Source: Albula goreensis
Taxonomy: Eukaryota; Chordata; Actinopteri; Albuliformes; Albulidae
Length of the DNA stretch: 64,000 bases
Reading direction: 5' to 3'
Assembly: GCA_022829145.1 (NCBI GenBank)
Contig: CM040743.1
Span: 35,257,841-35,321,840, forward strand
Below the pieces are notes generated by a model. The model searched no databases. It was given only the letters and a program-made list of their open reading frames with translations, and had not been told where the DNA came from. Shown piece by piece: positions 1 through 64,000 of the stretch (its first letter is position 1; each line of letters begins with the position of its first letter). Position numbers and translations under genes: made by a program.

Positions 1-606
1 TATGCTTGTTCTGTTATTTGTCCTGTAGACCTGTTTTTTTATCACTTTTTACAGTGTAATCAGGCAGTCACAAAGCCCTGCAGTCCAAACACAAGCAAGT
101 CAACCAGAGAGGGCAAATCTGGTCATGTTTTCCCTTTTGCATTTCCTGCATATTTATGTATCTGTTTCTTTTTGTGGTCTGCATTGGCAGAAACCATCTG
201 CTTTTCATGAAGTAACGTGTCTTTCTCTCGACTGGCGTTGGTATCGCAGCTCTCCTCATATCCAGATAAAAATTCACTTCTGTGGAAACACTACAGGATG
301 TACCCAGCCAGACTCCCTCCCTTTCCTGTCACAGACACACGTCTTCCACTTTAAGTATAAGTAAGATCAAACAGAGGGAAGGACTAGAAAAGGCATGTTT
401 GCTACAATTACTGTACGTGCGGTCGGAGTAAAAAGAAGAAAGATGTCTGTGGGTTTCTCCTATTCGCTACTGCTGATTGCGGCAAGGGTTGGAAATAGAT
501 TGTGCACATCTGCCAGATATTTTCACACACCTGCTGTTGATTTAACAGGGTGAAGGGGCTGGAGGAGGAGGAGGAGGAGGGATGCGACAGTTAATTATAC
601 CAGCAT

Positions 607-630
607 TCTCTCTCTCTCTCTCTCTCTCTC
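607..630. repeat. (CT)n microsatellite
   Basis: Twelve uninterrupted dinucleotide units, preceded by a short (GGA)n run at 561-581. Confidence 0.95.
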
Positions 631-1039
631 ACTCTTTCTCAGGTTGTCTGTTGTAGATTGGGGCTCAGCACTGCCCTCTGCCTCTGTGACATTGACACAA
701 TTGCCTAATGCCACCCACGGAGTAGTGGGCATTTTTTTTACCCTCGACAACACTGTGACATGTGAGTTCCCTGCCCCCTTTTTTCCCCTGTTACTTTCTG
801 AGGATCTGGCAGAGACCTGCCATAGCCACATGTGCTGTGTGACTCCAACAGGACAGAAAAGAGTGGCAACTTTTAACTAAAAATGTAGTTAGCAGGCCAT
901 GAATGTTCAAGCATGCACCAAGTACTAATTTTACTGGCTGGAGAACACATAGGCGCATTACACATATTTAATTGTATTTGGAATGTCCATTGACTTTAAC
1001 ATTGAGGTTTCTCTTTGGGCATTAGCCTAACAATTTTTG

Positions 1040-1300
1040 TTTGCTATAGCATTCCCAAAACATTACAGTAAATGTTCCTTAGATGTATATTTTCTCCACT
1101 TTCTTTTCACTTGGACAATAATTAACTGGAAGGTTTAACGGTGATCTTGACAGAACTTGTTCGTGAAACAATACAATGTTCTTAGAACGTTTGAGGAATG
1201 TTCATTTTACATCAAAGCACAGCGATGGTTCCCGCTTTGGCATTGGGCCTAAATATTCCCCAACATTCTGTGAATGTTTTCTGTTAGCTGGGAGGCATAT
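1040..1300. repeat. Dispersed repeat with AACATTC/GAATGTT motifs
   Basis: The stretch contains CATTCCCAAAACATT, AACGTTTGAGGAATGTTC and CCCCAACATTCTGTGAATG followed by TTTTCTGTTAGCTGGG. Similar wording occurs in an interspersed repeat common in fish genomes. A looser relative with the same words lies at 42050-42500. Family and ends are not determined. Confidence 0.4.
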
Positions 1301-2711
1301 ATCCATTCTAAAAAGATAAAGTTACCTCATTGTAGCAGGATTGTTACCACCACAGCACGGACTTTGCAATACCGACTTTGAAATGAAGAGCTCGAAAAGG
1401 GAGGCAAAGCGGTTAGTCAAGCTACACTTGGAATTGGGGAACATCAAGGGACATAAGATCTACAAAGAGCTGGCCAAACTTTTAAAAGTAATTTTCTTTA
1501 CTTTACCACACCTCAAATCAAACCATCACTGCTTAGATTCACTTTCCCATCTTCGCTGCGGCGGTCTCATTACCCCATGTAGATGTGTTCTCAACGCATC
1601 TAATATAAGGGCTCCAAAGCTCACTTTGGTGTCTTTGCGAGCTAGGCGCTCTCAAAGATAAATAGGAGAAGACATTTCAATCTTCTTTGCCACGATACAT
1701 TTCACAGCGCTGGGACGCCTGTGACAATGATCTATAGAGCCGGAGAGCGCGCTAGCAGTGAGCGCACATGCAGGCGAGGAAATCCGAGCAAAAAAGAAAA
1801 AAAAACAATTGCGAGCTGCCGGTCTTGAGCACTCCAGAGCACTTGGCGACTAGCGCAACAGAAGGACTGGCGGTGCTTAAAACAACGGAGGGGTCGGAAA
1901 GGGCCATTGGCCAGCATTAGGGAAAGAGCCTATCAAATTCCCATGGAAAAGGAGAAATGATCACTCTCTGGTCACATCTGCCAAGAACACCTGTCCTTAG
2001 CAGATCAGATGGCCTGGGATGAATTTAGAGATCAGGAACAATAAACACAGGCAGTGACCCTGAATAAAATATCTACTGCCTGTCCAAGCAAATTATCCTC
2101 AACTACATTTCAAGTATTCACACTTCTGAACATTGGGGTTGGAAATGCAGGAGAAAAAAGCAAGAGCATGCAAAGCTGGGATGCTGGAAATCTGAGGTTG
2201 ATATACATGATAAAAAGGGTATGAGTAAAAAAATGAATTTATTATTTGTAAAAGCTCAAATAATAAGAAAGTACAGTAAACAATGAACATAAAAAGTGGG
2301 CTTTTTAATAAGGCTTATGCATGTATTGATAATCTTCAAAATTTTAAGAGAATTTGCAGGTGATAAAAAATGTTGCAAGCAGCAGAACACAGAGGAAGAA
2401 ACTCTGCAACGAGGACAGCCAACTATAAATCTGATGATGCATATGTTACTGCAGGCCTCAAGAGACCTGCCTCTGTTTGCCCCTTCTTTGATTCCTGCAT
2501 CCACCTATTTCCTGAGCTTTATTCGGAATAAGATTTAGCTCAGGAGGCCTGGGAGGAGAACATCTGTGCTAATGCTCAGGGCAAGCTCGCTGCTCAACTT
2601 CACACTCGCGTCTGCCCGCAATCGGACTACGGCCCCTGCTTCAAACCAAAGCCAGGTGAGTCAGAATGAACTTCATTTCCCTGAGGGAGTAATGATCGTG
2701 GGTATACTCAC

Positions 2712-2848
2712 GGCTCTCCATGGCGAGGATGGTGATGTTGTGAACAGCATTGACCTCTCTGTCCAGCAGCTTGGCGGTGCTGATGACGCCTGTGGTGGCG
2801 TCGATGTTGAAGAAGCGCTCCAGGTCCGTGTTGCGGTCTATGGAGTAC
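2712..2848 (-). CDS. cdh7: cdh7 exon 8: middle of EC4
   Basis: This 137 nt exon has exactly the length usual for the family. It completes an Arg codon begun in exon 7, then reads [20 protein letters not shown] followed by [20 protein letters not shown] and LAMES, plus one base of the next codon. [12 protein letters not shown] and the EC4 calcium motif LDRE are clear. HNIT is an N-glycosylation sequon conserved at this place in many classical cadherins. The acceptor is TCTCCAG and the donor is GAGAGCC|GTGAGT. The next exon, which should carry the DINDNAPEF linker, is not found between here and position 1. Confidence 0.94.
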
Positions 2849-5800
2849 CTGGAGACAAGGTGTCGATTGTGTTAAACTGTGGGGAAGACTGAGATTTGAG
2901 ACTCAGCTGCAGGAGAGGAATCTATAACTAGACGATGTCTGCTCTTTAATTATCCACATGCTGTTCTAGAGCAATCACAAATTAATAATTTCTGCAGGCA
3001 AATACAAAGGCAAATACTGTGCTGGTGCAAAAGGGAATGATGGTGCCTTCAAAAAAGGTTTGGTTTCTTCTCAAGAGGATTTCACTTTTTCCAATGCTCT
3101 ATAAAAACCATAACTTCAAGGTTATCTTGTTTAGGAACAAACAGGTATCTGGCTGTATGTCTCCTTACAAACACACGGCCTTGGAAGAACTGGAAAGAAC
3201 TAGTAACCCACAAACAAAACAACACAATTAATCCTATAGTTTCTAGTCCTGCGAAAGTCACAGTGATTTCATTTTCAGATGCTGAATTAAATATGGTTTC
3301 ATTTGCCAATTCCTTCAACCACTTTTTGCTAGGTGAAAGATGGCAGACAACAGTATCACCCTGTCTTTGTGAAAATTCCAATTGTGGAACCTCAGTGTTG
3401 TTGCAAGACACATAATATTATACAACAATTCATATAGCAGTCAGGATAGGTTGTGTTGCTCAGAAACTAAAGCAAAATTAATGAAGAGTATAATATATAT
3501 AATTGTATAATTAGGAGCTCTTCATTTCAACATTTTTGAAAGCTGCCAGGGAATGTCTTTTTTTTCTTGATAAATTAGGTGTCTATGATGACATGTCACT
3601 GGTTTGTCTTGTCATGGGCTTCACAGGTAACAGTATCTGTCTAATTAGCCCTGTAGTTCCCCACTGACAGTGGCACTTTTAACAGAGTTCAGCTGACAAA
3701 AACTGACACAGCCTTCTCACAGGGAATCAATTAAAATAATAATGAGTAAAGACAGTATTCACAAAATGTCCAAGGAATGCAATTATTTTAAAAGATAAAG
3801 TTCCTCACAGTTCAATGATCCTGACAGATTTGACGGAGTTTGTACCACACAAGGATAAACGCTAACCCAACAAATGCCACCTCCATCTGATAGCCCTGAA
3901 TGTGGTACAGATTGCTAATCCTCACCAGGGAACACGCTCCTCTTGTTAAACAAAGATGACATTTATGTCTCGCAAAAGATAGCCTGGCAAAGACACACAC
4001 ATGCTCAGGCTTATGCAGACATACAGACACTGACATGTACAAGAACACACACATGCACACACGCATGCACACATGCACACACACACACAATTATGTGACA
4101 CCACGATTCAGTCAAAAACTTACACAGCTGAAATGAAAAGAAATACATACTGCTGTACAAATAGCATCACGAATACTTGATAATATTTGTATGTCGCTCT
4201 GGATAAGAGCAAAATTCCTTTAATGTAATGTAAGGAATATTCTGGAGTCATAATATTCAAGGCTATTATGATAATGACTAAACACAATAATAACAATAAT
4301 AATAACAATAACAGAATAAACCTGTCAACTATTAGCAGAAGAAGAATATTACTATTATTTCCTCATAGGATACCCAGTAATCCCAGGTCCTATGAAATGG
4401 ATATTTCAAATTAATTGATGCCAAAATTGTGGGAATGAACTGTGAACTATGGTATACTCACACTCTTAAAACTGGTCTTCCTTTCATGGCATCAAAGTAT
4501 AACATTTTTTTCTTCAATGCTAACAGTAAGCTGAATTCTATCACTAAATATAGTACAAGCTCACCTGTGTACTGTGTACTGTTTTCTCCTCAGGTGGAGA
4601 GAGTGAAATATAATACATACTTGTTCCACATCAATCCACAAGACAAGAGGCCTAGAGGGAACATTGCTTTGGCTCTGCAAAAGCCCGATGTTGTGCACAG
4701 CGGGGATGGAACAAAATGGCTGTTGTTTACCGATGTTCCCCTACCTGATAGGGCTGTTGGTGGAGTCGGGGTCATGGGCGGAGACAGTGTCGATGATGGT
4801 GCCCACCTTGGCAGCCTCAGACACCATCATCATGCTGAGGGGCGAGGAAAAGACGGGGGGCTCGTCGACATCCTCCACCGTCACCCGCACGGTCGCCGTG
4901 TCACTGAACGGGCCCAAGGTCAGGAACCGTTGGTCGATATTCGGTTTGACGCTTCGATGCGGAGTGTGTAGCTTGACTTTGTCTCGAAATCCAGCCCCTG
5001 TGGAAGACGGAGAAAGCGATGAGTTGAAGCAATGAGATGAGGTGACCATCTCAAAACACACACTACACATCTGAGAGTGGAGTTAAATGAATCCCAAAGT
5101 GAGTGGAGTACAAGAAACTGTAGAAGTGACAATAGGTCGACAACACTGAACATATGCTAGCTCCTCTCATTTCGGGGTTTGTCATGACTCGTCTTCTTCA
5201 CACTGATGTGAACCAACCACACTTCTATCAACTTAAAGTTCCACATTAAAATATATATACATATATTATACATATAAAAACAATATATATACATATATTG
5301 ATTAATACACAGAAATAGGACTCAAAAACATTCCTTGTCAAGAGGATCCATTTTCATATATTTTTCTTGTAATATGCATGGTCATCTTTATTGTACAACA
5401 AAATACTCCACTCATTTTTAATAGTATTCAATGGACAAACCTATGAACCAGCGAATAGCAAATGAAATAATTGCTAGAATATAGGTATTTTCACCTGGCA
5501 GGAACCTAGCACAATAAAAGTGTAAAGCTGTGGCATTCACTCCCTCCACAATTAATTATGGCATCTGCACTTGCTGTCTTCTGCTGCAAAACAAAGGTAG
5601 GCTAGGAGAGTCAATGGTTTTGGCAGTCGTTCAAAGGCAGAGGCCATAGATTTTTGAGATGTGGCTCCATTAATTAACCTCCTTTATTTCTATGAGAGTG
5701 ATTAATGTACAAGAAATGTGATCTGCAGAGACGCTTTTCATTAGTTTAACACCTCCTGAAATAAACACTGGGGATATATGGTTTTTCAGGAACATTCCTT

Positions 5801-7353
5801 GCTTACAGCTAATCTTCTTTTGATTTTCCACAATGTATTTTCACCTCTCTTAGTATTATGTGCTCAATAGGTTATAAAATATGGATATAAATATGAATAA
5901 TGCAGCAGTGGTTTTTGTCTGTATGGATAAAACATAATTTACGAAACAGTTTTAAGGTGTTGAACAAAATGTATCTAGTCTTAAAAGAGTTTTATGATAT
6001 ATTTAACCAGGAAGGACATTCAATGAATTCCTTAATTACTTACCAATTAGTTACCAACATTTAACATCAATACCCAACAAAAACAAAAGCAGTGTCCAAA
6101 AATTGCCTGGGATTCAGTCAAAAATTGCCCTTAACTTTTACGTACAACTGAATGTGAGTGATACACGTTTTCTCAAAAGAACAATTAGAAAAGTTCATTT
6201 TCACAGTTGCTGAATTCACCAAACCACTTGCATTTAATTGTGAGCCAAAATTAAGGACAAAATCTTTTTGAATCCCAGCCACAATTTCAGAATATTTTGA
6301 GAATATGTTGAGAATATGCTGAGAGGGCTCAGTCAAACTGGGGTATGGAAGAAGGCAGTCATGACACCTGGGAAGGGCAACATTTCAGAGCTACAGATTA
6401 ATTTAAACTTTTTTTAATTTTATTAATTTTGTTTATCAAATTCTTTCTATTATTGTAACGTAGCGCACTGCAGGTTATTGTCACTATTATAAAACTATGG
6501 GCTTGGACAAGCACAACAGACAATTTGAAACTCTCTTACACTTTATCAACTGGGATGACATAAACATTTCAGTATGTTACCATGGTTTATTTTTCAGTGC
6601 GGATACACACAATGCGTGCTAGACTGGATGACAAATCAATATGTAAGGGTCACAGTAAATTTTCCACTTTAACTGACTTTGAGTAGACCTGACTTTTTTT
6701 CAGTGTCTGTACCATGCACTTAATGAATTGAATTTAGGAGCACCGTGGCTGTGTGCATGTTGCCACTTACTCCTGGGATTTGAACCTGCAACCCCAGTCG
6801 TTAAATCTTTTAACCTTCCAATAGTGGTAATCTCACACGGACCATACCTTCTGCAGACTTATGACTCCTTCCTGCGTTTCTTTGTCAGGCACCACTCTGA
6901 ACGTCCCCAGGCCATCTCCGTCTATAATTCTGAACTCCATTTCGGCGTTGGGCCCCTCATCGGGGTCGTCAGCTTTTATCTTTGCGACCACAGACTCCAT
7001 GGGCAGGGATTCCGGAACAGTGAACTGATAGGATTCTGCGGAGGCCCAAAAACAGTTGTTGGTGAGCCTGTTTTCTCAATCTTATCGCCCGTCCTCTAAA
7101 TCCTCTTCTTTTACGCCCACCTGTGGATTAAGCGGCTGGGACCCGCTGCCCAGAGCACTGATTGTAAATGTCCCAAAATGTCAGGAGCGGGGCTACATAG
7201 ACCTCACTGGGAGAAGCACCTTTTACTCTGCACCCCATTTGCCAACTGCCAATTCTTAATATCAATATTCTTTTCAAAGAATCTGCCAGTGCACTGCAAT
7301 CTATGTCATTCCTATTACAGACTAAAAATGATGTGTGCATTTAAATACATAAC

Positions 7354-7431
<78 letters not shown>

Positions 7432-10400
7432 TCTTTTTATATTGCTTTACTCAAAAATAGAGCATTTTACTTTCATTGGCACTGCAGAAAATGTTGGAAA
7501 ATTTATATCATTCCCATAGGAACTAAATGCTTCACAAATCTCGCTGACAGGTGACAGCCCAAAATGACTGGTTTATTTTGACATTTCCCCCCACTTTGTT
7601 CCCATTTTTGGAATCAGTACATGTATTATACTTTCATATCACTGGTACACAGCCCAGGAAGCAGTGCTGCTGGAGATTGCACATTCATCCGTGAGCTAAT
7701 AAACATGCTCCGATCTGGAGGTCACAGAGTGAACGATAGGAGGGCCTGTGTAAATCAAAGGAAAGGCAAATCTCTCACTGACAACTGGTAACTTGAAACA
7801 AGGGGTGGGGGGGAATTATAAGGCAGATACTTAAGGTATTCTGTCTGAGATAAACCCACACCACCTCAGCCCAGTGGAATGAGGCCAGTTGTAGCATAGT
7901 CCATACTCAAGCTGCTGAAATAATGATGATAAGGCTTGGGTGGACTTGTTTCAAGCACGTAAACAGCCCTGAACCTGAAGTTCATTTTCACTGTGAAGCA
8001 TCAGCCTGTCCCAATGCCATCCCTGGCAAAACACATCAACGTTCACGTCAATGTTCACTCATAACATAAGCACGGCGTAGATAAACACAAAAGAACAAGG
8101 TAAGTTAAAAAGCTGCTTGCGTCATGCTCCGCTGCTCCCAGTCACGGCTAACTACTACAGTAAGATTAATGTGCTGTCTGATTGTCTTCAGTCCGTTTAT
8201 GACCGACTCAGCACAATCCCCTATGCTTTGGCTACGCTGCCCTTAAAAACATGACTCATCATGGCATTGCTGGCAGCAGAGATTCACTTTCCAGCTCTGC
8301 TCTGCCCTGTGTAGTACGTTTTTAACTGGCAGGAGGGAGCCAGGATCGACTGCACTCTTGAATTTGTGTTCCAAAAGAAAAAAAAACACCTCCTTTAACA
8401 ATAATTGAAGATAAAACATAATATAAAAAACTGCCAACAAGATTTATGTACAGATGCTGGAGGGAGAAGGCTACTGAGGGACTTTGTGGGGGTGGGGCAT
8501 TGTGGGTAATGCACCCTGGGTAGGGAGGGCATCTTACTGCGAGAGAAGCGCGGCGGGTTGTCGTTCACATCCGTTAGCGTGACGGTGACGGACGTGGTAC
8601 CGGACAGGCCGCCCATTTGGCCCACCATGTCTTTGGCCATGATGACCAACAGGTACCCATCCCGCGCCTCCCGATTCATGTTGGGGAGAGCCGTCCTGAT
8701 AATACCTGAAGCGGAAAGAAAGAGAGACAGAGTATGGCTGAAAGTACATGAGCATATTAGAAGATTTACTGTATAAACTTGGTGGGGGGATGCATCCATT
8801 CCCACTTCCCGCATGTACATTTCAAACACTGCAACGTCAAATGAGATCAACTACGCACTTCAAATTAAGGACGACACCCTGACTAGTTCATCCTTGGCAG
8901 TAGTCTTGATTAAGGAACATCACTCAATCTAAGAGTTTTAAATGTGCCCGCACTGAGGAGCCGACAACATTAACACAGATATATTATGAACTGATACACT
9001 AGAAACGGTGTTAATCACGCCTTTGAAAGTCACTCTCTCACCCTCGATTTAACCCCTCCACTGTAAGTCATGGTGTGTGCGCATGCTAAATTCACTGGTG
9101 AGTGATGAATAGCAGTACACCATGGCTGTAAACACCTCTTATTGGCTGAGGCCACAGCTCTTTTAATTTGAAAGCTGACAAACCCAAAGGAAAGTACAAT
9201 TTACTGGTTCTCACCTGCCTTGCAAACTAGTCATCTCTCCTTAATAGAGTGCGACCAATGACTGCACAGTGAAAAGTGTGATGGATGGCATCACTGCAGA
9301 TTGTATAATTTAGATCTAGAGACATGCCGAGGAGTAGTTGTGGAAGCAGAGATCCCGTTCATGTACAATGGATTCTCCTCATACGGTTGTAAATCCTCTC
9401 GATCAACAATGTTCATAAAGCTATCCATCCACCTATCACTGAAGTGGTAAATAAATACCATTTCTTTACAAATGCAGTGTTTGTGTTATGCTTTGAAATT
9501 ATATTTGCAGCTGTTTTTGTATGCATATAAATACAGCGCTTTTCATTATTTGTTTTCCACATTGCGAATATGTGTTTAATTAAGGAGGAGGCACAGTATG
9601 TCAACCTTTAAGTTTACAGATTGTTCTTACATAGAAAAATAATGCTGAAATGTGCACAGTGTATGAAACATCAATTACGGATTTGTTATTTATAGATGAT
9701 CTTTAGCTGCTGCAAGAACCTCTGCTGTATTTAAATGACAGCCAACGTTTTATTAACGCAAACATCATTTAGTTAATCTGTCCCTAAAAATTGATTCTGA
9801 TAAGAATAGCCAAAAAGATCTAGTGTTCAGAGAATAACAATATAATGATCTGAAGCAAAGGGAGAGTATAGACGTGAAGTCAGAAAACCAGCAGCAGATG
9901 TTGGAGCCTGTGCGCGGGTGACAGAAATGGGACGGGTCGGATCAAATGAGCGTAATGATGCTTGAAAACCGATCTCTGCAAGGATGACGGGGTGTCTGTG
10001 CGGCATCCCCAACGCCTCACGCGTGGTCCACCTCGGACACAGAGGGCGGTTACATTTCCGGGCCTCTGTGAAGGCAGAAGGGTCCCACATGGCACCACAC
10101 TGTTTCGCCTACGGCCAAAGCAAGATGTGTCACGTTCCTGCTTTTGTCAGGGTGGCTCGCCCCCGACCACCCCCGACCACCCCGCCCCAACCCCCCACCC
10201 CGCGTATGTGTCCGCGTCTCACGTGCCTCTGAAAAGCACACAGCGTGCCACACTTTCCTTACAACAGCAGCGTATCGCCGTCTAATAAAAGGAGGTCTTT
10301 TCATGTGGCTTTGTATCGCTGCGGTTACATGGGCCAAGGCTAAGAAAGTTGCACAAGAGCTGTGCGTTTGAATCCCAAAATATACATTGTTAATGGGGGC

Positions 10401-13400
10401 CACGTGTTTCCTTTATCAGTGTGGTCATATGGAGGAGGGGTTCGCACATGGCACTAGTTTTGCGGGTTCGAATTTAGGAATATACATTGTTAACAGCGGC
10501 CATATGGTTCTGGAATTTGGGGTAAAAACTGCTGTGGTCGTTCAACATTGAGCAATTCACTTGATTCTATATAAAGAAATGGATATATGCCCCTGTAATT
10601 ATAAGCCTGTATTGATAAGGCATACTTCTCAAATGGAAATATATATGGCAACCAGATGCTCAATGCTTTCTTAAGAGCATTGATAGGAAGCTGAAGAGTC
10701 TCAGATAAATGTCTTTGGCTTTTATTTCATATATTACCACTAATTATGAATTATTTCATAATCAATTATGCTGATTATTGGAACACTTCCTAAATGTCGG
10801 CATTACTTGTATACATATAACTGCTGACTTATTTCCAATATTTTGATGTTTTACCCCTCATATCGACATGGATTCTGTATACTATGTGACTTACAATAAA
10901 ATACAGCGTTCATTTATCAATATGCAATCACAATTCACCTATCATCAAAATGCACTTATATTATGGTTTGTTTAGAATAAAAAGCTAGGCTTGCATTTAT
11001 TGCTAAGTCAATGACAAACGTTATATGAATCCAAGTCCTTGTCCAGTGAATATTCTGTCTCTGCAATGTAAAAACAGAAAAGTTTGTTCCTTTGGTTCTG
11101 ATTCTGGTATTGAGGGAAGTGCAGAAGATGGAAATTGAGTGGACTCAACACCAAACAATGCTTGGATACTTGTGAACATTCATGCAGAAAGATACAGGGG
11201 CATCAAACACTGCAGCTGGTAAACGTCTACTCTACCAAAGGAGGAACAGCCGAGAGATGCAAATGGTGCCACAATTAATTAACTTTCTCTGCTACATCGC
11301 AGCGTTGCGTTCTCTTTCAGTCATTGACTTTCAACTGTGGGAAAGAGATGGGAAAATATGCAGACATTATCTAGTTAGACTATATTACATGGTTTCAATG
11401 CATAGGTCACTGTTGCATGAACACTTTAATTGAAATTGAAATGGCATACATTATAGCGCTGTGAGGTTAAATCCAGATGTATTTAAAATCCATACATATT
11501 TAATCACAGCTGGTGTTAATGTGTAAATAATGCACATATTATATAGACTTTAGATTCCCTTTTTGCCATGGCAGTGTATAAGAACCTATTTTCTATGAGG
11601 GTATGTGCCACATGGTTGTATGTACTATAGGCTCATGGTTATTCTTTCTTTGTTTTAAAAGTGATGGATTATAAACCCAAAATTTTCAATTTAGGAGTCT
11701 AAAAGGGCAGTGGTGTGTTTTAATTAAAATGAGATTATCTTTATTGACATTTACTCTACGCGTAGCCAAAATCGGTACACCTCCAGCAGTAGCATTGAGG
11801 TAACGAGAGGACAACTTCAATTATGAGTCCCCCCCCCAACTGCTTTGTTCATTAACTTCTCCTTCTCGATTGGTTGTTAGCGTCGGCCCTTATTTGACAC
11901 TTTCACATTCAATTAAACTATTCTCCTCCCCCATGACTAGAGCCGGCAGAGATGAATCTAAATCATTAAGTGCTGCCATTTGAGAAATATCAGGTATGTC
12001 AAATTGAAAATGCATGGATTCTTTCTTCCTCCTCAATATCCCCTTAAACATAATTTGTTCTTCCGGCTGTCTGGTCTTTCTTCAGGCTTCTTTCATTAAA
12101 GGCATGAAAGAGCGTGGTAATTGGGCACGGCTTTGTGACTTAAGCAAGCCAGGCCCCTGTGAATGACAGCTGGTTGTAACACATTCTGAGGTTGGGTTTT
12201 TCTTTTCGAGTGGAAAAGGGAGAGGATGTTGCGGGATGGTTTTCGGGAATCAAAGTAATCAAAATCTAATAAACATTTAACTTTGGGATGTCGTCAGAAG
12301 TGGTCTGTCTTTGAAGAGATTCTGACATCGACATCAAAGGGTCGCTGTTACGAGAAGTGAAGCCATGTGTGTCTAAGAGGGGCTTTTTTCAATTTAAAAA
12401 ATTACAAATTTTATTTTTGAAGGGCCAGCTGACAAACTGACAGGAAAGTCTTTATGCCATTTCAGTGCAATAAGCAAGCTGTACAGTAGGTAAGCCTTAT
12501 GCAAACTATTTTACAATGTGTAGCATTGATAGTGAGCTATCTAACGACACTTTAAATTAATTAATACTAACCTGGGAGTTTGCGTTTACCTGCATGATAA
12601 AATGCACATACTGGACTACAGCTAAATTTATGAACAACTACCAGACAACAGATAAAATATGTATATATTAGTTTATTTAAAAATCGTTCAATCCTTCAAC
12701 CTCTGGAAAACCCGCATTTAGATAATCACTATAGGTCTAATTTACAGCTAATGGGCTATTTATGAACACAGCTTAGGAGTGTTCAATTAAGGGCTGTTGA
12801 TTTAATTACTACATACTTTTGTGAATACATGCATGCAAGTAGCATGCAACCGACCTGGGCTAAGGGAAGAAGCTGATTGCTCCTCAGGGTTTCATCTTCC
12901 TTAATCAGAAGAAGCTGTTCGTCTTGATTACGACTGATGTCGTGCCACACCATTTGTTGTCAATTGTTGCCATGTTTGCATGGTGGGGCAACTTAATTAA
13001 AAACCGCCCATTCCAGCGACTCAATCAACTTCAAAAAGTGCGCTGTAAACAATCAGGGCAAACCACGGGCATTTAATGGGGTTAAAATGAACAATTTCCA
13101 ATATGGAGGCCTTAACTGGTTGCAGCCTGGCTGTTACAGTACTCCCACAATGCCTGCTGCATTTGATCCTCAAAGCCTCGAAAATAAATCTAGACAACAG
13201 AAACACCCTGAAAATGAAGGAATACTACCTCAACATGTAACACAAAAGAAAATATTGTAAAAAAAAAATCAATGAAAGCTTTTCTGATGATGTCTCATTT
13301 TCATTCACTGCTGACTATATGGCCACCTCTTATTTCCTTTTCAATATCTGCTGAAAAAAAAAAACAAACTGCAACACCCCCTCTCACAGATGTGAGATAA

Positions 13401-16400
13401 CACTGAAATAAAGCTGACATGCACACTGTGAGATACTCTGATGAACTTGCAATACTTTCATTTCACAGGCTTTCCTCGGAAAAAAAACAAAAAACAAAAC
13501 CCAGTTATCTCAAGGAACATAGCGCCTTAGCATCTCTGGATAGCGAAAAACGGTGTCAGTCCTCTATCCACACTTTTAGCGCTTCTGTGTGTAACAGAAG
13601 TGTGGAGCACAGTGCTGTAGGGTCAGCATGGTCACTTCAGATCAGTCTCTGCCCCTTATCCAAAGACCTTTGCCGTGACTCCACCACCAGATAGTGAGCC
13701 GAAATCCCTCCAGTGTCAAGGTGTGTGTTCAGTTGCAGCACCCATTTCGCTTGAGTACACTCTAGCCCTAAGGCCACTGGAGAGAAGCAGATGATTTGCT
13801 GTCTGCATGGGTTGTTATTGACAGGAGAGCGTGGAGACGGACTGAAAGGGCTGGGGTTTTTTTTCGGATAACGGCGGCCGATAAGGGCCTGCCGTGATTT
13901 TTATGGGACAGCTTTTCTCAAGATGCTCTGGGGGAAACAGATATACAATACGAGGGAGGTGGTTTTACGAGTGCACAGACGATACTGTAGAGGACAGCAT
14001 AATATCTGGGTATGTTTAAGAGGGCTTGCTTTATATCATCCTGCCTGCTCCTACTAATATGGCTCAGAGAGCCCAGGTACCACATGCTACTCAGTACTAT
14101 GTCCCTATTACATGATTACCAATAGAAAGCAATGGTTGATTCATATCAGAGGTAATTTTAACAGATGGATGACTGAGGCTTCAAAATTCCTATAACGTGA
14201 CAAGATTCAGTACTGCTATAGGAGCTATTAAATATTTCAAATAGGAACAAATAAAAGGCTCCTCCACCCCAAGGAAAGCACTATAACCGGTTTGTGGCAT
14301 TGTGAGTGCTCTGACCATTTGGGGGTCATTTTTTATCATTAGAAATAAACACCCTGAGATCCCTCAACAGCTTGCTTAGTTTTGTTAGGTAAATCAGTCA
14401 AGTTCAGCAGAGAGCTCAAAACATAAAAATCAAATAGTGATGAGGCTCATTCTATTGCGAAGAAGAGCCTGTTTTAATTCCCTCATGAAATTAGGCAGGG
14501 AACCTATGGAAAAGAGAGATAACCTTTTCAGGAACAGGACAATTTCTCTCTCTCTCTGCTTTTTTTAATGTTGCAGAAGCCTGAGGTGTGTTAGCATATT
14601 GGGCAAAAGCTGTTCAATTTAAATGGACAGATTTCTCTGTACCACAGCGGGCAAATTCAAGCCAAATAAATGGTCAGGGGAAACAAGGAAGGTGCCACAT
14701 ATTGTTTGCAATTCTAAAATCTTAATTTATTCCCACAGAGATGGCATAGCTGTTAGCCTGATAGCAAAACAGCCTGTTTGCATATAGGTGAGGCAGACCA
14801 GATGAGAATCAGGTTTTTCGAGAAAGCAAAAAAAAAAGTTTGCAAAAGATCCTGCATCAAGAAGATGGCTGTAGTACAGATCTGCAAAGCTCAGGCATTC
14901 CAGCAGCTGTGTCTAAGAGCGGTCCCATTGGCAATTGTTGGCTGGATAGTATTTACATTAATTTAATTTCATGAAAGTTCCAGAAGATAGTGGCCTATAC
15001 TTAAATAGATATGGTTCTGTGCCGCATAGCCATGTCCCTGGGTTTAAATCCCAAGAGAGATGAATTTATTCAAATTGCACTACAGACATGTTTCTTTGGA
15101 TTTGGATGATACGTTTCAGACCTGTTTAAAGCAGGAGGTATTTTGCATCCTCCAGGGTACTGAGACAGAGGAGAGACAAATGCATCCATACATTCCTGGG
15201 AGGTTTCCTACATGTCACCTCTAAATGAGCTGAGACTCAAATGTGGGTTTTTATGGTAATTGACTGGGCAAGGATGACCTTGTTGCACACTGTGAGGTTA
15301 TTTCTTCTCATTTTCTTCAAGGATCTCTATTCTCGATGTGATCTGTGTGCTTAAAAATCGTTATATCCTATTAAACCTCAATATTTTCACGCGGCAAACC
15401 TCAAAGATCAGTTGAAATGGGTCATAAAAGCAGGACTGAAAACAACAGACATTCAGATATTTGCTGGAAAACGCAGATAATCAATTCAACACTGTCTTTG
15501 GGGGAAAGTTTTCAAGTTTTCATTAGTGAAATAAGTTCCTTGTTCCATTGGTCAGTAACTGATCGAAAAACAGACTTCATTTTCTAGCCAGGGACTTCAA
15601 ATTCCTGTCTCAGGCTAATGTTTTTCTTATGTCTTTACAGTTCATGAAATTCATAAATTCCAAATACAGTCTGTAATACAGTACCATTACATTCAGAGAA
15701 GACTCATTTGTTAGCCAGGATAAACGTATGTGTTACATAACGAATGAAAGTTAGTTTCATTGCTTACCTGTCTTTGGTTCAACGGAGAAATAGGGTTGTC
15801 CCTCCAAGATGCTGTAGACTACCCTGGCACTGTTCCCATACGTGGGGTCATCAGCATCAGTGGCCACTACCTGAACCACCGACGTACCTGCAAAGTGGAC
15901 ACTCACGGTCACCATTTTACATCTTACGGCAACAGCAACAAGGTCATGACTTGCAGACAAAGGACACCCTTCAAGCTAGCACAATTCAGTGCATCATGTG
16001 AGAAAAATTAGTGGGTGAAGTATTGGTGTATCACGTTTAAGTTTCAGACTGTCATCAGATGTTTTCCCTAGCGTTCATGTTAATTTTGTAGGATTCAAAA
16101 TTGCAATCTGTGTTCACAGTTCTATTTTGCATTCACTTCTGCTGCTCTTTAGCCTTTTTATTTCAGAGTGTGTTTTTTTCAAATGTTTTTAAATCTATCA
16201 CTCATGAGCACTAACCACTCAATTCAATTTTTGCAACTGAGCATCCAGTTGATGAATAATTCAGAGAATCATTAACCATAAAATAATAACTAAAAAAGCA
16301 CACAGCCTTTTCCCCATCTGAAACGAGTCTTTGCTCAGTGTTAAAAAGTCATACATGCAATACACGTGCATCCATTTCGCAGCTCAGGGTTTTGCCTGCC

Positions 16401-19400
16401 AAAGGAAAATTTCACACATTCAGTTATAGTTCCTCATCCCTTTCAAATGCACATTCATATTAACCGATTTCACAGGAAGGCATCCCAGCTCCAAATATTA
16501 ACCTAATGGTCTTATGAATGGCATGAATTAAATAATACATCCATTAGTTAGGAAATGTTTGTCATTTATGCAATTAGATGCCACTTGTTTGGTTTACTGT
16601 GCTGATAATCCACATGACTGTATTTTGATGAGTTCTTATTGCACATTCATTGAACATATTTTTTCTTATTGAACACATTTTCTTTTGCATTCTGAATAGA
16701 ACGTGTGATGAAACAAAAGTCTATCTCTTCATAGTCCGAGGGAATGAACAGGCTAATAATGGCCATTGATTTTATGCAACGTGCCCAACCGCAACACTTC
16801 CCTTTCATTTCATTTTAAAAGGCTTATTTACTTTTGTAATGCAACATTTTTCTGTTTTAAATATCTCAATAGATACAAACAGTTAGAACAAAATGCAATC
16901 AACATTTAGACTCAGACCTCTCTAGTCTGCAAATCTCAGCTCATGGCCTTGATATAAAGCCCTTTTTTCAGTGTTTCATGTTTCTTGATAGGAAGAACCA
17001 TGCTGTGGACTACTGCTAACATAGAGCTCTTAAGGAACACTGGCAGGGATATATTACCACCAACAGTATCCCTCCGAGTTTATAAAGACACGGTGCTATG
17101 ACACAGCGTTTAAACATATTATGATGATGATGATGATGATTGTTATTATTATTACTGATGATGATGATGATAATAATAATAATAATAAAAATAATAATAA
17201 AGAAGAAGTAGACCAACAAAGCATTTTCTGCTTCAGTTAGCAGCAACCTGGTAACAGAATTTCTATATCATTATGATTGGCATCTCTGGTCTATACATAA
17301 TCAGCACTTGCATTCATCCATTCAGCTTGGCTCATAATGCTTGCTGGCAGCCACAGCCTTGCTCTCAGAATGGTTTTACAGTCGAAGTTTTCTTCTGGGA
17401 AGTGAACGTCAACTAATGGTTTCAACAAAGCAACTCAATATGTTTACCATTAGAAACACGGTTTAAAAAATTCTGACATTGTGTGACTAAATTCTTTTTT
17501 GTCCTTCCTCCATGAATGACGAATGTGCCCTTTGATGTCCGATGTGATCACATAAAATGCATCTGGATTTTTATATATTTCTCTTAAAATGGGTGCACAG
17601 CTCTCATTGCTCTGGTGTTGGAGCCGCACAAAGGAAATCTGCGGCTCGCATTGAGGTTATGCTTTACTTTAACAGCCGAGAGCCTTATAGGAGCCACCAG
17701 TCCCTCGCATGAGCCATGTTTATTGGGCTCTGCGGAGTTCGGCACCCGTGGAAACTGGAGATTAGAGTTCCCCGTTTTCAGTCATAAAGCAGAATTAAGA
17801 GTCTTGGGGACCTTCCCAGTTTGTGTCACAACTCAGGATGTGGTGCTCAGAGACCTTGTGCTTAACTGAGGATTGAATGAAAGAATAAAACATGGGCAGC
17901 CTGACACATCTCTGTAAAAGAAAGTCACAAAAGGAATATGAATTCAATAGTTGTGGCATTTGCACAGCGCGACCTACACATAATGAAGGCCTCATGACAA
18001 TTGTGTTGCTTAATTAAGGGTACAGCAGGAAGCTGCTCCATGTGTTGAACTGTGAGACAGTAAGGTCATCCACAATGTGTCCTCAGGAAAATTTGAAATG
18101 GCTGTCAGTTGTAGGCTTGTAGTTTTTTTTTTTAAACTGCATTACCTACATATTTAGATTCAGCAGGCCTCCTCCGCCATAGTATGAATTAAACAATAAA
18201 AATTCGAGCATACATAAGTTGGTCTATTAGATAAGGTTTTTAAACTGATTTTCCTTTGTTTTGCTTTCTCTTGATTGTGGTGTGAGTCTTTGTAGGCCTG
18301 GCCTATCATGTCACTCACAGTCCATCATCTGAGGTGCACAGGCACTGATGCAGAAGACTACAGCTGGCATAGGTAGCCTGCAGATGACCAATCATAATTA
18401 ATTTTCCTTTGAATTATGGATTATCCTGCCCACTGAAACCCTTCCTCCCTCAGTGGGGCTATGGCTAATTATGCACTGTCATATGGGTTTCTCAGCCAAA
18501 GAGTAAAGCAGTATGTAATATGATATCATAGCTGTTAAATCAAAGCAAAACCGACTGTATGCTGCGCCTTTCACTTTCACTTTAAATTTGACGTCCAGCT
18601 GTGTCAGGCTATCATCATTCCTTACAGCACTTGCTTGAAATCAACAGAACCCATTTCTGAAATGGATTTGGATGCTGGTGGATTAAGGTATGATGGTGAG
18701 TTTGGGGACAGGTTTGAACCTATCTGAGTGAGCTTGTTAGTATTCACAATATTCTCAGAACTCGCACCACAATGGATTCCAATTTCTGTCTCAAATCACA
18801 TAACTCATAGAACAATGGAAAAAATCACTGTCACCAGAAGCCCGTGGGCCACAAGGTCTAACGTTTATGTGCCAGCTCCGCTCTTAATTACCCAATTAAA
18901 CTCAACATTTTCTCTTAATTGAAACCATTTATCATTGTACCCAGGTCTTTGGCTGTTAATGATTTAAAACATGTTCATAAAACATTCATTGGGGACAAGA
19001 GTTGCACACCTTCTTGTAGTTTATGGCACTGTAAATCGCTTTATATAGATAGTTACAAGGAGAGGATGACTCATTAACTCATTTGTTAATAAGGTAAAAA
19101 TGAAAATACAGAAGGTGTCGCTTTGTTTTGTTCATTAAACACTACTCTGTAAACAGGTTGAACATTGAGATTGAAAAGACGTGATGAAATTTGTAAAAAC
19201 CTAGAAAATCCTATATAACGCACCACACTGACCATTGACTGACAATGTGACTGTCTATATGATTATGATAATTGACATAGGACTAACACTATGGGGACAA
19301 ATAGCATCAGTGTCCAATATACCACACAACATAACATAACCAAGAGATTCGAACTGTATGATAAACTTCAACAGCCAAATTTGAAAATAAAGAGAAACTT

Positions 19401-22400
19401 ACAGATCATTTATTTTTGTGAATACTCACTGCTTTGAGTGATTTTATGTAACATACTCTTCAAAAAAATCTGTGTTTTTTGGTATTTCATCTGTAAAAGT
19501 GGTTGGGCTATATCTATGTCTCTAAGTGAGGTCCAAAGTAAACAGCCTTGATGCACCCTCAGTGTGTATTGATGTTTCTATTACGCACACCATTTCCATG
19601 GAATAAACAGCATTTTTTCTGCCTCTGGCTAGAAATAATCTTCACATGTGCAAAACAGAACCAAGCTACATAGTTTAAGGCTGTCATCTACTGACTTATT
19701 TATTGTTATATAATGACACACTAAGGTATACACTGATATCAAGAGGTCGAGCAAAAATCAGCATGTTTATTTCTAACTAAAAAATAATTATTGTTATGCA
19801 TTAAGTTTGACCGATGGGCTTTTGTGAAGACTAATTAGCATTGTTCTTTTGGAATCACGTGAAATATTATTTGAACAGTGTTAAATCATTTTAGAAACAT
19901 CATGAAATATGTTCCCAGTTATAAATGGTAATATAAACATTTTGAACCGTCATTTGATATGCCTGTTGTTACATCTGGCCTAGACGTGCCCTGGTGTCTC
20001 TGTGTAGGACAAGGTCTTTACCCTTTTTTTCTACTCTAACCCCTTGAGATACCCATGGGCTCAGTGCATCGCTAGGCCTGTAATCCTTATTAGATCTGGG
20101 TTCTTAGTCAGGGTTTTCCTGTGAGAATTCCCATAAGCAAAAACCAAATCTTACAATCCAGGCCCGCGTCATTCCGTTAAAGCTCAAAAAGTTCCCACCT
20201 TAATGTTTCTCTGCTTGTTTACCAATCGCAGCCATTTTCAATCTCCAACAATGGCAAAAAAAACAAGAATAAAGTAAACTGATCCGTTTGCCCTGCCTCG
20301 GGCTTGTGTTTAGACCATTAAGTATAATGTCACAGTGACTTTTATATTACTTTGTCCTCTGATCAGAAAACTTTGTCTACCTTTTAGCTTGCGGTGTGCG
20401 CCGTTCCACTGTTTGGCAGGGAGTCACATAAATTTTAAATGAAAGCTTAATCCCTCTTTTCCCATTCAGACAGAATTGGCTGCGGGTGTTGCAGCAGGGT
20501 GAGCTTAGCGTCTCTTTCTATCATGAATACCTCTGGAAGTGTTACCTTACTCGTCCTGTTGGATTTAAGCCGGCTATCTGAGCACACAGCTCCGCAGCTC
20601 CCTTTTGTTTCTGGGGCTTGTCGTTTTGCTGCAGCTCCTGTTCCTTGTCCCTACTTTGTTCTACACAATTTTTTTCCGTGTTGTCTAAGTAGAATGGGCT
20701 TTTGCCAGGCTGCTGGGGATATGTTGACTGAGTTCAGCCAACACAGAGAGGGAAGTGGTGTTCCAACGTTCAGCACGTGAAGCTCACCGGTAGCTATGAC
20801 CTCAGCATGTTTATTTATGGGAATACTTAAATTCCTTCGTACGTCATCAGCCCCTTTGTGGATCCGACTGTAAAGGTTCCCAGTATGAGTATGGACCGGG
20901 CCCTATATAAGTTTCAAGCCTATGTCATTCACCTCAGCCAGCCAAACAGTCGGTTTCGTATAAGATGGCTAAGGTTCTTGCAGCTAAAGCTACTTTATCT
21001 CCTCGCAGCACCTGCACCTTTTCATTTGTTGACAATGATGCATCTCTCCTCTGATCAGCGCTAGCTGTCCTGCACTGTTATGCACATGTCACAGGCTTGC
21101 AGGTGAGCACACTGGAGAAATGCATGCAAATCAGCTGCAAGGCCCGTTGTGCAGTGTGGGTAACACAGTAGCGACCTTGCGTAGATTGTCCTATAAAAGT
21201 GGAAAAATAATATGTGCAGTACTGAGCATTGTCTGTAAATTTTGTCTATGCTCTGGGAATAATTTCCATTAAAGACAAAAATAACCTCTAAAACAGAACC
21301 TTCACAACAGGGTTTACCGATACTACCATGCAGGTTAGTATAGAAGAAAGGTGAACTTCAACCAGTACTATTACTATCAGTAGACAATTAATAAACTATT
21401 ACCCCTCCTACAACTGCCACTGTTAGTACATTGTCACTGGTAAGATGGCTAATGTCAGTAGGTCTCTTGCCTCTGCTGTTACCAAATGACATCATTGGAC
21501 TCACCAACGGGGGACATCTCTGGAACCCCTGCAGTGTAGGGCCCATCCAGGAACTTGGGCTCGTTGTCGTTGATGTCCTGGACCTTGATGACGAACTCGG
21601 ACTCTGGTTCCACGGGTCGGTTGGAGAGCCGGTCCACGGCCTGGGCCCGCAGGGTGTAGTAAGCCTGCTCCTCCCGGTCCAGACGCTTGGTGGCATGGAT
21701 GTCACCTGTGTTCTCGTCAATGATGAAGATTGAGGTAGCGCCCTCTCCAGACAGAACATACTTCACTCTGCCTTCTCCTTTATCCACATCAGAGTGAAGC
21801 TGTAAGAGAGAGAGAAAGAGAGTATTCAATAAAGAATCTCGACTTCATATTTGAGAGAAAGTGAGATGGGGGAAGGGTAAGAGTGACAGTGCGAGAGGGA
21901 GGAAGAGCAGAAGGCAGGGTGTCTACAAAAAAAAAACAAGGGAAATAATGAGTAAGGATGAGACAGGGCGAGAGAAAGGGTGATAGAGAAGAGGAAATCA
22001 AGAGACTAAGGCGAAGACAGTGACAGGAAGTGTGAGGGAGAGAAAAGCAAGGAGAGAGCAAGTTCACATCCCTATGAGTAATCAAATACAAATGAGAAGA
22101 GCTGTCTGAGAGGAAAGTTTCCCCAAAACTACATCTGTCAAAATGAGTCAGCACTCTTTATTGTGGTCCCTTTATGAATAGAAAGTCTCTGGCCGTTTAT
22201 TGCTGCAGGAGCTCAGTTGGCCATTGTGGTAAGGACACATGTAAAGATTTGATGGTGATCCTTAGGGCAGCTACAGAGGGGTTGATGGATGGGGAAATTG
22301 CATAGTCTTTGGTTTTACCTTTGAGTCATTTCTACACTGAAACACATACTGGAAACAAGCAGTTAAGTCAAAGAAAATGTTGTAGCAGCAAAATCTAGCA

Positions 22401-25400
22401 AGACACCAATCATCAACACAACCAACCTCAATATATATCTTCAAGTACTTTTACCACCTCCTATCCAGCAGTTTAGGTGAGTCCTACAGTGTACAGTTTG
22501 TTTTGTTTATTGTATTTTCAGGATTTTTACATGGGAAACTGCTTACCCCAATTAGAGGTAACCTTAAACTGTAAAAAATATCCACTAAACCCCTCAGTAG
22601 TTGTAATATCTCAATGTTTTTCCATCCCTGTGTGATTTTTTAGTTTGCCCAGAGTAGAAAATAAGATTTGAGGGGATATGCATTTAAATGCAAATTGGTT
22701 GTAGCACTTCTAGGTAAGAGAATTAGTCTTGTAATCTGAGGCTTAAATCATGACTCTTATTATGCATCATGAGTCTCGAATGACCCTTTCACTGTAAAAG
22801 TATAAAATGTGGTCTTTTGTAAATATACTACATCCTCCGTTGACAGGCCCAATACTGCAGGAGGCAACACAAATCATTAGTAGGTGTATCTATGCTGTTA
22901 CGAGGGAAATATGTATCTCGTTTTTTCATCTGATAAACCAGGGTTTTTGAAACTGTGGTACACAGCAATGTTTCTGCTTGGTGTTTAAAACTTCAGTATT
23001 TATTATGCAGGATGTCCATCATCCACCAGAGTTGCCTCCCCAGCAAAATGCAAATTAGGTCCCACTGGTCTCCCTCCGGTTTTCCCTAGGGTGCGCGGCG
23101 CGCAGTTCGCAGGTTTCACCACATAATGCCGCATCGCCCGAAGCGCTGCGAGGGTGTGAAAAGGTGAACGGAGTGCGATCCTGCCAAATCAATGCTCATA
23201 CCGATGCGCTGAACCACAGCTGGGAGTTCAAGGCAGCGTACGGCTTAATTACCGCACACAAGCGTACTCGAAATCATACTTTGTGCTCCTCTTTTAATTA
23301 CGTAGGCGTCAAGTCAAAAAAGCACCTCACTTCACAAAGAGCCAGGGTATCTTTAAAACTGATGGATAAAAATAATAATCTCAGTGTGACCTCTGAACAA
23401 AATAGTGAATAAATTTAACATTTCTCACTGCTTCAGGGGAAATGGTCACATGCAATTAATGACCATTTGTTTTCTTTCCTTTTTCGTCTATAATATGTGT
23501 GAGAGTCCTACAACAAATAATCCCCTGTAACCTTAGTACGTCAACATCTCTGCACTGTACTAAAAGCACATTAGTATAAAAGGCCATTATGGTATGACAT
23601 CATACTTTTAAGATCTCTGCCCAAATTTACAGCATACTCAAATCACTCTGCAAGCATTTTTTTTCAACCCTGTTCCAATTGAGAAATTGCTCTCTATGTC
23701 TTCTCTCTCTTTTTTTCTCATTTGCTCTCCCCCCTCACTCTCTCAAACTTCCTATCCAACTTGTAAGCTTTGTTTAATGGAGGTCTCTTGAGGTTCCCAA
23801 ACTGCAAATAAGACTGAAGGCCAAAAAAAGAAGTCTTACACGTTCTGGTCTCATGAGGAGCTTTTTTACTTTTGTTCAATGAACTGTGCATACAGTGTGG
23901 AACCAAGTGAAAATACTAAGGAAAAAAAATGAGTCCATAACCACCAGCATCCTATAAGCAAAGCAAGGCTGGCACGCGTCTACGTAGCGCTGTTCAATGC
24001 CCCTAATGAACAAACGCCTGCCAGAACACTTCAGCACGCACACCCGGTTTGAATATACTTCTGATTTTTCCATCAGGCTGGGAAACGAGTTGAGCAGACA
24101 GGCCCCACAACACCAGCCAACTGGTAAATGGGTGCGAAGGAAACACTGGCACGACGGGAGAGATTCCTGAAACGTATGGCGAGGGAGAGGGTGGCGCAGA
24201 GAGGCGCGGAACTCCGTCTGACATGCTTGGCTCATTTTCACTTTGCATCCGGAGAGAAGGTTGTCTCTCTATTGTTAATCGGGTAAAAGTGAGAAGCAGC
24301 AGCATCTTTGGTGACATCAAAGCACTTCTCCTGTCAACCATGCTAGCTTCCATCAGTCAAGTAAGATCAATTCATTATGACATGGTTTCCATTTGCAACA
24401 CAACATTGTTCAATTCAATATTTTGCAAACCATCCCAATGATATAATGATGTAAAGGAAAATAAGGTAAGGCACATTCAAAGTTAACTAACATCAAACAC
24501 ACCAATAGTCTTAAGCACAAGAGTGTGAGCTGTATTACAATGCAAACACATTTAACAATGATATTTTAAGCAGCTTTTAGGAAGCCTTGACTACATATCA
24601 GCCTCTACAACTTTTCTTGCCTTATGCTTAAAATCTGATCAGAACCTTCAGAATCTTCCAGACATGGATTTAGTTGGCTTGGGCAGTTATCTTTCACGAA
24701 TGGCTTTGTTTGAAAACTATCGTTTAGAAAGGTTCTCATCTGGCTGCCAAAGAATGTCAGCAGTTTGATGCATCTAGCTTGGCCTACGGTATACAGTCTG
24801 TGCACAGTGATGGTCTGAGACTGTTTAAGATTATTTTTTTGTTGTTGTGGAATAAAAAGCGGAATGCTTGAAGCCAAAGTGGTTACGAGAAGCATACACC
24901 TGGTCGCAACATAGATGTAGGTAGGGATGTTGCCAGTAGGCACATTTATAATGTTTCTGGATCCCTGGATGCCTTGTTATATCCCATAAAAAACAGAGCA
25001 TTGTTAAAGATTTCAGTGTTTTGTCAGTGTGGCTATTGTGGCATTATTCACCAAACCCATTTATAAAAATGCATTAAAGCCTACCAAAATACCAAAGGAC
25101 GATCCTTTCTCAAACAGCCGCTTCCAAAAGGAATCTTGCAAAAAAAAAGATTTATGATTCATCAGAGACAGAAACTGGCCATGGTTTCCAAACAAAGCAT
25201 GTCCGTGGGCAGAGGTACACAACGTTTGAATGAGGATGCAGTCTGGTTCATGGTAATGAGTATGAAAGGACAAGCCATTTTGGAATATACTGATGTATCA
25301 GAACAACTATGCAATCACAATCACATGAATTGTGTTTCACATACTATACTTAAGAATTGAGAGTGACTGATTCTCATATTGACATTCTTACAAACAATGG

Positions 25401-28400
25401 ATATTGGTTGAACAATTCACTGGAGTTTGACTCCATACAAGAGACTGTTTCATCTCAGGACCATGCTTTTCTCAGTCCTACAGAGTTTTAGAGATCAGTT
25501 TTGGCAGTCAGAAAACGTCTTCAGCGCTGGAACAACGGCAATTGTGTAAGATGGCTTTAGAACTTCAAACGAAAGGCACAAACTTCGAATGAAGGTGTCA
25601 GCTCATCAGATCGATTGAAACCGAAAAGAATGCTTTGTCTTGGCAGTGGACAGAGACATCGCTAAGCGAGCCAGTTTCTCTACAATTTCCCTTCCATGTT
25701 TTTTTTTTTTTTTTCCGTAATGCAGGGGGCAAGGGGACTTTGTGGTAGAGGAGGTTTATTGTGGAGAGGACAACAGGGGGAAGCCTTTATCTCTTCCTTT
25801 TCATCGCTCACAGGCCCCACAGGACAAACAAAAGCTGTGTATCAGTTTTTCGCATCAGGGGACACATGCTCTATCTCTTCAATCTGCTTACGAATAAGGA
25901 GAGGGGCGGGGGTGGGGTGGGAGGAATGTGTAAATATGCATTAAATAGGATGTCTTGCTTTTATATCAGTTCCATCATACACTTTTAAAATTGCAGGGCA
26001 GTAGTTTTCTGGAGCAACTGGTACTTTCATTTGCAACTTTGACATTATAATCTACTCTTCACAGTCACATCTGTCAGTTGTGCACTGTTGAACTGAACTC
26101 TTCCTTCATACCTCCAGCCACTCAAAAATAAGGATACTTCTTTAAGAATACTCAAATGTCATTTGCCACATTGTCAATGAATCACATCGACTAAAGTTCT
26201 AGGGCTATATTTTAACAATCTTGGAGCACTGTCTTAGGTCCATATCACATGTACAAATCCCTTTTTCTAGCTCCACGGCAGTACTTTTGAGCACAAAATC
26301 AGGTGTAAGTGTCAAAGGGGAGGTGCTTCATGGTTTAATGAGATGTGTATGTCCAGAGTGTGTGTCCATGCTGAGTGTGCATCCATAACATGCAGTAAAC
26401 AAATTGGATTATCATCTCTCATTCCCTTTAATAGCCTTCTGCAGTTGCACATTGGAGAATTGCTAGTTTCACTGCGGACATGTATATTTCCTTGCAGGAA
26501 TCCATGTGACAACTACAGATAATAACTAAATATTTTTGGAGGGGTGAGGTATACTATCGTTTAGTATAATCCCTATACTAAGTTTAATTGTGCTATGTCC
26601 TATTTGCAACTATGAAAATGTATCAATTAAGGTGTTATTTTTTAAAATACATAATACTTATGATAATAGGTTTGCTGCATAGTGACACGATTATAATTAG
26701 TTCTGGTGACACTGAGGTTAAATTGCTACTCCAAAAATCATTAAAATTAAAACATATTGCTAAACAAGATCTACGCGTGGCCAACAGACATAATGAGAGG
26801 CCAGTTTAATTTCCCTGGCTTGCTACACCTTTCCCCTGCCTAAGAAAAGTTCATAAGCCAAAGATATTAAATAGAGATAGTGTTTAGAATGCCAGAAAAT
26901 GATCAATTACCTTCTGAGATTCTATTTATTGCTGGTTTGATTATTGGATAAATTAAGCTAAATTAAATTAAGTTCTTCAGGTATACAAGAAGAGTGGTCC
27001 ATTTTTTAATAATAAGGCAATGCAAACACAAGTAATGATTCTAATGAATAAACAATTTAAATGATTAATATGTCTTATTTTGACATGGGTTTCATCATAG
27101 ATGTGACATATTAAATGTGCTATTTTATTTGAATCCAGTACAGCTCTGACAGTGGAGATATCTAAACTGCAGTATGGTTAAATCCCAGGGATATGCCTTT
27201 TTTATAGGTCTTATGGAATAATTTGATGGGATGATTATATTCAGATCTACATTATGACATGTATGTCTTAATATACACAATATATACAGCGAGAAAAACA
27301 ATTCATAACCTTTTGCACATTTCTGTGGGCTGCAGAGATTGTGCACCACACATCACCTAAGTAGGTGCATTTCCTTCACAGCTCCACTTAAAATAACTGT
27401 GACACAACTTTAGACCTGGTTTTGGGTGCTCTTAAAACAGTTTTGTGCTGTTTCAAAATATCCATATACCAGCAATGTGCCTGACTACACCTCATTTGAA
27501 ATTTCAACTCACCTAAATGAGTGCAAGACCATCTGCTATTTAAAGCATGTCAGATCTGAGCAAGAATTTTGCAGCTACATCAGTGTGAAACTAGCAAAGG
27601 AACTTGTGTTTCAGATTCCACAGCTTTTCATCAGGTGCAATATAGGACCCATAATGTCCAATACACAAGGTACCGCACTGTGCGATTTGTGAAGAACACT
27701 TTCAAACAGATCTGCAAATGATCTAAAAGTTCAAATAAAAATCACTTTTGAATCTTGACATAAGGTAAGTCATGACTGGGGAAGTACAGGGCGAAACGCT
27801 GACAGAACACCAAATATGACATATGACATATGACAGATATGATTAGTAGGGCCAATCAAACACATTTATTCAGTTTTCATCCTCCCGCCACCCTTTTAAG
27901 GTCTCTTAAGGACACGGGGAGATGGTACTATGCACGCAAACATAGACAAGCATGGCAGCACGATTGTCATAGTCCAGTTCTTAGTCTACAGTGCTCTATT
28001 AATTCACTAACCCCTCTCTCTCTGTGTTTGTGCTGAGCACCGTCCTCTGAATAGGTCTTCTCTCAGCAAGCTCTACTCTCTCTCCTGCCCTTTACATTGG
28101 GAGAGGGGGAGAGGGAAACAGAGAGAAATGGAGAGGCAGAGATAGATTGGGAGAGAGAGAGAGATAAGGAGAGGAAAAAGACAGAGAGTCAGAGAAAGAT
28201 AGAGAGAGATTTAAAGACAGAGGGAGAGATGTTCTGGTTGGCTGACGCCGGGGACAGCCGATCTCTCCATCTCCTCCCTGCCCGGTGTGCAGCACGGCAC
28301 CTGAAATGAGTTCTCCGCCCAACCCCCCCTCTCCCCCCTACTCCTCCTCTTATACGCAGGCCTCAATTACCTGGCCTCCAGGCAAGCTCGCCATCCGGCT

Positions 28401-31400
28401 GTCCATCAAGCCCTGTTCCTGGTGCTCTAAGTGGCCTTTCGGCTGTGTCACTTCATTCAGTCTCTTTCCTATCTGTTTGAGTGAGGGATAGACCACTGTA
28501 TGCACAGGTAGGGTTTTTGTATCACATTCCACCACATGTTTATGCTCATACAATGGGGTAACTTGTGTCAGACACCCCAAAAATGACACACCAGTAGGAC
28601 ACAATTATGCAAAGAAGAAAGGGGACAAAAATGGATCACATAAAAAATACAAAAACAAAAATTATGCTTGACTGAAATTGTATGTTCTATTGTATGTTTT
28701 TTTTTTTTTTAATGGAAGTTTGTATACTGTATATTCTAATTTCACCGAAAGCAAATAATATACCAAATCATTTTTTTGCAATAAAATACCTTCTCAAAAA
28801 TGTTCATGATGGATAAGACAGACAACCCGGTTAAACAAAGATAACCAAAGAGCAAGAGGGGACCAACTCTCTCTCTCAAATCCCAGAACCAGGAAAGTAG
28901 CAAGGTCATAGTATGGCTTGTTCTGCCCTGTTATTAATGAAAGAAGTTAATTCTGTCATTATAACCCATGTCCTTTCTGTCTCTGGTGGTATGGGAGGCC
29001 AGTTAAGCTACGTTTGTTTTGTATGCTGTTAATGTACTTTTCATCTGACTCCTCTCCAATCACGGAGGCATGGTTGTTAATAAAAGAGGCCCTCTGCGAA
29101 ATGGCTTTTGATTACAAACACTCTGTTTTGTCCCTTGTCACCACGCATCAAATTACCCATGCCAAAATTCACCATTACCCATGCCAGAGGTCTCTCCTTC
29201 AAGACAGACCTGTAAGTCTTACAGATACTGTAGATAGTGAGGTTTTTTTTTCAGTACTGTAAATTTTAGTATGTTCAAACCAATGATCCATGTAAAGATG
29301 GGTGCCACTTACAGGCTTGCTAACTGAAAAAAAAAACATTCTTCATCCCTCCTTTAAAAGAGAATTAGAATCAGAATAAACTAGATGTGGTATCAGGAAA
29401 AAGCAGCTTTAGACTGTGCCAAGTCCACAGCTGTTTACAAGAGCTTCTCCTCTCGTAAACAACATTCTATTCCATAATCCATAATACTCCAGTCATCACC
29501 GTAATACAAGTTGATTAGTGCAAAGCGATAACTTGGACTCAGGCACGGACAGCGTAAATTGATCCAGTCCTGTAAAGAAATTACACGATGCAGTAAAGCT
29601 GTGAATTATACATCCATCTATGAGACAGGCTTTCAGACCTGAAGAGCTTCTGAGCAGAAAGTGTGAAATTTTCAATGGTAAAAACCATTCATATGGGACC
29701 TTCAAGCTCTCGGCAAAAAAGTCTTTTGAGAGAACAGGGAGCAGAAGTCTCTTTTCCCCCCTAACCACCAACTCGCTAAACACCAGATCTTTTATCAAAC
29801 ACTCCATGGAACGAATAATTCTGGAGGTAGCATTCCATTTACGCCATATTTTCCCACAATACATAGTTTGCATTATTAAAATGACAGTATCTCCTTTTAT
29901 AAGATGTACATGAATTTCTGTCCTTGGTAGCATTGAAATTCAATCAAAAAGTCTTCATTCTGCCCCCCAAGAAAGTAATTTAATTTCTGTTAAACATCTG
30001 AATGTTATTTGTACTCTGGCAAGGTTTTTAATATGTGGTGGATGAAAATGCCATTATTCTTTCACTGGTTGTATTTCTTGCGGTGACTGACACAGCTCCA
30101 TCAAAATGAACATTGGTAATTGTTCAGCAAGAATGACAAGGGTAAAAATAAAGAAGTGTTCTGTGCTCTTTCAACATTTTTCTTTTGTAAAACAGCATAA
30201 TAGCCATCCTCTGTTGTCCAAAATTGTCTACCTTTTTTGGTCTGCGTCTTGATAAAATAAATACCTAAATGAAATATTGAAAGGACACATTTTTTATTTT
30301 GAATGAATTTTTAAATGAGATTTCTTCTCTCAACAATCAAAAAAGCATATTAACTAAATCACTGTCATTGTATATATGTGTGGGTGTGTGTGCATATATA
30401 ATATATAGTTATTCTTTTATACACTACTATATTCATTATTTTATCTATTAAACATGGGTCATGGGTTTGTTATGAACATGCTTATATAGACCTGTAACAT
30501 GCTTACATGCTTAAAGGTGTTTAACCTTTCATACACCAAAAGGGTGTAGCCAAAAGGTATGATGAATAAGACCCTTCCTGTGCAGCACTGAAGAGGAGGA
30601 GGACGCACAGCCAGTCTTAATGAGGAGCAGACTAGCCCGCTGACTCATAATAAGGGACAATAAAGAAATCTCACTCACTCTGATTGAACTTTATTAAGAA
30701 GAGCACAAACCAAGTTTCTCAAACGAGAAACGCTCCTCTACAAAAACCCAATAATTCGAAAAGCTGAATTTACTGATGCAGGTCTGGATAAGAATGTTGA
30801 GTTAAAAACAGCAATTCAATGTGTTGTATCTTGACCATCATGCCAGCATTTTTCCTTTATTAATATCTCTCAGTCTTTGTGTCAGGGTTTGCTGTAGCCT
30901 GACTGTAAGTAGCTGTAGAGTACAGTACTGTAATCAGAGACCCACCTTTTATAAGCATAGTGAACAAAGTTTGATGTGATCTGCAGGGCCTGAGCATTTA
31001 CTCTAGTGTATGTCCAAGCCAGTTACAAGATGTTGGTGCTTTGGTTGGGTTTGGCCTCACTCCTGCTGCCAGCCAAATAAAACCGAAATCATTTCCTAAT
31101 CAGGATTAAATTATGGTCTCAAATGAATCGCCCACAAAGCACAAGTATATCCATGAACGTAATTAAAGAGGCACTGTGTCACTTAATGTGGTTGCAATTA
31201 GAAGGTTTCTAACTCTGTATGTTGACATTTCGCCATAATGTTGTGCCGAGGCAACTGGAATGTTCCATTAATTTATTTTGAGGAGATCAGATCATCTGTT
31301 ATAGTCCAACGACAAAGTTTTATTGGGCGCTTTGGGCTACACTAAACATTCACAAGGATCATATCTATGCCTTCTAATTTGAGTTTGGTGTTGATGTGTT

Positions 31401-34400
31401 ATGTAAAATATTGTAATTAGCAGTGTTCACTGATCACTGTTCTAATACCTTCTTTAAAAATGATAGATCAAAATGTGTTATGTTAAATTTATAAACTCTG
31501 GCAGAAACATCCCCAACATCCTGAAAGGGGCATAAATAATCAGGCATGTTGAGACAAAGAACTGCATTTAAATTTTTGTCCTGCAATGACCTGTATGCAC
31601 CACGAATGACCCATTCTTATGAGGAGTGGAGCTGAACCGCTACTGCATGTTTTTCAATGACATTTTCCAAACCGGGAGTCATGCTGGGACTTTGTCTGGT
31701 CAAGAATGAATAGTCCTGCATTTTAAACAAACAGTTCAATACAAAATAATACCTTCTCAGCAGTGCTTGCACATTTGCCACAAAAAACAGTTTGAGTATA
31801 CAGGAAATATGTGAGATAGCTGCAGAATGAGGGCAGGAACAATTCCCCCCGCGCGTGGCGATGTCGTGTTTCGGATAGTTAATTTTTAAATCGAGCCCAG
31901 GGGACCACTAGGATGCACTATGGCCCAAATTGATGTGTCAGGTTTAATATCCAGGATCCAAGAGACCCCAGTTAGGACAAACACTCACCTACCTGTGAGT
32001 CAAGACATGAAATCCTGGATTATGTAAAGATTTATCTTAAATTCTAATGTTATGCTTATTTAAAATAATGAAAATAAAAGTCAATACACCTTAAAATGTG
32101 ACCTTGAAGTACCAAAAGTAAAGGCCCACACCACAAAAATGGCCCAGAAGAGAATGATTCATACAAAACCGTTCAACCAAACACCTTCCCTGGGTTCCAT
32201 GCTGTTTTAAGTTGTAACTAGGACAAGTTGCATTCTGGGAGATGTGAATTTGCATGAGCCATCGGAGGATTGTCTTCTGCATTTGACTAAACCCCTACAA
32301 AGACAAAGTGTTGAATTGAGGTTAGGGGGGATGCACAAGCTCGGCATGGCACCACACTGCATGCGTGTAATAGCTTGATAACAGCTACAATGAGTCGGGA
32401 GGGGGGTAATCCTTCTCAAGGATGAACGGCAGGAGATTCTCAGGCAGCCGCCAAAAGAAGAAAACAGGGTCCTCTGATCTGCAGCTTCCGCATCAACCTT
32501 TCATCAAAATCGGGATCGATTTTCAAAATTGCGTTCACTGGATATTTTAGTCTCTAGATTTTTTTTTTCCCGGTTAATTACAGTCTATCTCAATCTCTAT
32601 CTCTAACCTCCTGGGGTTTATATACATGCCAGCTACTAAGTCCCTCCGATTCCAAAACAGAGGTCTTGGAATCATGGGAGGAAGCTAAGGAAGGTGGAGG
32701 GTGAGGGGTGGAAAAAATAAATCATTTTTTTCCCTTTGTTCATGACATCTGAGGACGCAAGAAAGATTTGCCCCAGACAAGATTTGGGTGGCTGCCTGGT
32801 GATCTGTGTATAAGCTATCGTCTTTTCCAAAGCAAATAAATCACATATAGATAGAATGCCCCTGGTATTTAAGAGCTGGGTCCAGATTTGGAAAATAAGC
32901 TGGCGTACAGTTGAATCTTGTTATGCAAACCGTACCACATGTTTTTTTTTTTTTTTCCAATGTTGGATTTTTTTTCCAAAATTGGATTGATTACCCAATG
33001 CTATTTGGCTCCCATTGCAGAGAGACTTTTTCCCTATGCTTGATAATACCCTGAGGTGAATCAATGCATGAACAGCACTATATAAATGCAAATGAAATTG
33101 TATTGCATTGTGGAGCTGCACTGTTCTTGGATATCTATATCCCTTTTGTCAAGGCAAGGCCTTTTTTTCCAGGGATGGAATCAGAGATGTCATCTCATAT
33201 CATTCTCAAATAATGAATAAATAAATAGATAAATAAATAAATAAATAAACCTTAGGCAGGTTGTATCAAAGGAGGCTCTCAGTGAGAGAGCCTCGATTCC
33301 CTTTCCTTAATTATCCGAAAGAGGGTCCTATTCATGTTCCCCACTTGTAGGTGTTTGCGGGAGGCTGTTTCGAACTGTGCTAAGCGAGCCGGGAGAAAAG
33401 GCGCCATGATTGCGAATCTGATGACTTTCATCTGTGCTGATGACAAATGGCCACGACGGCGCATCGTGCAAACTGGGGGGTGGAGGGGGGGATTAAAAGG
33501 CGTCCGCTCCACGCACTGCATTTCATTAACAAACACATGTTGAGAACGACTCCAAAGAGGGCTGCCTAGCGCTGCTTGCCCAGAACATGGAACGCATGCT
33601 TTTCCCCCTTCCATTATATTTAATTTTGTTTCAACAGCCATTGATGTGGGGTGGAAAAAATGGGTGGGTGTGTTTGGGTAGGGGCGGTGGGGGTGGGGGT
33701 GGGGGGGTAGAATCCGAAGCACATTCGTGATGGGCTGACACACGTATCCCAGCGGCGGGGTGGAAATAGCGCAAGCTTAGTTGTACCCGGGGCAGAGAAA
33801 AAAGGCGGTCCCAGCCTGTTCCTCATTAAGTGCACGTTTAGAGTGGGGGGAGGAGGCAGGGGGCAGGGGAGAGGGGGTGAAGCACAAGTTGGTTTTGGCA
33901 GCGCGGCAAGGAAATGTAAATGGGTTCCAGCAGCCCGGCTGATTGCCTCGAGTTCTGGGGAAGGCTGTGCAAAGGACCCACGCCAATTAGGAGAGATTCA
34001 AAGGCCTCCCTCTGGGGAGGTGTCCAAGAAGGAGTGGAAATAAGATGGGCTGCTTCAAGTGGCAGGGATCCTATGGATGGATGAATTACATATATAGAGG
34101 TTGAAGGGAGAAAGACAGATGGATCAAAATTTAAAATGAGGCTTCGCTGAGCTATCACATATTACTTTCATCATCATCATACAGATGTAATATTTGATTC
34201 AAAATTCATCAAAATTCAATGCTTTTAATATTCAATTTTAATTCATGAACTCTCATAGAAAGTTGTATCTAAGTTTCAGTGCTCCCTCAGGCTTTTGATG
34301 CCTAAGCGTTACAGTGATTTATATTTGATTGCGACCCAATGTTTTTCAAATATTGTGCCACATAGGCAAGACAGATCCTCAAAAGACAGTAGACAGTCTT

Positions 34401-37400
34401 TGACAGTAGATCAGGGGTGTAAAATTGGTGACCCAGGTGGCCCTTTGATCACATAAAGTACGAAATAACTTCAAAATACATGAGAATCCTGGTTGAAATC
34501 AGCATAGTATCAGTACTGCTAGTGTCAGTTCTGCTTTTCTACTACTAGAAAAACAACGATGTATTACTTACATCTATATAGTGAAGGCAACTGCTTTCTC
34601 TGCTCACAGACAAATATAGTTCTTCCAAATATTGTTTTATAAATAATACAGGTTGGTGCAGACTATACAAAACGTATATTAAAAAAACTGTCCCCAAGGA
34701 AGCAGTAGATGGTGAATGCTGCTGTTGATATTGACAGAAGAAGTCCACTGCCACACTTCATTCCTGCGGACAAAACTAGAGGCGAACAGGTGCTATGGAC
34801 CGGTAATCTAAAGAAATGTGTTTAATGACCATCCTTTCCCACTAAACCACAAATTATTCACAATGTTGCCTGCCCTGAACATTACTGGGGCCAGTGTTTG
34901 TGAAGTGGCTGGGTGCAATACGTAGACAGGTGTAACATGCGGGTGTGCAGTTGGCTGCTGCTATGAAGTAAAGTTAAAAGGGACACAAAATTTGGAACAG
35001 GATAGGAAGTCCCCGTAGTTGGCACCATACATCATCCAATATGTTTATTTTGATTTTTGCCCCCCCCTGCCTACCCCACACCCCAGAGAGGATGCCCAAA
35101 AATCCCTGAATGATCACATTTGCCCTCCACCATCTGGTTTTGGGGGCTGGGGAGCAGGAGAGGGGGACACTGGGCAGACCCACTGAGCGTGTCGCTAAAA
35201 TCAGCATAGCCTACCGTTGAACCAACTCCAGCTCCCGTCCGCTCTGAGGCAGAGCAGCGCACAGAGAGGGAGAGTCACCGAGGGAACGGACAGAAATAGA
35301 AGACGAACCACGGCCGGTCCCCGCGTGCAGCAGCAATTACACAGCGAGGGACACTGGCTCCTGGGGCTCCAATCGCTCATGCTCTGGCACTTGTTAGGGC
35401 CCCTAATGAAGATGTGCTAGTGGTGAGGATGCTGTGGTCATCCATAATAATTGTTGACATAGCTAAACTAACCCTGGAGACCAAGCCACATGCATAATTC
35501 ATTTCCCCATCAGCACCCTCAAGTAAACTGGACTGGATTCTCTCCTAAGAGTCTCGTCAACGGGAGCGTCCTTCAAAGCGAAAATCCATCAGCATGTGTG
35601 AAAGACCTGCAAGGGCGGTTTACTTCGGGTTATGATGCCGGCCGATTTTAAGCTCTTTTCAAACGTAACTGCTTGGCCAAAAATAATTCTGGTGGTCACA
35701 CCATTGAACTTTCATAAACAATTATGTAATCACAACTCATTCGTATAATGAAGCCCACACGGCATGTTAGCCACTAGGTTTGCACTGAAGTGATTCGGCT
35801 GAAGTACCTTGCTCAAGGCTAAAGGTATAAAGGTATACCCATTGTACTTCCTGAGTGAAGTATAATGGCTATAGTTCACTCAGGGCTCTAGCTACCAGCC
35901 TAGCACCCAGACCTTCACATCTAGCACCCGGTGATAATGCTAGTTGTAAAGAATGGAAATGGAGCTATTGTTTAAAGAGTTGTCTCAGAACAATGGGAAA
36001 GGACATCAACGTGTTCGAGACTAAATGCACATGAACAATGAAGGTAATTAAAGTGGAATCAGAACATGCTGTGTTGTCGGTCCGTGCCGGTGCAGGCATG
36101 GGGTCCTTTTATTCAGGCTCCGGTGCATTTAGCACACAGGCCTAGAGGGCTTAGACTCACAGTAGGGCAAAGACCTCCCCTGTGTATACTTCAGCCCAGC
36201 ACTCAGCCAGTATTTAATGAAGAAAGCCATTATTCCCAGGTAACTGAGGTGTAGTTACACAGAACAAGAAAAAAACACAAAACTTCATTTGAACTGTGTG
36301 GATATGTCACATGAACAAGCTTCATTATGTTAAATCAGATTGACTATGGAGCACAGTAGCTGGATTTAAATGGCCGTGAAGGATTGCTCGCAGTGTGTTC
36401 ACATCTTCATGCAACTTCCATCCTGTGTGTGCTTGACGCTGGTGACTTGAATGTCATTTTCTCTGTCTTGGGTATCATTAGTATACAGTAATCTAGTGAT
36501 CATTAACTTTTGGTTAGGCTATAGTAGAGGAATAGATAAAGAAGCAAATTCTTTATGAAAAGGGGCTTAACTTGTTGGGGCACATCATATTGTCCCCTTG
36601 TGAAAGGACACTTTACTCAAAATGCAGCTTCATAAATGGGATACAAACATAATTCACATATATATTTTGACACATTAAAGATGAGATATAGGTGGCTAGA
36701 ATTGTAATTGGAATGGAATTGCAATGGAAATTTGAGGTGTCAATGCCCTTATTTTTATATATATAAAAATATAGGGCAGGACCTCTGCGTAGTGTTTAAT
36801 CTTATGGCACCCCTCTATCCTGACCAGATAAAAAGAATGATCCATATTGCTGACAAGTGCTAAATAAACCCAAATCTGCTTAGCTGCAGTAGTTTGACAT
36901 TGGATGGGTTCAGAGTGATATGGTTCCTGGCTTTTATTGGAGATTTGAACATATTAATGACAATGAGGATAACAAAAATATTATAGCCTTTGTATACTAA
37001 AATGCAGCCAAAAGCAGTCACCACCATGCCCTAACAGTACGAAAATGATGTATCTATCTACCCCAAAGAGACCACAATACGTTAGGAGCTGACTACTAAT
37101 TTATCCCCAATGACAGTACCTGAAAATACTCTCTGGTTTGAAGCTACAACCCACAATTCTCGGGAAACCTAATCCACGGTATCTACAGCGCAGCCCATGC
37201 AATCAGCTGATGATGCAGTGTCTCAGCCCTCAATAACGGCTGCAGGACACAGCACCGCAGCAGAACGAGATAAAGGGGAGGGCGGCCACACTAATAACAT
37301 GGGCTATGTAAGTGCCGTTACAACAATAGGTACCCCCCTTCCTACACTGCCCCCAACCATTTCCTCCTCGTCCCCCTGAAACCACAAATGTCTGGTCTTT

Positions 37401-40400
37401 ATCTACAAATATGTAATCGCTTGTCAGCCAGGGGAAGACGCACACCATAATCTTAAATTGTTCATTCGAGAGGAATAATTACGGCTTCCTGAAGGTAGGA
37501 TTTCTATGAGATAAAAACAAATGGAGAGGTTATCATAGAATGTGAGGATGTGTCTAACCTTACTGATGCGTGAATTGTGTACAGTAAGTGACTGGAAAAT
37601 TGGATTGCAATGTAAACATATGGATGCATTATCAACGTGAAATTTCATTAATTAACCACAGTACATCTGCAACTGCCTGTACTCTTTTCCTATTGAAGTG
37701 TAAGACCGCAAATCTATCTAATGTGGAAACATTCATTATTGTGGTTCAACGTTGGAGCCACACTGTCATCCAGATGTTTGATTCTCCATAAACTGATTAC
37801 AGCAATACACCGCAGTCCACATTAAAACAATATCTTAAATGCCTTCTTAAATATTGCCGATTGCCTTTGTTTTTCTATCTTTGTAATGCAAGGCAAATTC
37901 TCATGTGACCTTGTTTCTTTTAGGAATATGACATTTATTATTTTTTAAATGGAAAATAGTTTGCATACAATGAAAGTTGTGGAAATTCTGCATGTACTTA
38001 TTACTAATGAGTCCCCAAGAATTAAGTATGAAAGTCTGTGGACTGTGTAGTAAAAAGAGTGACATTTTCTGGGCCAAAGTCATAAAATGGTGGTGTTCCC
38101 AGGAGCAAAGAGAAGCTGTTTCCAACTGCTTGAAAAATCAGTGTTCAGAGATTATACCAGTTAAATAAACGAGCAGTCTGCCAGATTTCTAATTCAAAAA
38201 TGTGACAACTTTAAATTTCCACTCAAATTCCAATGTGCTAGCTATTCCCTTGTTCCATGAGCATGGAATTTATCTCTAATGGCCATTTTAAAACAAATAT
38301 CAATTCACTTATTCATCACTGAGATGATACATTAGACCCCCCACATTAAAAAAAAAGATGACTACAGCTGAACTAAACCTGGGCAAGATTTCAGTTCAAT
38401 AACAATAGGAATATTTAGCAACGTCAACAGTGGCAAACTGCTTAAGACTGTGAGCTTTGAATGTCAATGACAGCTCCCATACCCCCACATGCCCTATATA
38501 TCAAAAAAACTCTACACAACGTTGCCACTCAGATCAGACAGACTGTAATCTTGCAGGTCTATTAGAGGATTCACAGCCCGTAATGGAGGAGACATTTTTT
38601 TTTTGTCTAGTTTGAAAAGTGTTGCAGATTTGAGGCTGTACAGATACCTGAATAGATGATCTGGAATCCTTTCAGCGAAGCACATTTTTTCGTCTTTCTG
38701 CAGCACAGTAAGGCTGGCCAAGGTGGGCCTGTTCTGAAAACGTCTTTGTTGTGTTTCTTCACCCCCACCCCACCCTGACGATCTGGAAGGCGCCAGTCAA
38801 TCAGGCTTATTCTTCGCGTCCCATTTTCAATTTTTTCCCCTCTCCATGTGAATAGCGCCTTTCTCTATTGTGCCAGAGTGCCGCGATGCTCACCTCACAC
38901 AGGGCGATTGCTCTGTCATGGCTCAAAGAAATATATGACAAAAATGGATGCGCAGAAAGAAGCCTTTTCTATGCCTTGAGGTTTCATCAAAGTGACAAAA
39001 TGACTTGTTGCGGCAGAACTATTTCGAACAGGCCTTTGGATGACAAAGGAGCATCGCATTTGTACCCGTGCTACTTCTGCTCGGTTTTTATAAAGGCCCC
39101 AAGATTGTCTCTATTTATGCTTGTAGACCACTCTCTGACATTAGCACCAAAAATATATTAGCATTCACACTTCAGACAAACAGCCAAAATGAGCTCTAAA
39201 ACTATGGGCAATTTCCAATAATAAAATTGGCTAATAAAATTGTGATTAAACTCTTGACATGAATTTTAAGTCTACAGAAATGGAATGAATTGCACAATGA
39301 TCCAATTTCAGGCAGCTGAGAAAACCTAGCACGTGTACAAAGCTCTCTCTGAGCAAAGGCAAGAATCAAAGAGCTAAAAATACATCTTAAGATACACAAA
39401 CAGTTTCCTCTTAAAGCAATTGCTTTGTGGAGTCTGAAACACACCAAGTTACATCAATAAATAAACCCCATTACGTGTCAAGCGTAGTGCACGCAAGTGG
39501 GAGCAGACATAAGTGGGAAGAGGACCTAGAGACAGAAATTAGCTGGGGGAACTGGTCTCAGATCTGTAGACATATAAATGTCCCGATGATCTCAGGCACA
39601 AGTGATGTTTTTCACCTTTATATGCAGACTTTAATTTAACCCAGAGAGACTACATAAAAAGAATGCAGAACTGCACTTCCTTTATTGGTGTTGTTAAATA
39701 AACACAAGGGTGCATATCATAATATGTTTTGCATTTGCTTTTTTATTGCTTTATTGGAATTTGGTTACTGAAATAATCCTACAGAGCATAGGGACCCTGG
39801 TCACCTGTAAACTCAGGGTCTGTCTCTTGGGTACACATGACTCTGGCCCCTGGCACAAGTTTGTAGAAATAATATATTGATCTTGCCTTATGGGCTGCAA
39901 ATGTATAAGTTAGAATCTTCACTATCCCTCTCCCAATCGCATTATCAAGTTGCATACATTTAGATACCTTCCATCTTCAAGCGCAGACTGAAAACTCACT
40001 TTTTCAGGATGTACCTCTCTCCATCCCTCCCTAGCTCCTTTAGTTAGTCTCAGTCCCACTTGTAGTGACCTAATTGTGCTCTTATGATTGTCGTTGATGT
40101 TAATAATAGTCTGTAGTAACCCATAAAGTGAGATTATAATACAGAAGGGACATATGTGTGAATGTGTGCTGTGTATGTGTGTTATATTTATGCTACATTT
40201 ACCTACTAAAGCTATGCATGAATTAAGCAGTGTATCAAACTGGGTTCTTTATGCAAGAGCAGATGTTAAACTTTGTGACAGGAAAAAAATGTTCTTGAAT
40301 TTGGCCCGAATCCATTTATTGAGGGAAAAAAACAGTCAAAGAAAAGCTAAAAGTATGCAGTGTCCCTTAATTGGATGATTGTGCAAATCTTTCCATGCTC

Positions 40401-43400
40401 CTGCTTTCAGTCCTGTCTAAAAATAACTGGGCGACAGTGCGGAGGGGCCCATTCGCTGAGTGCGTCCAAGACCCATCTCCAAATGGGCGCTCTGCCTCCA
40501 GGGCAGCAGGAAGCTATACGCTGGAACAGAAACGGGATTGTGGGTCGGTCACCGCACAGGAAGTGCTGTCTCCCTTGACTGCAAACCTTTGGCCTTTGTG
40601 CCAGAGGGGGGGAAAAATATATCCCGGGTTCCCAGAAAAAATTGGGAAAATGGTCAAATTGTCACAACCGGGGCAGCAGAATCTTTCAATTCAATAGAAG
40701 CGAAAAGTTGCCCGCTGACAAGCAGCCATGTTGACTCACTGAATGTGTCTTGGAATCTTCTCTGGCGGTGAGTGACAGGAAGGCCCATGTACCACATACA
40801 TTTGTGACACGTTTTCAGACAGGGGAGGAGAAAGCTCCAGCAAAAACATGTTCTGACACTGACTTTGAAGGCTCCCAAGCATGCTTTTTAACTTTTTTGC
40901 CATAATCCAGGAGAAGGAGATTTTAAGGCTTGCTTTTAAGGGCATGCATCAGTAGCCCTGAAAATGACCATGTCCCTCAATTACAGAATGTGTAACTCTT
41001 CTACAGTAATAGCACCCAAAGTAATAATATTTATTTTTTACGTGAGTCCAACAAATTTGAGGGATACCCCAGAGTTGTACGCTGTTGTGGTTACAACTCC
41101 AAAATGGGGGCTCATCTTTTACCTTGTCAGAGACATTCTTGGGTAGTCGAGCACAAGATCGATCTAAATTTTGCACCAAGTTGTGAATCATGAAACGCCG
41201 TTTGAAACTTTCTAGCAGACCATAGAACAGAGACACTGATCAGTAATGTATTAACATGTACACCTGTTGTGATATTTTAAGGTTGGGGTTATTCCTTTCA
41301 ACAGTGATCATGTATGTTCAAAGTGCATACAACAAACATTCTCATAAGTATACAAATGTGTCTTTTATTTTAACTCAGACTGATTGAGCTAATTGTAGGG
41401 TTACTCGTTCCCACAGCTGAAATTCACTGTAGGCTCTTACATTTGCACCAGATTTGAGAGGCTGTGTGAGACACAATGGGAAGCCGGCTCTGAAATTCAA
41501 AACTGGAGTGGTCATGCTACATATTTACAGGACTGCCAGGTCAGGACTACAGGAGCGATTATTCTTTCCTACTGGCCCATATCTCTTTTCCCCCTGCAGA
41601 TGCGCCTCCAACTGTTCTTTGACAAGCAAAGAATGAAGGACAATGACACGACAAAAACAAACAGCTGGAATCTTACCACAAGTCAATAAATCTGAACAGG
41701 AAGGAAATGTCTTGTGACAGTACATCTGCACACCAGGGGGATTTCTCCAGGTTGAGCGAATGTTACTCCTCAATATTAATGGAGCAGGTTTCTATAATTA
41801 ACCACATAAAGAGCCAGATACCAGCTCTACCATCTCTCTACTATGGGCTGATCCCAGTGCGGCTCTTTTCCCTTGACAAAAAGGTGTAAACAGGAACACA
41901 CGCGAAAGCAGGAAAGAAAAAAGCTTTTCTGTTCGTCCTGGGAGGTGCTGCCTTCTGATGAGGTAAATTGTCTTTTTGTTTCTGATGAAGCATTCCCTGG
42001 TAGGGATAACAGGCCTGCTCCATCCTGGATAACCAAGTCTGTGGTTCCCAGAGCATCCTTGGAAAGTTCCCACAATATTCAACATTCCCAGGAAAAAGTT
42101 CCCCACATATCAGTTATGTGTGGTTTCTTGGATTTCCATGGAATTCATTTGTTTTAGTCAACATTAGAATATTATTACATTTTATAATTCTTATTAAATA
42201 TTATTTGAATGTTGGATAATCATGTCAACTTTTTTTGGGGACATTTTCAAAAATCTGCCTTGTGAATTGTTTTGGAACATTCTAGAAATATAATTGAAAC
42301 ATATGATGTTCTTCATGACTAAAGATAACCATCAGGGGATCTTGCCAATGAGTTTGTACATGACATGTGTGACATGTTTATTGTCTTGTTTGAAACACAA
42401 ACAATATTTCAGGACTGTTTGGGGAATGTTCTCGTCATAATGTTATCTCACATCCAAGTGAGAATCCAACCACAATGTGCCCCAACTTTCCCAAAACAAT
42501 TGTTGCCCAGAGAAATCATGACAAACCCTCTTAAATAAACAGAAATGGGTGATAAAGTAGAGCATTACTGCTTTCCATGTATCTATCATTCAGAATAAAT
42601 CATTAATCCTTAGAAAGTATAATCCAATATTAATGTTAAGAGGCATTGTATGTATGTGGAACATGAAGTACAATACTATAGAGCAGTTGGTCTTCTATCT
42701 TTGGTAGATATAAATAATAAAATCTCTGAAAACTGCACATTCTTGGCAATAGGACAGATGTCAGATAGACAACACTGTGCTCAGTGCTGTTGTGTTCTCC
42801 AATATATTATTAGGATCATGAGATTTTCTGAGCTTTGTATCTCAAGATACATTGGGCTGACTGTGCACCAGACATCGACATAGCCAGCTCATTCAGATTA
42901 ACAGGTCTTAATTAAACTCTACACCCCCTAATTAGCTAGAGGATTTATAATGCGATTGGTAATGACTATCAATCTACATCCAGACCCTTCAGCAAAAAAA
43001 TGGGCACACCCTCCAGTTATATAAGAGTTACACTGAGCCTGAGGAATATTATTGTTATTATTATTATTATTATAATTATTATTATTGAGGGAATCTAATT
43101 GAGGGAAACTAATATAGTTACTGTGTCATCACATGTCCTGGACATAAGCATGCTGCTACATATAATGAACAGATGGCTGTATGTTCTGTGCTGGGACATA
43201 CAGTTTTGTCCTAAAACTTTACAATGTTGAGAGAACTTGCTTTAACATTGACTTCCATCGTAGAAGTTAGTCTCCAAACCCCCTCAAACTATGTGCATCC
43301 CTGGACACTTTGAGTAAGACAAAGAAAGCCTTTTCTTCTTCAGATACAAAACATTTCCTTTTCCTTTTTTTATGTAGTTATATATAAGTATATATTTTCA

Positions 43401-46400
43401 GGTACCTTCGCACTGTGGAAAAACAGACTAACGTCATGTACTTTCACACAGCCAAGGGCTGAATAATTCCAGTGTCGGCGACAAAACTTTCCGTTAAAGC
43501 ACAACTGTTCCTCGAACTGAATCTAATCTGGGTTCCCAAGGCCCCTCGCAGTGATAATGATATGATTTAATTTGCCTGATGTCCTTATTCACTGCCTCCA
43601 AAAGATTATCTCTTAAATGGTAGTGATTATGATGAGGCGATAGTGTTCCAAATCCCTGACCACTGCATTACCGCTACCTTGGGCTATGACCTGGAGAAAA
43701 AAATGGATTCAGAATGAAATCCAATAAAGAAAAAAAAAATGGGGTCATGCAGCAATACCACTCAGTTTCATTGCTTTGCCTGAGCGTCTCGCTCGGACCT
43801 CTCCCTCAAATTCGCTTATCTGGGGTCGCTAATGTAAAATTTAAACAGTATCAGAGAGACATGTTTAACCTTTCGTCCGCGCGCTCTGTGGCTCACGAGT
43901 GTGGAGTGAATACCAATTTTGCCCAACACTTTAGAGATAAGGCGAAGCGAAACGCTGGTCGCACGTCGACTTTGCAGCACTGCAGGGGTTATGACAGCAA
44001 GCGGATGACCCGAGATGCAGACCCCACGTTGGGGTACCGCACACCTTAGTGACATTCAGAATGTCAGCAGAACAAAAGGCATCACATAGAATTCTGCTCT
44101 TTAGAATTGGAGACCCTTTAGCATGCTGTTATTTAGCCAAACTAAGGCAACAGATAAGTACCCAAGATAAAAACCAGGCTGGATAATGCGATTAGCATGA
44201 TAAATGAGCCCCTTTTTTCCCAAGCATTCCCTATCTGCTTACACTGCCTACAATGTGGTTTACCTAACAGGCCTATCAAATGTAGGGTCATTTACGGATA
44301 GAACAGGGCAAAAATGTGCCAATGACAGATTGCTGAACAACGGTAATCCGCAGACTAGATTTGGCAAGCCATCTATGACTTGTTTAAAGCAACAATGTCA
44401 AGTGACAGAATGTACTGCCTACCTATATTTTCCATTTATTGAAGCAATCCCCATTAAAAGAACATGCCCCGATTAAAAAAAAAAATGCCAGACAAACGTG
44501 CTGAACAGGGAAAAGCCTTAGATATATCCTTCATTCTTATCTATCTCTTCCATGCAGCTCCATGTTCAACAATGGAAACATCTCTGAATGCAGGAAAATG
44601 GTTGAAGGTACATTACATTTTTTTTTTTTTTTTTTGCTTAGCAGATTATACCTTAGGAGATACCCTTATCCTGGGTAAATAGCCTCCATTTTGTTTTATA
44701 TGTCATGTGATCCAAGTTGAACCACCTTGCTCAGAGGAAAGCCTGAAGAACAGCTTTGACACAACGGCTTTCCACTCGCTATTAATTTTCACCAACAATG
44801 AGGGAGTAAAGACGGTCTATTATGGCAGTGAATGCAAATAGGCCCAATATACCATGCAACCATTAGGTCATCTCCCATTCACCAGAAGAGCTCCAGCACA
44901 GAAGAGCAGGACAGGTTCATTCTAAGAACACTGCGCTTTAAGCCATGTCAGGTTTCAAAAAGAGAATGGGCATCAACAAGCAGTGCGTGCAGAAGTGACA
45001 TTAAAACAAATGAGTCAACACGATTTCTGCAGACGCATTCGGATGACTTGCGGCCAACGCAGAGCATCCAGAATCCCCCACCCACAGTGGGGCTAATGCC
45101 GTGGTGATGAAACCAGTCCTGACAGGTCTCAGTACCTCTGCTCCTCCCTCCTTCCCACCCCCTCACCCCCTTAGGTGGTCAGGCCGCAGTGAGAATTGAC
45201 TCTCTGTGCCCTCACCTACTGCATGGTATGCTGTTGGCCTCTGCTTCTGAACATACAATGTGGAGTTTGTTTGTTTTTTTTTCCATCGATACAGAGACAT
45301 GTTGTCCGCGGGCACATGGGGTGGCACCCAAAATAAACACATCAGTTAAGCTCTGCGATAGATGGGAGATAAGCTCCAGCGTGACAGTGGGATACTGCCA
45401 CAGAGGCACACCTTAACTAGGCCAAAAAACCTGACCCTCTGGACCTTTCTCTCAGAACAAACAAGGAGGGAGAAGGTCAGCAGTGACAGGCCTAAGACAT
45501 GTTAGACAAAGGTTATGAATGATTACAACCCAGTGAGATTGAATCTTCCCCTTGAGTATCTACTTGTAAAAATCAAACTAGACAACTCAGGACTCCTCCA
45601 AACTGGACGATGTTGATGATTTTAAATGGGTAAATCTATGGTTTGGCAAAAATGGATGAGAGACCTTAACAATCAGTGCTCAGCTGGATCCACGCATTTG
45701 TCAGAAGGAGTGGATCCAATCAGTGACTTCCTCCCCCTCGAGAAGTTCAAACAGTTCAGCGGCTTGATCTTAATTCCAGGCCCCTGCTGGGGTAATTGCC
45801 TCAGTGATGTGGCACAATGCTGCCTCAGAGACTTTCTGATGAGTAGGATTAGCAGCAGCCATTTTATTGAGACGGGGAAGGGTATTTGCTACTGAGTGCA
45901 CTGTAAAAAGCAGGGCGAATAGTACTGCAAAGAGAAAATTTTCAGTAGTGTTTCCCCTACCATTATTTAGGCATGAAGGGCCATTGTGCTAACAATCACT
46001 GCCACCATAGAAACAAGGTTCTAAAACAGAGAGTTGGATATAAAAGACTCTTTTTATATGCAACTGTCAGGTCTATAATGGGATATTATTGTTAATATTT
46101 TGAACATACGTCTAAAGGTCCAACTAAAGAAAATTGGCAGGCAAGCTATTGAGGTTGCTTGCTTACAAAAAAAATAATTTTTTAACATTCTAGTAACTCT
46201 TTTTGCATTTTACATTGGCACGAAAGTAATCGTAAAAGCTACCAAGCTAGCAACTTAGCAAGCTAATAAGCTAGTTATTTGTTAGCTTGCTAACATTTAT
46301 TAATGTGTTAATAAAACACATAGCCATTGAGTTTGCTCATGAGATCACTGACAGTGAGCAACTGCTAGCTTGTTAGCATACATTGTTCTGTATATTTCAA

Positions 46401-49400
46401 GGTTTTAACGGTTCTGACTATTCAGGAACATGCTATCAGCTTTTCTATCATGATCGTGTACAATCACCTTTGGAACCTCATCACTATTGCACAGTTGTAA
46501 CACTGGAGTATTTGTTGTTTTTTGTCTGTCTTTTTATATATTTCTCTGGGGACCATGTTAGGAATAAGTGATTTAACTACAACACGCATTCACCAAGGTT
46601 GTACCCTTTTGTTTTTCCTTAGCAATCACTAGATCAAATTGCATTTCCATTATATGTAGCGCTAAATGCATGTCGGCGCAAGAACCAAAAACTGCAGCCA
46701 GGGAGCAGTCCAGTTGCACATGCTTCCACTGAAAAATATTTGCTTTCCTGTTCTTTTGTGTATCTAGTGTATGATCCTTATGGGGTTTTTACTATTCAAA
46801 ATGGATGTATAGACTCTGTCCTACTTTATCTGATGCAGATATATGAAGTGGGACAGCAGTCTTCAAGTAAAGTGGGACAGACTTTAACATTAATATGTGT
46901 GCAACTAACTTAACCATACATAGTGCTTATACTTAGAAAGTCCACTATATAGATTAAATAAGATATTATCACTAATGACACTTCCATTTTGGTCCACCAT
47001 ACTTTTTCTAGAAAAGACCAGAATTAAGTATGATCAATATCATTTGAGGGGCTTGTTCACAGAGGTAATTAAACATTATCCCTTTTACCTGACTCCAGCC
47101 TAAATATGGAATTTCAATGAGAAATTATGCTCTGGATGAACTATTAATATTTGACAAAACATTTACCACAGGATAATGGGGTATATGATTTAGGGCATCC
47201 AATGTTTATTGAAACAACATATCTGCTTATTTCTATACAGGGAAAAAAAAAAAGAAATTTAGTTAGAGATGCAAATTTAAAATCTCATTACCTCAGTCTC
47301 TACAAAATACTTCATAGCACCCATAAATGTTGATGTTATGATATAGAATGATAGAAGAATAACCTATAATTTCCAGATATGTAGAATTTGTGTTCTTAGT
47401 CCTGTCACAGATGTTTGCTAAGCCTCATTAAGCAAATGTTATAAAGTCACCCTACCCGTATGAGATTGCTTTGTTGAGACATATATATTGAGCAACCTAG
47501 TGCCAAGTCAAATCAGGTCATATGCTCACATGATATGAAGGGTTCTATTAAAAGTGCAAGACTGTGTAGAACAGATAGCATTTCTTCTTTTCTCTTTTTA
47601 GAAGTTGTGGTCATAACGGAAAGGGATATCTGATCTGCAGCAGAGTTACCCATGTGGGTGAGTTTTTCATTCTACAGAATGAGCAATTGAGAGCCCAAAT
47701 ATACATGTATTTTCATTGAAACACAGATAAGACACGAGATACAGTCATTGATTTGGTCCAAAATTCAATATGACTTTGTGTACTTATGGCAAGCTGCGGT
47801 TGTCGGATGACATATAATACAGATAGAAGGGGGCTGGGGGTGGGAGGGGGAGGGAGGGTGGCACAAGGTGGAAAATAGAGAGATAAGGCAAGGGAAGAGA
47901 GATGGTGGAGAGGATTCCTACATCTGATGTATGGTTCCAAGCAATGATACACACATATAAGTGAATACAAAATGAAGTAAATGTCCACATACATGACCAC
48001 GATGTTCATGTTGAAACTATTGTCTTCTAAAAGTAATTAATGTTTTTATTTGTTTATTAATATTTGAATCTTTTTTTTTAGACAAATCAGCACTGTTGAG
48101 AAGCGGTGAGTAAGAATTTCACTGCAAATGCACATGGTTGTATTCTATATGTTCTGTATGTATTCTAATATACCTTTGAACTTGAACTTGTAGTAATCTC
48201 TACTTAAAATGTGCTTTTCATAGATAAAGTGAGACTCAAAAGCTGACTCCATGTTTCTGAAAACTCCACGATACAAATTACAAATGTGACACTCTGACAT
48301 TGGTTAAGGATATAATAAACAAACTGAAGAAGTAAATAAATGTAACAGAGACAACATGTAAAGTTAATAAAAGGAACATTCACCACCTGGAGGATCTCAC
48401 AATCAAGTTACACAAGAATGCAATCCATAATCAATACTATCAGTGGATGGCATATTGCCTGTATGCTTTTAGTTTCGTGGGCCCCTCTGGTTCACTGAGC
48501 TCTGAGGGAGCTGTCCAATGAGCCAGTGGTGCTGAAACAGTCAGCTCCATGGACTCTGCTTGGTCTGCATTGTGTTGCTTTAATTATAGAGTTGCATTGT
48601 TTGGCCATTGTTAGTGTGTTTTAATTTAAGCACAGAGGGCTGCCTATTTAATTGGCATGAACAAACCTATTTATATACCTTGCAACGTTGTCTTCAAGCA
48701 TCTTCAGTGGACATTTTTCTTCATGAATATCATTTGATTTTTTTTCCATTTAAAACAACTGTCAAACACCATTCAACAACTGAATCTGATGTCTGTCTCA
48801 TTTAACTTTGGAACTTCCACCACATTACCTCTCTTCCAAAGGAAAAAGAAATAAACAGTAAACATGCCATTGCTTTAATGTATGAGGGACTGGCACTGAC
48901 TGTCACTTTAAGCAACGTGGATGAAAATGCAGTTAAATGCTAATTTCGTAAATCATTTCATGTTCATTAAGCACAAGGGGCTCTCATGGTATTTGTAATT
49001 ATGAAAATGTGGTGATAACTTTATCTCTGGCGAAATAACAGCAAGTGGCAGGTACCTGTCGACCTTTGCTGTCTGTGCCCTTGAGGATGCTAAACACACA
49101 GCCGAGCCAATTAAAATTATCAGCTTTGTCCTTCTGGAAAGATCATTTCCCAATATCTCAGTCAAGATTAGCTCAGGAATAAGTTCGCAAGAGCCACAGG
49201 CGTAATGTAACAGCCACAGAAAATGAAACATTGCTGCAATCTCCACATGTAAACAGGACTTCATTTTAGCCTTGCACTTTTGCTTCCCTTGTAAACAAAT
49301 TTGCTGTTAACTGCACTGAATACCGTGTGTTTCTGTATATACTGGTTAAGCATGCATTTTTTTGTTTGTTCATGATTTTTATGCAAGTCAGCTATCAAAA

Positions 49401-51248
49401 TGATGCCTTTATGCTTTCTAATGGCATGGCAAAAAGTAAGAATTTGGAATTAATTTGTATGCATGCATGCATCTATTCACATTATTACTCACTCATCGAG
49501 ATTGTCCATTTCGTTTCATTATGTACACCTCAATAAAAGAGACAGTCACTGTATTTAACATTTATATAAACCAGTAAGCAAACACAACAGGGTACCTACT
49601 TCTACTATAGCTTGCTAAATCATGAAGTAGAGGCACTGACTTTTGGTTCAAGGCTAGCACAGTACTGTTCACCAGAGTGTATGTGAATGACAATCCTGGT
49701 TAGGCAGAACAACTTGTGCCTATCATTATATATTCTTATACTCTTATATTGGCATTAGGATGACTAGGAAAATAATGGAGGGGATTTCAACTGACATTCA
49801 TGGGAAGAGGAAGAGAAACCATACAATCAATTTCCAAAGAGGAATACACCAATGTTTCTTTGACATTTCTTTGGCAAACTGAGAAGTACATAAGTCAAGG
49901 TCAATGGACATGATTTGTAAAGAATATTTCTTGAAAATACTTCTTAGAATGCAATTCTGTATTTCCTGTTGTTTGATGAAAACAAGTCATTTGTACAGAT
50001 GAATCTCTTAACCTCCTTTTCAAATGTCGTGAGGTCAGGATACAAAGTTACCAGGGTTGATGTCGCAATACATGAGTCTCACTCAGCCTGGAGTCAAGCT
50101 CCCTAACTATGCATCACAGCCTCGCCACAGTTCTGAGATCAGCCATGTAGGTCATACGCCGACTGCAATTTGTGACGGGACCGTTCCACTCCTCTCCGCC
50201 GTAATATCCAGGCCATTACTACGGCCTCATAATAAGTTTGCCACTGTGGCAGCGCCAATTAAAGCTTACCAAAGGCCACCCAAATTTATTTCAACAGTAC
50301 AGTGTTGGTAATCTCACCTTTTTTAACGGACTCTCTCAGAGCTTTTATGAAGTGTAATGAAGCTTTGCAGTTAGTTGAAAGATGTTTAAAAGTGTATTTT
50401 CTTTCATTTCAAAACAGTACACTTCATTTTCTGGTGTCAATAAAAATTGCTTACATGAAACCAGCAGCAATCAGAATTCTCACGAACCAGAGTCTAATGA
50501 ATGATGTTATTGTACACTAAGAGCCTCCCTTTCAGCTTCTGGAATGTGACAAAGTGACAAAGACCGAAGCCATTACTGGATTTTTTGTGTAATCAATTTC
50601 AAGGAGACTAATTTGTTTTAACACACTAAATGCAGGCTTTGACTCCTTGTATCAGTGTTGATAATTAACGTGACAGCAATTCAATTCATAAATGGAAAGT
50701 GTGATGAGTTTGATTCCACTACGTGCTAAACAAAATAAATCTGGCCACTTTCGCCTGATGAATCCCCGACCGTATTTTCCACATGGTGACTCCATGACAA
50801 GCTGAAGCTTCATTTGTCAAATGCAGAGTGTAAGAATGCACATATTCCAGGGAATGGACCTCAGATACCTAAAAACCTCTGGGGAACCAGCTTATTGAAC
50901 CGTTGATCCATTGCAGACACCTTGACTTCACCAAACTCAGTTTAAGTAAACAAATGTACTCAGGACCTTCACTTGTGGCACATGGATGAATCAGCCTGAT
51001 AGGAACAGCCTTACCTTTCCCACGTAGAGAGGGTCATCACCCGTGTACTCCTCCAGAACGAAGAACTGGTTCCATACCCAGCTCCGCTTCTTCCTGTTTA
51101 GGGCAAACCTGGGGCCCTCGGGGGCCTCGGAGAGCTGAAGGAGGGGCTCCACATCAGAGCTCATAGCTGAGCATCCTGTCTCCCACAGGGACAGCAGCAG
51201 AGTGGCCACGCCCACCACGCTCCACACCGGAGGGCAGCTCAACCTCAT
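2712..51248 (-). CDS. cdh7: Cadherin-7 (type II classical cadherin), 5' part of gene, seven coding exons, one frameshifted
   Basis: Classical type II cadherins are calcium-dependent homophilic adhesion proteins of the plasma membrane that link to catenins; cadherin-7 is known mainly from neural crest, brain and retina. Seven minus-strand exons join in phase: 51248..51015, 21799..21505, 15887..15768, 8705..8538, 7035..6848, 4997..4745, 2848..2712. All have AG acceptors and GT donors. They encode signal peptide, prodomain, RKKR cleavage site, EC1 with Trp at mature positions 2 and 4, EC2, EC3 and most of EC4, with the calcium motifs [27 protein letters not shown] and DVDEPPVF. Segments such as [18 protein letters not shown] and [19 protein letters not shown] favour cdh7 over cdh20. 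The C-terminal half lies off the left edge. Exon 7 lacks one base, so the literal reading stops after about 360 residues. Recognition is by remembered family sequence, not by a search. Confidence 0.93.
4041..4090. repeat. Imperfect (CA)n with CATG interruptions
   Basis: Alternating CA units are broken by repeated ATGCACAC blocks, giving a higher-order pattern. Confidence 0.9.
4185..4240 (-). mobile_element. SINE 3'-type remnant (TCGCTCTGGATAAGAGC tail)
   Basis: GTCGCTCTGGATAAGAGC followed by TAATGTAATGTAAGG is the hallmark of a widespread group of fish interspersed elements. Only this conserved end is left. It lies in inverse orientation to the fragments at 35765 and 44600. Confidence 0.6.
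4285..4312. repeat. (AAT)/(AAC) microsatellite
   Basis: An A-rich trinucleotide array with mixed AAT and AAC units. Confidence 0.8.
4745..4997 (-). CDS. cdh7: cdh7 exon 7: end of EC3 and start of EC4, with a one-base frameshift
   Basis: Acceptor CCACAG and donor ATCAG|GTAGGG define 253 nt, whereas the family protein implies 254. From the phase-0 start the frame reads [18 protein letters not shown] and then RISTNGS before TGA at 4922-4920. One frame over, the expected sequence resumes at [20 protein letters not shown], followed by [13 protein letters not shown] and ending [10 protein letters not shown] plus two bases of Arg. The two halves meet at about 4940-4946, where eight bases replace the nine expected between Asn353 and the Asp of DQRF. 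A short run of A is the natural place for the loss. Codon choice and conservation on both sides look like functional coding sequence. Either the assembly dropped a base or the allele is broken. Confidence 0.9.
5249..5300. repeat. AT-alternating low-complexity stretch
   Basis: ATATATATACATATAT occurs twice around a short spacer, giving an imperfect direct and inverted repeat. Confidence 0.7.
6735..6830 (+). mobile_element. Possible SINE core fragment
   Basis: GGGATTTGAACCTGCAACCC followed by TTTTAACC resembles the internal part of the fish SINE group whose other remnants lie at 4185, 35765 and 44600. It is highly diverged and could be coincidence. Confidence 0.3.
6848..7035 (-). CDS. cdh7: cdh7 exon 6: first part of EC3
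   Basis: This 188 nt exon completes Lys273 and encodes residues 274-335. It starts [20 protein letters not shown], continues through the calcium-binding stretch [14 protein letters not shown], and ends with [18 protein letters not shown]. The ETQEGVI strand and the DGDGLGTF turn are characteristic of EC3 in this subfamily. The acceptor is CCGCAG and the donor is CAGAAG|GTATGG, phase 0. The exon is open and its length matches the family. The next intron is only 1.85 kb. Confidence 0.94.
7036..8537 (-). other. cdh7: cdh7 intron 5 with compound microsatellite
   Basis: This is a 1.5 kb intron. A (AT)n(AG)n array (7357-7429) lies about 320-390 nt before the exon 6 acceptor. On the transcribed strand it reads (CT)n then (AT)n, a pyrimidine-rich tract. 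Nothing else is recognised. Confidence 0.9.
7357..7429. repeat. Compound (AT)n(AG)n microsatellite
   Basis: About 14 AT units pass through ATAGATAG into about 20 AG units without other interruption. The array is likely length-polymorphic. Confidence 0.95.
8538..8705 (-). CDS. cdh7: cdh7 exon 5: second part of EC2
   Basis: This 168 nt exon encodes Gly217 (completed) to Arg272 plus the first base of Lys273. It reads [20 protein letters not shown], then [20 protein letters not shown] and [22 protein letters not shown] (262-268) is the EC2-EC3 calcium linker. KDMVGQ, with valine where most type II cadherins have glycine, is typical of cdh7. The motif that is MDRE in other type II members reads MNRE here (226-229), through an AAT codon. 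The acceptor is GCTTCAG and the donor is CGCA|GTAAGA. The exon is open and of the expected length. Confidence 0.95.
10328..10520 (+). repeat. Diverged tandem duplication, about 97 bp unit
   Basis: Two copies share ATATACATTGTTAA followed by GGCCA and CATATG/CACGTG-like ends. Each is preceded by a TTTGAATCCC or GGTTCGAATTT sequence resembling a tRNA B-box. The units start near 10328 and 10425. A decayed tRNA-derived element is possible. Confidence 0.4.
13567..13606. repeat. Inverted repeat, 9 bp stem
   Basis: TCCACACTT (13567-13575) is the exact reverse complement of AAGTGTGGA (13598-13606). A competing inner stem, CTTCTG/CAGAAG, lies in the loop. Confidence 0.5.
15768..15887 (-). CDS. cdh7: cdh7 exon 4: first part of EC2
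   Basis: This 120 nt exon begins with the last two bases of Gly177 and ends with the first base of Gly217. It encodes [20 protein letters not shown] and then [28 protein letters not shown] (187-194) is the EC2 calcium-binding DxD/N motif, nearly invariant in type II cadherins, and [16 protein letters not shown] is the following conserved strand pair. The acceptor is TTTGCAG and the donor is ACAG|GTAAGC, a near-consensus site. The exon is fully open and of the expected family length. Confidence 0.95.
17120..17205. repeat. Compound (ATG)n/(TTA)n/(ATG)n/(ATA)n repeat
   Basis: Four successive trinucleotide arrays alternate between GAT-type and AAT-type units. Confidence 0.9.
17600..17860. promoter_or_regulatory. 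Candidate conserved non-coding element in intron 3
   Basis: This is high-complexity, GC-balanced sequence with several CpGs, free of simple repeats and contrasting with its AT-rich surroundings. No coding frame with domains is present. Conservation is not tested. Confidence 0.2.
21505..21799 (-). CDS. cdh7: cdh7 exon 3: main part of EC1
   Basis: This 295 nt exon encodes residues 79-176 plus the first base of Gly177. It starts [10 protein letters not shown] after acceptor TTACAG (preceded by CTCTCTC) and ends GVPEMSPV before donor GTTG|GTGAGT. It carries the EC1 calcium motif LDRE (118-121), the strand [11 protein letters not shown] and the EC1-EC2 linker DINDNEPKF (153-161). The length equals that expected for this exon across type II cadherins. 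[18 protein letters not shown] is the passage that best separates cdh7 from cdh20. The exon is isolated by a 29 kb intron upstream and a 5.6 kb intron downstream. No frame disruption is seen. Confidence 0.95.
23080..23350. promoter_or_regulatory. Candidate regulatory island in intron 2 (CpG-dense)
   Basis: It begins with a GGTGCGCGGCGCGCAG block, is followed by about ten more CpGs, and contains TTAATTA/AATTACG homeodomain-type core sites. The surroundings are AT-rich and CpG-poor. A role as an enhancer is inferred only. Confidence 0.25.
25699..25715. repeat. Poly(T) tract
   Basis: An almost pure T run. No SINE body is recognised beside it. Confidence 0.8.
28095..28222. repeat. Purine-rich (GAGA) low-complexity stretch
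   Basis: About 130 bases made almost wholly of A and G on the plus strand in imperfect GAGA units. It reads as a pyrimidine tract on the transcribed strand. Confidence 0.85.
28697..28711. repeat. Poly(T) tract
   Basis: A short T homopolymer in AT-rich intron sequence. Confidence 0.7.
29030..29200. promoter_or_regulatory. Candidate conserved non-coding element in intron 2
   Basis: High-complexity sequence with no simple repeats includes TTTTGATTACAAA and repeated ATTACCCATGCC words. It looks unlike the decayed intron around it. Composition only. Confidence 0.2.
32941..32986. repeat. T-rich homopolymer pair
   Basis: Two T-runs separated by CCAATGTTGGA, with the CCAA/TTGGA words repeated after the second run. 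Confidence 0.6.
33205..33250. repeat. (AATA)n tetranucleotide microsatellite
   Basis: About eleven tetranucleotide units with a single GATA variant. Confidence 0.9.
33290..33560. promoter_or_regulatory. Candidate regulatory island in intron 2
   Basis: This is a CpG-bearing, high-complexity stretch between a microsatellite and a G-rich tract, with GGCGCCATGATTGCGAATC and a nearby TGATGACAAATGGCC. No coding frame with domains is seen on either strand. Composition is the only evidence. Confidence 0.25.
33661..33709 (+). repeat. G-rich tract, quadruplex-prone
   Basis: Runs of 3 to 7 G separated by one to a few bases meet the four-run rule several times on the plus strand, which is antisense to cdh7. 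Confidence 0.7.
35765..35930 (+). mobile_element. SINE remnant (ACCTTGCTCAAGG core)
   Basis: GCACTGAAGTGATTCGG followed by CTGAAGTACCTTGCTCAAGG matches the internal part of a very common fish interspersed element. The flanks are decayed and no target duplication is clear. Confidence 0.5.
38790..39130. promoter_or_regulatory. Candidate regulatory island in intron 2
   Basis: This is one of the largest high-complexity, CpG-retaining stretches in the window, with no simple repeat over about 340 bases. It includes AGTGCCGCGATGCTCACC and GGGCGATTGCTCTGTCATGG. An open frame of 97 codons crosses it but carries no recognisable domain. Conservation across fish would be the test. Confidence 0.3.
39950..40140 (+). 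mobile_element. Possible L2-type LINE 3' fragment
   Basis: TTCAAGCGCAGACTGAAAAC followed by TCACTTTTTCAGG resembles the codons near the end of L2-type reverse transcriptase frames (an LKTH/LKTL-F motif). The frame is interrupted directly. This is only a short degraded end. Confidence 0.35.
42050..42500. repeat. Relative of the AACATTC dispersed repeat
   Basis: Words such as AACATTCCCAGGAAAA, GTTTGGGGAATGTTCTC and CCAACTTTCCCAAAAC echo the repeat at 1040-1300. Ends are not resolved. Confidence 0.3.
43046..43086. repeat. (ATT)n microsatellite
   Basis: A trinucleotide array with one TAA interruption. Confidence 0.9.
43740..44050. promoter_or_regulatory. Candidate regulatory island in intron 2
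   Basis: About 300 bases of high-complexity sequence with frequent CpGs, including CTTTCGTCCGCGCGCTC and GCGAAGCGAAACGCTGGTCG. The plus-strand frame across it has no domain, and its end shows no splice context. It is a candidate enhancer by composition only. Confidence 0.25.
44600..44750 (+). mobile_element. SINE remnant with T-run
   Basis: TTAGCAGA, then CTTATCCTGGG, then ACCACCTTGCTCAGAGG follow the order of blocks in the common fish element whose other pieces lie at 4185 (inverse) and 35765. The T-run at 44609-44636 lies between ACATTACA and the first block. Confidence 0.4.
45700..45890. promoter_or_regulatory. Candidate conserved non-coding element in intron 2
   Basis: High-complexity sequence free of repeats includes CTTGATCTTAATTCCAGGCC and GGGGTAATTGCC, a homeodomain-type TAATTG core. 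Composition only. Confidence 0.2.
46225..46385. repeat. GCTAGC/TTAGC-rich stretch with inverted units
   Basis: AAGCTAGCAACTTAGCAAGC is followed by GTTAGCTTGCTAAC and, about 100 bases on, GCTAGCTTGTTAGC. The units are complementary to one another, so parts could pair. Confidence 0.5.
47829..47860 (+). repeat. G-rich tract, quadruplex-prone
   Basis: Runs of 5, 5, 3, 5, 3 and 3 G with very short spacers on the strand antisense to cdh7. Confidence 0.7.
48093..48192 (+). mobile_element. LINE 3' tail fragment
   Basis: GTGAGTAAGAATTTCACTGC at the start and TTTGAACTTGAACTTG at the end match the untranslated tail of a common fish non-LTR retrotransposon group, which ends in a short tandem repeat. 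No coding part remains. Confidence 0.55.
50130..50300. promoter_or_regulatory. Candidate conserved non-coding element near the exon 2 side of intron 2
   Basis: A high-complexity stretch with CCGTAATATCCAGGCCATTA, TACGGCCTCATAATAAG and GCGCCAATTAAAGC lies about 0.8 kb downstream of exon 2. It is repeat-free and retains CpGs. Composition only. Confidence 0.2.
51015..51248 (-). CDS. cdh7: cdh7 exon 2, coding part: signal peptide, prodomain, start of EC1
   Basis: These 234 nt encode residues 1-78. The ATG at 51248-51246 is the first in the exon, has A at -3, and is preceded in frame by TGA at 51272-51270. The GTG three codons upstream is not needed. Residues 1-28 form a signal peptide with a hydrophobic core ([11 protein letters not shown]) and a small-residue end (GCSA). 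A prodomain of about 27 residues ends in the furin-type site RKKR at 52-55. The mature protein begins [15 protein letters not shown], with Trp57 and Trp59 as the two strand-swap tryptophans of type II cadherins. The exon ends YVGK, then donor AAG|GTAAGG at 51015/51014, phase 0. The equivalent exon of other type II cadherins ends at the same place. Confidence 0.93.
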
Positions 51249-51488
51249 CTTGACCACCAGAGAATATCCTCACCGCCAAAAATGCACGACCAGACCCCCC
51301 CTCCCTCCCCTCCTCCCTCCTGCCCAAGGTCCGGTCTGATGTCTCTGCTCAGGACTGAAACCACTCCTGCTGATGACTCTGTCTTTAGGGTGTGCACAGA
51401 GTGTGTACTTCCGTCCCTCAGCAGGAAAAGTTGCAGTTGTTGATAGTTGCCTCAGAGCCTTCACTAAAGAGGTGGAGTAATGGGGCGC
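51249..51488 (-). other. cdh7: cdh7 exon 2, 5' untranslated part
   Basis: This 240 nt stretch lies between a good acceptor and the start codon. On the minus strand a pyrimidine tract (CTCTCTCCCTTTGTCCCC) runs into GTAG at 51492-51489, so the exon would begin at 51488. It contains no ATG in any frame, so scanning ribosomes would reach 51248 unhindered within this exon. Its last third is strongly G-rich (51295-51325), with at least four runs of three or more G about 47-77 nt before the ATG. The acceptor is inferred from sequence alone; no transcript is available. Confidence 0.65.
51295..51325 (-). promoter_or_regulatory. G-rich tract in the cdh7 leader, possible RNA G-quadruplex
   Basis: Read on the coding strand, this tract has runs of 3, 2, 3, 2, 4, 3 and 7 guanines separated by one or two bases, which meets the usual four-run quadruplex rule. 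It ends 47 nt before the start codon. In known genes such leader structures can slow translation. That role here is inference; only the G-runs are seen. Confidence 0.4.
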
Positions 51489-52501
51489 CTACGGGGACAA
51501 AGGGAGAGAGACAGAGAAAGAGTTGTCAGCAAAATCACCTTGATGACCACAGTCATTCTTATACTGCAAGCAATGTGGCAACCTCCACCCAATGAAAAAA
51601 TATCAGCATTTTATAAGCACAAGGCATAAACTTGGCAACAAAATATCACTAACATATACTGAGCACAGTAAATATATTTCCAGTCTTTTTAAGCAGTAGA
51701 AGCTTGACTTTAAAAACCAAAGAATGAAAACAATTCAGGTTTAGGCTTGAAAAGACTGATTTAAATGACAACACACCATACTGACACACTGGTCAAAACC
51801 ATTTCTCTAAAAAAACAATATTGGAGATGACATTGTGAGATTATTTATGCTCACATATGCTGTCACTGTATGTTGAATAATGTGCATTAGCCTAAAAAGG
51901 TCATAAGCCTTACGACCGCAACAATGCCCTCTAAAACCCAACTTCAAAGGCATAAGGTAAGGCTGTCTGTGTGAGACAACATTCAACTGATTACCTGAGT
52001 GATGTGAGGTCATGTTCCACACAAACCAACACAGCAAATTTTTCAGAAGTGGCCACCTACAAAATAGTGCTGCACTCCTAATCCACCAAGGCCACTGGAA
52101 GTAAGCAGCTGAAGGCAAAGTGCTTTTGTTGCCACCATTTTGAGGCAGTTGGTACTTCAACATCTTGAGATATAATTCAGATCTGAATGAAAGCCGAATT
52201 ACAAACATGATGTTAGTGGAATGTTCCCTCAGTGTAAAATTAAAAATGCAGTCACCTGACACTCTTCTCAGAGTGGCAGATGCATAATTGTCCTGGAATG
52301 CTGAGGATTATTAAAAGCAATCAAAGAAACAGCCAGGAGACACAGAGGGCAGTTCTTTCCGAAAAATACAGACCTCAGTCCACCAAGTAGCTTGTTTCAA
52401 GGTGATATGCAGGTTTACAGTGTATTTTTATGTTACACAAGTGCTTGGGTCTAATTCATTTCATTTAACAACAATTTAGATGCTGTCAAGTGGTAGGAAA
52501 C

Positions 52502-52504
<3 letters not shown>

Positions 52505-52596
<92 letters not shown>

Positions 52597-52604
52597 TACA
52601 CACA
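52505..52604. repeat. Compound (CT)n(CA)n microsatellite
   Basis: About 37 CT units with one TTT interruption change directly into CA units. It is the longest pure repeat in the window and is likely polymorphic. It lies 1 kb upstream of exon 2. Confidence 0.95.
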
Positions 52605-53316
52605 TTTATGAAAGCTCTGAATTATATTTTGCCAGATTTTGTATAAACATAAGCAAACTCTGTCTGGGTCAAACAAATTAACTTTTTAAGCATGTTAAAG
52701 TGTAAATGCATACACAATGTGAAAATGTTCTGGGATTGCTCAAACTTGGTAATTAAAACTGTACAACAGTATTAGAAAATGGAAACATTTTCCATCTAAC
52801 CTTTTGAAAAGACTTAGCATTCAAATCCATCACACGTCCTTTGTTTTTTCCCTCCGCACTAAGAAAGTAAGCCTGTAGCAGTCAGTCACTGGATTTTCTC
52901 TTTGTGTTAATAAAGTGGCTCCCGAGTACCATTAATTACCCCTGAGAGATGGGCCTAAATCATTCCCACTGCGGGGAGCGCCTGCGTCAAACCATTCCCG
53001 TCGGTGGCTTTAATACAAGAAGGGGAAAAACCCACACAAACAGATTACCGACTGATGAGGTTCTGCATGCGCCGCAGCTGAGACAATCAGCGCGCCCCGG
53101 GATACCACCCCAACGGGCGGGCTGTTAAGTTCCTCCAGACTTGCGTTCTTGCCTGCCATCTGTGAATCTTTTAAATGCCCTGGCTGCTTGGAGAGGTGGT
53201 GGCGTTTTTATTTGTTTTTTTAAAGGTCCGTGTTCAGAGAATGAGCTTGATGATGCTCTGAGAACAAGCAGAAAGGACCAAATTAAAAACAAAAAACTGA
53301 ATCCACCCACTTTGGA

Positions 53317-53359
53317 CATATAGATATCGATATAGATATAGATATAGATATAGATATAC
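53317..53359. repeat. (GATATA)n hexanucleotide repeat
   Basis: Seven near-perfect six-base units, with one ATCGAT variant at the start. Confidence 0.9.
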
Positions 53360-53706
53360 ACTGTTGCTTTCTGTTTCGCCACATTTGTGGGTCAGAGCAT
53401 GGATGCGTGTTTGGAGGCAGGCCCAGGCTTAGAGAGTGCTCATGACATGTGACTAAGCATACAGAGCAACGCTCTCACAAAGTTCAGATTCTTAACCCAT
53501 TCTTAATTTGCATTTCATTCTATCCTGCATGCTATTCTATTTCTATAACCACATCAATAGAAATCATCTCCATTTAGCGTTAAGTACATCCTAACCATGT
53601 GTGCAGTTCTTATGCTGCTGTCAATTTACAGCTAATTCAGTTACTTTGGCTGGGACACTATGTTTATCTACACATATTGAATGATTGTACAAAGTGTAGG
53701 GTTCTT

Positions 53707-53862
53707 GATTTACATTGCATGTCTTCGGACAAAGGGAGAAAACCAGAGAATCCGGAGAAAATGCACAGAAACACAGAGAGAACATGCAAACTCCACACAG
53801 AAAGTGGGGTTAAATCCTGGGTACTTCTGAGAGATCACAGTGCTAACCACTATAATGAATAA
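53707..53862 (+). mobile_element. Vertebrate SINE (V-SINE-like) conserved domain
   Basis: The ordered blocks GGGAGAAAACCAGAGAATCC, GAGAACATGCAAACTCCACA and CACAGTGCTAACCACTATAA match a strongly conserved interspersed repeat domain widespread in fish and other vertebrates. There are several substitutions and no tRNA-like head, so this is an old, truncated copy. The exact family name is uncertain. Confidence 0.65.
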
Positions 53863-54188
53863 TAGGCAGAATGCCAGAACGCAATGAATAACTTGCAGCA
53901 GGAGTCAAATCAAACCAAAGCACCCTGTGTCCAGTTAGTGTTGTTCATGTACTATTTTTCTTCCCCTGCGGAGTTTATTTCTGAGTAAATCCCAGAAACT
54001 CATATTACAAGGTAAGCTGTCCTCCAGGACCCTACAAACCAAAACAAGGCTGCAGATGTGGAAAATGCATACAGACCTTTTTGGATAGCTATTGGTGTGC
54101 AGTGTGAGGAAGAGATTGAGGCTTCAGTTGTGGGCACAGTATCTGAAGATATCTGGCACTACCGTTACTGTGTCAAAGCACGGCAATT

Positions 54189-54212
54189 TGGGGTGGGTGT
54201 GGGGGGGTGGGC
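54189..54212 (+). repeat. G-rich tract, quadruplex-prone
   Basis: Four runs of three or more G, including one of seven, within 24 bases. Confidence 0.6.
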
Positions 54213-57151
54213 GTACTGGCAGGTAAAAATGAATTTCTCTTAATGATAGTAACACTGAGCCCCAGAATACAGAGCAGCCACTGAGCTGTGCAAGACACAT
54301 TATGCATAAAAAAACAAGAGAAGTGGGAAAACTGCTGTCTACGACCTTGGGCTTTAAAGAGATATTGTTTTATTCTGCAGCCGATCATGCAGAAAGCAGA
54401 GAGGAAGTCAATAAAAAAGGGTTCGGTATAATATCGGCCTTGTTTTTCTTTTAGCTTAGTGGTTGCAGCAGAGTGAAACCATGATGTAGCCAACGCGAAG
54501 GTGTCTAGACTTAAAAAATAAGAGAGTAAAAACAAAAACAAAATACAAAGTAAGCTCCAATTCAACCAGCGGCGACCCTAAGTTTAAGCGGCACACATTT
54601 CCGTTCCAAAATCCTCCTAAGGTGTCCCAGGGGGTCTTACTTTGTCAAAACCTTTTAGGTGTTTCCAGGAGACTTTTTAGTCAATACTCATAGACAAAAA
54701 AGCATAGCATAACAAAAAAGAATATCTGCCAAGGAACACTGGAGTTCCCCAGAGAAGCCATCCAAGAAATCCTCCTTGCAAGAGTTCCGGAATGAATGTT
54801 GCAGGACACAAACATAACTGCCAATCTACAGGCTAAAAAATACTTCCAGTGTTTCTCCAGTGCCTGTGCTGGTATAATCGTGTCTCGCTCAAAGAAGGGG
54901 AACCTGAACCCCAAGGATCAAGGGCCCCCATGCCTTGAACCGTAAAAATCGCTCTGCCAACTGTTGGCAGATTTTGCCACTGGGCCACTGAGACGGCCCT
55001 GGGGTAAGAGGAGAGGGGGGGAGATTGTGGTCAGAGGCGTGTCCGCCATGCGGCTCCCTGGGACCGCCCTCGGCTTTGCTTTCATTCCATCCTCCAGGAG
55101 AGGAGATATTCCACTGCTGTCTGAAAGGATTGGCTTTCCAGCTCCCTTGCCAGAGACAACAGAGCACCAGGGTTAGGCTGGCGCTGGGGAAATGTCTTAT
55201 CTAAACCCTCTAATCTCATTTACAAGCTTCACTTTACAACAGGATTACATGTACTTAGTAACTGATCATTTCTCTCCTTCGTTTTTTTATCTAGCCTTGC
55301 CTCGGTCAGTGCGTTTTCACAGTAAAAAGGAAAAAAAAGAACTGAGTGTGAACCCAAAAGAGATTTGCATAGATCTGCCTCGCTTGAATACAAAACATTC
55401 CAGGAACTGTTCCCCCCCTCCCAAACTCTCCCTCCCCCCATTTCTACCCATCAGCTTTACTCAACCCTGACAGAAGACATTGCACATTTCTGCTTCATTG
55501 GAGTGGACCAACTTAACAGGCTGGCTTGATTTTTTTTTTCCTGACCAAAAAGATGTCTCTCATATCACAGTGGGGTATGGAAAGTGCGGCTTTTTCCCCA
55601 GGATTTGGATTATTCTCTCACGGCGCACATGCCCTTCCATCACCACCGCCACAGATGCCCCGTCCCCCCTGCCGTTTAATATCGCGTGACATGCTGCTTC
55701 CTCTAATTTTTACGACTTGTAAGTATCTGGCCAGGCTCTTGGGAGAAGTCTTCAGAAGGAGGCGAGGACTTATATCTCAAGCTGTCTCGACAGGCCATCT
55801 GCCTTCAATTCCTCTTTCTTCAGGGCTTCCATCCATGGACGTACGGATTAACCCGTCCTCCACCTACCCTACCCCCAATCTCCCGCTAACTGTACCTCAG
55901 ACTGCTATCTCACAGATACAGTCACGGTAGCTTTTCAGTTGAATCTTCATCTTATAAACGTCCAAGGATCCTCAGAAACTCAGTCCTGTAAGTTCATGAT
56001 TCCCACCCTAACTTCGCTTTCCCCAGGCCTGGCGATTGGCAAAACTCACTAATCAAACAACTGACTCATTGAATTAGTTAATTAAGCGCTTGGGAGGGAT
56101 GATTAGCAGAATTCTTCCATGGCTTAAGGGTTTAGAGATCTGAATCCCCCTTTCAAGTGGTTCTCACTGCATATATGAGGCAATGAATAATGTAATGAGC
56201 TCCTCCATGCTTCTTCTGCATGGCCGGTATTGTCGGAAGCCGAGAATGGTTTCAAGAAGTGATTGTGTGGAGCTGTGCTACCATCGATAAAATCATACAA
56301 TGCACATTTTTTCCCCAAACATCTTGTTTTTGGATAAACACCTAACACTGAGCAGAATTAATGATCCATTTTCATAACTCCGCTGGGTGAAGCATGCAGG
56401 CCTCTATTTCCCGTTTACATTCCCTCCAGAAACATTTGCTACTGCAGTACCATAAAATTGAAAACTTGAAACTGTTCCACAGAATTATTTTAAGGCAACT
56501 GTTAACAAAACCTTGATTTGGAATCAAGGGATTCCACTGTTCTGCTATCCATCTGAAAATTATTTGACAATAAGGGGTAGCTGAGGTCATACTCTGTCTA
56601 TTGACTATGCGTAGATTCATAATGTGCTTCCTTCATAACTTATGAGATTCTGTTTTGGTCAAGGAACATTTTTAACAAATCTTACTTTAAAATTATTACG
56701 ATATAATCTGCTCATGCTTTCAGTAAAGACACCTACAACTCTAAAACGCACTAGGCGCCTCAGTGGATGCAAGGGTATCAACTCCTTATTATAATGCAGT
56801 TCTGATGTTCATAACACTGATTTCAAAATGCCTTATCCTTAGAAACTGCCTAGGGTATCAAAACAGCCAATCCGTATTCAAAGCCGCTATTATATAGCTG
56901 AATTTCAGCCATACACACAAAGCCATTAAGTGCCTAGGCGTCATCATGTCCACCCTCCATTCAGAAATCTCGAAAGAACCAACTGAACAAGGGAGATTCA
57001 CACTGAGGTTAAGTCCGCCATGGCACAGGAGCAAGGACACGTGTGTGCTTCCATGAAAGAACCTAGGCCCTGTGATGATCCTGGAGTGTGGAGGCTAAAG
57101 CTACTATACACGTAAGTCATTGTGCGCCCAGCTCTTAACCCACGCCCCCCT

Positions 57152-57152
<1 letters not shown>

Positions 57153-57184
<32 letters not shown>
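57153..57184. repeat. (CA)n microsatellite
   Basis: About fifteen uninterrupted CA units. Confidence 0.95.
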
Positions 57185-57186
<2 letters not shown>

Positions 57187-57611
57187 ATCCACCCAAATTT
57201 GGTCCTGTTTTCTGAGGCATTGTTCCATGCTCCCCTCACGCTTGACCTGCACCCGATTCAGCAGCGCATTAGCAGATGACCAAAGCAGCTTTCGCAAGAC
57301 CTCCAGCTCCTACCCATCCACCCCCTCTCCATCCCCCAGGGCTGGCGATGTGCACATCTCATTTGACGTCCTCTTGCTCCACTTCCACTAAGCATCACCA
57401 CAGTCTCCTCAAACAAAAAACATCCTCCATTGTGGCAACAGAAGTGAGATTCAAAATCGAAAGGGATCACCCACAACACAGTGATTGTGATTGTGCCTCA
57501 AAAAAATAAATAGGGGTTTTTATATATCGATCCGGCCAACTGTTCCTCGCGTTTCTGTTTACCTCACCTGCAACATGGGGAATAATGTCAATCAATAAAA
57601 AACTGATTTTT

Positions 57612-57760
57612 AAGGCTCCCAAGTGGCTCTTTTGGTGAAGGCAGTCGTGATAAGAGCAAGCTGAGCTTTACAGCCTTGACGTTATTCAAGCCCGACCTAT
57701 GCTGTTATCTGACAATGACTGAAGCCGACTGGGGAAAAACTGGAAAATGATTCCCTGAAC
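57612..57760 (+). mobile_element. tRNA-derived SINE fragment
   Basis: GGCTCCCAAGTGGCTC, then GGTGAAGGCAGTCGTGATA, then CTGAGCTTTACAGCCTTGAC and CCGACCTATGCTGTTATC follow the block order of a tRNA-headed SINE seen in several early-branching teleost lineages. The first block carries the pol III A-box region and TTATTCAAGCCC stands at the B-box. It is decayed and probably inactive. Confidence 0.55.
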
Positions 57761-59719
57761 CCTCAAAAGAATGGCAGTGGCTGAGAGAAACCTCCAGAAA
57801 ACGGCAATGAAATAGAATAAAACTATACAATACAAGCAAATGAAAGGTTGTAAAATCATATATCCATCAATTCGCTGAATGATTTCAGAATCTTACGATT
57901 GCCTGGAGGGATGTCATTCCAATGCTCTCACTGTATGGGAGGGTATAAGTGTGAGTGACTATGATAGTGTACAGAACATACATTAGGGGTCACAGAATTT
58001 TGAGTTTTGCCATACTCAGTAACAGCCATGAGACAAAGTGATGGAGTCATAATGCTGACAGTGTTTGTGGAGTACAGGGAGGTCCAGACTGAAGAACTGA
58101 GGTGAAGGAATTCTGTAATCATGCCTGCCATTGGTTCACTGTATTGTGACTGGCAGGAACAGTCCCCAACTGGACGATCTAAAAGTGGGGCGGAATTTTT
58201 CACATCAGACAGCAGACAGTGTCAAAAACAGAACTGTCAATGTTTCATTTGCAGTCTGAGAGGAATTGGTGCTGGTGTGGACCTGCTTGTGAATCTTGCA
58301 GTTTAGTTGTGATTTCAGTCACTCTAAGTTCTTGAATGTCATAAATGGGTAGTTACATTTTATAACCATAGCTGTTGTACTTGATTATGTTAGTGTAGTA
58401 ACAGTATCTGCATCTGCAGTAGCAGAAGTACACCACTACTGTAGTACATGTCCATCAGTAAGCTGAGTATTTCAGTAGAAGTACTGAATAATGAGGCAGA
58501 ATAATAAAACCATCGAGGTATGGCACTAGCAGGTATGAGTAATAGCAAAACAAATAGAACAGGTCAAAGTGAATGTAAAATAATTGTTTCTGTTAGAGGT
58601 ATCATTCAGAATGGCAATTCAAAGGCAATAACCGTAATTCTGAAAATTAAATGGTGCTAGCTTCCTATTTGCCTGCCCTCCCTCTTTCTCTCCATTTTAC
58701 TCTGAATCTGCTATGTGACTGTCTTGGCTGAGAACCCGGACTCTGTGTTCCGCCACGGCTCCACCAAATGGCCCGGGACAGGATGATGAAGCCTCATTAG
58801 CCTCCAGTGCCATCTGACAAGGAGCACACGGGCGGCAGCGCCACCCCCCACTGTGACAACGGCCGCGTCGTCCGCTGGGTAGAGTGCTCAAACCGGGGCG
58901 CACGCTGCTCCTGGCATCTGGATATCAAACACTGCGCTAGGACGACTGGTAACATATGGCCCTGTTATTATCGCTTCTTCATGAGCGCCCGTGCGAGGGA
59001 GACAACGAGCGGGGCTACATGAAGGTAGAGATGAGGACATGCGTACACGGACATGTACATTATGGACATCTGTGCACAAGGCTTAATGGCTATTTTCAAA
59101 TACCAAATGTCCAAAAATCACTTATACTCGCCTTTACATTTTGAGGGATCTAAAACTGTACAAAGACTAAGACACTATTTATAAGGGGGTTGGGGAGACT
59201 TCAGCAAAAGCTTCTGTTGCCTGAGCTAACATCTTAAGAGGGAAGTACACCTCACTATCACACGACAAGACACCAGAGCTCAACTCACTAGGCCCACACA
59301 AGGAACGGTGGCAACTGGAAAAGGAATATTTCCACAAGTGGCTTAAACACTACAAGGAATACTAATACAATAAACTTCTATACCATGATACTTGACCAGC
59401 TGCTGCACACTGTATAGAACATACTATTGCTGTTCTTAATTCTATTTCTTCTTTATATTAAATTCATATTTCTTTCTAACAGTGAACCACAAAAGGCTTC
59501 AGCATTTTCAATATGTCAAAGAATTTAATATGACATTTTCATACATTACTGGTTCGGCATATGATATATACCACATGTTAATGAACCCATTCTTATTCCA
59601 TGACTTTCACTCGAAGTGCTGTTTTAAACATTCCATGACTTTAAAAAAAAATCAAACATATTATTTAATTACTATTTTCATTACTAAAACTAAATGCTGA
59701 ATTAAATCCACTTTCAGAT

Positions 59720-59930
59720 GTTTAGCCTGACTTGGATCGCCTAGTTCCCCTCTGCTCGCGCCAAGGCGCGTGTTGGCGCTTATTAATTCTGCAAGAGAGC
59801 CGGAGCGATATTCATCACCAGTCTCACTGCTGTGTCTCAGTCCCGCTGCATATCCTAAATAATAATGATTTCTCAAACCAATCCTTTTATCAGCGTGGAA
59901 GTTAACTTCTGATAACGCCAAATTTATGCC
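59720..59930. promoter_or_regulatory. Candidate regulatory island in intron 1 with inverted GCGCCAA/TTGGCGC
   Basis: A CpG-bearing, high-complexity stretch lies about 2.2 kb downstream of the putative first exon. GCGCCAA (59758-59764) and TTGGCGC (59773-59779) are perfect inverted repeats. Both resemble E2F-type half sites. The sequence then continues without simple repeats through GAGCCGGAGCGATATTC. Enhancer function is inferred only. Confidence 0.3.
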
Positions 59931-60323
59931 ATATGTACCTGGGCAAAGCCAAAATGAGTTTCATTTCGGGTAGCAAAATTCACATAATTAATCATATATT
60001 TTAATTCTGGTACAAACTGTCATTATATTTTTGACAACGACACCTGTAAATGATATATATTCTCATCAATTTTACGTCGAGGTATTTCACTGAACCATTG
60101 AAAGAGTGCACGCGACTTGCCTGCATACATTTTTGTAACACTGTTATCCATAGTCGCACACAATCAACTATACACCAAAGATAAGTTGCGCATTTTTATG
60201 TGCAGGCAAAATGAATTAACATTTCCTGTAGTAATGCTATCTCATCACAAAACATGACCAAGCAAACTAATACCAGGTAAAGACGCATTTAATGGTAAAA
60301 AGTAATATTTAAACAGAAAAAAA

Positions 60324-60617
60324 ATGTCTAAAATACAGCTCATGTCTCATTTATGTTGCCAATCGCTGAACCAACTACACAGGCTGCGTTCTACTGGGGA
60401 AGAGAACAGAGGGAAGCGTGCACCTGACTTTCCCAACAACCATCTCCGCCACCTAGTGGAGAAAGACAGAACGACACGTACACAAGTTGCTAAGGACTTA
60501 CGCCGCTCCATCATTAGCGACTTGCAGATGATGGTGAGGTACATACGACTGCATTCATCATTGGAGATGAATGTAGCTTATACATATGGGCTAACACAAA
60601 GACGATTCTATGTCTAG
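60324..60617 (+). other. 97-codon open frame, possible Tc1-like transposase relic
   Basis: The plus-strand frame contains LRHLVEKDRTTRTQVAKDL, which recalls the helix-turn-helix N-terminus of fish Tc1-like transposases (a D-R-T/A-T-x-x-x-L pattern). There is no catalytic DDE region, no terminal inverted repeat is recognised, and the rest of the frame shows nothing familiar. It could equally be a chance frame. Confidence 0.2.
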
Positions 60618-61457
60618 TGGCTAAGTGTAATTCGTTGTTCTGAGTGAGCAAACTTTTTGTGAACTGAGTTCTTATCTAAATCTGACAGCATTGTACGAGC
60701 TATAACTCATATATGAGTGACTGCAAATATGAGGTCTATAACTGATACTTGATGTCACTATTTGTGTCTATTTTGTATTCTCCTTTTCTGACTATTCCCT
60801 TTCAGTAAAACATACGCTACATTTGTGCTGCCTTAAACGATAGTTTAGGCGTAAAGGATCAGTTCCGATCTTGTACTCCGCAAGGAACTTTGCGGTATTT
60901 TACCATTTTGGCTGTGAAGAATCAAAGAAAAATTACAAGCAAACTGAATTTTCTTTGTGCACCCCTAATTGTGTTATCTAAAGTTTACGTTTACCATAAC
61001 TTTTAAACGCTTGCAACAGTGTACAGCTTTTCAAAGATTTTCAGATTCTTATTTGCAGGAGGACTGTCATAAGGCAGACCTTTTCTGAGTACATGTAGTA
61101 ATCATGGTCTCTGCCCCGAAGTAGTGAAACAGTCTTTTGCGATTTTTTTTCCAATCTCGGCTACGTGAGATCATCAATTCTAAGTCTCTCATTCTGTATC
61201 GATTGCAGTTCCACTTTTACTGTGTCGAAACAATCATGTATTTATTAATAACAACAAGACTCAGCTGCTATGGTCTTTCCTCCAAAACGCACCATAAAAA
61301 CTTAATTTAAAACCAAATAAATACAAGAAAAAAATTAAGCTAACCAAGTATAAATCTATTCATTTTTCAGTTTTGAAGGAAAACATTCAAGACTGATGTA
61401 TGTATAGCAATTACCAGCATCCGAAACAAGAACAAGAACGCCAACAAGAAGAAGAAC

Positions 61458-61497
61458 AACAATAATAATAATAATAATAATAGTAATAATAATAATT
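61458..61497. repeat. (AAT)n microsatellite
   Basis: A trinucleotide array of about thirteen units with one TAG variant. Confidence 0.9.
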
Positions 61498-62042
61498 TGT
61501 TCAACATCTCACCTAACGCCGCGCACCTACGTAGCCATGGAATGCTTATGAAAGAATTAGCTTTGTAGTAGTTGCAAACACATAGCATATATTATGTGGA
61601 TCTTATATAATCGCAGGTTGAAAACGTTTATAAGATCCCAAACTCCCTCTAAGAAACTACAACTAATACACTGAAACTGTGATTTGAATGCACTGAACTT
61701 ACTATATTCTCCTTTTGCCCTTATTCCTGGGATGACCTTACATCTGGGGAATAAAAAAATAAACGGTTTCCTTCCCAAGCAACTCTTGTGAATGTCATGG
61801 TTAGGTTAAAGATCCGGAAATGCTAAACTTGAGGTATTCGAGTCAATACCGTCCTCTCCGGTCACATACATACCGATTTAGCGTTGTTTAACAGAAGAAA
61901 TCCTTTCTGCACATATACAATGTGATCGAATATTTGAACCCTCGAGCAGAACAAAATCCAGCACAAAGCAGCAGCGGACGCTCTGAAGTAAGGTGTCTTG
62001 CGAGAGCCAGCCTGGAAGATTAAAAAAAAAACTGTCCCTTAC

Positions 62043-62300
62043 CTTAGCGTTCCTTGATTTCCTCCCCTTCACTCTCCGGTGTTGCCACAGACAGCGCGCT
62101 GCTCCCCCCTTCACATTAAGTGCGTTATGTTGCTGCTGTTAGCTCCATTGAGAAGTCGCAGCTGCAGCGAGACGCAGCAAGAGGAACAGAGAGCGGTGAA
62201 GTGAAGGTCTCTGGAGCTCGCGACTGCTGCGAACGGAACATGCTCAGGCGCCAAAATGCCACCTGAACTTGGACGCCTACGATTAAAAAAAAGAAAGGAA
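62043..62300 (-). other. cdh7: Probable non-coding first exon of cdh7
   Basis: On the minus strand this GC-richer segment with CpGs ends in a strong donor, GCTAAG|GTAAGG, at 62043/62042. It lies about 10.5 kb upstream of the exon that carries the start codon. Classical cadherin genes commonly have a separate 5' untranslated exon, and the lack of an ATG-bearing exon upstream fits this. The 5' edge is arbitrary because I cannot place a transcription start. A 38-codon upstream ORF is contained (62241-62125). The evidence is composition plus one donor site, so this is an inference. Confidence 0.5.
62125..62241 (-). other. Upstream ORF within the putative cdh7 first exon (38 codons)
   Basis: An ATG at 62241-62239 opens a 38-codon frame ending in TAA at 62127-62125. 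It contains a second in-frame ATG seven codons before the stop. It would end about 80 nt before the exon 1 donor. The peptide has no recognisable domain. If transcription starts upstream of 62241 it could lower translation of the main frame. Whether it is transcribed is unknown. Confidence 0.3.
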
Positions 62301-62480
62301 TGAAAAGAAAAAGCCAGAAGATACGAATACCCTTTCGCTATTTTGTCGCACTCTGGATGAGTGTAAGCGAGCAATTCAAAAGTGACCCACCAGAGACTTC
62401 CCACTCCACAGTATCAAAAGATGGGATCCTACGAATAATCAAAACAGTAGAGACTTGAAAGGGGGTGGGGCCGACGCCAA
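62301..62480 (-). promoter_or_regulatory. Putative proximal promoter of cdh7
   Basis: This stretch lies directly upstream of the putative first exon. It includes a GGGGGTGGGG block at about 62461-62470 (a KLF/Sp-type GC box) and moderate CpG content compared with the AT-rich flank. I see no convincing TATA box at a fixed distance from a start site. The assignment rests on position and composition only. Confidence 0.35.
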
Positions 62481-64000
62481 TCTATCTGAGTTACCAAGCT
62501 GTATTAACATTTGAATGCTGAACGGTCTGGGAGAAAATTAAAAGTGTGTTCCTTTCTTTTTTTATTGTGAGGACTGTTTTCACTCCCCGTATGTCACTCT
62601 GTTTAAACAACGCAAAGAGTAGACGGAAAACAATTAAATCTTTGTTAACATAAAGCGGTACAAATTGAGCATGAGATATCCGGCACCCCTGTATTTGCGC
62701 ATTGCACCGCGAAGCAGCACAGAATGCCTTTATTGTAGTTCACAAAATTCATCTTTTCTGTGATAGCTACGGAGCTCCTGTGCTGTTTGCTGGCTGGTAT
62801 GTTCTGTTAGGCGGCGCTCTAAAAATGAAATGTCGACTATCATACCCAGTCACAGCAATTCTTTTGGAACTGAATCTGACTAGCATTGCCAAGTCCCACC
62901 AAATAAGGCATACGCCAACACTGCTTTCTCGGGTATTAAATTAAATCTGGGATATTTATTCTATCGTACATTACTGAACCATTTGAAACGCACAATGGAC
63001 ACAAATATAAGGTTTGAAGGTAAGATGGATTGTCGTGTTTATGAACTGCAACAGTTTTTATTCTGTTTTGCTTCACCGTCCTCACTGTTGTCTTGCACTG
63101 ATTCTACACTGTTGATCTCAAATTATTACATACAGTAACTTCGCAGACAGTTAACTTACACTGTATCACTATGAAATTAAGTAGACGCTTTGGAATAAAA
63201 TGGAAAATGTAGGTTTTGGTCCAGCTGGTGAGGCAGGTTGAATCAGTTCATAAATTCTCAATACGTGATGCACATTGCTTGTCCCCGATCTATCTGCCAC
63301 CTAATTGACTGCAGTGATTGGCCAATTAAATTAAACTATGCTGGAAGGTCACTGGGCCAGTGATAAAGCCACCAATTCCTGAAACCCAGAATTGTCTGTA
63401 AGGTAAGACACATTTAATTTCATTGTCACAGGGTAGCTGGTTCCCTGCACTTGAGGTCTGTCCCACAGAACAGTTCAATGTGAATGCTACAGACCAGTTC
63501 TTCACTCTGCCACTCACCAAAAGCACCACATGAGAAGCAAGGTGATACAGCAAACAAACTCACGGTATGGAATCCAAAGTGTTTGTTTGTGTCTATGCAC
63601 CACATATATCCTGCAATGCACCACACAGTACCATAGGTGAACAGCCACCAGTATGCTTGTGAGAGTTGCTGGGGTAACAGCCTGTTGTCGCTATCACTAC
63701 ACTGACTGATTGACTGCACCAGCAAGGTAAATGAGTCTGCCATTATTACATTCCTTTGAACTCTGTATTGAAGACAGCCACTTTCCTGACACTGAGTTCA
63801 TCAGTTAATGGCCTGTTGGGAAGCTAGGGGCTGTACATGTTAGTGCAGCATGGGAACTGGGAGTTGTGTTACTTGATGACTAATAACAACTAATGAAGTA
63901 AACACATGGTGACTAATAATGATGTAAACAACAGAACTATTTCGGTTTTGTTTTATTTTCGGAGCAATTTCCATCATGGATCTAGGCTGTTTCGTATCCG
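62481..64000. other. Upstream flank, no gene recognised
   Basis: This is AT-rich DNA without convincing coding sequence on either strand. Open frames here are short, lack domain signatures, and have no splice-supported partners. No RNA gene or recognisable transposon is seen. Confidence 0.6.

Follow-up and report, generated by a model that had tools for sequence, protein, structure and literature searches.

Cadherin-7 (CDH7; mouse Cdh7, PDB 6CGS; zebrafish cdh7a) is the closest described system for the gene analyzed here, which shares with it the repeats EC1-EC2 (187 of 207 residues identical to mouse Cdh7) and differs from it in that coding exon 6 of this copy is one base short in the assembly. 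In chick, a soluble cadherin-7 isoform arises by alternative splicing. Any stable truncated product of the present locus would resemble it as a shortened secreted ectodomain; however, the chick form is a splice product and not the outcome of a frameshift, whereas the stop described here lies inside EC3 and decay is expected. False frameshifts are described for older assemblies, one example being the protocadherin PCDH17 in an older zebra finch assembly, where false indels in a coding exon of a cadherin-family gene likewise break a conserved frame (PMC9516821). Those were false insertions, recognized when a newer assembly was compared and reads were mapped, while in our case a base is lacking and the observation comes from the assembled sequence alone. 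Short frameshift indels were the commonest errors in long-read vertebrate assemblies before polishing (PMC8081667). Literature searches on truncated type II cadherins and, in the part of the matches listed, on cdh7 frameshifts in fish found none on such a deficit, and a search on soluble cadherin-7 found none.

Identity and exon structure of the gene

The window, i.e. the whole stretch of 64,000 nucleotides of Albula goreensis DNA analyzed here (C3:35257841-35321840), belongs to a genome of 932 Mb in 208 contigs. Its minus strand carries seven coding exons of one gene, with AG/GT at each junction, and four more lie beyond the window start, giving 11 coding exons and a coding sequence of 2396 nt for cdh7 on C3 (Table 1). 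Exons E1 to E5 form an open frame of 1005 nt, from the start codon through the cleavage site into EC3, while E8 to E11, which contain no stop or frame break, encode by our reading of the domains the last repeat together with the membrane span and the cytoplasmic tail. The original prediction had named the gene cdh7, and the identity of EC1-EC2 to mouse Cdh7 given above, compared with 157 of 206 residues for Cdh10, bears this out. EC1 alone is identical to Cdh7 in 86 of 97 residues and to the 1zvn chain, which we take to be MN-cadherin/cadherin-20 though its PDB label reads 'Cadherin 1', in 72 of 97; among the entries of the Protein Data Bank it matches Cdh7 best (6CGS, 204 bits; the next 172.7 bits). 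A search with the 299-residue EC1-EC3 piece placed a longer three-repeat cadherin-8 chain on top (436.6 bits vs 424 for Cdh7). In E1 the propeptide cleavage site is followed by the mature SWVWNQ with both tryptophans, a trait of type II cadherins. Judged from these comparisons, the gene is the orthologue of cadherin-7 (cdh7), a type II classical cadherin. Pfam assigned the 299-residue upstream piece to the cadherin domain and the 63-residue downstream piece of E6 to no family, Rfam gave nothing at the gathering threshold in the window, and no relative was found in the viral contigs searched.

Table 1. Coding exons of cdh7 on C3, the deficit in E6 and the related loci on C14 and C16; positions are those of the window unless a contig is named.
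Feature	Position	Strand	Description
Coding exon E1	51015..51248	-	234 nt; start codon, signal and propeptide, RKKR cleavage site, EC1 start; open frame, GT donor
Coding exon E2	21505..21799	-	295 nt; EC1; AG/GT sites; C16 match covers whole query, 92%
Coding exon E3	15768..15887	-	120 nt
Coding exon E4	8538..8705	-	168 nt; EC2 end
Coding exon E5	6848..7035	-	188 nt; EC3
Coding exon E6 (exon 7 of the original prediction)	4745..4997	-	253 nt vs 254 expected; EC3 end to EC4 start
Deficit site in E6	4936..4943	-	eight bases where relatives have nine, from alignments
TGA in upstream frame	4920..4922	-	codon 361 of spliced frame
Coding exon E7	2712..2848	-	137 nt; EC4
Coding exon E8	C3:35255950-35255829		outside window
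Coding exon E9	C3:35249046-35248929		outside window
Coding exon E10	C3:35247251-35246997		outside window
Coding exon E11	C3:35238574-35238069		outside window
cdh7 duplicate	C16:8164021-8238031		11 exons, same order; intact 2385 nt reading frame
Matching E6 of another type II cadherin gene (L023)	C14:30340541-30340796	+	one base short, at DPRF codons

Length and reading frames of coding exon 6

E6 lies between good splice sites (acceptor ending in TTCCACAG, donor GTAGGG), and the 253 nt claimed for it were confirmed base by base (4997-4745). The exon of the original prediction stands, but not its number: among the 11 coding exons it is the sixth, and the number 7 would need a noncoding first exon. 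Its codons 1-18 (4997-4944) read as conserved cadherin, and so do 63 codons further on (4935-4747), whose frame is the one that joins E7 correctly on splicing; the two frames are one base apart, which agrees with the claim that the first 18 codons and the last two thirds are conserved in different frames. The eight bases in place of nine were found as claimed, although their place is 4943-4936, a little further 3' than the stated 4940-4946. The TGA was located precisely where it had been reported (4922-4920); the upstream frame comprises 360 codons up to this stop, and 175 nt of the exon lie beyond it. Under the 50-nt rule a stop this far upstream in an exon is expected to lead to nonsense-mediated decay. 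Decay, one of the two outcomes foreseen, is therefore the ordinary expectation, whereas the other, a soluble EC1-EC3 product, fits less well, as the stop precedes the end of EC3. The repeats, the membrane span and the tail are all encoded in C3 cdh7, and the frame downstream of the deficit is open through the cytoplasmic tail, but as assembled the frame is broken in E6.

The expected length of 254 nt is in accordance with cadherin-8 (2A62), which aligns without gaps across the site with three residues at the deficit, and with the duplicate gene on C16, whose BLAST alignment to E6 contains in 263 columns a single one-base gap, at the deficit site. Comparison with the 17 other type II-like exons of the genome gave the same picture: among the matches listed, 16 of the 18 exons are unbroken, gapless single matches, the broken ones being the window exon and one on C14. 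The deficit is beyond chance, because the downstream piece of E6 on its own finds solved cadherins (E for the best whole chain 3.1e-16) and the exon matches C16 as DNA (E 2.9e-52). A misread splice site was rejected, since the same two junctions bound a 254 nt exon in the C16 copy. The presence of a near-identical copy at another place in the assembly was also rejected: E6 DNA gave four matches, the window at 100%, C16 at 79% as the best other match, then two at 66% and 70%, and no near-identical second copy among them.

The duplicate on C16 and constraint on the window copy

The original prediction had proposed a search for a second copy of cdh7 in which the exon is intact at 254 nt, and such an exon, open, was found at C16:8210826-8211079. 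Exon order is the same for the 11 exons of the C16 gene, whose product agrees with that of the C3 gene in 677 of 791 aligned residues, and the two loci are colinear with noncoding blocks common to both; in contrast, E6 has 254 nt and is open on C16 while it has 253 nt in the window. Ten exon pairs differ in length by 0, 3 or 6 nt and only E6 by one. As EC1-EC2 of the C16 copy likewise has mouse Cdh7 as its best match (183 of 207 identical), we take the two as cdh7 genes that go back to a duplication, probably that of teleosts. The C16 copy represents a duplicate gene that has diverged, not a second allele. E10 has 255 nt on C3 and 252 nt on C16, the difference being one extra in-frame codon just before the membrane span.

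Constraint on the window copy was examined by comparing C3 and C16 with the Nei-Gojobori method, in which dS is near saturation and the values are rough. On this basis dN/dS was 0.091 for E6, 0.075 for E2-E5 and 0.070 for E7-E11, while E1 (signal and propeptide) gave 0.246, which counts against a smooth picture; for the first 18 codons of E6 dS was not computable, being near saturation between the copies. Relative rates were even for E6 measured against the consensus of 13 paralogous type II exons (five changes in C3, five in C16), and against mouse Cdh7 the private changes in EC1-EC2 numbered five in C3 and nine in C16. Relaxed protein-level constraint was therefore not detected in the window copy by dN/dS and relative-rate comparison, which a very recent loss would escape. 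A second lesion was sought across C3 cdh7, and ten of the 11 exons contain no stop or frame break; the original prediction had called the other six coding exons clean, which extends to ten with the four outside the window. The kept constraint speaks strongly against an old pseudogene, but on these data a loss in the very recent past and an assembly error look alike.

Other cadherin exons and the origin of the deficit

How clean the assembly is in related coding sequence was judged from exons matching E6, E2 and the last exon. The E6 search scored 150 of 367 candidates and the E2 search 150 of 906, hence the lists may be incomplete. From 50 E6 matches 18 were taken as type II-like (L005-L021 and L023, with L006 being the window) and 32, taken for partial matches or members of other cadherin classes, were left out. 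Six of 25 E2 matches were left out (E 3.2e-17 and weaker), and all 19 strong ones are whole among the matches listed. For the last exon 14 of 32 matches were left out as shorter or weaker, two of them with internal stops; the 18 long ones kept are all open, two of these matching part of the query (1-121 and 35-164). In addition, among the matches listed, 17 from the E6 search belong to open frames with 800 codons or more and three to shorter ones (369, 419 and 688 codons).

The C14 exon has 256 nt, that is, the length of the C16 exon plus one codon and minus one base, and its deficit lies 6-14 nt from that of the window in the alignment. On C14 a whole E2 match lies 26 kb upstream of it, exon 5 is open in the same locus, and 65 kb downstream the last exon is open as well; by their position we infer that these exons form one gene with the short one. 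Before the last-exon matches were added, single-base deficits in conserved cadherin exons were bracketed at about one in 7 to 32 kb, at which a coding sequence of 2.4 kb has a 7-29% chance of carrying one; this rate includes the window's own deficit and alone does not tell errors apart from genuine variants. For another deficit to lie that close in the 17 sister exons, the chance is ~0.015 when calculated from two deficits in ~64 kb sampled, a sum in which the large frames were chosen for having at least 800 codons and which is thus biased towards a low rate, and ~0.07 from the 13.9 kb of small exons only (before the last-exon matches). This hints weakly that the proximity of the C3 and C14 deficits, spotted after the fact, is more than coincidence. 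The C14 deficit would fit assembly errors but does not prove them.

The original prediction left two causes, an assembly error or a very recent null, and took the clean exons as leaning towards this pair; ten other exons without lesions and the lack of relaxed selection support both points. We consider it quite probable that cdh7 on C3 is a working gene and that the base of E6 was lost in the assembled consensus and not in the animal. The base would then be present in the animal's DNA, and the real transcript, with a 254 nt exon, would encode a full adhesion protein with five repeats and a membrane span. A dropped base is favored because the deficit is a single one of one base, the ten other exons are free of lesions, constraint is kept and a similar deficit is found on C14, in a gene whose E2, exon 5 and last exon read through where matched. 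Several points count against it. The eight bases at 4943-4936 hold no long homopolymer and because of this the loss cannot be assigned to an A-run, as had been suggested; the error rate of the assembly is evidently not high, since most of the coding sequence sampled is clean (among the matches listed); the retained duplicate makes a true loss more tolerable; and the C14 deficit could itself be real.

A true null allele, very recently fixed or segregating in the sequenced animal, is unlikely, but it is the alternative that survives best. The C3 transcript would in that case undergo nonsense-mediated decay or yield a 360-residue fragment ending inside EC3, with the C16 duplicate covering the function. 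The deficit does stand in the sequence with a large part of the exon past the stop, the C16 gene is intact and no near-identical second copy was found among the four matches of E6, all of which is in accordance with a null; against it, there is no further lesion in 2396 nt of coding sequence and constraint is not relaxed. A real loss would be at most roughly 0.7-2.5 million years old (arithmetic on typical mutation rates), and a long-kept neural cadherin is presumably an unlikely place for a fixed null. It is very improbable that the deficits are real in both C3 cdh7 and the C14 gene, i.e. that two type II cadherins were lost or cut to short EC1-EC3 products by separate one-base losses lying close together in the corresponding exon, which would suggest that the EC3-EC4 boundary is a hot spot of mutation or selection.

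Even less credible is a working gene that bypasses the deficit, either by programmed -1 ribosomal frameshifting or through an upstream acceptor leading into the downstream frame. The similarly placed deficit of the C14 exon speaks for it, and a scan of 400 upstream bases revealed two AG sites, with exons starting at 5070 or 5049 (minus strand), from which an open frame leads into the downstream reading. However, the intron at these sites is unaligned with C16, the aligned block starting seven bases before the exon, and either start would swap the EC3 end for unrelated residues. Programmed frameshifting was rejected, as a scan of E6 found no slippery heptamer of the standard form (X XXY YYZ). 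An old pseudogene, for which the one disabling lesion speaks, has next to no probability and was rejected, given a single lesion in 11 exons, intact splice sites and dN/dS near 0.07-0.09.

Taken at face value, the assembly would show a lost adhesion gene. Calls of this kind can be sorted: where the rest of the gene is clean, constraint persists and an intact duplicate exists, an old loss is disfavored, and a base error or a very young allele is left. As a comparable deficit occurs in another cadherin exon, the assembly is flagged for a read-level check of coding indels. If, instead of the favored dropped base, the null is true, it offers a natural test of how the two cdh7 duplicates share their work.

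Noncoding blocks 70-82% identical to and colinear with C16 include window positions 19075-18855, 17843-17526, 12131-11946, 5766-5549 and 24024-23855, and further ones 35553-35387, 55389-55124, 58969-58715 and 62310-62130. These are possibly conserved cdh7 regulatory elements. For the zebrafish gene, named cdh7a, four enhancer candidates have been tested, two of them upstream and two intronic (PMC10320716). A literature search on cdh7a/cdh7b found no paper with cdh7b. A second type II-like cadherin gene lies at C16:8308455-8319648 on the minus strand, ~70-80 kb past C16 cdh7; we assume that it is possibly cdh19, the neighbor of CDH7 in mammals.
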